NCBI GenBank assembly: GCA_016873215.1
Contig: VGXU01000015.1
Location: 1 to 48,824, forward strand
DNA: 48,824 bases
Direction of reading: 5' to 3'
From: Planctomycetota bacterium
GTDB taxonomy: Bacteria > Planctomycetota > Phycisphaerae > Sedimentisphaerales > Anaerohalosphaeraceae
Shown: positions 1-48,824 of the stretch, in pieces
Layout: every line of letters begins with the position of its first letter
Position numbering within the stretch: position 1 is the first letter of the stretch
Translations under genes and position numbers: made by a program
Notes under the pieces: model-generated
Told to the model about the DNA's origin: nothing
The model's database searches: none
What the model saw: only the letters and a program-made list of their open reading frames with translations

Positions 1-246
1 GGTCAGCGGTACTGGCTGACGTGTTCGCAGGAATACAACTTCGATTTTGGGCGTGCGGTACGGAGCAGTTTCGGCGTCGTTCGTCAGTATCACCGGCTGT
101 TTTATTCTCTGGAGGCGTCGTTCGACCAGTCATTGAAACGTAACGGCGTGGTATTCAGTGTCTGGCCGGAGGGTGTCGAGGAAATGTCTCTGGGATCGCG
201 ACGTTATACGGGGATAGTCGGCTCACGAATGGCACAAATGGATTAG
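1..246 (+). CDS. C-terminal end of an unrecognised protein (partial)
   Basis: An open frame runs from the first base to a TAG at 244-246 and gives 81 residues with no stop. It is rich in Arg, Tyr, Phe and Trp and includes the stretches YWLTCSQEYNFDFGRAV and VVFSVWPEGVEEM. The start lies outside the window. It is on the same strand as the aldolase 87 bases downstream. I do not recognise a family, and no membrane segment or signal is visible in this part. Confidence 0.55.
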   Translation, partial: GQRYWLTCSQEYNFDFGRAVRSSFGVVRQYHRLFYSLEASFDQSLKRNGVVFSVWPEGVEEMSLGSRRYTGIVGSRMAQMD

Positions 247-332
247 GCGAGGTGTGAAGCAGTTAATCATCCGATAGGGATGAATAGAACTATAGTTTGT
301 GTAATGACAATTTTTTTTCAGAGGAGAAAATT

Positions 333-1277
333 ATGCCGTTGGTAACAACCAAAAAAATGTTTCAGATGGCGTATAAAAATGGATATGCCATAGGCGCCTT
401 CAATGTCAACAATATGGAAATCACGCAGGGCATCGTGGATGCCATCGTGGAGGAACAGGCCCCGCTGATTCTACAAATCAGCAAGGGCGCCCGTGAATAC
501 GCCAAGATGAGCTATCTGCGAGCGATTATCGATGTGGCCGTGAAAGAAAACCCGCAGATTCCGATTTGTATGCATCTCGACCATGGCGATACGTTTGAGC
601 TCTGCAGGCAATGCGTGGATGACGGATTCACCTCGGTGATGATTGATGCGTCGCATCAGTCATTTGAGGACAATGTCAAGCTGACAAAAGAAGTTGTCAA
701 GTATGCCCATGCCCACGGTGTTGTGGTGGAAGCGGAACTGGGACAACTTGGCGGCATTGAAGAGCATGTCAAAGGCGTCGAAGATGTTTCGGCTCATCTG
801 ACCGACCCGAATCAAGTGAAGGAATTTGTCGAGAAGACCGGCTGCGATTCGCTGGCGGTGGCAATCGGCACCAGCCATGGCGCCTATAAATTCAAGGCTG
901 CGCCGAAACTGGCATTTGACGTCGTTGAAAAAGTCAGCAAACTGCTGCCCGGCTATCCGCTGGTGATGCATGGTTCCAGCAGCGTTCTGCAGGAATTCAA
1001 AGACCTCATCAATAAATATGGCGGCAAGATGCCCGACGCGATGGGCGTGCCGGAAGACGCGATTACCAGGGCTTCCAAGATGGCGGTCTGCAAGGTGAAT
1101 ATCGATACCGACCTGCGGATGGCGCTGACGGCCAAAATCCGCCAGGTCTTTGCTGAAAAACCCGGTGAGTTTGACCCTCGCAAATATCTGGGGCCGGGTC
1201 GGGAAGCCATTAAGAAAATGGTCAAGCACAAACTGCAGATTTTGGGTTGTGCAGGTAAGGCCGGCGAGTGTAAATAA
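333..1277 (+). CDS. fba: Class II fructose-bisphosphate aldolase
   Basis: This cytoplasmic enzyme cleaves fructose 1,6-bisphosphate to dihydroxyacetone phosphate and glyceraldehyde 3-phosphate in glycolysis, and runs in reverse in gluconeogenesis. The 314-residue protein is a class II (metal-dependent) TIM barrel. HLDHGD at residues 81-86 carries the catalytic Asp and a zinc His. GTSHGAYKF around 179-187 and VMHGSSSV around 211-218 carry the other two His ligands, and KVNIDTD near 254 is the phosphate and substrate loop. The ATG at 333 is chosen because GAGGAG sits about 7 bases upstream and the protein then begins at the conserved MPLVTTKKMF; an upstream in-frame TTG at 297 has no support. 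Phosphofructokinase, transketolase and PEPCK in the same window belong to the same metabolism. Confidence 0.95.
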   Translation: MPLVTTKKMFQMAYKNGYAIGAFNVNNMEITQGIVDAIVEEQAPLILQISKGAREYAKMSYLRAIIDVAVKENPQIPICMHLDHGDTFELCRQCVDDGFTSVMIDASHQSFEDNVKLTKEVVKYAHAHGVVVEAELGQLGGIEEHVKGVEDVSAHLTDPNQVKEFVEKTGCDSLAVAIGTSHGAYKFKAAPKLAFDVVEKVSKLLPGYPLVMHGSSSVLQEFKDLINKYGGKMPDAMGVPEDAITRASKMAVCKVNIDTDLRMALTAKIRQVFAEKPGEFDPRKYLGPGREAIKKMVKHKLQILGCAGKAGECK

Positions 1278-1303
1278 AAATTCAAATTTAAATTCTAAAA
1301 AAA

Positions 1304-1318
1304 TCCGCCGAAAGCGGA
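1304..1318. repeat. Short TCCGC/GCGGA palindrome after fba
   Basis: A 5-bp stem (TCCGC and GCGGA) closes a small purine-rich loop 27 bases after the fba stop codon. Closely similar palindromes follow the DUF4139 gene (12199-12213) and transketolase (17212-17226). They may be 3'-end hairpins or copies of a minimal interspersed palindrome. Confidence 0.4.
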
Positions 1319-1331
1319 TAATAGATTTCAT

Positions 1332-1365
1332 CGCGGCAGGATGACGTGACAATCGTCCTGCCGCG
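1332..1365 (+). terminator. Strong hairpin downstream of fba
   Basis: CGCGGCAGGA at 1332-1341 pairs perfectly with TCCTGCCGCG at 1356-1365. Three further pairs, one of them G-U, extend the stem inwards and leave an 8-base loop. No T-run follows, so this may be a factor-dependent terminator or an mRNA-stabilising 3' hairpin rather than a classic intrinsic terminator. Confidence 0.4.
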
Positions 1366-1386
1366 TTGCAGTCAGACAAGGGTGGC

Positions 1387-1704
1387 ATGAATTCTAATCG
1401 TTCTGATTTCAGACTCTGCAAGCAGAGGTCTTATTGGTTGTGGATGTGGCTTCCGGTCCTGGTAGGAGTTGCGCTGACGGGGTGTAAGCCGACGGTGGAT
1501 GATGGAAGCGCTGTTAATACTGCCGAGCCTAATGCGGCGACTGCGCCGCAGACGCCGTCCGTTGGGGGACGGGGTGTAAGCCGACGGTGGATGATGGAAG
1601 CGCTGTTAATACTGCCGAGCCTAATGCGGCGACTGCGCCGCAGACGCCGTCCGTTGAAAGTCAGCCGGTTACGACTGTGGATACGGTGGTCGGGCGGATT
1701 CTGA
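1387..1704 (+). CDS. N-terminal fragment of an S41 protease lipoprotein (broken by a 92-bp duplication)
   Basis: From the ATG at 1387 the product begins with a basic start, a hydrophobic stretch and the lipobox LTGC, so it looks like the signal peptide of a lipoprotein. It continues with KPTVDDGSAVNTAEPNAATA, then a second copy of the same DNA shifts the frame and translation runs into Arg-rich nonsense until 1704. The correct continuation lies in another frame from about 1590 onwards (the entry 1587-3758). Removing one 92-bp repeat unit restores a single 759-residue frame. The two entries are therefore one gene, interrupted either in nature or by misassembly. Confidence 0.75.
   Translation: MNSNRSDFRLCKQRSYWLWMWLPVLVGVALTGCKPTVDDGSAVNTAEPNAATAPQTPSVGGRGVSRRWMMEALLILPSLMRRLRRRRRPLKVSRLRLWIRWSGGF
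1476..1656 (+). repeat. 92-bp tandem duplication inside the S41 protease gene
   Basis: Bases 1476-1564 recur exactly at 1568-1656 (89 identical bases, period 92). Because 92 is not a multiple of three, the second copy throws the reading frame. Both copies encode the same VDDGSAVNTAEPNAATAPQT segment just after the lipobox, in different frames. Perfect identity implies either a very recent event or an unmerged contig overlap. Confidence 0.95.
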
Positions 1705-3758
1705 CGGGGGATTTTGCCGGGGCCGAAGAGGCGTGCAAATCCGCGACAGAGGAAACGGATTCCCGTTTGGCCCAGATGGCTAATATCCTGGCCCGCTATG
1801 ACGATTTGCAGAAAAGACGCGAAGAGAAAAAACAGTTGACAATCGCGGAACAGCAAAAAGACCTGGAAAAAAAACGAGAAAAACTTAAACAGATCGATAC
1901 GGCGGAACCCAACAAACTTGATGACGCCATGGCAACGGTGATTCGTTTGCGTGAGTTGGCGTCGCCGGCGGGGAAAGGGGATTTTCTGCGGGAACCGTTT
2001 GTAAAAAAAGTTATTGACCGGGCCAGGCAGGTGGCGCAGGAAGATGAAAAGAAGGGCAAATGGATTGACGCCTACGCGCATTATTATTACTGGATGACGC
2101 TGCTGGATGAGGGCAATAAAGAATATAAAGATTACGCCGACCGACTGGCGGAGATGGCTTCGATTGAACTGTCGCTCAAGAAAAATGACTGCGGACGGAT
2201 GGCTATTGAGCGGTACAAGGGGATTGAGCCGTTTATGTTTATGCGGGCTTTACAGGCGCTGGAGGCCAATTACGTCAACGAGCTGGACTACGCGGGAATG
2301 TGCGAAAAGGCCATCGAGCGATGTCGTCTGCTGAGCCGGGTACTGGCCGACAGTAAGGAAGAGTTAGCCTGGCGCGCGGAGCCTAATCAATTGACGGAAT
2401 GGGCGACGCGGCTGGATAAACTCGAATCGGAGCTTAAAGAATCTCCCGGCCCCCGAACACTGCGGGATGTGGCGCGATGTTTCGACGAAGTGATGAATAT
2501 AAACGAAGCGACGCTTCACTTGCCGCAGGAGGTGGTCATTGCGCATTTTGCTGAGGCGGCATTGTCGGCGGTGGACCCGTTTACTGATCTGGTTTGGCCG
2601 TGGAATGTGCGGGATTTTGAAAAGTCGATGACGCAGCAGTTTTCGGGTATCGGCGTGGAAATCTCCAAGGAAACAGGAGTTCTCAAGATAGGCAGTCTTC
2701 TGCCGGATACGCCGGCATATCGCGAGGGCCTGGATGCCGATGACGAAATTATTGCAGTCAACGGTGAATCGACGGAAAAAATGGATATTTTCTGTGCGGT
2801 GGAGAAGATTACCGGCCCGAAGGGAACGAAGGTCACCCTGACAATCCGCAGACCTTCTACGGCCAAGACATGGGACGTGACGATTGTGCGGGACAAAATC
2901 GCGGTTCAGCCGCTGCGCGGTTGGCGAAGGAAGACTGACGGCCAATGGGATTGGATGATTGACCCGGCCAATCAGATCGGATACGTTCGATTGACCACAT
3001 TTACTGAAACCAGCGGCCCGGATATGGATGCGATTTTGACGCAGATGGAAAAAGACGGGCTTCGCGGACTGATTCTGGATTTACGGTATAATCCCGGCGG
3101 GTATTTAAGCAGCGCCGCCGAGGTCGCGGATTTATTCGTGCGGGAAGGCGTTATTGTCAAGAGCAGCCCCAGACACGGATTCCCGACATACGAAATCGCC
3201 CACGCCAAAGGGACACATCCGGATTATCCGCTGGTGATATTGATTAACGAAAGTTCCGCCAGCGCTTCCGAGATTGTAGCCGGCGCTTTACAGGACCCCC
3301 AGCTCAATCGTGCGACACTGGTCGGCCAGCGCAGCTACGGCAAAGGCAGTGTCCAGGTGGTGTCGGCTTATACCGGCGGCGAATCCCAGTTGAAATACAC
3401 CGTGGCCTATTATCATTTGCCCAGCGATCAGCCGGTCAAGAATCGCTACCAGATGGAAAAACTTGGGCGCAAGGACTGGGGCATCGCGCCGGATGTCGAA
3501 GTCAAAATGAATATTACGGAATTGCGGGGAATGCTGGATTTGCAGCGGACTAATGACGTACTGGTGCAGGCCGATCATGATGAAACAAAAGCCCCGACCA
3601 AACGGAGTACCTTGCAGCAAACTCTCGATTCGGATCCGCAGCTTACGACGGCCCTGCTGGTGGTGCAAAGCAAGATGGTTCGGGCCGGCCAGACACTTCA
3701 ATTGCCGCAAGACCCCAATACGATTGTGATTGGAATGGCGATAGGGAATAAAAAATAA
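1587..3758 (+). CDS. S41-family carboxyl-terminal processing protease with PDZ domain (main part)
   Basis: This is the body of a CtpA/Tsp-like serine protease, expected to be membrane-anchored and to act on periplasmic proteins. In order it shows a charged coiled coil (about residues 70-105), a helical region, a PDZ domain beginning near FSGIGVEISKETG (about 355), then the S41 core. The core includes LILDLRYNPGG, the serine motif NESSASASEIVAGAL near 553, and GQRSYGKGSVQ, which carries the general-base Lys. The GTG at 1587 is only where the open frame begins. The true start is the ATG at 1387, in another frame because of the 92-bp duplication. The gene lies between fba and lysS with no obvious functional link. 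Confidence 0.85.
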   Translation: MDDGSAVNTAEPNAATAPQTPSVESQPVTTVDTVVGRILTGDFAGAEEACKSATEETDSRLAQMANILARYDDLQKRREEKKQLTIAEQQKDLEKKREKLKQIDTAEPNKLDDAMATVIRLRELASPAGKGDFLREPFVKKVIDRARQVAQEDEKKGKWIDAYAHYYYWMTLLDEGNKEYKDYADRLAEMASIELSLKKNDCGRMAIERYKGIEPFMFMRALQALEANYVNELDYAGMCEKAIERCRLLSRVLADSKEELAWRAEPNQLTEWATRLDKLESELKESPGPRTLRDVARCFDEVMNINEATLHLPQEVVIAHFAEAALSAVDPFTDLVWPWNVRDFEKSMTQQFSGIGVEISKETGVLKIGSLLPDTPAYREGLDADDEIIAVNGESTEKMDIFCAVEKITGPKGTKVTLTIRRPSTAKTWDVTIVRDKIAVQPLRGWRRKTDGQWDWMIDPANQIGYVRLTTFTETSGPDMDAILTQMEKDGLRGLILDLRYNPGGYLSSAAEVADLFVREGVIVKSSPRHGFPTYEIAHAKGTHPDYPLVILINESSASASEIVAGALQDPQLNRATLVGQRSYGKGSVQVVSAYTGGESQLKYTVAYYHLPSDQPVKNRYQMEKLGRKDWGIAPDVEVKMNITELRGMLDLQRTNDVLVQADHDETKAPTKRSTLQQTLDSDPQLTTALLVVQSKMVRAGQTLQLPQDPNTIVIGMAIGNKK

Positions 3759-3839
3759 ATTTTGAACCGGCGAATCCTGTGTTGGCTATTTTGGCGGAAG
3801 CAGGCCGCCGGCGGATTTGAATAGCGAAGGGAAATTAAA

Positions 3840-5291
3840 TTGACAGACGCGGCACAGAACAAATTCGAACAGCAGCGGCGGGAAAAACGATACAAAATCG
3901 AACAGATGGGGGTTGACCCTTACGGCGGCCGGATGGAAGAGCCGTCATCGGCTCAGACGGTCAAGGCACAGTATGAAGAAGGCAAAAAGGCCCGCTATGC
4001 CGGACGCATCGTGCTGTTGCGGGACATCGGCAAACTGATTTTTATCACCCTGCGGGATTCGACTGGTACGATTCAAATTGGCCTCAGCAAGCAGCTTCTG
4101 ACCGACCGATGGGAAATGCTTAAACTGCTGGATTTGGGCGACATCGTCTGGGTTGAAGGACAATTAGGCAAGACCAAGACCGGCGAGATGACCATCTGGG
4201 TCGAGAAGGTTGAGATGCTGTCGAAGGCGTTATTGCCTCCGCCGGAGAAATTTCACGGCCTTGCCGACCCTGACCTGCGTTATCGGCAGCGCTATGTGGA
4301 TTTGTGGGCCAACCCGGAAGTGATGGAACGTTTCCAAAAACGCAGTGCGATGGTGTCATCGATTCGCGCGTTTTTACAGGCTAAGGGATTTGTCGAAGTC
4401 GAAACGCCGATGATGCAGGCCATCGCCGGCGGTGCCGCAGCCAAGCCGTTTACTACCCACCACAATACACTGGATATCGACCTGTATATGCGCATCGCCC
4501 CGGAGCTGTTTTTGAAACGTCTCTTAGTCGGTGGTATGGAAAAGGTTTTTGAAATCAACCGTAACTTCCGTAATGAGGGCCTGAGCACACGCCATAATCC
4601 GGAATTTACGATGATGGAATTGTACCAGGCGTATGCGGATTACGGCGTGATGATGGAATTGACGGAAGGCGTGGTTGCCGACCTGATTGAAAAACTCGAT
4701 GGGATATGGGAACGGCCTTTCGGGGACAAACAAATCAATTATTCCCGTCCATGGCGTCGGGCGACGTATGCCGAATTACTGAAAGAATATGCCGGCTGTG
4801 ATATCGAAGACGTGGCAACGGTGCGGCAAAAAGCCAAACAATTGGGCATTCAGGACACGGATAAAAAAGATGATGCGGTAGTCATCAGTGAAGTTTTTGA
4901 AGCAACCGTCGAAGAGAAGCTGATGAATCCGACGTTTGTGATGGATTACCCGGCGGCGCTTTGTCCACTGACCCGGCAGAGCAAAAAAGACCCGCGATTT
5001 GCCGAGCGGTTTGAATTATTTATCGCGGGGATGGAAGTGGCCAATGCTTATACGGAACTCAACGACCCTGATGTGCAGGAGAAAAATTTTCGCCAGCAGC
5101 TTCGCGGCCTGTCCGAAGAAGAATCCATGGCCAAGATGGATGAGGATTTCATTAACGCCCTGAAATACGGGATGCCGCCGGCCGGCGGGCTGGGCATCGG
5201 TATCGACCGCCTGGTAATGCTGCTGACCGACGCCACCAGTATCCGCGACGTGATTTTATTCCCGCTGCTGAGGCCGGAAGCCAAAGAGTAA
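3840..5291 (+). CDS. lysS: Lysyl-tRNA synthetase, class II
   Basis: It charges tRNA-Lys with lysine for translation. The 483-residue protein has the normal LysS layout. An N-terminal OB-fold (about 55-140, with GKLIFITLRDSTGTIQIGL) binds the anticodon. The class II catalytic domain follows, with motif 2 around FEINRNFRNEG (near 237) and motif 3 GLGIGIDRLVML (near 450). The start is a TTG at 3840 with GAAGGG about 8 bases upstream. No in-frame ATG keeps the conserved N-terminus, so the TTG is preferred. Confidence 0.95.
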   Translation: MTDAAQNKFEQQRREKRYKIEQMGVDPYGGRMEEPSSAQTVKAQYEEGKKARYAGRIVLLRDIGKLIFITLRDSTGTIQIGLSKQLLTDRWEMLKLLDLGDIVWVEGQLGKTKTGEMTIWVEKVEMLSKALLPPPEKFHGLADPDLRYRQRYVDLWANPEVMERFQKRSAMVSSIRAFLQAKGFVEVETPMMQAIAGGAAAKPFTTHHNTLDIDLYMRIAPELFLKRLLVGGMEKVFEINRNFRNEGLSTRHNPEFTMMELYQAYADYGVMMELTEGVVADLIEKLDGIWERPFGDKQINYSRPWRRATYAELLKEYAGCDIEDVATVRQKAKQLGIQDTDKKDDAVVISEVFEATVEEKLMNPTFVMDYPAALCPLTRQSKKDPRFAERFELFIAGMEVANAYTELNDPDVQEKNFRQQLRGLSEEESMAKMDEDFINALKYGMPPAGGLGIGIDRLVMLLTDATSIRDVILFPLLRPEAKE

Positions 5292-5377
5292 AATAACTCG
5301 AAACTCGAATCTCGTGCTTCGAATTTCGGATTTCATAATGTCGGATTTCATCTCATAAAAGGATAGACCGAAATCAG
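5292..5377. repeat. Short direct-repeat tract between lysS and the lol genes
   Basis: This 86-base gap holds near-repeats of CTCGAA-type words, followed by two copies of TCGGATTTCAT about 16 bases apart. No clear terminator or promoter is visible. Low-complexity drift is the simplest explanation. Confidence 0.35.
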
Positions 5378-6739
5378 ATGAAGCAGTGGGCTTTGTTTTT
5401 ATGTGGTCGTTATCTTCGCCGCAAACGCATCATGCTGCTGAGTGTCGCGGCGGTGATGCTCTGCTGCGCGATGCTGATTACTGTGGCCAGTCTGTTCACC
5501 GGGTTTATTCATGCGGTGGAATCCAGTGCAAGCGATTACCTCGGGGATGTGATTCTTTCCGCGCCGCAGGGATTCCGAATTGAGGGATTTCCGGAATTGC
5601 TGAAGCAAATCGAACAGGTTCCGAGTGTGCAGACGGCCACGCCGGTACTCAAAGGCACCGGATTATTACTGACCGGGCCGGGGCAGGTGCGGGCTGCGCA
5701 GGTTCTGGGTATTGACCTGCAGAGCCGGCTGAAAGTTTCTCCCCTGAAAGATGCACTGGTTCGACAAAAGAACATCTCTTCCGACCTTATTTCATTTACC
5801 CCGGGACAGTTGGCGTCTGAAGTTGTCGGCGGGTTTGTCGGTATCGGTCTTATCGCCAGTCCCGATGAAATCACGGATGATTACGATATGCAGCAGGTCA
5901 GCTCTTTCTTCGGACAAAAAGCGGCGCTGACAACCGGCACTCTGATGAAAAACGAATCGGCCCAGGAAGAAAGCAGCGATTCACAGCCGCGGTATGTCCG
6001 CAAGGTATTGCGTTTTACCATTACCGATGTCGTACAGACGGGCGTTTATGAATTCGACCAGAATTTCGTCTATGTGCCGATTGAGACACTCAGCGCGCTG
6101 TTATATCCAGATAAGCAAATCTGTACCGATGAAATACAAATTCGTCTGACCAAAGGCGCGGATGAAGAGGCCGCGATGGCGATGATTCGCGGCGCGTGGC
6201 TGAATTTCGCCAAGGGCCGATCCGCCTGGGCCAATATAGCTTCCGTGGAAAGCAGCCGTAAGATGCAGGCCCGGCTCATCGGCGAATACCGCAAACAACT
6301 GAATATACTGATGCTGATTCTCGTCATTGTCAGTTTCGGTGTTGTCCTGCTGGTCTTCTGTATTTTTTATCTGATTGTGATGACCCGCCGGAAAGATATC
6401 GCCGTCGTCAAAAGCTGCGGCGCGTCGGATGTCTCGGTGGCGGCGATGTATTTATTATTCGGCACGGTCAACGGTCTTATAGGTTCGGCGCTGGGTGCCG
6501 TGCTGGGCTGGTGGGTGACGCGGAATATCGACATAGTGGAAAAAGGGATTACCACCGCGACGGGCTTGAAAGTCTGGAAAGCCAGTACATATTTATTCAC
6601 GAAAATTCCCAATGAAGTCAACTGGTCTTGGGCGGTTTGGATTTGCCTGGCGGCGCTGGCCGCCGCGGTCGTCGGGGCGCTGATACCCGCCATTGCCGCC
6701 GCGTGGGTCAGACCTGTAAAGATATTGCGATACGAATAA
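5378..6739 (+). CDS. ABC transporter permease, LolC/LolE (FtsX) family, first copy
   Basis: This is an inner-membrane permease of the lipoprotein-release type. The 453-residue protein has one N-terminal membrane segment (about 18-42), a large periplasmic domain, and three C-terminal membrane segments. The first of these begins near ILMLILVIVSFGVVLLVF, and the motif RRKDIAVVKSCGAS precedes the second, as in FtsX-domain proteins. The next gene encodes a second permease starting one base after this stop, and the third encodes the ATPase. That order fits a LolCDE-like exporter that pulls lipoproteins from the inner membrane. A MacB-type role cannot be excluded. Confidence 0.85.
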   Translation: MKQWALFLCGRYLRRKRIMLLSVAAVMLCCAMLITVASLFTGFIHAVESSASDYLGDVILSAPQGFRIEGFPELLKQIEQVPSVQTATPVLKGTGLLLTGPGQVRAAQVLGIDLQSRLKVSPLKDALVRQKNISSDLISFTPGQLASEVVGGFVGIGLIASPDEITDDYDMQQVSSFFGQKAALTTGTLMKNESAQEESSDSQPRYVRKVLRFTITDVVQTGVYEFDQNFVYVPIETLSALLYPDKQICTDEIQIRLTKGADEEAAMAMIRGAWLNFAKGRSAWANIASVESSRKMQARLIGEYRKQLNILMLILVIVSFGVVLLVFCIFYLIVMTRRKDIAVVKSCGASDVSVAAMYLLFGTVNGLIGSALGAVLGWWVTRNIDIVEKGITTATGLKVWKASTYLFTKIPNEVNWSWAVWICLAALAAAVVGALIPAIAAAWVRPVKILRYE

Positions 6740-6740
6740 G

Positions 6741-8090
6741 ATGATTGGACTCAAATTATCCTGGCGTTATTTCTGGCATCGCCGAATCAGTATTCTGGCG
6801 GTTGCTTCCGTTGCGCTGTGCGTATTTATTGTAGTTATCGTGATGAGTGTAATGAACGGGCTGGCCGGCGACTTTAAGGAGAAATGTCATCGCTTCGTCG
6901 GCGACTGTGTCATTCGCAGTCAATCGCTGGTAGGGTTTCCTTATGCCGCCGACTTCATACGGGAATTGGAAAAACAGCCCTTTGTCGCGGCAGCCTCAGA
7001 AACGGTGCAAGGGATGGGGCTGATGACTTACCTTGGAACATCGTTTGAAGCCGGCGTTGAATATGTCGGTATCGACCCGCAAAAATACAGCGAGGTGACG
7101 AATTTCGCAAAAACTCTCCAATACCACGCCGATAAACCCGAAAATGCATTTGTGCCGCCGGATGTACCGGAACTGGATGGCTGTGTTCTGGGAATCGATT
7201 TGATTCTCCTCCGTTCCGATACGGGGGAATACAGTCCTTCCTCAAGACCGTTTCTTCTGCGAGTCAATATCAGCGGTTTTCCGCTGAATCCCAAAGGCGG
7301 TTTCGCGCGGGCCGGAACGGATACCGTCAGTTCGAAGACATTTTATTACAGCGACCACATTCACAGCGGTTTAGTCCGGCCCGACGGCGGGATGGTTTAT
7401 ATTCCGCTGCGGCAGGCTCGCCTGCTGAGCGGGATGGATTCGCCGATCGAACGCTCCAGCACTATTCATATTCGGTTTGCCGACGGCGTCACCGCCGAAG
7501 ACGGCACAGAAAAGGTCCGGCAACACTGGCGCGAATTCATGCAATCCTGCCGAGGCAAACCGTATGCGGAGATGCTGGATTCCGTTGGGGTGCAGACCTG
7601 GCGGCAGGACAGGCGGGAATGGATTGCGCCGATGGACAAAGAAAAGATGATGCTTGCGCTGCTATTCCTGATGCTGGGCATTGTCACGGTGTTTATTATT
7701 TGCGTGGTTTTTTATATGATCATCGGCCATAAGAGCCGGGATTTGGGAATCCTCAAGAGCGTCGGAATGTCGTCTCCATCCGTTGCCGCCGTGTTTTTGG
7801 GGTTTGCGGGCATTGTCGGCATTGTCGGCACAATCCTCGGGACCGCCAGCGGATGCCTCTTTCTCTGGAAAATTAATGATATGGAAAACTGGCTGTATAA
7901 TCATTACGGCTGGCGCGTCTGGGATCGTTCAATTTACGCCATTGACCAGATTCCCAACGCCGTCGAATGGTCAACACTGATGTGGGTTGCCGTCTGTGCA
8001 ATGGGAGCCTGCTTAGTCGGAGCGCTGATTCCGAGCATTCAGGCGGCGTCCAAATCGCCCGTGCGAATATTGCAGATAAGCCAAATATAA
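6741..8090 (+). CDS. ABC transporter permease, LolC/LolE (FtsX) family, second copy
   Basis: This 449-residue paralogue of the preceding permease has the same architecture: an N-terminal membrane helix (SILAVASVALCVFIVVIVMS), a long periplasmic region, then three membrane helices with GHKSRDLGILKSVGMSSPSV in the FtsX core. Its ATG starts one base after the upstream stop codon, so the two are translationally linked. Two different permeases plus one ATPase match the LolC-LolE-LolD composition rather than a MacB homodimer. Several lipoproteins in the window would be clients. Confidence 0.85.
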   Translation: MIGLKLSWRYFWHRRISILAVASVALCVFIVVIVMSVMNGLAGDFKEKCHRFVGDCVIRSQSLVGFPYAADFIRELEKQPFVAAASETVQGMGLMTYLGTSFEAGVEYVGIDPQKYSEVTNFAKTLQYHADKPENAFVPPDVPELDGCVLGIDLILLRSDTGEYSPSSRPFLLRVNISGFPLNPKGGFARAGTDTVSSKTFYYSDHIHSGLVRPDGGMVYIPLRQARLLSGMDSPIERSSTIHIRFADGVTAEDGTEKVRQHWREFMQSCRGKPYAEMLDSVGVQTWRQDRREWIAPMDKEKMMLALLFLMLGIVTVFIICVVFYMIIGHKSRDLGILKSVGMSSPSVAAVFLGFAGIVGIVGTILGTASGCLFLWKINDMENWLYNHYGWRVWDRSIYAIDQIPNAVEWSTLMWVAVCAMGACLVGALIPSIQAASKSPVRILQISQI

Positions 8091-8143
8091 AAAAACACAA
8101 TGTCAGGAATATAAAATCCATTAAAAAACGGGATTGCTGAAAA

Positions 8144-8833
8144 ATGGGACAGATTTTACAAGCGAAAAATATCCACAAATCCTATCGAATGGGAAAGCAG
8201 ACGCTGACGGTTCTTCGCGGCGTGGAGATGAGTTTGTCGGAGGGCGAGTTTGTCGTGATTGTCGGTTCTTCCGGCAGCGGGAAAAGCACTCTCCTGCATA
8301 TTCTCGGCGCATTGGATAAACCCGACAAAGGCACGATTGAATTTAATTCGCTTCGCTTAGACCAGATGTCATCCGGCCGGTTAAATCAGTTTCGCAACCG
8401 ACAAATTGGATTTGTATTTCAGTTTTATCATCTTTTGGACGAATTGAATGTTTTGGAGAACGTCATATTGCCGGCGATGATAGCTGCCGGGCCTGTCACC
8501 TGGCTGGGATGTAAAAAAACCGTCCGGCAAAGGGCTTTTCAACTGCTGGAGCGGATAGGACTGGCCGAGCGGCTCAAACACAAGCCGTATGAGCTTTCCG
8601 GCGGGGAACGGCAGCGGGCGGCCATTGCAAGGGCTTTGATAAACCAGCCCAGGCTGCTCTTGGCCGATGAACCTACCGGAAACCTTGACTCTAAAACAGG
8701 ATATGGTATCTTAGATATCCTTAAAGAGCTGAATCAGCAGGGTCAGACGATTCTGATGGTGACGCACGACGACCGGATTGCCCGCCAGGCGGGGCGGATT
8801 ATCCGGCTTTCCGACGGGAAAATTGTTTCCTGA
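8144..8833 (+). CDS. lolD: ABC transporter ATP-binding protein, LolD-like
   Basis: This is the ATPase of the preceding permease pair, in the LolD/MacB/FtsE group. The 229 residues contain the Walker A motif GSSGSGKST (41-49), the Q-loop VFQFYHLLDELNVLENV (from about 91), the signature LSGGERQR (151-158), Walker B LLLADEPTGNLDS (171-183) and the switch His in MVTHD. The gap from the second permease is 53 bases. The family couples ATP hydrolysis to lipoprotein or substrate extrusion; assignment to lipoprotein export rests on the two-permease context. Confidence 0.9.
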   Translation: MGQILQAKNIHKSYRMGKQTLTVLRGVEMSLSEGEFVVIVGSSGSGKSTLLHILGALDKPDKGTIEFNSLRLDQMSSGRLNQFRNRQIGFVFQFYHLLDELNVLENVILPAMIAAGPVTWLGCKKTVRQRAFQLLERIGLAERLKHKPYELSGGERQRAAIARALINQPRLLLADEPTGNLDSKTGYGILDILKELNQQGQTILMVTHDDRIARQAGRIIRLSDGKIVS

Positions 8834-8868
8834 AAAAACCGTACAGATAATGAAAGAAAGGTTTTTCG

Positions 8869-9720
8869 ATGAAAATCTGGCTGGATGACAAACTGGTGGA
8901 CAAAGAACAGGCTAACGTGTCGGTGTTCGACCATGGATTGCTGTACGGAGACGGCGTCTTTGAAGGCATTCGGGTTTATAGCAGCAAAATTTTTGAACTG
9001 GAAGCCCATCTGAAACGGCTGTGGGATTCGGCCAAGGTTATCCGGCTCGTGATACCCATGACGTATGAGCAGATGAAAGATGCTCTGGATCAGACCGTAC
9101 AGGCGAATCATATTGTTAATGGTTATATCCGGCTGGTTGTGACACGAGGGATTGGCGATCTCGGTCTCAATCCGTTTCTATGCAAGCAGGCCTGCGTTAT
9201 TATCATCGCGGCCCAGATACAGCTTTACCCCCAGGAGTTGTATGAAAAGGGTTTAAAAGTGGTGAGTGTCTCGACGATACGGAATCACCCCATGGCGATT
9301 CCGCCGCAGGTTAAAAGCCTGAACTATCTGAATAATTTACTTGCCAAGATTGAGTCTCTCGATGCCGGCGCCGATGAGGCGATTATGTACAATCACGAAG
9401 GCTTCGTGGCCGAGGCCAGCGGCGATAATGTTTTTATCGTGAAAAACGGCGTCGTCTATGTCCCTCCCATTCAGGCCGGTTCCCTTGAAGGAATCACTCG
9501 CCAGATGGTGATGCGTCTGGCGGCCAAAGAAAATCTGCCCGTGGTGGAAAAAAATCTGACGCGGTTTGATTTATATGTGGCAGACGAGTTTTTCCTGACA
9601 GGTACCGGCGCGGAGGTCATCGGCGTGGTGGAAATTGATAAACGAATCATCGGCGACGGGAAACCCGGCCCGATTACAAAATTGCTTCGCAAGAAGTTTT
9701 TCGAGTATGCCCATTCGTAA
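8869..9720 (+). CDS. ilvE: Branched-chain amino acid aminotransferase (class IV PLP enzyme)
   Basis: It is expected to carry out the final transamination in Val, Leu and Ile synthesis with glutamate as donor. The 283-residue length and sequence fit class IV aminotransferases. DHGLLYGDGVFEGIRVY is at 21-37, the PLP lysine is in PQVKSLNYLNN (K149), and EGFVAEASGDNVF (about 177-189) and FLTGTGAEV (about 252) bind the cofactor phosphate. AAGAAAGG sits just before the ATG. D-amino-acid aminotransferase and aminodeoxychorismate lyase are relatives, so the exact substrate is inferred. Its end overlaps the next gene by 14 bases. Confidence 0.85.
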   Translation: MKIWLDDKLVDKEQANVSVFDHGLLYGDGVFEGIRVYSSKIFELEAHLKRLWDSAKVIRLVIPMTYEQMKDALDQTVQANHIVNGYIRLVVTRGIGDLGLNPFLCKQACVIIIAAQIQLYPQELYEKGLKVVSVSTIRNHPMAIPPQVKSLNYLNNLLAKIESLDAGADEAIMYNHEGFVAEASGDNVFIVKNGVVYVPPIQAGSLEGITRQMVMRLAAKENLPVVEKNLTRFDLYVADEFFLTGTGAEVIGVVEIDKRIIGDGKPGPITKLLRKKFFEYAHS

Positions 9721-10705
9721 AATCAGTTCGCTCGGCATGGGGAAGCCCGCCGGCCAAATGGCGGAATTCTTTGCGCCGGTAGCGGAAGAATTGCAGCAGG
9801 TTCGAAACCGGCTTCGTGAACACCTGATTACGTCTTATAACAGCGTCAATCAGCAAATTGAAACCATCAGTGCCGGGCGAGGTAAAATGCTTCGCCCGGC
9901 GCTGGTTCTGCTGAGCGGTCTTGCCTGCGGAAAACTTCGGCCCGAACATATCGAAGTGGCCGCCATTGTTGAGCTGGTGCATACCGCCACGCTGCTTCAC
10001 GACGATGTAATCGACCATGCCCGAACCCGCCGTAATCAGCCGACAGTCAATTGTCTGTGGGGCAATACCGCGGCGGTCTTGCTGGGCGATTTTTTGCTGA
10101 GCCGGGCGTTTTTGGCCAGCGAGGAATTAAATCTTCCCGTCGCGGCAAAAATCCTCAGCCAAACGGCCCAGCAAATCTGTCAGGGGGAACTGCTGCAAAA
10201 TCTCCGCAGGGCCGACTGGACGATGGGACAGGATGATTATACGGAAATTATTGAGGCCAAAACCGCCGTTCTGTTTTCCGCGGCTTGTCGGCTCAGCGCG
10301 ATAGTGTCGGAAGCGGACCCGCCGACGACAGAAAGTTTCGCCCGTTATGGCCGAAGTTTCGGTTTGGCTTTTCAAATCACCGATGATATTCTGGACATCA
10401 CCGGCGATGACAAGAAAATCGGCAAGACGCTCGGCACGGATGCCGCCCAGAAAAAGCCAACCCTGCCTCTCATCCATTGCCTGGGGCGGCAAAATATAAA
10501 TCAAAGAAAAATTCTTTTGGAAACATTTTCCGGGGAACTCGAACCGGAAAAACTTGTCCAACTACTGAATGACAGCGGTTCTTTAGACTATGTTCGCGGG
10601 GTTGCGAAGCATTTCGCCGCTGAGGCGGCCGCGTCGCTTCCGGGGCAGACCGCCGCTGTCGAATCACTGAGAAAAATCGCTCTTGCCGTCGGCAATAGAG
10701 CGTAA
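9707..10705 (+). CDS. Polyprenyl diphosphate synthase (long-chain trans-isoprenyl)
   Basis: It elongates an allylic diphosphate with isopentenyl diphosphate to make the tail of a quinone or a similar lipid. The 332 residues show the first Asp-rich motif LLHDDVIDHARTRRN (DDVID at 99-103), the second FQITDDILDITGD (DDILD at 226-230), GKMLRPALVLLSG before the first motif, and the KT-type lysine region EAKTAVLFSAAC. Length and motifs match octaprenyl/heptaprenyl synthases (IspB/HepT group). The ATG at 9707 overlaps the end of ilvE and has AAGAAG upstream; an ATG at 9737 is possible. Confidence 0.88.
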   Translation: MPIRKISSLGMGKPAGQMAEFFAPVAEELQQVRNRLREHLITSYNSVNQQIETISAGRGKMLRPALVLLSGLACGKLRPEHIEVAAIVELVHTATLLHDDVIDHARTRRNQPTVNCLWGNTAAVLLGDFLLSRAFLASEELNLPVAAKILSQTAQQICQGELLQNLRRADWTMGQDDYTEIIEAKTAVLFSAACRLSAIVSEADPPTTESFARYGRSFGLAFQITDDILDITGDDKKIGKTLGTDAAQKKPTLPLIHCLGRQNINQRKILLETFSGELEPEKLVQLLNDSGSLDYVRGVAKHFAAEAAASLPGQTAAVESLRKIALAVGNRA

Positions 10706-10744
10706 AAACGATTCTCTGGAAAAACGGATTTTAAGGAGCATACC

Positions 10745-12157
10745 ATGAAAACGGGATTTATTGTTTTATTGGGCTTGATGATGGTTTTGCCCTGCGCGGC
10801 GGCGGAGAAAAAAGCCTTCGAGCCGGGCGTTGCGCTGACGGTTTACAATGACAACTTCGCCGTCGTCAAGGAACGTCGGCAGATGGATTTTGCCGAAGGA
10901 CAGAATATCGTTCGGTTCACCGATGTCGCCTCGCAGATTGACCCGACCAGCGTGTTGTTTGAATGTCTTGAGTTTCCCGGCCAGGTCAAACTGCTGGAGC
11001 AGAATTATGAGTACGACCTTGTCAATACACAAAGCCTGCTGAAGAAATATATCGACAAGCCGGTGAAAATTCAGGTCAAAGGCAGCGGTTCCAGCGGCGC
11101 GTCGCTGGTGAGCGGCATGCTTTTGGCCGCAGATGGGCCGAGCCTGATTTTGCAGGATGACGACGGAAAGATGAATGTCATCAGCGGCGATTCGGTGGAA
11201 CATATTCAGCTCGATAAAAAACCTGAAAATCTCCTGACCCGTCCAACATTAGTCTGGCTGGTGGATTCAGCCAAAAAATTGGCGGGATTGTGTCAGGTGG
11301 CTTACACCACCGAAGGTATCGGCTGGCGAGCCGATTATATGGCGGTATTGAATGACAAGGATGATGCACTGGATATGAGCGGATGGGTGACAATTACCAA
11401 CAACAGCGGAGCGGCGTACCAGGATGCCGCGTTGAAGCTTATCGCCGGCGACGTCAAGCGAGTTGCGTCTCCTCAGCCTCGCCAGCCTGTGTATGAGAGA
11501 GTGAGGGCGGCCGGAGTGGTTAGGGAAGAAGGATTTGAAGAAAAACCGTTTATGGAGTATCACCTTTATACGCTGGACCGAAAAACCACCCTGCAAAATA
11601 ATCAGGTCAAGCAGATTGAATTGATTGAACCTGCGTCCAATGTGCCGGTCAACAAAGTCTATGTCTATGAAATCTCACTGTGGGACTGGATGGCTCACGG
11701 ACGCAGCAAAGTGCAGGTCAAGATAGAGTTTGAAAACAAAAAGGAAAACCAACTTGGTATCGCCCTGCCCAAAGGCCGGGTCAGGGTATTTAAGAAAGAC
11801 CCGGCGGATGCGAGCCTCGAATTTGTCGGCGAAGATGAAATCGACCATACGCCCAAAGATGAGAAGCTGTCGTTGTATATCGGCGATGCTTTTGATATCG
11901 CGGTTGAGCAGAAGATGACCGATGCCCGCAACGGCGACCGCTGGCAGACGTTTACACGGAAAGTTGAGCTTCGCAACCGGAAAGAACAAGCCGTGACTGT
12001 GTTTGTCGATGAAAAAATCCCCGAAGGGCGAAACTGGAAAATCGATAACTCCAGCATCAATCATCAAAAGAAAGACGCCTACACCTGCCGGTTCGCTGTC
12101 CCTGTCGGCGCTAATCAGACAGTAATGCTGGAATACCAGATGACACAGACGTGGTAA
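10745..12157 (+). CDS. Secreted DUF4139-domain protein
   Basis: This is a 470-residue exported protein of unknown function. A clear signal peptide ends near AAAEKK (about residue 22). Starting at VALTVYNDNFAVVKERRQM the sequence follows the DUF4139 pattern: an N-terminal beta-rich part, GIGWRADYMAVLN in the middle, then RVRVFKKDPADASLEFVGEDEIDHTPKDE and a C-terminal immunoglobulin-like part with RNRKEQAVTVFVDEKIPEG. AAGGAG lies 7 bases before the ATG. It follows the polyprenyl synthase by 39 bases and may be co-transcribed. A periplasmic or surface location is inferred. Confidence 0.8.
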   Translation: MKTGFIVLLGLMMVLPCAAAEKKAFEPGVALTVYNDNFAVVKERRQMDFAEGQNIVRFTDVASQIDPTSVLFECLEFPGQVKLLEQNYEYDLVNTQSLLKKYIDKPVKIQVKGSGSSGASLVSGMLLAADGPSLILQDDDGKMNVISGDSVEHIQLDKKPENLLTRPTLVWLVDSAKKLAGLCQVAYTTEGIGWRADYMAVLNDKDDALDMSGWVTITNNSGAAYQDAALKLIAGDVKRVASPQPRQPVYERVRAAGVVREEGFEEKPFMEYHLYTLDRKTTLQNNQVKQIELIEPASNVPVNKVYVYEISLWDWMAHGRSKVQVKIEFENKKENQLGIALPKGRVRVFKKDPADASLEFVGEDEIDHTPKDEKLSLYIGDAFDIAVEQKMTDARNGDRWQTFTRKVELRNRKEQAVTVFVDEKIPEGRNWKIDNSSINHQKKDAYTCRFAVPVGANQTVMLEYQMTQTW

Positions 12158-12162
12158 AAAAA

Positions 12163-12190
12163 GTAAAAAGGAAAAGGGCAAAAGGAAAAA
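12163..12190 (+). repeat. Purine-rich repeat directly after a stop codon (copy 1)
   Basis: This A/G tract contains TAAAAAGGAAAAGGGCAAAA and starts a few bases after the DUF4139 stop codon. Nearly the same 22 bases (one difference) start one base after the stop of the PpiC-like gene at 24561. Function unknown. Confidence 0.5.
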
Positions 12191-12221
12191 ATAAAGAGTT
12201 CGCCAAAGGCGGATAAAAAAT

Positions 12222-12260
12222 AAAAAAGGCCGCCCTGATAAATCAGGACGGCCTTTTTTT
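12222..12260. terminator. Bidirectional intrinsic terminator between DUF4139 gene and porin
   Basis: The arms AAAAAAGGCCG and CGGCCTTTTTTT flank a second stem segment (CCTGA with TCAGG), with one internal mismatch and a 4-base loop. A-run on the left and T-run on the right let it work on both strands, which suits the convergent genes. A short CGCC-AAA-GGCG hairpin precedes it at 12201-12211. Confidence 0.85.
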
Positions 12261-12279
12261 GTATTTCAAGAATTACCGC

Positions 12280-13146
12280 TTAGAACGTCAGGGTGTACGA
12301 CAAACCGCTCCAGAACTCATCGTTCTTGTTGACGGAGTCTTCCATCGAAGTCTGATACCAGATACCCGGAGTGACTTTCGCGCCGGTCATTGGGCAATTA
12401 AAGCTGGTCGAAAGACCCCAGAGTATATGTGACCAGTCATGTTCGGCAAGATGAGCGACGCCTCGGTTATCGATCGAAGTGCCTGTGCCGTCATTATAGA
12501 CAATATCCCAACTGAACTTCATCGGCAGTTCCGGAGCGGACTCGAAAGTCCAGTTGTAATCGAAGCCGAGGTCGTGTATTCCGCCGCCATTAGGGCCGCC
12601 GCCCAGCCGTTGAGTGGATCTATCCGTTGTATACGAGGACCACATCTGATAGAATCCATAGCGCGGGACGAAACCATTGCCAATCAAATTCGGCCAGGCC
12701 AGCTCGATAAAACCTTCCTGCATATCGGCCAGTTCACTATGGACCTTCGGGTAATCATAGTAACGCCAGCCGACGGTGTAGTCGGTCAAGTAGCAATCTT
12801 CACCGAACGTGTTCTTATAAGAAATCGTGTAATCAAATTCCGTGGCGTCCACGGTGCTGACGCTGCCGTCATGTTTTGAAGTGCCGGCCCACGAAGACCA
12901 GACGTTAAAGTTCAAGCCGTTTTCCAGGGCTAAATTTGCGCTGGGCTGGAAGGCTGCTTTGTCGTCCAGAACATCAAAGCCGCGCCAGATGTACTTCGTG
13001 ACATACGTTGCATCCAGTGTGAATGCCATAGGGCTGTTCGCCACCGTGGCGACAGGCTGAGCCGGGGTTGCTGATGTCGCAGGTGTTGCGGCAAATGCCA
13101 TTGCGGCCAGGATGCTGGTTAGCGACAAAATCATAACTGTTTTCAT
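12280..13146 (-). CDS. Outer-membrane beta-barrel protein, porin-like
   Basis: This 288-residue exported protein has a signal peptide (MKTVMILSLTSILAAMAFA) and a low-complexity Ala/Thr/Pro linker, followed by alternating aromatic beta-strands such as FTLDATYVTKYIWRGFDV. The last residues, SYTLTF, end in the terminal Phe expected for insertion by the BAM machinery. The opening after the linker resembles the TorF/TIGR02001-type putative porins. AAAGGAAAC lies just before the ATG. No substrate can be deduced. It converges with the DUF4139 gene on the shared terminator. Confidence 0.75.
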   Translation of the reverse strand: MKTVMILSLTSILAAMAFAATPATSATPAQPVATVANSPMAFTLDATYVTKYIWRGFDVLDDKAAFQPSANLALENGLNFNVWSSWAGTSKHDGSVSTVDATEFDYTISYKNTFGEDCYLTDYTVGWRYYDYPKVHSELADMQEGFIELAWPNLIGNGFVPRYGFYQMWSSYTTDRSTQRLGGGPNGGGIHDLGFDYNWTFESAPELPMKFSWDIVYNDGTGTSIDNRGVAHLAEHDWSHILWGLSTSFNCPMTGAKVTPGIWYQTSMEDSVNKNDEFWSGLSYTLTF

Positions 13147-13371
13147 TGCTTGTTTCCTTTCAAAAAAAATTCAGTCCTTTATTTTTCAGAAATTAGATGT
13201 TTACATTCAGTTTAGCGATAACCAAATTCAAAAGAATAGAATTGAGCCTTAATTCTATCGCGGCTTTAAGGGATTTCAAGAAGAATTTTTCAGTTTTATT
13301 TAGAAAACAAGACGCAAAATAAATAGAAAATCAGCCCGCATCCTGGATGGATAGAACTTTGCCGCTTACGG

Positions 13372-14814
13372 TTATGGTACTTTAACGGGGGGCTGGAATA
13401 ACTGTTTGACTTGTCCGACCAGATAAAAACTGCCCGTAATGCAAATGAGGTCTTCCCGCGAGATGGCGCTTTGAGCGACACGCAGGGCCTCAGCAAGGCT
13501 CAATGTGCTTTGACACATTTTACCGCAAATTTCAGAGTACATCTCGACCAGGTCGGGAGGCCAGACGGCTTTGGGACTGTTGCTGCGGGTGAAGATGACT
13601 TTATCGGCGCCATACTGCAATTCGGTGAGCATCCCGCGAATATCTTTATCGCAGTTGCAGCCGAAGATGATAATCATCGAATCGTAAGGTACATGCTGGC
13701 CGATGGCCTGGATCAAGGCGCGAATACTCGCGGCGTTGTGTGCGGCATCCACCAGAACTCGCGGGTCGTGACAGACCATTTCCATCCGCCCGGCCATATG
13801 GACGTGATTTAATCCCGCAACAGCTTTTTCGTCATTGATTTCAAAGCCCTGATTCTTAAGCGAATCCAACATTGCCAGCGCCAAACCGCAGTTCATGGCC
13901 TGGTGTTCGCCCGGAAGCGGCACGCGCAGGTGTTCAAATTTACTGGTAGGCGTCGTCAAGCAAATCCGGGTGTGCGGGCCGTGTTCACGCGAGGACTCAA
14001 AGCGATAAGAGAAGTCAATGTCCCGCCCGGTAATGGTCAATGGCGCCTTGATGGCAGCCGCCTGTTTTTTGAGGACTTTCATTGCCGCAGGGTCCTGCGG
14101 AACCGTCATCACCGGAACGCCTTTTTTGAAAATGCCGGCCTTTTCCTGTGCAATATGCTCAATCGTCGGCCCCAGCAGATTCTGATGGTCGATACTGATA
14201 CTGGTGATACCGACTACTTTGGGGGTAATCACATTCGTGCTGTCTAATCGCCCGCCCAGACCGGTTTCGATAACAGCAATATCCACCTTTTTGTCAACAA
14301 AGTACAAAAAGGCCATTGCCGTCATAATCTCAAAAAACGTCGGGCAGATATTCTTTTTTGCCATTTTTTCGAGAACCGGCTGAACACGGTTCATGAGTCC
14401 CAGAAATTCTTTACGGGAAATCATTTCCGAATTAATGGCGATTCGCTCATGCAGCGTGCTGACATGCGGCGAGGTATAAAGCCCTACTTTGTAGCCATTG
14501 GCTTCTATCATTCGTGCCAGCATCGTGGCCGTGGAACCTTTGCCTTTGGTGCCGGCAATGTGAACCGATTTGGTTTTTTTGTGCGGGTTGCCCAGATTTC
14601 TGAGGAGCGCATTCATTTGTTCCAGGTCGAATGTGGTGACATTATAGCGCAGCTTCTGCTGCTTCTCATAGTCCGTCCGACTGAACAGGTATTCCAATGC
14701 CTGTTCATAAGTGCGAAACGCCTTTTCCTGGCGCTTGACTTTTTCGACGGAGGAGGAGAGTTTCTTTTTTGTAGCTTTTTGGCTCGTTTTTGATCTTTTA
14801 TCAGCGGTTACCAT
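13372..14814 (-). CDS. folC: Dihydrofolate synthase / folylpolyglutamate synthase
   Basis: A Mur-ligase-family enzyme that adds glutamate to dihydropteroate or folates using ATP. The 480 residues begin with a Lys/Ser-rich extension of about 30 residues. YEQALEYLFSRTDYEK follows, then the P-loop HIAGTKGKGSTATML (near 87), YTSPHVSTLHERI, the metal-binding region IAVIETGLGGRLDSTNV, and SIDHQNLLGPTIEHIAQEKAGI. The second domain has VLVDAAHNAASIRAL. All these are FolC hallmarks, and the length is slightly above the usual 420-440 because of the basic N-terminus. It is divergent from transketolase. Confidence 0.92.
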   Translation of the reverse strand: MVTADKRSKTSQKATKKKLSSSVEKVKRQEKAFRTYEQALEYLFSRTDYEKQQKLRYNVTTFDLEQMNALLRNLGNPHKKTKSVHIAGTKGKGSTATMLARMIEANGYKVGLYTSPHVSTLHERIAINSEMISRKEFLGLMNRVQPVLEKMAKKNICPTFFEIMTAMAFLYFVDKKVDIAVIETGLGGRLDSTNVITPKVVGITSISIDHQNLLGPTIEHIAQEKAGIFKKGVPVMTVPQDPAAMKVLKKQAAAIKAPLTITGRDIDFSYRFESSREHGPHTRICLTTPTSKFEHLRVPLPGEHQAMNCGLALAMLDSLKNQGFEINDEKAVAGLNHVHMAGRMEMVCHDPRVLVDAAHNAASIRALIQAIGQHVPYDSMIIIFGCNCDKDIRGMLTELQYGADKVIFTRSNSPKAVWPPDLVEMYSEICGKMCQSTLSLAEALRVAQSAISREDLICITGSFYLVGQVKQLFQPPVKVP

Positions 14815-15170
14815 AGTTACCCCGGATATTATCAGAAATGCTGTCCAAAGTCAAGATAATATACTATAGTACTTTGTCAAATTAAAAGACAAATTAAGTG
14901 CAGTATTCTTAACTCGTTTTATAAAAAACAGATACAGACTTAAATTAAATATAGGCTATAGTTTCCCTCGAAGCTCTTATATAAGGACTCCTTATAGTAA
15001 GTCAAGGAAAATCCGATTTTGGCAAGTTGATTTTGAATGTTAATACTACTTCTTTGCGGGTGAAAAGTTCGTAAAAAGCCGCTTGTTTATCGGGCGGTTG
15101 GATAGTAAGATATGACCACTTTTTTACGGTAAAGACAAATAAAAAAACAAAGCAGACAAAAGAGGAAGAT
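14815..15170. other. Divergent intergenic region folC / tkt, AT-rich with several dyads
   Basis: These 356 bases hold no gene. Toward folC (- strand) there is TTGACA at 14876-14881 with a weak TATCTT 16 bases further on (14854-14859), and TTGACT (14849-14854) with TAATAT (14826-14831) at 17 bases. Perfect small dyads are TATAG-G-CTATA at 14950-14960 and ATAAGGA-C-TCCTTAT at 14981-14995. Toward tkt, TTGTTT-N17-TAAGAT around 15080-15110 is only a weak match. The dyads could be operators; nothing in the sequence says for what. Confidence 0.4.
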
Positions 15171-17198
15171 GTGAGTATGGCAGAGGTTTTGAACAAGACA
15201 GGGTTGACGGCACTGGATGAATTATGCGTAAATACGATTCGATTTCTTTCGATGGATGGCGTGCAGGCGGCCAAGTCCGGCCACCCCGGAATGCCGATGG
15301 GTATGGCTCCGGCGGCGTATGCACTGTGGACGCGGCATCTGCGGTTCAACCCCGCCGACCCGCACTGGATTAGCCGGGACCGATTTGTCCTGTCCGCCGG
15401 GCACGGCAGTATGCTGCTGTATTCGCTGCTGCACCTGTGCGGATATGATTTGCCGCTGGAAGAATTGAAGAAATTTCGCCAGTGGGGCAGCAAAACCGCC
15501 GGCCATCCGGAATTTGGACATACCGCGGGCGTCGAAGTTACCACCGGCCCGCTGGGCCAGGGCATTTCCAATTCAGTCGGTATGGCTATCGCCCAGAAAT
15601 ATCTGGCGGCACGTTATAATAAAGATAACTACAAAATTTTTGATTATCATATTTATACCATTTGCGGCGACGGCTGTCTGCAGGAAGGCGTCAGCGGCGA
15701 AGCCTCCAGTCTGGCGGGGCATCTCGGCCTTGATAACCTGATTGTGATTTATGATGACAATCATATTACCATCGACGGCGAAACGACGCTGTCATTCACG
15801 GAAAAAGTGGCTGACCGCTATCGCGCGTACGGCTGGAATGTGATTGAAATCGGCGGCGACGGCCACGACATCGCGGCGCTCGATAAGGCGCTGGAGTCGG
15901 CCAAAGCGCAGACCGAACGGCCGACGATGATCAATTTCCGTACGCACATCGGCTTCGGCAGTCCGCATTTTCAGGATACGCACACCGCACACGGCGCGCC
16001 GCTGGGCGAGGATGAAATCAAGGTGATTAAGAATAACTTCGGCTGGGACCCGGAAAAAAGCTTCGTGGTGCCTGATGAGGTTGCAAAGAGTATGGGCCAA
16101 TGCAAGACCAATGGGCAAAAATTGCAGGCGGAGTACCGGAAGATGTTTGACGCCTGGGCCGCGGCGTATCCGGAACTGGCTAAAGAATTAAAAGAAGCGT
16201 TAAGCGGCAAGACGGTTATCGATGTGAGTAAATTTCCGAAATTTGACCCGGCGACGCCGATAGCCACGCGGTCGGCGTCAGGCAAGACGCTTGATGCGCT
16301 GATGCCTTCGATGCCGCTGGTGGTGGGCGGGTCGGCGGATTTGACGCCATCGAATAATACACATTTCAAGGGCGCAGAGAACTTCCAGAAAAACAGCCCC
16401 ACGGGGCGATATATCCGCTACGGCATCCGCGAACATGCGATGGGTGCGATTATGAACGGTATCGCCGTCAGCGGAATCATCCGGCCTTATGGCGGGACGT
16501 TTCTGGTCTTTGCTGATTATATGCGGCCTGCAATTCGCCTTGCGGCGATGTCGCATTATCCGACAATTTTCGTCTTTACGCACGACAGCATCGGCGTCGG
16601 TGAAGACGGCCCGACGCATCAGCCGGTCGAGACGATTGCATCACTGCGCGTCATACCGGGACTTTTGACATTTCGTCCCGCCGACGCCAATGAGACAACG
16701 GCGATGTGGAAATACATTCTTGAATATACCGGCGGACCGGTGGCGACAGCATTAACGCGGCAGAATCTGCCCGTGCTCGACCCGGCCAAGTATCCTAATA
16801 TGAAGCATTTCAACAAGGGTGCCTATGTGCTGGTGGAACAGGCAAAGCCGGACGTGCTGCTGATTGCCACAGGGTCGGAAGTGCAGTTGGCGATGATGGC
16901 GGCAGAGAAGCTGGCCGGAGAAAATATCAAGGCACAGGTTGTTAGCATGCCCTGCTGGGAATTGTTTGAAAAGCAGGATAAGGTATATCGGGACAGCGTG
17001 ATTCCGCCGGCGATAAAGACCCGCGTGGGTATCGAGGCGGGCGTTCGGATGGGCTGGGACCGATGGATCGGCGACAATGGCGAATTTGTCGGAATGCACA
17101 GCTTTGGTTCGTCGGGGCCATTCAAGACGTGTTTTGAGAAATTCGGCATTACAACCGATGCGGTCATCGCTGCGGCGAAAAAAAGCCTGGCGAAGTAA
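15171..17198 (+). CDS. tkt: Transketolase
   Basis: This thiamine-diphosphate enzyme moves two-carbon units between sugar phosphates in the pentose phosphate or Calvin-type pathway. The 675-residue length is typical. GHPGMPMGMAPAAY (about 36-49) and GDGCLQEGVSGEASSLAGHL (about 166) form the ThDP/metal site, EDGPTHQPVE (about 480) is the middle-domain signature, and the C-terminal domain starts around PDVLLIATGSEVQLA. AGAGGAAG precedes two possible starts, GTG at 15171 and ATG at 15177. The spacing favours the GTG, but the ATG would lose only two residues. Confidence 0.96.
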   Translation: MSMAEVLNKTGLTALDELCVNTIRFLSMDGVQAAKSGHPGMPMGMAPAAYALWTRHLRFNPADPHWISRDRFVLSAGHGSMLLYSLLHLCGYDLPLEELKKFRQWGSKTAGHPEFGHTAGVEVTTGPLGQGISNSVGMAIAQKYLAARYNKDNYKIFDYHIYTICGDGCLQEGVSGEASSLAGHLGLDNLIVIYDDNHITIDGETTLSFTEKVADRYRAYGWNVIEIGGDGHDIAALDKALESAKAQTERPTMINFRTHIGFGSPHFQDTHTAHGAPLGEDEIKVIKNNFGWDPEKSFVVPDEVAKSMGQCKTNGQKLQAEYRKMFDAWAAAYPELAKELKEALSGKTVIDVSKFPKFDPATPIATRSASGKTLDALMPSMPLVVGGSADLTPSNNTHFKGAENFQKNSPTGRYIRYGIREHAMGAIMNGIAVSGIIRPYGGTFLVFADYMRPAIRLAAMSHYPTIFVFTHDSIGVGEDGPTHQPVETIASLRVIPGLLTFRPADANETTAMWKYILEYTGGPVATALTRQNLPVLDPAKYPNMKHFNKGAYVLVEQAKPDVLLIATGSEVQLAMMAAEKLAGENIKAQVVSMPCWELFEKQDKVYRDSVIPPAIKTRVGIEAGVRMGWDRWIGDNGEFVGMHSFGSSGPFKTCFEKFGITTDAVIAAAKKSLAK

Positions 17199-17211
17199 AG
17201 ATAAAAGTCAA

Positions 17212-17226
17212 TCCGCCTTTGGCGGA
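17212..17226. repeat. TCCGCC/GGCGGA palindrome after tkt
   Basis: TCCGCC-TTT-GGCGGA is a perfect 6-bp stem with a 3-base loop, 14 bases after the tkt stop. It belongs with the similar hairpins near 1304 and 12199. Confidence 0.45.
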
Positions 17227-17241
17227 CGGAAAATTTCAAGG

Positions 17242-17268
17242 CCTCTGCGAATACGCAGGGGTTTTTTT
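17242..17268 (+). terminator. Intrinsic terminator after transketolase
   Basis: CCTCTGCG pairs with CGCAGGGG (one G-U pair) around a 4-base loop and is followed by seven T residues. Confidence 0.85.
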
Positions 17269-17357
17269 GTGCTGTTTGAAACAGTTTCGCGGCTGGACTA
17301 TGCGGATTTGATAAAAAAGATTCGCAATCCAGGTGGATTCTGTTTATCATTTCCTGT

Positions 17358-18419
17358 ATGACGAAATCGGACGCATTACATTTTTTGAGATGGATTATCT
17401 TTTATGTCGCAGGCCTGATGTTGTTTCCATTGGCTGCGATGTGTGTCGGTGATCGCGTATTTTTACGGAATGGCGACCGGCTGAGCGGAAAAATCACACA
17501 GTTATCCGAAGACACACTATCCATTAAAACGGAACTGGCGGGGATGGTCTATGTCAAAATTGAGGACATCGCCACCCTGACAACGGATGAACCGATGGAA
17601 GTATGTCTGCGCGACGGTACGATTGTGAGCTGGAAACTGGATACGTCGATTCCCGGATGGGTGAATCTGCTGGAAGACCCGAACGAACCGGCGGAGGCAA
17701 AGACGATTGTACTGTCCGACATTGCCACGATTTGCGAGGTGTCCGATAAGCCGCATTGGAAGGGCAGTATCTCCGGCGGGATGACGATTCTGACCGGCAA
17801 CACTTCCAGTGAGACGATTTCCGCCAGCATCGATTTGCAGAAGCGGAGTAAAACCGACAGGCTTACTTTTGGTGGTGATCTGGCCCGTACGGCACAGAAG
17901 GAGGATGAAACGGGCGACCTGGACACGACTGAGGACTGGTGGAAGCTGCGCGGCAAGTATGATTATTTTCTGACGCGGCGATTTTATGTGTTCGGTAACG
18001 GGCTGTACGAAACGGACCGTATCGCGGAACTGACCCGAAGGGTTGTTCTGGGCGGAGGTTCCGGTTATCAGTGGGTAGAATCGCCGGCAATGAATTTTTC
18101 GACCGAAGCCGGCGTCGCGGAAGTGTATGAAGAATATGAAAATGATACGGAAACAAGCAAGGATATTTCGCTGCAGGTCAGTTATCATTTTGACAAAAAG
18201 ATTAATCACAAGTTCAAACTGATACATGATTTCAGTTATTTTCCGAGTATGGAGAATCCTACGGATTATTACCTGACGTCCTCGGCGGAATTGCGGGCCG
18301 GCCTGACAAAGACGGTGTATGCGAATTTTAAAATTGTTTTTGATTATGACAATACGCCCGCCCAGGACGCGTGCAGCACGGATGTCAAGCATATGCTTGG
18401 TATTGGATGCGAGTTTTGA
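17358..18419 (+). CDS. DUF481-family outer-membrane protein
   Basis: 353 residues. A hydrophobic signal-like segment (about 10-28) precedes a short beta-rich domain containing GDRVFLRNGDRLSGKITQLS, a style often found before DUF481 barrels. From WKGSISGGMTILTGNTSSE to the end it matches the DUF481 (YdiY-like, salt-induced outer-membrane) barrel, with RFYVFGNGLYETDR and a final GIGCEF ending in Phe. The family is presumed to form an outer-membrane beta-barrel; its role is not known. The ATG at 17358 has no strong ribosome site. A dyad CTGTTT-G-AAACAG at 17272-17284 lies upstream. Confidence 0.75.
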   Translation: MTKSDALHFLRWIIFYVAGLMLFPLAAMCVGDRVFLRNGDRLSGKITQLSEDTLSIKTELAGMVYVKIEDIATLTTDEPMEVCLRDGTIVSWKLDTSIPGWVNLLEDPNEPAEAKTIVLSDIATICEVSDKPHWKGSISGGMTILTGNTSSETISASIDLQKRSKTDRLTFGGDLARTAQKEDETGDLDTTEDWWKLRGKYDYFLTRRFYVFGNGLYETDRIAELTRRVVLGGGSGYQWVESPAMNFSTEAGVAEVYEEYENDTETSKDISLQVSYHFDKKINHKFKLIHDFSYFPSMENPTDYYLTSSAELRAGLTKTVYANFKIVFDYDNTPAQDACSTDVKHMLGIGCEF

Positions 18420-18461
18420 GATGCTGCAGGATGCCAGGCGTTTGTTTTATTGTAGGATTGT

Positions 18462-18490
18462 TTGACCGTCGCCGGCGAGGGCAATACAAT
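18462..18490 (+). promoter_or_regulatory. Sigma70-like promoter for phosphofructokinase
   Basis: TTGACC (18462-18467) and TACAAT (18485-18490) are separated by 17 bases. Each box differs from consensus by one base. It would give a leader of about 50 bases before the ATG at 18547. Confidence 0.65.
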
Positions 18491-18546
18491 AGTCCTGTTT
18501 TGAAATCAATCGGTAAGTGCGGTTTTTGAGAAAGCGGGAAATAACG

Positions 18547-19644
18547 ATGGCCAAGGCGAAAATTAAGAAGATTGCGGTAATGACGGGCGGCGGAGATTGT
18601 CCGGGGCTAAACGCGGTGATTCGCGCGGTGGTCAAGACGGCCGTGAATTATCACGGACTGGAAGTCTGGGGCATCGAGGACGGGTACCTGGGGCTGATCG
18701 AGGACCGGATTCATCCACTGGGCTATAATGACGTCAGCGGAATTCTGACGGTCGGCGGGACGATACTGGGTTCGTCCAACACGTCTAATCCGTTCACGTA
18801 TCCGATAATGCTGGGCAAAAAACAGGTTCAAAAGGACGTTTCCGAACAATGCTTAGTCAACCTGAGCAAGCGTGGGATTGACACAATGATTTGTATCGGG
18901 GGCGACGGCACGATGGTCTCGGCGGCGGCGTTCGCCAAAAAAGGTCTGACAATAATGGGCGTTCCCAAGACTATCGACAACGACTTATGGGGTACGGATA
19001 TTACGTTTGGTTTTAATACGGCGATGACGACGGCGACCGAAGCGATTGACAAACTGCACACGACGGCCAGTTCGCACCACCGAGTGATGCTGGTGGAGGT
19101 GATGGGGCGATATGCGGGGTGGATTGCGCTGTATGCGGGCGTGGCCGGTGGAGCGGATGTGATTTTGATTCCGGAAATTCCCTATGATATGAAAAAAATA
19201 GCCGACTATGTCATCGCCCGGTCAAAAAAGGGCCGGCGTTTCAGTATTATCTGTGTTGCCGAGGGAGCTAAAGCCAAAGGCGGAAAAATGGTTGTTGCCA
19301 AAACGTTCAAAAACAGTCCCGACCCGATTCGGCTGGGGGGCATTTCGTTTTTGCTGGCTGACCAACTGGCCGCGATGACAGGGCTTTCCTGTCGGGCGGT
19401 AAATCTGGGACATATTCAGCGCGGCGGAATACCGTCGCCGTATGATAGAACACTGGCGACCCAATTCGGCCATTACGCAATGGAGCTTTTAATGAATGGT
19501 AAAATCAACCGGCTGGTGGTGATGAAGGATGGGAAGCTGAATAGTATTCCGCTTGGGCAGACGGCCGGGCGGATAAAGACTGTGCCGAAAAATCACCCAT
19601 TGATTGCTGCGGCGGAAGCGGTGGGAACGAGTTTCGGGATATGA
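18547..19644 (+). CDS. pfkA: 6-phosphofructokinase (probably ATP-dependent)
   Basis: It phosphorylates fructose 6-phosphate to the 1,6-bisphosphate. The 365 residues contain TGGGDCPGLNAVIRAV at the N-terminus, IGGDGTM near 117, PKTIDND near 139 and EVMGRYAGWIALYAG near 185. In this family the residue after GGD decides the phosphoryl donor. Here it is Gly, as in ATP enzymes, whereas PPi enzymes have Asp. The Lys in PKTIDND is shared with PPi types and with the mixed ATP clade of actinobacteria. I therefore call it ATP-dependent with moderate certainty. The ATG at 18547 is favoured over a GTG at 18517 because it starts the conserved region. Confidence 0.88.
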   Translation: MAKAKIKKIAVMTGGGDCPGLNAVIRAVVKTAVNYHGLEVWGIEDGYLGLIEDRIHPLGYNDVSGILTVGGTILGSSNTSNPFTYPIMLGKKQVQKDVSEQCLVNLSKRGIDTMICIGGDGTMVSAAAFAKKGLTIMGVPKTIDNDLWGTDITFGFNTAMTTATEAIDKLHTTASSHHRVMLVEVMGRYAGWIALYAGVAGGADVILIPEIPYDMKKIADYVIARSKKGRRFSIICVAEGAKAKGGKMVVAKTFKNSPDPIRLGGISFLLADQLAAMTGLSCRAVNLGHIQRGGIPSPYDRTLATQFGHYAMELLMNGKINRLVVMKDGKLNSIPLGQTAGRIKTVPKNHPLIAAAEAVGTSFGI

Positions 19645-19663
19645 TTTTATTTTTGATTGCCGG

Positions 19664-19689
19664 GGGAATTTCCCGGAAAAGGAATTTCC
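19664..19689. repeat. GGAATTTCC direct repeat upstream of mfd
   Basis: GGAATTTCC occurs twice (19665 and 19681), 16 bases apart. The first copy lies within a GGGAA-T-TTCCC palindrome. The pair ends 15 bases before the mfd start, so it could affect initiation or bind a regulator. Confidence 0.35.
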
Positions 19690-19703
19690 GCAGGTAATCG
19701 TTT

Positions 19704-22700
19704 GTGGATTTAAGTCAGGATAAAGCGGTTTGTGAGATTTTGTCCCGGCTTGGGCGAACCGACAGGGGGATGGTTAAAGCCGACGGGACGTGGGGATCCT
19801 TTGCGCCTTTATTAGCGGCACACATTTCTGAAACGCTGAAGCGTCCAATTTTGTATATCAGCCCGCATATCGATGACGCCGACCGTGTGTGCGATGATTT
19901 GCAGACTTTCAGCAAACATTCCATACAAACATTTCCCGTGTGGGAAAGCCCGCCGTCGGCGGAACATCTCGCAGATGAAATCGGTTCCCAGCGGATTCGT
20001 CTTGCGCTGGAATTATCGCTGCCGGCCGAAGATAAAAACGCCCGGATTATTTCTACCTGTATTCAGGCGCTGAATCAGCCGGTGCCGAAGGTGGAGTCAC
20101 TGCGCAGCCGGGGACTGGAAATTAGGGTTGGCGGAACGCTCGACCCGGAGCGAGTTATCAATTGGCTGACCGATGGAGGATTTGAGCGGGTTGACAGTGT
20201 GGATTATCCGGGCCAGTTCGCACAGCGCGGCGGGATTGTGGATATTTTCGCAGCCGTCAGTTTCGGCGCGGGACCATCGGCGTCCGAACCGCAAGCGATG
20301 CGTGTGGAATTTTTTGGCGATACGGTTGAAAGCATCCGCAAAATTGACCTTGATACGCAGCGGTCTGGCGAATCCATCAGGGAGAGTACAATTATCGCCG
20401 CCGGTGAAAATGCAATGGGATCACAGGCGACGGAGATGTTTCTGAATCTTTTGCCGCCTGAAACAATTGTGATACTGGAAGAGCCTGCGCAGATTACGGA
20501 GGTGTCGGAGGTATTTTTGAGCCGGCTGGATGACCCGCGCGGGATGTTCGCCTGGTCGACGATTTATAAGGCGGCGGGACGATTCACTTGTTTGGAAATC
20601 AGTCGATTTGCAGCGGGGGCCGACAGTGTGCATCTGGACGTGACCAGCGCCCAGGAATTTGAGCATAAAGCCGGGGTGGTATGGAAGGAGGGGCATAGCG
20701 CCCTGGCGGATTTGGCGCAGCGGGCGAAAACGCAGCAGGTGATGTTATACTGCGAGAACGAAGCGGAGATGGGGCGGGTTAAGGAAATCCTTGGCCAATC
20801 CGCCGAGGGTGTGCCGGAAAATCTAAAACTGATTTTGGGCTATGTGCATCAGGGTTTTGTTCTGCAAAATCTCGGGACGATTGTTGTCAGTCATCATGAA
20901 TTGTTCGGACAGGTTTCTATTCGCCGGCGGATTCGAACGCTGCGGACGGTGTCGCCGATTGATACGATGCTGGATTTGCAGAAGGGCGATTATGTCGTAC
21001 ACGTTTCTTACGGCATCGGGCGATTTGTCGGTATCGAGACGATGGAGAAAAGCGGGCAGATCGGCGAATATTTGACGATACAATACGCCGACAAGGTGCG
21101 GATTTACGTGCCGGTGTCGAATATTCATCTGGTGCATAAATTTGTCGGCGCAATGCCCAAACGTCCGATGCTGGCCCGCATCGGCACAAAGAAATGGGAG
21201 AAGCAAAAACAGGCGGTTGCCGCGGGTGTACAGGAACTGGCGGCCGAATTGCTGGAGATTCAGGCGCAGCGGCAAAAACTGGGTGGGTTCGCATTTGGGC
21301 CGGACACGCTGTGGCAAAAGGAGTTTGAGGAGTCGTTTCCGTATCAGGAAACAGCCGACCAGACAACTGCTGCTAAGCAGATTAAGGCGGATATGGCGGC
21401 GGCGACACCAATGGACCGGCTGTTGTGCGGCGATGTCGGCTATGGCAAGACGGAACTGGCGATGCGGGCGGCGTTCAAGGCGGTGCAGGCGGGTAAACAG
21501 GTCGCAGTGCTGACGCCAACGACGGTACTTTGTGTGCAGCACGGCCGGACGTTCGCTGAGCGGTTCGCGGATTTCCCAGTAACGATTGAAGTGCTTAACC
21601 GATTTACGCCGCCAAAACAAAAAAAAGAGATTATCAAGGCGGCCAAAGCCGGCAAGGTGGATATTCTTATTGGTACGCATCGGCTGCTCAGCGACGATAT
21701 CGGGTTTGCGGATTTGGGGCTTTTGATTATTGACGAGGAGCAGCGGTTCGGCGTCGAACACAAGGAGCGGCTCAAGCGATTTCGCGTCAATGTCGATGTA
21801 CTGACGATGACGGCCACGCCGATTCCACGAACGCTGCACATGGCGATGCTGGGCCTGCGCGACATCAGTTCACTGGCGACGCCGCCGCTGGACCGTCGAA
21901 GCGTGGCTACGCGGGTCTGCCGGTTTGATAAAGGTGCGGTTCGCAAGGCGATTCGTTTCGAATTGGGGCGTGAGGGGCAGGTATTTTTCCTGTATAACCG
22001 TGTGCGGACGATTGAGCGGGCGGCGCAGATGGTACGTGAGATTATCGCTGACCCGTCGGTACAAATTGACGTGGCTCACGGGCAGATGCATAAACATGAG
22101 CTGGAAGATGCGATGATTCATTTTGTGACCGGCCGGACGCAGGTGCTGGTGTGTTCGACGATTATTGAAGCGGGGCTGGATATTCCGAATGCCAATACGA
22201 TGATTATTGTGGATGCCGACCGATTCGGCCTGACCCAGCTTCATCAGCTTCGCGGTCGTGTGGGACGTTATAAGCACCGTGCGTATGCGTACCTGATGCT
22301 GCCTGAAAATCGACCCGTCAGTCCCGTCGCGGCCAAACGGCTCAAGGCCATCGAGGAGTTTTCGCAATTGGGTTCAGGGTTTCGTATCGCTTTGCGGGAT
22401 TTGGAGATTCGCGGGGCGGGTAATATTCTGGGGCCTGAACAGTCGGGCCATATCAACACCGTCGGTTATGAACTATATTGTCAGTTGTTATCCGATGCAG
22501 TGAAGAAGCTGCGAAACGAGCCGGTGGAGGAAACGCCGATGACGGCGATTGATTTGGGATTTTATGTGGGTATTCCGAAGAATTATATCACATCCGACCG
22601 CCAGCGGCTGGAAGTCTATCGGCGTGTTGCACGGATACAGAATCCTGCGGATATGCGACGGTTCGAAGAGGAATTGCGGGATTTGTTCGGTCCGCCGCCG

Positions 22701-22961
22701 GCGTCGATACGGACGATGCTGGACATCGCCGAACTGCGGATGTATGCGTCGCGTTGGCAAATTAAGAGTCTGATTGTGCACGGGCAGGATTTGATATTTT
22801 CGTTTGAGGATGGAGCGTCATCGGCGGATTTATTCGCGCGGTGTCCGGGGCGGGTGAGTGTGCCCGACCCGCGGACGGTCTATGTACGCCTCGAAAAGAA
22901 TTACTTTGAGCCGAAGACGCTGATTGGTATATTACGGAAACTTCTCAAGCCCGGTCGTTAG
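19704..22961 (+). CDS. mfd: Transcription-repair coupling factor
   Basis: Mfd removes RNA polymerase stalled at DNA lesions and recruits the UvrABC excision machinery. The 1085 residues are slightly shorter than the E. coli protein. The order is a UvrB-like N-terminal region, the RNA polymerase interaction domain from about 420 (LQKGDYVVHVSYGIGRFVGI), and the RecG-like translocase. The translocase has Walker A GDVGYGKTELA (near 575), LLIIDEEQRFGVEHKERL (near 677), TATPIPRTLHMAMLGLRD, and STIIEAGLDIPNANT with QLHQLRGRVGR (817-855). A TRCF C-terminal domain ends the protein. The start is a GTG with a weak AGGT upstream. Confidence 0.96.
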   Translation: MDLSQDKAVCEILSRLGRTDRGMVKADGTWGSFAPLLAAHISETLKRPILYISPHIDDADRVCDDLQTFSKHSIQTFPVWESPPSAEHLADEIGSQRIRLALELSLPAEDKNARIISTCIQALNQPVPKVESLRSRGLEIRVGGTLDPERVINWLTDGGFERVDSVDYPGQFAQRGGIVDIFAAVSFGAGPSASEPQAMRVEFFGDTVESIRKIDLDTQRSGESIRESTIIAAGENAMGSQATEMFLNLLPPETIVILEEPAQITEVSEVFLSRLDDPRGMFAWSTIYKAAGRFTCLEISRFAAGADSVHLDVTSAQEFEHKAGVVWKEGHSALADLAQRAKTQQVMLYCENEAEMGRVKEILGQSAEGVPENLKLILGYVHQGFVLQNLGTIVVSHHELFGQVSIRRRIRTLRTVSPIDTMLDLQKGDYVVHVSYGIGRFVGIETMEKSGQIGEYLTIQYADKVRIYVPVSNIHLVHKFVGAMPKRPMLARIGTKKWEKQKQAVAAGVQELAAELLEIQAQRQKLGGFAFGPDTLWQKEFEESFPYQETADQTTAAKQIKADMAAATPMDRLLCGDVGYGKTELAMRAAFKAVQAGKQVAVLTPTTVLCVQHGRTFAERFADFPVTIEVLNRFTPPKQKKEIIKAAKAGKVDILIGTHRLLSDDIGFADLGLLIIDEEQRFGVEHKERLKRFRVNVDVLTMTATPIPRTLHMAMLGLRDISSLATPPLDRRSVATRVCRFDKGAVRKAIRFELGREGQVFFLYNRVRTIERAAQMVREIIADPSVQIDVAHGQMHKHELEDAMIHFVTGRTQVLVCSTIIEAGLDIPNANTMIIVDADRFGLTQLHQLRGRVGRYKHRAYAYLMLPENRPVSPVAAKRLKAIEEFSQLGSGFRIALRDLEIRGAGNILGPEQSGHINTVGYELYCQLLSDAVKKLRNEPVEETPMTAIDLGFYVGIPKNYITSDRQRLEVYRRVARIQNPADMRRFEEELRDLFGPPPASIRTMLDIAELRMYASRWQIKSLIVHGQDLIFSFEDGASSADLFARCPGRVSVPDPRTVYVRLEKNYFEPKTLIGILRKLLKPGR

Positions 22962-23026
22962 CGCGAGGCGAAAACGTAAAACAAGACTGTTTCCGATTGT
23001 GGTAATGAATCTTTAGAGATACCTCC

Positions 23027-23308
23027 ATGTCTTGGGAGCAAGCGATGAAAGAAATGAATGTTTCTGAAGTCTATGCGTTTGTGAAGCTGCTGGAAAGCCG
23101 CAGCGATTCGAATCATTATCAGGAATTATCAAACGCTCTCAAAGAAGCCCAGAAATCAGGAAATTCCGGCCTTGAAATACTTGGGGCGATTAAAGACATC
23201 TTTTTGCGTAAAGAGAAGGAAATCAGGAACATTCTTACGCCGGAGGAATTTGCCAAAATACATGATGTTATCTATTTTGTGGATAAGATATACGGCCGGC
23301 GGCCGTGA
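23027..23308 (+). CDS. Small helical protein of unknown function
   Basis: 93 residues, predicted mostly alpha-helical and charged, with no signal or membrane segment. It contains VYAFVKLLESRSDSNHYQEL and RKEKEIRNILTPEEFAKIHD. It sits between mfd and a PpiC-type lipoprotein on the same strand. An alternative ATG at 23045 has GGGAG about 8 bases upstream and would shorten the protein by six residues; that start may be the real one. I do not recognise a family. Confidence 0.6.
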   Translation: MSWEQAMKEMNVSEVYAFVKLLESRSDSNHYQELSNALKEAQKSGNSGLEILGAIKDIFLRKEKEIRNILTPEEFAKIHDVIYFVDKIYGRRP

Positions 23309-23416
23309 ATGCAGCGGTTTGACGCAGACGAAAACTTCCCAAAAGCGGGCGTTGAGTCCGGCGGCTGGGGCGGGTATAATGCCGTTTTCTGTAAAGTACA
23401 TAACAAGGATGAAATA

Positions 23417-24559
23417 ATGACGATGAAAAACGGATTGACAGTGGTGCTGACAGGAACGACAGCGATATTTTTGTTTGCCGGCTGCAGCAATAAAATTCCG
23501 CAGGGTAAATTTACGGCCGAGCAGATGAAGACCATCCCGTTTCCGTCGCGGTACGAGCTGCCGACGCCTGAGGGCGGTATGGCGCTGAATGTGGAGTCGG
23601 AGACGATTACCACCAAAGAGATAGTACTTCGCTTAGAGCCGCAGCTTAAGCCGCTGGCCATGCAGGGCAATGAAGCGGCGTTCCGACAGGCGGCCCGCCC
23701 GGCGTTCCGCGAGGCGCTGCGCAGCCGGATTACGGATATTCTGCTGTACAAGGAAGCCAAAAAGAAAGCGCCGGAAAATATTGACGACCCGCTCGACAAG
23801 GCGGTAGAGAGTGAGTTAACCCGGTTTCTGGCTGCTTACGGCAACAATCGCGCACTGGCTGAAAACGCTCTGCGAACGATGGGCTATGACTGGAAAAGCT
23901 ACCGGGATTTTGAGCGTAAACTGATTTTGACGCAGTCGTATCTGTCGAAGGAATTTACCGAAAAACGTCCGGTCGCGCACGGTGAGATGGTGGATTATTA
24001 TAATCAGCATCGTGACCAGTTCTGCTGGGACGGCACGATACAATTTCGTGTGATAGAGATTATTCCGGAAAAACTTCCATCCCGGTTGGTTCGTCCGGGC
24101 GAAGCGGCGGAGGCCGCAGGGGTTCGGCTGTCGGTGGAGGTGATGGATAAAATTAAGGACGGCGCCGATTTCGGCAAGCTGGCCGAGCAGTATTCACAGG
24201 GGCCGCTGGCGGCACAGGGCGGCTTGTGGCGGCCGGTCACTATCGGTTCAGGGTCGCTGCCGGCGCCGTATGATATGCTGGAACAAAAGGCGATGGCGAT
24301 GGAACCGGGGCAGGCGGTCGGGCCGCTGCCCGTCGGCGGGCGCCTGCTGATTCTTAAACTGGAAGACAAAAAAGAAGCCCGCTGCAAAAGTTTTGAAGAA
24401 GTGCAGGATGCCATTGAGCAGCAGTTTCAGTTTGAATTCCGCAAACAGCAGTATGAGAAAGTGGTTGAAAAACTGACGGCCCGTGTGGACGTGGTGCGGA
24501 TGGATATTTTTCTGGACCATTGCATGACGGATGCGTACGCAATGTGGAACCCGAAATAG
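23417..24559 (+). CDS. Peptidyl-prolyl isomerase lipoprotein (PpiC/SurA type)
   Basis: A 380-residue exported folding helper. The N-terminus has a short signal with lipobox LFAGC, so it should be lipid-anchored. A SurA-like helical chaperone region (about 60-200) is followed by a parvulin domain running from about FRVIEIIPEKL, with DGADFGKLAEQYSQGP and GGLWRPVTIGSGSLPAPYD, then a C-terminal helix. AAGGATG precedes the ATG at 23417; an in-frame ATG at 23423 is also possible. Its likely clients are outer-membrane proteins such as the barrels in this window. The lipoprotein anchor would require the Lol system encoded upstream. Confidence 0.85.
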   Translation: MTMKNGLTVVLTGTTAIFLFAGCSNKIPQGKFTAEQMKTIPFPSRYELPTPEGGMALNVESETITTKEIVLRLEPQLKPLAMQGNEAAFRQAARPAFREALRSRITDILLYKEAKKKAPENIDDPLDKAVESELTRFLAAYGNNRALAENALRTMGYDWKSYRDFERKLILTQSYLSKEFTEKRPVAHGEMVDYYNQHRDQFCWDGTIQFRVIEIIPEKLPSRLVRPGEAAEAAGVRLSVEVMDKIKDGADFGKLAEQYSQGPLAAQGGLWRPVTIGSGSLPAPYDMLEQKAMAMEPGQAVGPLPVGGRLLILKLEDKKEARCKSFEEVQDAIEQQFQFEFRKQQYEKVVEKLTARVDVVRMDIFLDHCMTDAYAMWNPK

Positions 24560-24560
24560 G

Positions 24561-24588
24561 TAAAAAGGAAAAGGGTAAAAGGTAAAAG
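24561..24588 (+). repeat. Purine-rich repeat directly after a stop codon (copy 2)
   Basis: TAAAAAGGAAAAGGGTAAAA followed by GGTAAAAG starts one base after the TAG of the PpiC-like gene. It is nearly the same as the tract at 12163-12190. Confidence 0.5.
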
Positions 24589-24591
24589 TTT

Positions 24592-24614
24592 GTAGGGTGG
24601 GCTCTTAGCCCACC
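24592..24614 (+). repeat. GTAG-headed REP-like palindrome, copy a
   Basis: GTAGGGTGGGCT leads into an 8-bp hairpin (GGTGGGCT, loop CTT, AGCCCACC). The GTAG head followed by an imperfect hairpin is the arrangement known for REP elements served by RAYT transposases, and a RAYT gene lies 5 kb away. The hairpin ends 7 bases before the acpS start codon. Confidence 0.65.
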
Positions 24615-24621
24615 ATTGTTT

Positions 24622-25011
24622 ATGACATATATAGCACACGGAATAGATTTGGTGGATTTTGGTCGGATCGAGGAAATGCTCGACCGGCACGGCGAACATT
24701 TTCTGGAGCGGGTGTTCACGGTACGAGAACGTGCCGACGCCGACGAAGTGAAAAATCGCATCGAAAAACTGGCGGGACGTTTCGCCGCCAAGGAAGCGGT
24801 GATGAAACTCATCGGCACCGGCTGGCGAGGGAAAATTGCCTGGACGGATATAGAAGTAGTAAATACCGCGACGGGTCAGCCGGAGCTGAAGTTGTCGGGT
24901 GAAGTGAAAAAAATCGTCGACAAGCTCGGCATCGGGCCGATTGCATTAAGTATCACGCATACCTCGCAATTCGCGATAGCATCGGTGGTGGCCCCGACGG
25001 AGTCAAAATGA
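24622..25011 (+). CDS. acpS: Holo-[acyl-carrier-protein] synthase
   Basis: It transfers phosphopantetheine from CoA to the acyl carrier protein for fatty acid synthesis. 129 residues match the AcpS family: HGIDLVDFGRIEEML with the metal-binding Asp, ERVFTVRER, and RFAAKEAVMKLIGTG with the catalytic Glu/Lys region. The C-terminal ALSITHTSQFAIASVV is the last conserved block. The ATG at 24622 starts at the usual position. No ribosome site is visible because a REP-like hairpin occupies the preceding bases. The stop overlaps the next start (ATGA). Confidence 0.92.
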   Translation: MTYIAHGIDLVDFGRIEEMLDRHGEHFLERVFTVRERADADEVKNRIEKLAGRFAAKEAVMKLIGTGWRGKIAWTDIEVVNTATGQPELKLSGEVKKIVDKLGIGPIALSITHTSQFAIASVVAPTESK

Positions 25012-26027
25012 ACCGGCGGTTTGATTGCATTATCGTCGGTGCAGGACATGCCGGGGCGGAGGCGGCGTGGGCGGCGTCACGGATGGGGGCCAGGACGCTG
25101 CTGTTGACGATGAGCCGGGATACCATCGCCAAAATGAGCTGTAACCCCGCTATCGGTGGCCTTGCCAAAGGGCAGATTGTCCGCGAAGTCGATGCGCTGG
25201 GCGGACTGATGGGGCTGGCCACTGACGCGACGGGGATTCAATTCCGAATGCTCAACCGTTCCAAAGGCCCGGCCGTGCAGAGTCCCCGCGCCCAGGCGGA
25301 CAAATACAAATATAAAGATTATATCCGGCAGGTACTTGAAAACGCATCCAATCTGACAATTGTCGAAGCGACCGCGGCGGAAATTCTGACAAAAGACAAC
25401 GCCGTCTGCGGCGTGCGATGTCTCAACGGCGACGAATATGCTGCGCCGACGGCGATTCTGACAACGGGGACATTTTTGAAAGGCCTGATGCACCTCGGCG
25501 AAAAACAATGGCCCGGCGGCAGGCTCGATGAGCCGGCCAGCAATGAATTATCCGACAGCCTGCGAAAACTGGGGCTGACGGTGGGCCGGCTCAAAACAGG
25601 CACGCCCGCGCGTCTGACCGGCGACAGCGTGGATTATGACAAACTTCAAACGCAAGCGGGCGATGAGGAACCTGTGCCGTTTTCATTTTTGAACGACCGT
25701 ATCGAGCGGGAACAAATTCCCTGCTGGATTACCTATACCAACGAAGCGATACATAAATTACTGCGCGATAACCTGCATCGCGCGCCGATGTACAGCGGGC
25801 AAATTACCTCCGTCGGCCCGCGATATTGTCCGAGCATCGAGAGCAAAATTACGCGTTTCGCCGACAAGGACCGCCACCAGGTTTTCCTTGAGCCGGAGGA
25901 TGAGGCGATTTCAACCATTTACTGCAACGGCATCAGTACGTCATGTCCGGCTGATGTTCAGGGGGATGCTGCGGCTGATGGTCGGGACACAGCGGGCGAA
26001 GATTGCGCATTATGGTTACGCGATTGA
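25008..26027 (+). CDS. mnmG: tRNA uridine-5-carboxymethylaminomethyl modification enzyme MnmG, N-terminal part (frameshifted)
   Basis: MnmG (GidA) works with MnmE to modify the wobble uridine of certain tRNAs, using FAD. This part has the FAD-binding start CIIVGAGHAGAEAAWAASRMG, then MSCNPAIGGLAKGQIVREVDALGG, and later YCPSIESKITRFADKDRHQVFLEPE. After NGISTSCPADVQ the frame goes wrong and the last 29 residues are nonsense. The correct sequence continues in another frame from 25966. The break is at a run of five G (25961-25965) and would be repaired by removing one base or adding two. Together with the next entry this is one gene of about 600 codons. Confidence 0.88.
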   Translation: MNRRFDCIIVGAGHAGAEAAWAASRMGARTLLLTMSRDTIAKMSCNPAIGGLAKGQIVREVDALGGLMGLATDATGIQFRMLNRSKGPAVQSPRAQADKYKYKDYIRQVLENASNLTIVEATAAEILTKDNAVCGVRCLNGDEYAAPTAILTTGTFLKGLMHLGEKQWPGGRLDEPASNELSDSLRKLGLTVGRLKTGTPARLTGDSVDYDKLQTQAGDEEPVPFSFLNDRIEREQIPCWITYTNEAIHKLLRDNLHRAPMYSGQITSVGPRYCPSIESKITRFADKDRHQVFLEPEDEAISTIYCNGISTSCPADVQGDAAADGRDTAGEDCALWLRD

Positions 26028-26808
26028 GTATGATTATTGCCCGGCGGCGCAGTTGAAGGAAAATCTCGAAACACGGAAAATTTCCGGATTGTTTCTGGCC
26101 GGACAGATTAATGGTACCAGCGGCTATGAAGAGGCGGCGGGGCAGGGATTGCTCGCGGGTCTTAACGCGGCGTGCAAAGTCGCGGGTAAAGAGCCGCTAA
26201 TTTTGGGTCGCGACCAGGCGTATATCGGCGTGCTGGTTGACGATTTGCTGACGCGGCCCATCGATGAGCCGTACCGGATGTTCACATCGCGGGCGGAATA
26301 TCGGCTTTCACTGCGCAGTGACAATGCGGATATACGATTGACGCGGATTGGCAGGCAATTCGGCTTAGTTGATGATGTCCGCTGGAAAAAGTTTCAGGAA
26401 AAAATCGCGGCGATGAATGTATTGCGACAATTTTTGAAAACCACCCGGCGGGGCGGTAAATTGCTGTGGGATTTGCTCAAACAGCCGCAGACTAATCTGG
26501 TCCAATGTCTTTTGGAGGATAGAGAAATCGCCGCGTTAAATCTGCCGCGGCAGGCCGTGGAGGAGGTTGCGATAGAATCCCGGTATGAAGGCTATTTGGC
26601 CCGGCAGGAACGCGAAATCGCGCAGTTTCGCAATCTTGAGCATATCCGCGTCCCCGACGGGATGGATTATTTTGCGGTGTCGCATCTGCGCTATGAGGCG
26701 AAGGAGAAATTATCCGCAATGAAGCCGCTGACGCTCGGGCAGGCCTCGCGCATCGGCGGCATCACTCCCGCCGACATCGCCGTACTGCAAATCTATATGA
26801 GAAAATAG
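25888..26808 (+). CDS. mnmG: MnmG, C-terminal part (frameshifted)
   Basis: The real MnmG sequence resumes at MLRLMVGTQRAKIAHYGYAI (from 25966); the 26 residues before it are out-of-frame readthrough. Recognisable blocks are AIEYDYCPAAQLKENLETR, LFLAGQINGTSGYEEAAGQG, and FTSRAEYRLSLRSDNADIRL, followed by the helical C-terminal domain that ends with ASRIGGITPADIAVLQIYM. In other bacteria the two parts are a single polypeptide of about 600-630 residues. The gene ends 12 bases before the convergent dsbD stop. Confidence 0.88.
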   Translation: MSRRMRRFQPFTATASVRHVRLMFRGMLRLMVGTQRAKIAHYGYAIEYDYCPAAQLKENLETRKISGLFLAGQINGTSGYEEAAGQGLLAGLNAACKVAGKEPLILGRDQAYIGVLVDDLLTRPIDEPYRMFTSRAEYRLSLRSDNADIRLTRIGRQFGLVDDVRWKKFQEKIAAMNVLRQFLKTTRRGGKLLWDLLKQPQTNLVQCLLEDREIAALNLPRQAVEEVAIESRYEGYLARQEREIAQFRNLEHIRVPDGMDYFAVSHLRYEAKEKLSAMKPLTLGQASRIGGITPADIAVLQIYMRK

Positions 26809-26820
26809 AGAATTGTATAT

Positions 26821-28590
26821 TCAAGAGCCCGACGGTAATTTTTGTAAAGTGTCAAGCAGTTCCTGTTTGTCGAAGATGCCGCGGAGTTTGATTTGCCGGC
26901 CGTCGGGCAATAAAATAATACTCACCGGCACGGTTCCCGATTCGCCATAGAGGCCTGTCAAGTCTCCGGTCGCTGGCATATCTTTGGCGGTGGTGTCGGC
27001 CTTGATAATCAGCACAGTCTTGTCTTTGATCAGCTTGACCACCTGCGGGTCGTGATAAATACGTTTTTCAACGACGACACAATTGGTGCACCAGTCAGCG
27101 GTAAATTTGATGACGACAGGCTGTTTGGCGGTGACGGCCTTTTGTATCATCGCCGCATCATACGGTTTCCAGTTGAGAACATCTTTCTGTGTGGGCAACA
27201 GCCAGAAGCCGGATAATACGGCAATCAACACGGCGACGATTCGCACGGCCCATTTTTTACCTCTCGGTGTGGCGAAATTGACCCAGCTTCCCCACATCCA
27301 CAGGCAGAAACTTAATATCAACGCATAAAATAGCGCATCAACTAATCGTTCTTTCGGCAGTGCGCTCAGCAATTTGACGGCGATAATCAGCAAAATGAAA
27401 CCCATCGCCTTGCGGATATGCTCCATCCAGTCGCCGGGCCGCGGCAGTTTATTTAATAGACTGGGGACAAGTACGATGATTGCGTAAGGCAGGGCCATCC
27501 CGGCACCCATTAGGGCGAATGCCAGCAGGCTCATCGCCGGGCTTTGTGTCTGCGCCCAGACCACCACCGCCGCCAGAATCGCGCCGCTGCACGGCGTACT
27601 CAGCAATGCCGCCAGAAACCCCATCCCGACCGAGCCGGCCATTCCGCCGCCGGTCGATGCGCCGCCGGTAATCGATGATGGCACGGCAATGCCGAAGACA
27701 TCGAACATAAATAATCCGAAGGCCATGAGAAACAGGCCCATCGCCAGCACGACCGCCGGGTATCGCAGGTGGTCACCCCAATTGAAGACGGCGCCGGTGG
27801 TCACTTTAATAATAATGGCCGCCGCGGCGAAAACGACAAAGAATAAAATCACGCCAATGCAGAATGCCATGCCCAGCCCGATGCGCCGAACGGTTTGTTC
27901 TTTCGCCTGGCTGATGAGCCGGGACAGAATCAATGGAATCACCGGCAGCACACACGGCATAATATTAAATGAAAGCCCCGCCAATACCGCCATAATCAAA
28001 TAAAAGCTCCTGACCCCTTTATTTTCAACATTTCTGTCGGAGCTTTCTACTTTGTCATTCCGGCGAAAGCCGGAATCCAGATTTTCTTTTGTTATAATTT
28101 GTCGCCACGTATCTGCTTTTGCAAAATCAACCTGTGCCGTCAGCGTTTTTTCAAACGGCCGCAGACATATCTTACTGGTGCAGGCGACGCCGGCGATGGT
28201 GACAGTGACGGCGGTCTCTTTTTGCGGGGCGGATTCAATTGGAATATAAACCTCGAATTTACCGACGAAGACGTCGATATTTTTTTCCTGTGCCGGGTCG
28301 TAAAATTGTCCTGGCTTTGGGAAAATGGTTTTGCCGAAGGCGACGCCGTCAGCCTTAGCGGTGATAGTCAGTTCCGTCCCCGGCGCAGGCGCCGTATCGG
28401 CGGAGGCGTAAAAATGCAAATCATCCGTGCCATCAAATACAACGGCAATGGCGGGCCTGCCGTCCAATTGCACCGGCTCAATCCGCGCCGCCGAATGCTG
28501 GTCTTCATATTTGGCAATCTCCGACCCCTGTGCCGCAAAAACCGGCATGCTTAATATTGCCAGCAGGACAATTCCGACCATTAGCTGCAT
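26821..28590 (-). CDS. dsbD: Thiol:disulfide interchange protein DsbD
   Basis: DsbD carries electrons from cytoplasmic thioredoxin across the inner membrane to periplasmic partners. The 589 residues comprise a signal peptide (MQLMVGIVLLAILSMPVFA), an N-terminal periplasmic domain (about 20-165), a membrane domain of about eight helices with the paired cysteine sites FNIMPCVLPVIPL and LLSTPCSGAI, and a C-terminal thioredoxin domain with ADWCTNC near 498. The ATG at 28590 is chosen because the frame further upstream crosses a REP palindrome. A 28-bp palindromic repeat is inserted in frame in the linker at about residues 171-180 (LDSGFRRND). A weak promoter TTGAAC-N16-TATAGA may lie at 28716-28743. 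Confidence 0.92.
   Translation of the reverse strand: MQLMVGIVLLAILSMPVFAAQGSEIAKYEDQHSAARIEPVQLDGRPAIAVVFDGTDDLHFYASADTAPAPGTELTITAKADGVAFGKTIFPKPGQFYDPAQEKNIDVFVGKFEVYIPIESAPQKETAVTVTIAGVACTSKICLRPFEKTLTAQVDFAKADTWRQIITKENLDSGFRRNDKVESSDRNVENKGVRSFYLIMAVLAGLSFNIMPCVLPVIPLILSRLISQAKEQTVRRIGLGMAFCIGVILFFVVFAAAAIIIKVTTGAVFNWGDHLRYPAVVLAMGLFLMAFGLFMFDVFGIAVPSSITGGASTGGGMAGSVGMGFLAALLSTPCSGAILAAVVVWAQTQSPAMSLLAFALMGAGMALPYAIIVLVPSLLNKLPRPGDWMEHIRKAMGFILLIIAVKLLSALPKERLVDALFYALILSFCLWMWGSWVNFATPRGKKWAVRIVAVLIAVLSGFWLLPTQKDVLNWKPYDAAMIQKAVTAKQPVVIKFTADWCTNCVVVEKRIYHDPQVVKLIKDKTVLIIKADTTAKDMPATGDLTGLYGESGTVPVSIILLPDGRQIKLRGIFDKQELLDTLQKLPSGS
28053..28080 (-). repeat. 28-bp palindromic repeat inside dsbD (copy 1)
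   Basis: ATTCCGGC-GAAA-GCCGGAAT is a perfect 8-bp stem with a tetraloop inside a 28-base unit that recurs exactly at 43878-43905. Here it is translated as the peptide LDSGFRRND between the periplasmic and membrane domains of DsbD. Confidence 0.85.
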
Positions 28591-28599
28591 ACGCGAAAT

Positions 28600-28630
28600 G
28601 TAGGGTGTGCAGCTTTGCTGCACACGCGGA
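28600..28630 (+). repeat. GTAG-headed REP-like palindrome, copy b
   Basis: GTAGG precedes a 9-bp hairpin (GTGTGCAGC, loop TTT, GCTGCACAC) and is followed by GCGGA. All 31 bases are identical, in inverted orientation, to the palindrome at 29950-29980 next to the RAYT gene. It lies in the dsbD 5' region, 10 bases from the start codon. Confidence 0.85.
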
Positions 28631-28739
28631 TAATTCCGCACACACAGTTGTTTATGACAATTTTTGATAAAAAACATTCTTGTCCTTTCGATGTATCGCT
28701 TTCTCTTGCAATACATCTATACCTTGTTTTTAGAAAAGT

Positions 28740-29315
28740 TCAATTTTGAATCAATCCTTTTTTGACTTTCTCCGCAGGTAGCCATTGTTGCGACCACACA
28801 AAAACTCGAATTTTTTCTTTCTCTTTAGTGTAAAAAAACCATAGACCTTCCCCGTAATCATTATGATCCAGGCCAATGATTAAACAGTTTTCTTTGTAAT
28901 CAGCCAGACTTTCCTGATTCCACCAATCAGGCTTTTTGAAAAAAAGTTTTGCAAATGAGGTTTCAGAATAAGAAACATCAGAATGATGAAATGGATAGTC
29001 GAAATATTTATGCGAGTTGATGAATTCTTCTAAAGTTGACAATTTTGCTGTTGCTTCCAGATAATGATAATTGGTGTCAAATTCCAAGACATAATAGTGT
29101 TGTATATCTGTCGAACTTTCCGGGAGGTATGCGGCGAGAATTTTCCACTCCTTTTGGAACGAAACATATTTTTTGTAGTGATTTTGGTTGCTTTGCCACC
29201 GTTCTCCGAATCTCCAGCAATAAAGGTTTAAAAGAAATAAAGTTGCAAAAATACAAATAGATATGAATATTACTGTCCATAGATATGCGAATAATTTTTT
29301 GATAATCAGTATCAT
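28740..29315 (-). CDS. AT-rich orphan gene, single-pass membrane protein
   Basis: 191 residues with one N-terminal membrane segment (about 12-32, TVIFISICIFATLFLLNLY) and a polar remainder rich in Tyr, Trp, Phe, Lys and Asn (for example HHSDVSYSETSFAKLFFKKP). Its base composition is visibly more AT-rich than its neighbours. It lies between REP-like palindromes b and c, beside a RAYT gene, which suggests an acquired segment. No family is recognised. Confidence 0.65.
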   Translation of the reverse strand: MILIIKKLFAYLWTVIFISICIFATLFLLNLYCWRFGERWQSNQNHYKKYVSFQKEWKILAAYLPESSTDIQHYYVLEFDTNYHYLEATAKLSTLEEFINSHKYFDYPFHHSDVSYSETSFAKLFFKKPDWWNQESLADYKENCLIIGLDHNDYGEGLWFFYTKEKEKIRVFVWSQQWLPAEKVKKGLIQN

Positions 29316-29337
29316 TTGAATTTACCTATTCAATTTT

Positions 29338-29367
29338 GTAGGGTGTGCAACTTGTTGCACACGCGGG
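29338..29367 (+). repeat. GTAG-headed REP-like palindrome, copy c (left of RAYT)
   Basis: GTAGG, then the hairpin GTGTGCAAC/GTTGCACAC with a two-base loop, then GCGGG. It ends 3 bases before the RAYT stop codon. Confidence 0.8.
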
Positions 29368-29370
29368 TTG

Positions 29371-29928
29371 TTATTCCCATTTTTCGCCAAAATTGTCACC
29401 AAGTATTTCCTGTATCTCTGATAACTCAGGGATTTTATATCGTCCTGCTTCTATGTGCTGATGATAACTCGAAAAAGGCCAATCTTCAACCTTTTCGACC
29501 AATTTATGTTTGACGGGATTCCAATGGATATAATGAATATGTCTTGCCAAATCTCGCGGGTCCCGTATTCGGTGTTCCCAGAAGCGTTTTTGCCAGACGC
29601 CGCGATGTCGTCTTTGCTGACGGGACTGGCTCTGGATTATTTCTTCGCCGCCGGCCTTGAGCCAATTATGGGTGAAATCTTTTTTAATTAATGTCCATCG
29701 TGTGGAATAATCGTTGTCCCCGTCCGGCAATCTCCAAATACAGTGCAAATGCTCCGGCAGCAGGCATGCCGCCACCGATTCAAAAGGCCGCCGATGTTGT
29801 ACGCGCTGCCATGCCGAATGCAGGATTGCCCGTGCAAGCGGCGTGGCTAAAAATGGGACGCGGTTGTATGTGACAAGGGTGAAGAAATAATAACCGCCTG
29901 CGTTTTTAATCCTTCTGTAATGCGACAT
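29371..29928 (-). CDS. REP-associated tyrosine transposase (RAYT, Y1 HUH family)
   Basis: A single-strand DNA endonuclease of the IS200/IS605-related HUH group, known to nick and join at REP hairpins. The 185 residues start MSHYRRIKNAGGYYFFTLVT. The HUH metal motif is HLH at 60-62 (CLLPEHLHCIWRLPDGD). KKDFTHNWLK and RRHRGVWQKRFWEHRIRD follow, then the catalytic Tyr at about 123 in HIHYIHWNPVKH, and the closing DWPFSSYHQH. The ATG at 29928 is chosen because a longer frame would run through the palindrome upstream. All catalytic residues are present, so it may be active. Confidence 0.9.
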   Translation of the reverse strand: MSHYRRIKNAGGYYFFTLVTYNRVPFLATPLARAILHSAWQRVQHRRPFESVAACLLPEHLHCIWRLPDGDNDYSTRWTLIKKDFTHNWLKAGGEEIIQSQSRQQRRHRGVWQKRFWEHRIRDPRDLARHIHYIHWNPVKHKLVEKVEDWPFSSYHQHIEAGRYKIPELSEIQEILGDNFGEKWE

Positions 29929-29949
29929 ACGCAAAATCCCAAAAAACAA

Positions 29950-29980
29950 TCCGCGTGTGCAGCAAAGCTGCACACCCTAC
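29950..29980 (-). repeat. GTAG-headed REP-like palindrome, copy d (right of RAYT)
   Basis: On the minus strand it reads GTAGG, the hairpin GTGTGCAGC-TTT-GCTGCACAC, then GCGGA. It is identical over 31 bases to copy b at 28600 and lies 21 bases upstream of the RAYT start. Confidence 0.85.
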
Positions 29981-30417
29981 GTTTTCGTTATCAGTTTTGC
30001 TGTGATGTGCGTCAGGCCGTACTGCAATACGCTCAGAAACGAACCACTGGTCTGTATTGTAGCAATCAAAAGCAGAGGGGGTTCATTATTTCTCATGAAA
30101 TTATAGTATCCTGTTTTGAGGTCGAAATCCACCTGATTTACTCAGGGAAATTGCCTATCCGGACTCTGATTTCCAGAAATCAAGGACATATATAAAGCTG
30201 TCATTAGCACAAAAAGGGCCATTTTGGAAAATAAGTCAAACAAAAAGCGCACAACAGAGGTAATATCTTAAAAGTGTATGTTTTTTGATGTTTGTCCGAT
30301 AAAAGTCGTGTAGTTCTTGACAAAACCCGTTTTACGGGGTATAATCTTAAAGACATCACGATATTCCCTCATGGATAAAACGAATGGGAAATCGGGGGGA
30401 CAAGAAAGGAGGTCAGC
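29981..30417. other. Gene-free stretch between RAYT and the DUF4174 gene
   Basis: These 437 bases contain no supported gene. A palindrome GATTTC-CA-GAAATC lies at 30168-30181, and the strong promoter at 30317-30345 is in the downstream part. The first 300 bases are AT-rich with frequent stops in all frames. A 23-codon frame at 30371 lacks a ribosome site and overlaps the DUF4174 start region. Confidence 0.5.
30317..30345 (+). promoter_or_regulatory. Perfect consensus sigma70 promoter with a dyad in its spacer
   Basis: TTGACA at 30317-30322 and TATAAT at 30340-30345 are both exact, with an ideal 17-base spacer. The spacer holds CCCGT-TTT-ACGGG, a 5-bp dyad that could be an operator. A start near 30352 gives a leader of about 65 bases to the DUF4174 gene. 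Confidence 0.85.
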
Positions 30418-30801
30418 ATGGCCGACCTTCAAGCGAGTTTGAATGGATGGAAGTCCAAAAACAGCCTGTTGTTTGTCTTTGCATCCTGCCAAGAGGATCA
30501 TTTTTGCAAGATTCAACGGGAATTATTCAGCGATTGCCAGGAAGCGTTGCAAAGGTATGGTCTGGTTGTGGCGGAGATTTTTGAACAGGGCGGCAGTCAT
30601 ATCGGCGGACTGCAGCTCGATCCGGACAGTTGCGATTATCTCCGCAGGCAGTTTCGCGTCTCCCCCGGCGAATTCAAGGTCCTTCTGCTGGGCAAAGATC
30701 AGCATATCAAGCTGGCGACGGACAGCATGGTATCCGAACGGGAACTGCTGATGCGTCTGGAGGCCGCCGCACCCGAAGGGGTGGAAGCGATGTTCAGTTA
30801 A
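30418..30801 (+). CDS. DUF4174-like small protein
   Basis: 127 residues with the pattern of DUF4174: a first strand SLLFVFASCQEDHFCKIQRE, the middle YGLVVAEIFEQGG, then FKVLLLGKDQHIKLATDSMV and the last helix RELLMRLEAA. The family is of unknown function with a thioredoxin-like appearance, but no CxxC is present here. No signal peptide is obvious. An excellent ribosome site AAAGGAGGT lies 5 bases before the ATG and a perfect promoter lies upstream, so strong expression is likely when it is not repressed. Confidence 0.7.
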   Translation: MADLQASLNGWKSKNSLLFVFASCQEDHFCKIQRELFSDCQEALQRYGLVVAEIFEQGGSHIGGLQLDPDSCDYLRRQFRVSPGEFKVLLLGKDQHIKLATDSMVSERELLMRLEAAAPEGVEAMFS

Positions 30802-30954
30802 GAGGCTGTCCAAACAATACAAAACGACTGCGGTATTTCTCCGCCGGCGGGCCTGCGGGCAGTGCCGCACATTTTTTTGAATAGATAATTGCCCTCTCCT
30901 TTCCGACTTCCTGAAACCAGTTTCAAAGTTTCCATTCCGTTTTATCTGTTTATC

Positions 30955-31002
30955 AAAGAGTGAAAATTAGCTCTTTACGAGTTTCCCTGTGGATGGTATA
31001 TT
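30955..31002 (+). promoter_or_regulatory. Promoter of the GH88/GH105-like gene with a dyad over its -35 box
   Basis: TTTACG (30974-30979) and TATATT (30997-31002) are 17 bases apart. The inverted repeat AAAGAG-N10-CTCTTT (30955-30976) overlaps the -35 box, as expected of a repressor site at a sugar-utilisation gene. Confidence 0.5.
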
Positions 31003-31024
31003 CCGTCCGGGAAAGGAGATACCG

Positions 31025-32209
31025 ATGACTCAAAAAACCGCTCGTTTTTCGATTAGGCCGTTTCAGTCGGTTGTGTATATTATTTTGTCCTGTTCTTTGA
31101 ATGCCTGCGCAGTTCCGGGTAATGAAAAGATGACTGCTGTGACGCCGCCAAACAAAGCCGCAATTCTTCAGAAGATGACGCTGGCCAACGCATATTTCAT
31201 GAACAAATGGCCCGACCCTGGTAAGCCCATCGTCACCAACAAAGAACGGCCCAGCAATATCTGGACGCGGGCGGTATATTATGAAGGCCTGATGGCGCTG
31301 TACAAAATCGACCCGCAGAAAAAATATTATGATTATGCCGTTGCCTGGGGCCAGGTACACCAGTGGGGTCTGCGGGATGGTTCCGCCACCCGCAACGCCG
31401 ACAACCAATGCTGCGGCCAGACCTATATTGATTTGTACCTGCTTGACCCCAAACCTGAACGCATCAAGAACATCAAAAAAAGCATCGACAATGTTGTGAA
31501 CAGTCCGCAAAATAACGACTGGTGGTGGATTGACGCGATGCAGATGGCGATGCCGGTCTATACCCGGCTGGGCCTGGTTTATAAAGACCGCCGATATTTC
31601 GATAAGATGCACCAGATATACCAGTACACCAAATCCTCTCACGGCGACAAGGGATTATACAGCCCCGAAGACCATCTGTGGTGGCGCGATAAAGACTTCG
31701 ACCCGCCGTATAAAGAGCCGAACGGCAAAAATTGCTACTGGTCTCGCGGCAACGGATGGGTGCTGGCTGCGCTGGCGCGGGTGCTGGATATCTTGCCGAC
31801 AAATGCCGCCGGGTACGACGAATATCTCGGTGATTTCAAAGATATGGCCGCCGCCATCGCGGCGGTGCAGCGGCCTGACGGTTTCTGGAACGCCAGTCTG
31901 CACGACCCCAATAATTTCGGCGGCAAAGAAACCAGCGGCACGGCATTGTTTACTTACGGGACAGCATGGGGAATCAATAAAGGCATCCTCGATAAGGATA
32001 AATATCTGCCGGTCGTTATCAAAAGCTGGAACGCGGTGGCCAATGACGCCGTTCATGCCGACGGCTTTCTCGGTTATGTCCAGGGTACGGGCAAACAGCC
32101 CTCTGATGGCCAGCCGATAACCTACGACCACAAGCCGGATTTTGAGGATTACGGACTTGGCGCATTCCTTCTGGCCGGCGGCGAAATATACAAACTGGCC
32201 GACAAATAA
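31025..32209 (+). CDS. GH88/GH105-like unsaturated glucuronyl/rhamnogalacturonyl hydrolase, exported
   Basis: 394 residues with an N-terminal export signal ending in a possible lipobox (LNAC). The body resembles the alpha/alpha-toroid hydrolases of families GH88 and GH105, which remove unsaturated uronic acids from fragments made by polysaccharide lyases. Visible blocks are IWTRAVYYEGLMALYKIDP, DWWWIDAMQMAMPVY with the candidate catalytic Asp, CYWSRGNGWVLAALARVLD, GFWNASLHDP, and ETSGTALFTYGTAWGINKG. The ATG at 31025 has AAAGGAG 5 bases upstream. Pectin- or ulvan-type substrates are possible; no lyase is nearby. Confidence 0.8.
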   Translation: MTQKTARFSIRPFQSVVYIILSCSLNACAVPGNEKMTAVTPPNKAAILQKMTLANAYFMNKWPDPGKPIVTNKERPSNIWTRAVYYEGLMALYKIDPQKKYYDYAVAWGQVHQWGLRDGSATRNADNQCCGQTYIDLYLLDPKPERIKNIKKSIDNVVNSPQNNDWWWIDAMQMAMPVYTRLGLVYKDRRYFDKMHQIYQYTKSSHGDKGLYSPEDHLWWRDKDFDPPYKEPNGKNCYWSRGNGWVLAALARVLDILPTNAAGYDEYLGDFKDMAAAIAAVQRPDGFWNASLHDPNNFGGKETSGTALFTYGTAWGINKGILDKDKYLPVVIKSWNAVANDAVHADGFLGYVQGTGKQPSDGQPITYDHKPDFEDYGLGAFLLAGGEIYKLADK

Positions 32210-32220
32210 ATTTCCATCCC

Positions 32221-32249
32221 GTAGGGTGGGTGGTTTCCACCCACTGCGA
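32221..32249 (+). repeat. GTAG-headed REP-like palindrome, copy e
   Basis: GTAGG with the hairpin GTGGGTGG-TTT-CCACCCAC, then TGCGA. The head, loop and tail match copies b-d but the stem has changed on both sides, keeping the pairing. It lies between the glycosidase and purC. Confidence 0.75.
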
Positions 32250-32268
32250 CGATAAGAAAATTTTTCGG

Positions 32269-32297
32269 TTTTCAAAAGGCGGGTTTGCCCTTATATT
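32269..32297 (+). promoter_or_regulatory. Possible purC promoter
   Basis: TTTTCA (32269-32274) and TATATT (32292-32297) with 17 bases between. The -35 box is weak. Confidence 0.35.
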
Positions 32298-32358
32298 ACC
32301 TCCGATATTCGGCGCCGTTGCTGAAGTTCATTACCCCAGCAAAAACCGGAGAAATAGT

Positions 32359-33258
32359 ATGGCTAATGTAGTTTTACAGACACAGATACCCAATGTTTTT
32401 GTCAGGCACGGCAAAGTACGGGACATTTACGATCTCGGCGACAAACTGATGCTGGTCGCCTCAGACCGCCTCAGCGCCTTTGACGTCATTATGAAGACCG
32501 GCATCCCCGGCAAGGGGCAGGTCTTGACGCAGATTTCCAAATTCTGGTTTTCGTTTCTGACCGGCGTAGTCGAAAACCACCTGCTCAGCGATGACGTGAA
32601 AAAGTATCCCAAGCCGTTCTGCGATTACGCCGACCAACTGGCCGGGCGGTCGATGCTGGTCAAAAAAACCAAAGTGCTGCCGGTGGAGTGCATCGTCCGC
32701 GGCTATCTTGCCGGCTCCGGCTGGAAGGAATATCAAAAGCAGGGTACCGTTTGCGGCATCCGGCCCCCGGCGGGGCTGAAACAATGCGACAAACTCCCCG
32801 AACCGATTTTTACGCCTTCCACCAAGGCCGAACAGGGCGCACATGATGAAAACATCAGTTTCGAAAAGGCGGTGGAGATTATGGGTTGGGAAAAGGCCTC
32901 CTATGTGAAGAACAAGAGCATCGAGATTTTTAAAAAGGCCTCCGTTTATGCCGAATCGAAAGGTATTATTCTGGCCGACACGAAATTCGAATGGGGCGAA
33001 ATCGACGGCAAAATCATTCTGATTGACGAAGTTCTTACGCCGGATTCGTCGCGTTTCTGGCCGCGGGATAAATATCAGCCCGGACGCGACCAGGAAAGTT
33101 TCGATAAGCAGTTTGTCCGCAACTACCTCGAAGACATCAAATTCAACAAGTCCGGCCCCGGTGTCGAATTGCCTGCCGACATCGTCGAAAAAACAGCCGC
33201 CAAATACATCGAAGGATACGAACGTCTGACCGGCAAAAAATTCATCCCGGCGGTGTAG
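32359..33258 (+). CDS. purC: Phosphoribosylaminoimidazole-succinocarboxamide synthase
   Basis: It joins aspartate to CAIR with ATP in purine synthesis. The 299 residues are in the longer SAICAR synthase subgroup. VRHGKVRDIYDLGDKLMLVASDRLSAFDVIM forms the nucleotide site, with later blocks VLPVECIVRGYLAGSGWKEY and ILIDEVLTPDSSRFWPRDKY. The ATG at 32359 begins the conserved region and has GGAGAA upstream; a longer frame from 32230 includes palindrome-derived sequence and is rejected. The next gene starts 8 bases after the stop. Confidence 0.95.
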   Translation: MANVVLQTQIPNVFVRHGKVRDIYDLGDKLMLVASDRLSAFDVIMKTGIPGKGQVLTQISKFWFSFLTGVVENHLLSDDVKKYPKPFCDYADQLAGRSMLVKKTKVLPVECIVRGYLAGSGWKEYQKQGTVCGIRPPAGLKQCDKLPEPIFTPSTKAEQGAHDENISFEKAVEIMGWEKASYVKNKSIEIFKKASVYAESKGIILADTKFEWGEIDGKIILIDEVLTPDSSRFWPRDKYQPGRDQESFDKQFVRNYLEDIKFNKSGPGVELPADIVEKTAAKYIEGYERLTGKKFIPAV

Positions 33259-33265
33259 AAAAATA

Positions 33266-34048
33266 ATGCCAGTGGTTATTGAACTTGAAAATGTTTCTTT
33301 CGTTCGTCAGGGGCATAAGATTTTATCCGGCGTTCACTGGTGGATCGAAACAGGCCAGCACTGGGCGCTGATGGGTGCTAATGGTTCCGGCAAGACAACA
33401 CTGCTCAAAATCATCACCGGCTATGAATGGCCGACATCGGGACAGGTGAAAGTCTTAGGCAAACAATTCGGTGAAACGAATATTCCTGAGCTGCGAAAAC
33501 ATATCGGCTGGGTCAGCACCGCCATCGAACAAAAACTGCCGATACAGGACTGTGCGATTGACGTGGTTGCCTCCGGCCTTGAAGCGTCGCTGGGATTGTT
33601 CCGCGACTTTACGCCTGAAGAGTACGCCCGTGCCGAAGAATCGTTGAAGATAATGAAGGCCGAAGCAGTGGCACTGCAGTCTTTTAATACGCTTTCACAG
33701 GGCGAACAACAAAGAGTCTTAATCGCACGGGCGCTGGTCAATCGCCCCAAACTCCTGATTCTTGACGAACCCTGTGCAGGTCTTGACCCGGCGGCAAGAA
33801 TGCGGTTTCTGCGGGATTTGGAACGTCTGGCCGCGATGCCCGATGCCCCGGCGATTATTTTTGTCACCCATCATCTCGAGGAGATCGGCGGATGGATGAA
33901 TCAGGCGCTGCTGCTCAAAGACGGTAAAGTGATTGCTGTCGGCAGTCCTAAGACGGTTTTTACCTCTGAAAATATGACGAATTTATTTGATTCCCTCTGT
34001 CGGGCGAAGTGTGACCCCGACGGATGGCGCTTGGTTATGGATAAATAA
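33266..34048 (+). CDS. ABC transporter ATP-binding protein without a nearby permease
   Basis: 260 residues with all ATPase motifs: Walker A MGANGSGKTT (about 36-45), the Q-loop region GWVSTAIEQKL, signature LSQGEQQRV, Walker B LLILDEPCAGLD and the switch IFVTHHLEEI. The style (HWALMGANGSGKTTLL, and LSQGEQQR in place of LSGGQ) resembles the ModF/YlmA group of stand-alone ATPases. No membrane partner is in the window. It follows purC by 7 bases and precedes an MFS transporter by 25, so it is probably in the same transcript. Confidence 0.8.
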   Translation: MPVVIELENVSFVRQGHKILSGVHWWIETGQHWALMGANGSGKTTLLKIITGYEWPTSGQVKVLGKQFGETNIPELRKHIGWVSTAIEQKLPIQDCAIDVVASGLEASLGLFRDFTPEEYARAEESLKIMKAEAVALQSFNTLSQGEQQRVLIARALVNRPKLLILDEPCAGLDPAARMRFLRDLERLAAMPDAPAIIFVTHHLEEIGGWMNQALLLKDGKVIAVGSPKTVFTSENMTNLFDSLCRAKCDPDGWRLVMDK

Positions 34049-34073
34049 TTTTTTCAACACAGGATGATTTACT

Positions 34074-35267
34074 TTGAAGATTGCGATTACGGACTCTAAT
34101 TCACATATTTCCCGGCAATGGGCCATCCTGCTGGCACTGACGGCGGGTCATTTTGTCGTGGACTGCTTTCCCGGCACCATGCACACGCTCTTACCCGAAG
34201 TACAGAAAGATTTTCATTTTAATTTATCCTCTGGCGCCTCGCTGCTGGTGTATTTTCTCATGGCTGCAAACGGCATTCAGGTCGTAATGGGCCATCTGCG
34301 CGCCGACAAGACCCGGCCTTTGTTTCTGTATCTGGGACTTGCGTGTTCACTTTTTCTTGGCGGCCTGATTCTTCTGCCCCGAACACAAAGCTCTTTCTGG
34401 CCACTCGTGGTGATGCTGTTTGTCTGCGGCCTCGGCGTCGGGATGACACATCCGGAATTTCTGCGGTCGGTGCATACGCTCGATAAAATTTCCTCGGCCG
34501 TCAGCACCTCGGTTTTTATGGCCGGGGGTGTCATAGGCTTTGCTTTTGGCGGCTGGGCGGCGACGGCACTGGTGCAGCGGTGGGGCTTTTCGATGCTGTG
34601 GTGTTTCTGTGCGACATCAATTATAACCGGCTTGGTTCTGCTGTTCTTGCGGGTTCGATTATCTCAGGAAAGTCTGGAGCCTGATGCGGTGCCGATTTCG
34701 TCGGCTCAGGCGGTTCCGTTCTGGCCGTTGTATATCACGACGGTTGTCGCCGGCAGTGCATCATCCGTACTGATATGGGCCATACCGCAGGCCATTGACA
34801 AGGCCGGGTTTGAATTGACCTTCGGCGGATTTTCGGTAATGCTGTTCAGTCTGGCCGGCGGCTTTGGTGGGATGCTCATCTCCCGCTATGCGGCATGTCA
34901 TGGCGAATTAAAACTGTGTACATGGATGCTGGCCGCGGGCGTCCCCTTCGGATTGCTGTACCCCGGCCTGATCACCCATCGCGGCTCGGTGGCGCTGATT
35001 GCCATTGCGGGCTTGCTTTGCTATGGCGCATACCCTTTAATGGTCAGTATGGCCCGCCAGTCCCGCGGCGGCAACCTCGGCGGGCGTATGGGACTGATTG
35101 TTGGCGGAACGTGGCTGATTGCCGGCTTTATGCCGCGCCTGCTGGCGCCGGTAGCGCAGAAGACAAGCCTGAATTTTGTCTTATTTCTGGCACCCCTGGG
35201 CTATCTCATTGCCGCCGGGATGTGCTGGTATCTGCGGGCGAATATGAAACGGACGAATAACCAATGA
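34074..35267 (+). CDS. MFS transporter, fosmidomycin-resistance (Fsr) like
   Basis: 397 residues with about 12 membrane segments. The opening LLALTAGHFVVDCFPGTMHTLLP resembles Fsr-type efflux proteins, which begin with a similar GH..D...G pattern. Other visible points are VCGLGVGMTHPEFLRSVH in the N-half and GGRMGLIVGGTWLIAGFMPRL near the end. The substrate is unknown; fosmidomycin is only the name of the family. The start is a TTG at 34074 with AGGATG about 7 bases before it. The stop overlaps the start of the next gene by four bases. Confidence 0.78.
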   Translation: MKIAITDSNSHISRQWAILLALTAGHFVVDCFPGTMHTLLPEVQKDFHFNLSSGASLLVYFLMAANGIQVVMGHLRADKTRPLFLYLGLACSLFLGGLILLPRTQSSFWPLVVMLFVCGLGVGMTHPEFLRSVHTLDKISSAVSTSVFMAGGVIGFAFGGWAATALVQRWGFSMLWCFCATSIITGLVLLFLRVRLSQESLEPDAVPISSAQAVPFWPLYITTVVAGSASSVLIWAIPQAIDKAGFELTFGGFSVMLFSLAGGFGGMLISRYAACHGELKLCTWMLAAGVPFGLLYPGLITHRGSVALIAIAGLLCYGAYPLMVSMARQSRGGNLGGRMGLIVGGTWLIAGFMPRLLAPVAQKTSLNFVLFLAPLGYLIAAGMCWYLRANMKRTNNQ

Positions 35268-36034
35268 TGCGATATGATTTTCATATTCATACGGAATACT
35301 GTGGTCACGCGCCGGGAATGACCGTCGAGGTTATTTGCCGTCGTGCCGAAGAACTGAATCTCGAGACAATTGCAATTACCGACCATATTTACGATAATGC
35401 GTCCGCCGGCATCGTCGAAAAAATCCGGCAGGACTTGAAAAAAGCACCGCCGAAACTGCCGGTTGTCATCGGCGCCGAAGTGGATGTCGATTCCGATTTT
35501 ACCGACGGACGACTGGCGGCGAATATCCTGAAAAGCGTGGATTATCTGATTGCCGGCTTTCATTATGTGCCCACCGTTGGCAATTACCCGTGGAAGCCGG
35601 AACATAACAGTCTCGACGAGCCGACCTTTATGCGGTATTGGGAAAGCACGCTGCTGGGCATCGTTTCCAATCCGCGAATTCACACATTGGCGCACCCCGG
35701 CAGGCTGTTGGCTGCCGCGGTTGGGCCTAAAGTCAACTGGTCCAGGGCGTTGAAAGTCTTCAAAAAAGCTGCGAAATTGTCGGCGAAAAATCGTATCGCA
35801 TGGGAATTGAACGAATTGACCGGAAGACGTTTGCCGCCGGAGTTTGCGGAAAAATGGCATGAAATTTACGCTGTTGCCCTTGATGCCGGCGTCAAATTGA
35901 TTTTCGGCTCCGATTCCCACGACCCCGAATCCATCGGCGAAGCCGAATTTATCGAAACGCTGCTGGCAAAACTTCCGCCGGGCAGTCTTTCCACGCCGAG
36001 GGAGATTCTCGAATGGAAAAAACAAATCCAGTGA
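35264..36034 (+). CDS. PHP-domain phosphoesterase
   Basis: 256 residues of the polymerase-and-histidinol-phosphatase fold, a trinuclear metal hydrolase. Metal-binding motifs are DFHIHTEYCGHA (residues 5-16), ITDHIYDN, IGAEVDVD, HYVPTVG, HPGRLL, and GSDSHDPESIG near the C-terminus. Histidinol phosphatase (HisK type) and other phosphatases share this pattern, so the substrate is open. The ATG overlaps the MFS stop (ATGA), and its end overlaps the next gene by 22 bases, so these genes are tightly coupled. Confidence 0.85.
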   Translation: MMRYDFHIHTEYCGHAPGMTVEVICRRAEELNLETIAITDHIYDNASAGIVEKIRQDLKKAPPKLPVVIGAEVDVDSDFTDGRLAANILKSVDYLIAGFHYVPTVGNYPWKPEHNSLDEPTFMRYWESTLLGIVSNPRIHTLAHPGRLLAAAVGPKVNWSRALKVFKKAAKLSAKNRIAWELNELTGRRLPPEFAEKWHEIYAVALDAGVKLIFGSDSHDPESIGEAEFIETLLAKLPPGSLSTPREILEWKKQIQ

Positions 36035-36534
36035 ACAATGTAATCTTAATTGGTATGCCCGGCGCAGGCAAAAGCACCGTCGGAGTCCTCCTGGCCAAGG
36101 CGATGGGGCGGTATTTTCTCGATACTGACGTGCTTATTCAGGCGGCTACCAACGCCGGCCTATGCGAACTCATCGACCGTCACGGCCTCGATGGGTTCTG
36201 TGAGATTGAACGACAATACGTCGAATGCCTTGACATCACCAACTCCGTCATCGCCACCGGCGGCAGCGTTGTCTATTACGATTCCGCAATGAAACATCTC
36301 AAACAAACCGGCCAGGTCATTTATCTCGAACTGCCGCTGGAGATTTTACAGCAGCGGCTGGACGATGTCGCCGGCAGGGGAGTCGTCATCGAGCCGGGAC
36401 AGACGCTCGAAAGCCTCTATGAAAGACGAAAGCCGCTTTACGAAAAATACGCCGATATCACGATTCACACTGCGGGCCTCAATCACGAACAGGTTGTGGG
36501 AAAAATCCTTCAGAAAATGATTTCGCTCTTATAA
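36013..36534 (+). CDS. Shikimate-kinase-like protein with an altered substrate site
   Basis: 173 residues, the usual length for AroK. Walker A is GMPGAGKST (14-22), FLDTDVLI carries the conserved Asp, and LYERRKPLYEKYAD is the lid/Arg region. Two features are unusual. The shikimate-binding Arg in the FR.xE motif is Cys (GFCEIERQ, C63), and the GGG loop is shortened to ATGGSVVYY. The fold is clear, but shikimate may not be the substrate. It overlaps the PHP gene by 22 bases. I leave the symbol empty for that reason. Confidence 0.75.
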   Translation: MEKTNPVNNVILIGMPGAGKSTVGVLLAKAMGRYFLDTDVLIQAATNAGLCELIDRHGLDGFCEIERQYVECLDITNSVIATGGSVVYYDSAMKHLKQTGQVIYLELPLEILQQRLDDVAGRGVVIEPGQTLESLYERRKPLYEKYADITIHTAGLNHEQVVGKILQKMISLL

Positions 36535-36554
36535 TTTGCAGGATTTAGAGTCTA

Positions 36555-36709
36555 TCCGAATAACTTTTTCTCGATGAGGTCGAGCGAAAAGCACGAGGCC
36601 AAGGCGGCAGGGGCAAAATCTCCGTAGGCGTAGCGGAATACTACGTCGAGGACGATTTTGGCCCGACAACGCCGGCATCGGGCTTTGCAGCCGACCTCAA
36701 TTATTCCGG
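36555..36709. repeat. 155-bp imperfect inverted-repeat element between convergent genes
   Basis: Two 59-base arms (36575-36633 and 36641-36699) flank a 7-base loop and align without gaps, with about two thirds Watson-Crick matches plus G-U pairs. TGAGGTCG at the base and CGTAG at the tip are exact, and CAAAATC matches in the middle. Outside the arms CCGAATAA (36556-36563) faces TTATTCCGG (36701-36709), with an 11-base bulge on the left. The right end includes the coaD stop codon. It could be a miniature mobile element, a bidirectional terminator or a structured RNA. Confidence 0.7.
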
Positions 36710-37222
36710 CAGGTCGTTTTCGGCCTTGGGAGGACTTTGGGTTAGTTTTTGACGCAATTGCTGGTAAACCGACTGAGGGAGTAGTTTCGAGACGTCGCCG
36801 CCCAGCATGGCGATTTGCCGGACAATCGTCGAACTGACGTAACCGAATTCTTCGCTGGTCATTATAAAAACCGTCTCAATCCCCGCCACCGTCCGGTTGG
36901 TCATCGCCAATTGAAACTCATACTGTACGTCCGAGAGGTTTCGCAGGCCCCGCAGCATCACGTCCGCTTTTTTCCGGGCCGCGAATTCCACCGTCAGGCA
37001 GTCAAAACTTTCAACACTGACCCGCGGCATATCCGCCACCAGCCGGCGAATCATCTCCACCCGCTCCTCCCGGCTGAACAATTCCTCCTTGCCTGGATTC
37101 TGTCCGACGGCGATAATCAGCCTGTCAAACATCTTGTTGCCCCGGCGGATAACGTCCAGATGTCCCCTGGTAATCGGGTCAAACGACCCCGGATAAATAG
37201 CCGTGACCGGGTTGTGTTCCAT
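36701..37222 (-). CDS. coaD: Phosphopantetheine adenylyltransferase
   Basis: The fourth step of CoA synthesis: 4'-phosphopantetheine plus ATP gives dephospho-CoA. The 173 residues start AIYPGSFDPITRGHLDVIRR (the HxGH nucleotidyl-transferase motif), followed by LIIAVGQNPGKEELF, ADVMLRGLRNLSDVQYEFQ, and the ISSTxVR-type motif YVSSTIVRQIAMLGG. The ATG at 37222 is chosen because AAGGA lies upstream and the protein then matches normal CoaD; an earlier frame start at 37258 adds 12 residues without support. It supplies CoA, the donor for AcpS encoded at 24.6 kb. Confidence 0.94.
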   Translation of the reverse strand: MEHNPVTAIYPGSFDPITRGHLDVIRRGNKMFDRLIIAVGQNPGKEELFSREERVEMIRRLVADMPRVSVESFDCLTVEFAARKKADVMLRGLRNLSDVQYEFQLAMTNRTVAGIETVFIMTSEEFGYVSSTIVRQIAMLGGDVSKLLPQSVYQQLRQKLTQSPPKAENDLPE

Positions 37223-37254
37223 GGCCGAATCCTTCTTATTTTGTTCTAAATGAC

Positions 37255-37983
37255 TCAAACGCGGGAAGACTCCGTCGTTTTCTTGGGGCTTTGCAGGGAT
37301 TCAAGAAGCAGCTCTTCAAGGTCGCGAGCGCTGTGTTCCACCTGAAGCTGGTTCATAAAGTACTCCGCAGCGCTGAAACGCTGTTCGGCCAGCTTGCGGG
37401 TTGAGTCAAAACGGAAACTTTCCTTCAGACGGGCCTGCCAATAACGATAGTCAATTTTCCGCTTCCAACTGTCCAGAACATCCGCAACGCCCTTGCCGTG
37501 GATGACATATTTGCGAAACTCATGGAACAGACCGACAGCCCCCATATCTTCCAGATTTCGCGCGTCGGATAAAATCATCGCCTCAATCATCTCAGTAAAG
37601 CGATTCGCTGACTCCATAATTATCTTGCCTATTTTCTCGATTTTGGGCCCCGTAATGGCCCCGCTGAGACGGTCGGTGACAATTTGGGTGGAAAAATCTC
37701 GCAGGTCGGTCTGGCTGACATCCGAAAGGACTAATCGGCTGGAGGTGTCTTCGGCATCCGCCCATCGCGCGAAACCCGCATCGGCGAAATACGTCGCGAC
37801 AATCAGGCAAAACCGGTCTGTCGGGGTGTTTCGCCCGGCCAGCTCAGGTGTCCGGCAAATATGTTCGACATTACGGAGAATCCGCAAGGTGCGGTCCCAC
37901 AACCAGTTATCATTCACCCCGGCCAGGGTCGGGACTTTCATTACTTCTTCGGCGATCTGGCGTATGACATCCATCTCTGACAT
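37255..37983 (-). CDS. Degenerate HD-fold protein
   Basis: 242 helical residues that follow the layout of the YedJ/YpgQ-type HD phosphohydrolases. NWLWDRTLRILRNVEHIC is in the place of the first His motif, IVATYFADAGFARWAD in the place of LLHDIG, and MILSDARNLEDMGAVGLF in the place of the DADRLDAIGA motif. The His ligands of the HD pair are missing, so catalysis is doubtful. The ATG at 37983 has GAGGAG 7 bases upstream. It is read before coaD with a 32-base gap and probably shares its transcript. Confidence 0.65.
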   Translation of the reverse strand: MSEMDVIRQIAEEVMKVPTLAGVNDNWLWDRTLRILRNVEHICRTPELAGRNTPTDRFCLIVATYFADAGFARWADAEDTSSRLVLSDVSQTDLRDFSTQIVTDRLSGAITGPKIEKIGKIIMESANRFTEMIEAMILSDARNLEDMGAVGLFHEFRKYVIHGKGVADVLDSWKRKIDYRYWQARLKESFRFDSTRKLAEQRFSAAEYFMNQLQVEHSARDLEELLLESLQSPKKTTESSRV

Positions 37984-38009
37984 AACGCATCTCCTCAATG
38001 AACTCCATC

Positions 38010-38038
38010 CTTATCGCATATCCGGCTCTGGCCGTCAA
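38010..38038 (-). promoter_or_regulatory. Promoter of the HD-like/coaD transcript
   Basis: On the minus strand TTGACG (38038-38033) and GATAAG (38015-38010) are separated by 17 bases. The start codon follows at 37983. Confidence 0.45.
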
Positions 38039-38191
38039 GTCTTTTGTCAGGTAAATCGTTTTATCAGACGGTAAAGAACGCCAAAGAGACCTCTTCAGGA
38101 GACGGATTTTGCGAAAAGGCAAAGCAAATGAAAAAGTTGCTCAAAAAGTCGTTTAAATCACTACAGGCGGCAAAAAATATGGTAAATTTTA

Positions 38192-38220
38192 TTGCAAAGG
38201 GCGAAAAAAAACGGTAAAAT
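38192..38220 (+). promoter_or_regulatory. Promoter of the amidase-like gene
   Basis: TTGCAA (38192-38197) and TAAAAT (38215-38220) with a 17-base spacer, in an A-rich tract 50 bases before the ATG at 38269. Confidence 0.55.
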
Positions 38221-38268
38221 TGTAGAGTAATTGTTTTTCCTTCGCCGATGTAGCAGGATGCCGATTCT

Positions 38269-38832
38269 ATGGATGGAACACGGAAGAAGGGATTATCGCA
38301 GGTTGACGAATTTATGAAGGCGAATCAAACACGTACAGTAAGAGTTTTGGTGACATTGACGGCGTCGATGACCATCGGCGGTTTTGTCTTAATGGCGATC
38401 GATGACCACGGACCCGCACGGGGGGCCTATAGTCTGGCCAGCTATCTTCGGCTGGACCCCATTCAAAAAGTCACGATGGATTCCATTTCCGCCCGGAAAA
38501 GCACATGGAACAGCATCGAAGTCTATTACAGTCATACCGGTCAGGGCGACCTGAAACAAATGTTCAGCCAGGGCAGGACGGGCTTCCATTTCCTCGTCTG
38601 CAACGGCAAAGGCGCCGAGGATGGACAGATTGATTATACGTCCAGTTGGTCTGGACAGGAATATGTCGCCGCCTCCGATGGAACGATTCGGATTTGTGTC
38701 ATTGCCGACCGCAACAGTAACCCCGCCACGGGAAGTCAGCTCAAACGCACCTCGGCGCTGGTCGATTCGCTCAGCCGCGGCTTCAATATCGCCGCTGACA
38801 AAATTCGCTATCCCGCCGACTGGCAGTTGTAA
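38269..38832 (+). CDS. Membrane-anchored amidase_2/PGRP-like protein lacking zinc ligands
   Basis: 187 residues: a basic N-terminus, one membrane segment (about 24-42), then a domain that follows the N-acetylmuramoyl-L-alanine amidase (PGRP) pattern. WNSIEVYYSHTGQGD replaces the normal IVIHHTA block. GFHFLVCNGKGAEDGQI matches yHFvIgnGkg..DGqi, and IRICVIAD matches the siGIcliGd block. The zinc His residues are replaced (YY for HH) and the distal H/C ligands are not visible, so it may bind peptidoglycan or a peptide without cutting it. It is followed by its own terminator. Confidence 0.65.
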   Translation: MDGTRKKGLSQVDEFMKANQTRTVRVLVTLTASMTIGGFVLMAIDDHGPARGAYSLASYLRLDPIQKVTMDSISARKSTWNSIEVYYSHTGQGDLKQMFSQGRTGFHFLVCNGKGAEDGQIDYTSSWSGQEYVAASDGTIRICVIADRNSNPATGSQLKRTSALVDSLSRGFNIAADKIRYPADWQL

Positions 38833-38852
38833 GCGAATAGAAACCGAAAAAC

Positions 38853-38886
38853 AAAAGCCGTGAGCTAATCCCTCACGGCTTTTTTT
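38853..38886 (+). terminator. Intrinsic terminator after the amidase-like gene
   Basis: AAAGCCGTGAG and CTCACGGCTTT form a perfect 11-bp stem with a 7-base loop and a T-run. It can also serve the convergent protease gene on the other strand because an A-run precedes it. Confidence 0.9.
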
Positions 38887-38917
38887 ATTGGTTTTGCAAC
38901 TTGGATTGTTCCGTAAA

Positions 38918-41098
38918 CTATGCTCCTTCAAGCCAATAGGAAACGAATTCTTCCAGGTCGAGCAAATCGGATTGCCCGGACCAGTCGATATCGGCCCCGT
39001 CGCACCAGTCGTTTGTTACATCGCAGCCGCTCTGCCACCACGGACCCAACACGGCAAAGTCCGCCATATTGACAAACCCATCGCCGGTCAAGTCCGCCGT
39101 TTTCGACGCAATCGTCAAACGAATGTTGGGGACGTTGGTGGTGCGATAGGGAGTCGGTGTTCTGCTTGCCCAGGTTAAGGGGTCGCCGTAACCGCTGTTT
39201 GTCCGGTAGTAGATGGACCGATAAGTTCCCAGTGAGGTATATCGACAGGTGCCGTCCGATGTAGAAGAACTGTTGTTAAACGATATATCCACCATCAGAT
39301 TTTGTGTGCCGTTATATTCGAACGGCGTGGAAAATATAAACTCCACCCATCCTGTGGTTGTGATGGATTGATTCGCTTGATATACGATTGTCCAGCCGGT
39401 CGATTCCCAGTTCGGCGAACTGCCGTAAACGCTCAGGTCGGTGTGTTTCATCCGGATGGTAAAATTATTCATCGCCTGGCCGGGGACTGTCCCGACATTC
39501 AGCGCAAGCGAATACAAAGTACAGGCGCCGCCGATTTCACTGGCCGGATAAATCGTCTGAGTTCTCACATCATGGTAAGAAGTACGCAGGGGGTAATAAT
39601 CTGTTGACGTTCCGGTGCCGATGGTGATTTCCGGCAATGACGTATAGACAGCGGCGATTTCCATTGTCTGGTCTTTGGTGATGGAAACGGCGGTATTGGC
39701 CGGTGTCGCCCAGCCAAAGGCTTTCTTAAATTCAACCGTATAACTGCCCGCCTGAATACCGGTTTCCGTGTCGCCGCTGTTAAACCACGTCGTTGTCCCC
39801 ATTCTCCGCCATTTCGCGCCGGAATCTATTGCTCCCTGCGGGCTAAGCGTAATGTGCAGCGAGCCGCGTGATATCGGGGTAATATTAAAAACCGCCCCGT
39901 GTGTCGTCCACGTGTACCCGCCGTAGCTGACGCTGCTGAGGCTGTACCATAAGGTGCCGGAGCCGGACCAGCCAAGATTGAGATGCATCTCGTTACCGTT
40001 GCGATAGCCGTCGCAGACGACGGCATGACCATTGCCGCCGTTGGCTTCCCACATCGCGTAGAACACAGGCCGGCCTGCGTCAATATCCGTCGCAATCTTG
40101 CTATACCAGGCCGACTCAGTATAGCCGCTTTTGGACACATAATCATTACATGTATAATCAAAATAGTTCCTCAGTGCGTCGGGTACATCGTCTGGGTAAG
40201 CTCCTGTGCCGTTGTACTCAAAATCGGAATACGTGGCGACGGCGCAATGGTATATCAACTGTCCAACCGCCTGTTTTTGTGCCGTGGTGCTCGAACTGGA
40301 TATGGAAACCGGCATATTGGCCCAGTCGTAATTCCCCATCCCGGCGTCGCTGATGGAATATGTTCCCGTGCATGAGCCGGCGCCGTCGTAATAACTGTGA
40401 TCCGCCGTCACCGCCACCGGCCAATAGTGATACCGCAGAATCTGGGCCATCGCAGTCGCGCCGCAGCCGGCCCAGGCTCGCCCGTCCGGCCCGCCGCTGG
40501 CGGCGGGGCAGTAGTAATTGTAGGGGTTGCCTTGATTCCAGGATGTCGTCAAAAGAACGGTGTCGGGGCTGGCCAACTGGACTGTGTTGGGTTCTGTTCC
40601 AAGCAGGGAATCCCATTGGCGATGAAATTCCGTCTCCTGCCCCGACATCAGCGACAGCCACGCCAAATCTTCACGCAGCTCCGTTTCGATAACGGCTCGG
40701 AAGCCCAGCGGTAGTTGTTCAAACGAACTGTCTTCACTGTAAAGCTTGACCGGCGGGGCGTGGTCGTCGGCCGACATTAAAATATAGCCCTGCGGTTCCA
40801 ACTGAACCAAATAACCGATTGTGGCGTCATCTTTTTGCAGTGGGGCGACGTCTCGGACTTGTTTTTTTGATTTCGCGGCAGCCGGTGCGTTCGTCTTGGA
40901 AAGCCTGGCGAAGTGATTGCGATGCGACAGAAATTGTTTACCCGCCTTGCCCGCATGTTCCGGACTGACAGGCGCAGCCCAGGCCGGCACACCGAGTATC
41001 AGCAAAAATAATATCGCGGAAAAATGAAATTTAGTCTTTCTGCCGGCCGGGATACCCCCTGCATAGGATCTTTTGAAAAATTGAATGAATTTATTCAT
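38918..41098 (-). CDS. Secreted C10-family cysteine protease with C-terminal dockerin-like domain
   Basis: 726 residues. A signal peptide (hydrophobic about 27-42, ending AWA) precedes a pro-region of the streptopain inhibitor kind. The C10 (SpeB) catalytic domain has Cys 212 in AWAGCGATAMAQILRYHYWP and His 358 in GGNGHAVVCDGY. A short beta domain (GSLHITLSPQGAIDSGAKWR) and a carbohydrate-binding-like sandwich follow. The last 60 residues are a dockerin-like pair of calcium loops, DLTGDGFVNMADFAVLGPWW and DIDWSGQSDLLDLEEFVSYW, typical of Phycisphaerae. GGGGAG is 5 bases before the ATG. The protein probably acts outside the cell. Confidence 0.88.
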   Translation of the reverse strand: MNKFIQFFKRSYAGGIPAGRKTKFHFSAILFLLILGVPAWAAPVSPEHAGKAGKQFLSHRNHFARLSKTNAPAAAKSKKQVRDVAPLQKDDATIGYLVQLEPQGYILMSADDHAPPVKLYSEDSSFEQLPLGFRAVIETELREDLAWLSLMSGQETEFHRQWDSLLGTEPNTVQLASPDTVLLTTSWNQGNPYNYYCPAASGGPDGRAWAGCGATAMAQILRYHYWPVAVTADHSYYDGAGSCTGTYSISDAGMGNYDWANMPVSISSSSTTAQKQAVGQLIYHCAVATYSDFEYNGTGAYPDDVPDALRNYFDYTCNDYVSKSGYTESAWYSKIATDIDAGRPVFYAMWEANGGNGHAVVCDGYRNGNEMHLNLGWSGSGTLWYSLSSVSYGGYTWTTHGAVFNITPISRGSLHITLSPQGAIDSGAKWRRMGTTTWFNSGDTETGIQAGSYTVEFKKAFGWATPANTAVSITKDQTMEIAAVYTSLPEITIGTGTSTDYYPLRTSYHDVRTQTIYPASEIGGACTLYSLALNVGTVPGQAMNNFTIRMKHTDLSVYGSSPNWESTGWTIVYQANQSITTTGWVEFIFSTPFEYNGTQNLMVDISFNNSSSTSDGTCRYTSLGTYRSIYYRTNSGYGDPLTWASRTPTPYRTTNVPNIRLTIASKTADLTGDGFVNMADFAVLGPWWQSGCDVTNDWCDGADIDWSGQSDLLDLEEFVSYWLEGA

Positions 41099-41159
41099 CC
41101 ACTCCCCAGAAATTACACGGTTTTTTCCTACCCTGCTGCCATATTTTTAATATTTAATC

Positions 41160-41188
41160 ATTCTACAAAAACAGGCCTCGGAAGTCAA
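41160..41188 (-). promoter_or_regulatory. Promoter of the C10 protease gene
   Basis: On the minus strand TTGACT (41188-41183) and TAGAAT (41165-41160) are 17 bases apart; each differs from consensus by one base. The start codon is at 41098. Confidence 0.7.
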
Positions 41189-41204
41189 CTTTTTAGGGAA
41201 AAAT

Positions 41205-41239
41205 AAAAAAGGCCGGCGGGTTCGTTTCCGTCGGCCTTT
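41205..41239 (-). terminator. Intrinsic terminator of pckG
   Basis: Arms AAAGGCCGGCGG (41208-41219) and CCGTCGGCCTTT (41228-41239) pair with one G-U pair. Read on the minus strand the hairpin is followed by a T-run. It ends 22 bases after the pckG stop. Confidence 0.85.
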
Positions 41240-41261
41240 ATAATACTGGTATTTCTGGGTC

Positions 41262-43151
41262 TTATTTTATATCCAGCGGACTGATGGAATTGCCGTACTT
41301 GGCGTCGACTTCCTGCAATCGCTTGCGGATAACCACGAAGGTGTCATAAACGATTTGCGGCGTATCAGGCACTTTTTCCCGATAGACTTTTTCCACACGC
41401 TCAAACTTGACAATCAGGTTCGCCGCGCGAATCATAAACTGCTTGACATACATCTCTTTTGTGTACTCGAAATTCAGCTTGCTCTTGAATAGCGACGCCA
41501 AATCCTCATATTTCGGAATCCACCCCGTCGGTGTCTTAATCGCGTCAACTTCGTTATGCACCCGCAATTCCGCCCATAGCAGCCAAATCATCTTGTCGAG
41601 TTTGCCGTTGAGAAATTTGCCGGCCTCATCACACAGAAAATAATTCACCGAAAAAATCAGCGGCGGATTCTTCACCTCTCTGGCGAAATCCAGGTTATTC
41701 TGAATATACCGTCCCAGCGGAATCGACACAAAATCCTGGTTGGCCATGATATTAAATTTCCGCACGCCCTGTTGACCCAGCGTTGCTGCCGTCGTTTCCG
41801 ATTCAATCGATGCGCCTTTGGTAATAATGCCCTCGGTCCAATCGAATGCCTGCTCGACCGGCACAAGCGTATCACTGTCGCGTCCGCCATAAATAATGCC
41901 GCCGACGGGAACGCCATCCGGGTTGTCCGCTTCAGGGTCAAGATTCGCCAGCGCCGACAGCCGAATCGTATAGCGGGCATTTTTGTGCGCCGCCGGCACA
42001 GGCTTGCCTTCGCTGTCGAGTTTGCCCTTGTGCCATTCGCCCGTAAAATTCACGCCGCTGTCCGGCAGTTCCCGGCCCATCCCCGGCCAGTAAGGCTTGC
42101 CGTCCTTAATCAGCACATTTCCGAAAATTACTTCGCCCGGCGTATTCAGCGCCTCAAAAATCACAGGGTCATCCTTGGCATTGACGTCTTCAATAATCCC
42201 GAAAATGCCCTGTTCCACATTAGCGGTGTACATCTTTCCTTTGCGTTTGCGGAAATACGCAATATCGTCGCCGACAATCGTCTGCCCCGGCAGCATCGCC
42301 GTGGAAGTCTTGCCGCATGCCGACGGAAACGCTCCCGTAAAATAAGTCGTCCGGCCTTTCGGCCCGCGCGCACCCATCACAAACATATGCTCCGCCAGCC
42401 AGCCTTCTTTGCTCGCCTTCTGAATCGCCAGACGCAGCGCCAGCTTTTTCAGCCCAACCGTATTGCCCGCATACTGCGTGTTGACCGAATACACCATATC
42501 GTCAATCAAGTCGATATAGACCCGCCGTTTTTGCCATTCTATACTGCATCCGTTTTCATCAACCGCGCCTTCGCTGTGCAGAAACCGGAAAAACTCGCCG
42601 TCGGCGGATAATTTCTTGAACTGCTCATATCCCGGCCGGTACAAAATGCTTTCACTGTGTGCCACATACGGCGAATCCGTAAGCTGAATGCACGAAATCG
42701 AAAACTCCGAATTTGTCGGACACAGACACCAGAAACATACCAGCATCTTCCGCCCCTTCATCGAGCCTTTCAGAAAACCCTTCACCTCATCCAACCCCTC
42801 CTGGCGGTCGATGGAGTTGAGACTTTCACCGAGGACCATTCCCTTGGGCAGCAGATATTTCGTGCTGAACGTGTCCCGGCCCTGGTCGTTGGCGCCGTCG
42901 AAATGGAATGTATGCCCCCGTGCCGCCAGAGGTTTTTCGCCGCCGCCGTTTATCGCCCACTTGCGAATCGTGGCCGTATCTTCACCGCTGTCGGTAAAGA
43001 CAACCACCTCCGCCGGCTCCGTCAATGCGATAGCCTCAGCCACAAAGGCATGCATCTTCGGGTTGGCAATGGCGGCCAATCGACTGAAATTGTCCGCAGA
43101 AAGCTTCTGTCGCAAGAATTCAACTGCATTTTCCACTGTTTTCTCCCGCAT
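41262..43151 (-). CDS. pckG: Phosphoenolpyruvate carboxykinase, GTP-type
   Basis: It interconverts oxaloacetate and PEP with GTP/GDP, linking the TCA cycle to gluconeogenesis. The 629 residues belong to the GTP family: SGEDTATIRKWAINGG near the N-terminus, GPKGRTTYFTGAFPSACGKT with the reactive Cys and P-loop near 275, then QTIVGDDIAYF, and GVPVGGIIYGGRDSDTLVPV. No good ribosome site precedes the ATG at 43151, although a strong promoter lies about 40 bases upstream. Confidence 0.96.
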   Translation of the reverse strand: MREKTVENAVEFLRQKLSADNFSRLAAIANPKMHAFVAEAIALTEPAEVVVFTDSGEDTATIRKWAINGGGEKPLAARGHTFHFDGANDQGRDTFSTKYLLPKGMVLGESLNSIDRQEGLDEVKGFLKGSMKGRKMLVCFWCLCPTNSEFSISCIQLTDSPYVAHSESILYRPGYEQFKKLSADGEFFRFLHSEGAVDENGCSIEWQKRRVYIDLIDDMVYSVNTQYAGNTVGLKKLALRLAIQKASKEGWLAEHMFVMGARGPKGRTTYFTGAFPSACGKTSTAMLPGQTIVGDDIAYFRKRKGKMYTANVEQGIFGIIEDVNAKDDPVIFEALNTPGEVIFGNVLIKDGKPYWPGMGRELPDSGVNFTGEWHKGKLDSEGKPVPAAHKNARYTIRLSALANLDPEADNPDGVPVGGIIYGGRDSDTLVPVEQAFDWTEGIITKGASIESETTAATLGQQGVRKFNIMANQDFVSIPLGRYIQNNLDFAREVKNPPLIFSVNYFLCDEAGKFLNGKLDKMIWLLWAELRVHNEVDAIKTPTGWIPKYEDLASLFKSKLNFEYTKEMYVKQFMIRAANLIVKFERVEKVYREKVPDTPQIVYDTFVVIRKRLQEVDAKYGNSISPLDIK

Positions 43152-43189
43152 AAAGGTTTTTGAAAAACTATAGGCACAAAATCCGCGGC

Positions 43190-43218
43190 ATTATAGTAAT
43201 CGACCCCGCTAAGGTCAA
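43190..43218 (-). promoter_or_regulatory. Promoter of pckG
   Basis: On the minus strand TTGACC (43218-43213) and a perfect TATAAT (43195-43190) are separated by 17 bases. Confidence 0.8.
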
Positions 43219-43376
43219 CGATTTTCTGGAGAAGCCGAATAAAAAAGCGTTTTTTACCCTCCCGGCGCCTTCCGTTTTCTTCCGCCGGCTTTGTCCTGCA
43301 CCCCCCAACGGACTCAATAATGGCGACCCATGACTGTCATGTTGGCAGAAAAACGGATATTGACAAATGAGCCAAA

Positions 43377-43406
43377 ACGTATTAAAAGACGGATTAAGTA
43401 ATACGT
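43377..43406 (+). promoter_or_regulatory. Inverted repeat upstream of groES, possible activator site
   Basis: ACGTATTA (43377-43384) and TAATACGT (43399-43406) are perfect inverse copies separated by 14 bases. They lie about 80-110 bases before the start point predicted from the -24/-12 element, a normal distance for an enhancer-binding protein. Confidence 0.45.
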
Positions 43407-43461
43407 AAGTTTATTATTTGAAAAGATTTGCGTTTTTCGCGACAGGCTTGCTCTCAATCGC

Positions 43462-43476
43462 TGGCACATCATTTGC
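43462..43476 (+). promoter_or_regulatory. Sigma54-like -24/-12 promoter upstream of groES
   Basis: TGGCAC (43462-43467) and TTGC (43473-43476) have exactly 10 bases between the invariant GG and GC. The start would be near 43488, leaving a leader of about 65 bases. The base after TTGC is G rather than the usual A/T. Confidence 0.5.
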
Positions 43477-43553
43477 GATAGCAATTTTCTTTCGTATGTG
43501 TATAATATGCCAAAACTGAAATATGATTTTTTGTTGGAAAGGAGTAGCACACA

Positions 43554-43844
43554 ATGAATATCAGACCGTTGGCGGATAAGGTGATTATCCAGCGGACAGA
43601 GGCGGAGAGTAAAACTGCCGGCGGAATCGTCCTGCCGGACTCGGCCAAGGAAAAGCCCAAGCGCGGCAAAGTCATCGCCGTCGGAGAAGGCAAAATACTG
43701 GACAATGGCTCCCGCGCCCCGATGAACGTCAAAAAAGGCCAGGAAGTCCTCTTTACCAGCTATGCCGGCTCTGAAGTTAAAATGGACGGCAAAGAATACC
43801 TCATTATGGACGAATCCGAAATTATGGCCATCATCGAAGGCTAA
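43554..43844 (+). CDS. groS: Co-chaperonin GroES
   Basis: The heptameric lid of the GroEL chaperonin. The 96 residues are the standard length. [29 protein letters not shown] includes the mobile loop, [12 protein letters not shown] and [20 protein letters not shown] form the barrel, and [13 protein letters not shown] is the C-terminal strand. AAAGGAG lies 8 bases before the ATG. groEL follows after 125 bases that hold a hairpin and a dispersed palindromic repeat. Confidence 0.96.
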
Positions 43845-43867
43845 AAAAGGCCAGGAACCTTTTTTAG
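43841..43867 (+). terminator. Hairpin at the end of groES, possible attenuator
   Basis: CTAAAAAAGG and CCTTTTTTAG are perfect 10-base arms around a 7-base loop. The left arm includes the groES stop codon. The stem is AT-rich and the T-run is within the right arm, so partial termination or mRNA processing between groES and groEL is possible. Confidence 0.4.
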
Positions 43868-45738
<1,871 letters not shown>

Positions 45739-45767
45739 TCCCAAAAACCCTATGATTTATCGGGTGC

Positions 45768-45791
45768 CCTGCCCATGCTTGCATGGGCAGG
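45768..45791 (+). terminator. Perfect hairpin after groEL
   Basis: CCTGCCCATGC and GCATGGGCAGG are perfect 11-base arms with a two-base loop, 30 bases after the groEL stop. Only GTTTA follows, so intrinsic termination is possible but weak. Confidence 0.5.
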
Positions 45792-45874
45792 TTTACTCTT
45801 GAGAGTATTGTAAAAAATCAGATTCTCACCAACGGGCCTGGCTTCTCGCCATGCCCGTTTCTTTTTTCAATTTA

Positions 45875-45959
45875 GTCCCGAAGGGACGGCATACAATAGC
45901 CGGGCGTGTAAACGCCCGGAACCGATGCTCGCCGCTTTCCCTCAAGCCCTTGCAGGGGC
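45875..45959. repeat. Cluster of short hairpins, interspersed-repeat style
   Basis: GTCCC-GAA-GGGAC (45875-45887) and CGGGCG-TGTAAA-CGCCCG (45901-45918) are perfect. CCCT-TGC-AGGG (45947-45957) is shorter. The wording (AGTCCCGAAGGGACGGCAT, ATAGCCGGGCG) looks like a repeat family I associate with many environmental bacteria, but only this copy is in the window. Confidence 0.45.
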
Positions 45960-45973
45960 GATACTTTTGCCGC

Positions 45974-46002
45974 TTGCCTTTTACCTTAAAATGCGGTATA
46001 AC
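45974..46002 (+). promoter_or_regulatory. Promoter of the aspartate aminotransferase gene
   Basis: TTGCCT (45974-45979) and TATAAC (45997-46002) with a 17-base spacer. The start codon is 58 bases further on. Confidence 0.5.
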
Positions 46003-46060
46003 CTCGCGGGTTTTTGAATATCTAAAGTATTGTAATTTATCGATTTCAGGAGAGCGGACA

Positions 46061-47245
46061 ATGTTTGAAAAGCTCGAAATGGCTCCGGCCGACCCGATTC
46101 TGGGCCTGACGGAAGCGTTTAACAAGGACACCAACCCCAACAAGATCAACCTCGGTGTAGGTGTTTATAAGGACGAGGCGGGCACAACGCCCATCATGAA
46201 CTGCGTCCACAAGGCTGAAAAAATCCTTGTCGAGACCGAAAAGACCAAAAACTACCTGCCGATCACCGGCGCACCTGCCTATGGCAAGTGTGTACAGGAA
46301 TTAGTCTTCGGCAAAAACGCCAAAGTCTATGCCGCCACCGCCCACACCCCCGGCGGCACAGGCGCCCTTCGTGTTGCCGGCGAATTTCTCAAAAAATTCA
46401 AACCCAGCGCCAAAATCTGGGTCAGCGATCCGACCTGGCCCAATCATAACGGCGTCTTCGGTGCCGCCGGATTTGCCGTCGGCAAATACGCCTACTACAA
46501 CGCCCAGACCCGCAGTCTGAACCTCGACGGAATGCTGACTGCCATCAAAGTAATGACCCCCGGCGACATCATTCTCCTGCATGCCTGCTGTCATAATCCC
46601 AGCGGCATCGACCCGGCGCCGGAACAATGGAAAAAAATCGCCGCCGCCATCCGCGAAAACGAATTGTTTCCTTTGGTGGATTTTGCCTATCAGGGCCTCG
46701 GACGCGGCCTGGAAGAAGACGCCGAAGGTGTCCGCCTTCTGGCCGGAACGCTGGATGAAATGATTATATGCAGTTCATTTTCCAAAAACTTCGGCCTGTA
46801 CAACGAGCGCGTCGGCGCAATCACCATCAAAAGCGAAACACAGGAAGCAACGGACAAAGCGTTCAGCCATCTTAAAACAACAATTCGCCAGATTTATTCC
46901 AATCCGCCCAGCCACGGCGGGGCGGTCGTGGCGACCGTGATGAACAATCCCGAACTGCACAAAGAATGGGAAGACGAAGTCGCCGAAATCCGCCGGCGCA
47001 TCAAACAAATGCGGGAATTATTCGTGGCCACTCTGAAAGCCAAAGGCGTCAAACAGGACTTTTCGTTTTTGACGCATCAATATGGAATGTTTTCGTTCAG
47101 CGGCTTAAACGACGAACAGGTCAAAACGCTCAAAGAAAAATACGGCATTTACATCGTTGGCGGCGGACGCATCAACGTCGCCGGGATGACCAAAGCAAAT
47201 ATGGAACCGCTGTGCACGGCCATCGCCGAAGTGCTGAAAACATAA
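46061..47245 (+). CDS. aspC: Aspartate/aromatic aminotransferase, class I (AspC/TyrB)
   Basis: It exchanges the amino group between aspartate (or aromatic amino acids) and 2-oxoglutarate using PLP. The 394 residues are typical of the I-alpha subgroup: NKINLGVGVYKDEAGTTPIM, TPGGTGALRVAGEFL, WVSDPTWPNHNGVF, LHACCHNPSGIDP, and the PLP lysine in SSFSKNFGLYNERVG near 240. The C-terminus has YIVGGGRINVAGM. AGGAGAG lies 9 bases before the ATG at 46061. AspC and TyrB cannot be separated by inspection. Confidence 0.92.
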   Translation: MFEKLEMAPADPILGLTEAFNKDTNPNKINLGVGVYKDEAGTTPIMNCVHKAEKILVETEKTKNYLPITGAPAYGKCVQELVFGKNAKVYAATAHTPGGTGALRVAGEFLKKFKPSAKIWVSDPTWPNHNGVFGAAGFAVGKYAYYNAQTRSLNLDGMLTAIKVMTPGDIILLHACCHNPSGIDPAPEQWKKIAAAIRENELFPLVDFAYQGLGRGLEEDAEGVRLLAGTLDEMIICSSFSKNFGLYNERVGAITIKSETQEATDKAFSHLKTTIRQIYSNPPSHGGAVVATVMNNPELHKEWEDEVAEIRRRIKQMRELFVATLKAKGVKQDFSFLTHQYGMFSFSGLNDEQVKTLKEKYGIYIVGGGRINVAGMTKANMEPLCTAIAEVLKT

Positions 47246-47258
47246 GAAAGGAAATTTT

Positions 47259-47540
47259 ATGTTTCGTTTCTTCTTTTCCAGGCCGGTAGAGTATCAGGTA
47301 GGCAGGACGCTCGCCAAAAGCAGCTTCGTCGGCGGATTGTTCCTTATCGGCTTCGGGATGCTCGTATTTATCCTCCGGGATATTTTTGCGTTTCTGGCCG
47401 CCGCGGTGTTCTTTATGGCGGGTTTTTCCGCCATCGGCTACGCCATCCGCACCTGGCTCATCCTGTATAAAATGAAGCGTTCCGATAACAATGGCCGCCA
47501 AAACGTCACCATTCGCAGCGATGAGCCGTTTCAGGATTAA
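47259..47540 (+). CDS. Small membrane protein of unknown function
   Basis: 93 residues with two membrane segments (about 24-40 and 44-68, GLFLIGFGMLVFILR and FLAAAVFFMAGFSAIGYAI) and a polar C-terminal tail. It starts 13 bases after the aminotransferase stop, with GAAAGGA upstream, and is probably co-transcribed. No family is recognised. Confidence 0.6.
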   Translation: MFRFFFSRPVEYQVGRTLAKSSFVGGLFLIGFGMLVFILRDIFAFLAAAVFFMAGFSAIGYAIRTWLILYKMKRSDNNGRQNVTIRSDEPFQD

Positions 47541-47602
47541 AATCGAAACGCCGGAAGGAATCTGATCGTCCGAAATTCCCAATTTCGACATAGATTATCT
47601 GT

Positions 47603-47631
47603 TTGCGTTTTCCAACGTCATTTCGTATAAT
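47603..47631 (+). promoter_or_regulatory. Promoter of the ATP-grasp gene
   Basis: TTGCGT (47603-47608) and a perfect TATAAT (47626-47631) with a 17-base spacer; the start codon is 44 bases downstream. Confidence 0.7.
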
Positions 47632-47675
47632 TATTTACTGGCAGAGAGAGAAACTTTCCATGGGAGAAACAGAGG

Positions 47676-48653
47676 ATGCAGGTTTTATTTTCCAGCGTCG
47701 GTAGGCGAGGCTATCTGGTCAGATACTTTAAGGAGGCGCTGGGCCAGGGCGGTCAGGTCTGGGGCGTGGATTCCAGCCCGTATGCCCCCGGCTTTGTGTA
47801 TTGCGACAACCGCCGTATCCTGCCGGAAGTGGCCAATCCCGGCTACTGCGACAAACTTCTGACCCTGTGTAAAGATAATCATATCGATATTGTTATCCCC
47901 CTGATTGACCCGGAACTGGATGTCCTGACCCGCCGGCGGGAAGATTTTGTCCGAAATAACATCATGGCGGTGGTCTCGCCGCTTGCTATGATTGAGATGA
48001 CTTTTGATAAATACCTTACATGGCAATGGGCCAGTCAAAATGGCATTGCGATGCCGCGAACCGTTTTGACAATTGAAGAGGCACTGGGTTATATCAAGGC
48101 CGGCAAAATGCACTGGCCGCTGGTCGTCAAACCCCGCAAAGGCAGCGCATCGTTTGATATTTCCTATTGCGGCGATGAAATTCAGCTTCGCGGCGCCATT
48201 GACGGCTGTCCGGAGCCGCTGATTCAGCAGTTTGTCGAAGGGCCGGAGTATGGCTATGATCTGTTCGGCGATGAGCAATTCCGACCTGTCAGCGTCTATT
48301 GCAAAAGGAAACTGGCGATGCGGGCCGGCGAGACCGACAAGGCGATCAGTACAAACAATCCGGCATTGATTGAATTCGGCAAAAAACTTCTGGAAGCGAT
48401 GCAGTTATTCGGGCCTGCGGATGTGGATGTGATTTTGTCCCCCGATGGGCCGCAGCTGCTCGAAATCAATCCGCGATTCGGCGGCGGATACCCCTGTGCC
48501 CACCTGGCCGGCGCAAACTTCTGCAATAAACTACTCGATATCCGTGCGAGTAAATCGATTGTCCCGGATATCGGTTCCTGCCCCGAAGGCGTCTGTATGC
48601 TCAAACAGGATGAAATCATCCGCCCCGACTGGAAAGACCTCCCCAGGGCATAA
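47676..48653 (+). CDS. ATP-grasp domain protein (CarB-like ligase fold)
   Basis: 325 residues of the carbamoyl-phosphate-synthase-like ATP-grasp fold. The N-terminus VLFSSVGRRGYLVRYFKEAL is the pre-ATP-grasp Rossmann part. MTFDKYLTWQWASQNGIAMP, then WPLVVKPRKGSASFDI is the ATP-binding lysine region, FVEGPEYGYDLFGD follows, and VDVILSPDGPQLLEINPRFGGGYPC carries the metal-binding Glu/Asn. Such stand-alone proteins ligate an acid to an amine with ATP, often in surface-sugar or small-molecule modification. The substrate is not deducible. It has its own promoter and the next gene is convergent. Confidence 0.8.
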   Translation: MQVLFSSVGRRGYLVRYFKEALGQGGQVWGVDSSPYAPGFVYCDNRRILPEVANPGYCDKLLTLCKDNHIDIVIPLIDPELDVLTRRREDFVRNNIMAVVSPLAMIEMTFDKYLTWQWASQNGIAMPRTVLTIEEALGYIKAGKMHWPLVVKPRKGSASFDISYCGDEIQLRGAIDGCPEPLIQQFVEGPEYGYDLFGDEQFRPVSVYCKRKLAMRAGETDKAISTNNPALIEFGKKLLEAMQLFGPADVDVILSPDGPQLLEINPRFGGGYPCAHLAGANFCNKLLDIRASKSIVPDIGSCPEGVCMLKQDEIIRPDWKDLPRA

Positions 48654-48712
48654 AAATCCAAAATTGAAAACTGCAAATCCAGGTTCAAAAATATTTCTGC
48701 GCCGCTATTGGC

Positions 48713-48824
48713 CTAAGGCGAATTAATTTCGGGCGGTTGTTTTTTTGCGGCAATGAGAAAAGTAAGATAAGAAACCAGCGTTGCCGCGGCGATGCCGAAG
48801 ACTGCGGTAGCCACATCCACCCAC
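48713..48824 (-). CDS. C-terminal end of a membrane protein (partial)
   Basis: On the minus strand an open frame enters from the window edge and ends at a TAG (48715-48713). The 36 visible residues include a membrane segment (VATAVFGIAAATLVSYLTFL) and a short polar tail KKQPPEINSP. The start is outside the window. No identity can be given. Confidence 0.55.
   Translation of the reverse strand, partial: WVDVATAVFGIAAATLVSYLTFLIAAKKQPPEINSP

Follow-up and report, generated by a model that had tools for sequence, protein, structure and literature searches.

RAYTs are regarded as domesticated bacterial transposases that still spread tiny REPs, and both the spread of REPs and the origin of RAYT genes are open questions. 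A RAYT-like gene bracketed by GTAG-headed palindromes in a planctomycete contig, lying within the 48,824-nucleotide stretch of DNA analysed here (the window), raises the question of whether gene and hairpins form a unit that disperses REPs, and whether such a unit can itself move. According to the literature there is no evidence of tnpAREP gene mobility, RAYT genes not copying themselves (PMC8266576, PMC6006769, PMC8049555); earlier reports of RAYT-unit mobility may exist, our literature search having covered the journals in part. The reading favoured here, to which we assign a probability of about 0.85, is that the window unit is a minimal REPtron whose RAYT recognises its own GTAG hairpins, disperses REPs and could in principle move the whole unit.

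The unit (29338-29980, 643 bp) is filled almost entirely by the RAYT gene, with 22 nt separating its ATG at 29928 from the right REP and 4 nt separating its stop codon (29371-29373) from the left one (Table 1). The initial annotation had placed GTAG-headed palindromes at both gene ends, and its coordinates for these and for the 643-bp unit proved exact. The hairpin arms are 88-94% paired and, folded as ssDNA, the two hairpins reach -9.4 and -11.9 kcal/mol (z -3.7 and -5.0), beating nearly all shuffles; left and right differ in one compensated stem pair (A-T vs G-C) and in loop length. The pattern GTAGGGTGTGC-N4-16-GCACACGCGG is found three times in the window, the third time as the solitary REP of Table 1, which the initial annotation had missed, against 0.00 expected from 100 window shuffles, and its reversed control has 0 copies in the same genome, which rules out chance hairpins. 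A gene bracketed by inverted REPs is a REPtron, a term used by Di Nocera 2013 (PMC3733652) and later authors; since inverted REPs flank the gene here, the window unit belongs to an already known kind, and the proposal of a REP/RAYT unit in a planctomycete genome is borne out.

Table 1. Coordinates of the RAYT unit and neighbouring features in the window.
Feature	Position	Strand	Details
Solitary REP	28600-28629	+	30/30 bases as in right-end REP; 13 nt upstream of likely dsbD start codon
191-aa orphan gene	28740-29315	-	Between solitary REP and unit; missing together with unit from both congeners; possible passenger
Left (stop-codon-side) GTAG REP hairpin	29338-29366	+	GTAGGGTGTGCAACTTGTTGCACACGCGG; GTAG outermost
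RAYT/TnpAREP gene, 185 aa	29371-29928	-	H60, H62, Y133, N137; GTAG readers W112, Q113, E118, R122
Right (start-codon-side) GTAG REP hairpin	29951-29980	-	GTAGGGTGTGCAGCTTTGCTGCACACGCGG; GTAG outermost

The gene product was rightly described as a 185-residue protein with HLH at 60-62, a motif that is invariant among relatives. Its identification as a RAYT is confirmed by NCBIfam NF047646 (REP_Tyr_transpos, REP-associated tyrosine transposase), which matches with 178 bits at a cut-off of 80, and by a nine-sequence profile that finds E. coli TnpAREP (PDB 4er8) at E 4e-50; a Pfam search of the protein gave no match at 1e-3. In the 4er8 alignment the HUH motif, the catalytic Tyr and the metal-binding Asn are all present, H60/H62 falling on the HUH histidines, N137 on Asn119, and Y133, the Tyr of the HIHYIHWNP block already singled out, on Tyr115. 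For the reading of GTAG, PMC6006769 discusses four residues of E. coli TnpAREP, W94, Q95, E100 and R104, and all have their counterparts here, in W112, Q113, E118 and R122. Glu rather than Asp at the E100 position fits those published subclasses that are E. coli-like, not 2.5/2.7. By homology, the protein is a RAYT/TnpAREP with every known catalytic and GTAG-reading residue in place.

The host genome of the window (2.69 Mb, 123 contigs) contains one RAYT gene and 10 hairpin copies: the pair that ends the unit, the one at 28600 and seven more on separate contigs, the left-end REP, one base shorter than the right-end one, having been added to this count from separate searches. The same pattern has 0 copies in two congeners. 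Dispersed cognate REPs, near-identical and far more numerous than chance allows, are what the initial annotation had named as a mark of mobility. Their number is well under the >100 usual for REPtrons, and the composite BIME/REPIN arrays that usually go with it are replaced by copies that, apart from the flanking pair, are all solitary; Nunvar 2010 (PMC2817692) calls >100 copies usual and also lists families with fewer, so high copy number was not taken as defining. The eight solitary REPs (30-mers) show 0-1 mismatch to the right-end REP, four of them none, and their flanks are unrelated, starting with the base that precedes GTAG on one side and 1-2 bases past GCGG on the other. The GCGG(G/A)TTGTT reported past the hairpins is shared by the two unit ends, but most solitary copies agree no further than GCGG(A), and TTGTT is thus not part of the REP. 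REPIN doublets were looked for in the window genome, and none were found apart from the unit itself; solitary REPs are immobile remnants of doublets according to PMC8049555.

Most solitary REPs are intergenic, adjoining for example leuS-, dapB-, topA- and lpxA-like ORFs (names read from the translations). One lies in frame within a tilS-like gene (L008 1501-1530), encoding SRVCSFAAHA; a comparison of TilS orthologues as an empty-site test is no more than suggestive, this REP falling in a linker that varies. A second unusual insertion (VAQPPSAV) is found further downstream in this tilS-like protein, in an overlapping frame or extension. The solitary REP of the window sits where the congeners have a GGAGATAC ribosome-binding-like site, the likely dsbD start being at ~28587, and it may have shifted where dsbD begins, or translation may run through it in frame.

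Among known systems, the E. coli K-12 REPtron (TnpAREP/RayT, PDB 4ER8) has a protein homologous over nearly its full length (~42-45% identity to the window RAYT), the same catalytic and GTAG-reading residues (including E118/H119 for E100/H101) and GTAG-headed hairpins around the gene. The window unit differs in its single hairpin per side and its shorter, nearly perfect stem, and its genome has 10 REPs instead of hundreds, solitary apart from the flanking pair, without BIMEs or REPINs. The RAYT-REP units of Nunvar et al. 2010 (PMC2817692), such as that of Haemophilus influenzae (GTAGGGTGGGCTTcAGCCCACC), resemble it in the GTAGGGTG-type REP, whereas its host phylum, Planctomycetota, its stem sequence and its low REP copy number set it apart.

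In the mechanism proposed for the window REPtron, the RAYT would act as an HUH-Y1 single-strand endonuclease and strand-transferase that recognises its cognate GTAG-headed hairpins in single-stranded form, for instance on the lagging-strand template. Y133 would probably cut at a GTAG-guided site, the ends would be rejoined, and the reaction would scatter the 30-nt REP as solitary copies through the genome; REP dispersal by the RAYT is suggested by near-identical copies with unrelated flanks. The same reaction could in principle carry the whole GTAG...CTAC unit, given the outward GTAG hairpins at both gene ends. From the absence of the unit in both congeners we infer that the window copy itself may have moved whole, and the RAYT may well be active in this genome today. 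Intact residues and near-identical REPs support the earlier suggestion of possible activity, short of proof; that of a self-contained mobile unit is supported for relatives and is not proven for the window copy, with its one RAYT and no base-exact empty site.

The most serious competitor, though distinctly the less probable, is a domesticated RAYT, in which the gene would be immobile and kept for a host function, spreading REPs at most, and the flanking REPs would be old left-overs or regulators. Published work takes the E. coli-like and Pseudomonas RAYTs to be of this kind (PMC8266576, PMC8049555), and the one RAYT copy in the window genome agrees with it. Its patchy presence does not: strong RAYT matches occur in 38/392 sampled genomes of the phylum, and the gene is absent from both congeners and most of the family. 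No RAYT was found on phages, and the 24 plasmid records, half of them Escherichia, are each <60% identical. Within the same family and order, RAYTs of 50-58% identity are likewise accompanied by inverted GTAG hairpins, with a different stem sequence. Across 71 relatives from many phyla, each taken with 250 bp on both gene sides, outward GT[AG]G hairpins stand at both ends in 24, with the same first 10 nt in 23 of these; shuffled flanks give 0 such cases and the inward orientation 9 (6 sharing the first 10 nt), and the simple hairpin finder used misses further hairpins.

Domestication is also opposed by the relatives, where near-identical copies lie dispersed and a site stands unoccupied. Unit copies dispersed in other planctomycetes are 93-97% identical, and their similarity stops at or within ~15 bp of GTAG...CTAC. 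The genome G375 has two ~680-bp units, 97% identical, 2.9 Mb apart and with unrelated flanks; they stay similar up to CTAC at one end and to within ~15 bp of GTAG at the other. Site 1 is unoccupied in the congener G445, where it is spanned within one contig and the flanks join at the 8-bp CTTTGCAG, which brackets the occupied site as a direct repeat. The extra DNA at the occupied site amounts to 735 bp, made up of the ~679-bp unit and a further 20 and 36 bp. Site 2 is unoccupied in G445 too, but there the G375 unit lies between the copies of a 63-bp direct repeat (L207 5367-5429 and 6127-6189), at which an assembly could collapse; the single-contig genome G339 also lacks the full unit at this site and has a REP-like remnant. 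Small GTAG/CTAC palindromes surround the insertions at the G375 sites, hinting at a target preference. Another genome, G256, carries three copies (93-94% identical, pairwise dN/dS ~0.1) with different flanks; same-genus empty sites were not found for them, the sample containing no other genome of that genus. The copies of G398 (96-97% identical, two in tandem) are a weaker sign of unit transposition because of their longer shared edges and tandem arrangement. Decayed copies, as expected for a mobile element, again run against domestication, G375c having a premature stop and G256c an Asp at the catalytic Tyr position.

Short elements such as G256:C5:113701-113936 consist of both RAYT-unit ends with the middle missing, looking as if REP pairs arose through internal deletion of the unit. 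In G043, the 3' part of the RAYT unit recurs at a second site as a 257-bp, 99.6% identical copy ending abruptly inside the gene (L154 496-752 and L158 2007-2263).

Unit transposition is the simplest reading of the relatives' copies, and recombination between older copies, or deletion in G445, could be a partial source of the pattern. Judged on these comparisons of sequence, it is an even call that RAYT/REP units at least sometimes transpose whole in planctomycete relatives. The odds are just as balanced for Planctomycetota RAYT/REP units being true autonomous transposons, in which the whole ~640-690-bp unit moves, solitary REPs are themselves mobile and internal deletions yield REP pairs; if true, this would contradict the published view of non-self-copying RAYTs and immobile singlet REPs. 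RAYT mobility can be put to a direct test in those planctomycetes whose genomes offer complete units in several near-identical copies, a congener site without the unit, and identical solitary REPs.

A further possibility, which we consider unlikely, is that the mobile piece at the window locus is a composite spanning 28600-29980, with outward REPs at its outer ends and the 191-aa gene as a passenger beside the RAYT. The dsbD-like gene and the DUF4174 gene are ~310-320 bp apart in the congeners G001 and G002 and ~1.8 kb apart in the window; the ~1.5 kb present in the window genome only comprises the unit, the 28600 REP and the 191-aa gene, and neither congener, at 84 and 87% completeness, yielded a RAYT. 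The segment missing from both congeners thus holds both genes, as a composite would have it, and the 28600 REP faces outward and is identical to the right-end REP. The 191-aa protein has no Pfam match, and its gene is in 2/118 searched genomes only, the window genome included. In the other, G060 (45% identity), no window-type REP hairpin lies within the 3.5-kb locus, and a second copy of the composite is not known. Not until about 30253 does the window again match the congeners' intergenic DNA significantly; the edges can thus be placed only approximately, and one composite insertion looks the same as separate insertions. A larger insertion, or deletion in the congeners, is a possible source of the missing ~1.5 kb. 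The empty-site comparison suggested by the initial annotation therefore succeeded in part: the unit is absent from both congeners, but these are too divergent to provide a base-exact empty site.

An ordinary IS200/IS605 insertion sequence with subterminal hairpins is highly improbable: the family (IS608, ISDra2) shares the HUH-Y1 transposase fold and hairpins near both ends, and the profile weakly matches the IS200-type structures 2ec2 and 2f4f (E 0.0008-0.004), but TnpAREP is by far the closest (4er8, E 4e-50, vs 8e-4 or worse for IS200-type chains) and the ends are inverted GTAG REPs with cognate solitary copies dispersed. The TIRtron/TIRYT arrangement (PMC3733652), with long terminal inverted repeats unrelated to GTAG REPs, fails as well, the terminal repeats here being GTAG hairpins.

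Other palindromes occur in and around the window. GTAG-type hairpins of another sequence (GTAGGGTGGG...), at 32221-32249 and in L009 1501-1524, resemble those of related genera's RAYTs and are possibly remnants of other REP families. A different dispersed palindrome, of the GTCATTCCGGCGAAAGCCGGAATCC type, lies at 28053-28087 inside the dsbD-like gene, where it encodes 10 residues; it resembles the CGTC-tagged repeats of PMC3733652 and has copies on several contigs of the window genome and in many family relatives.
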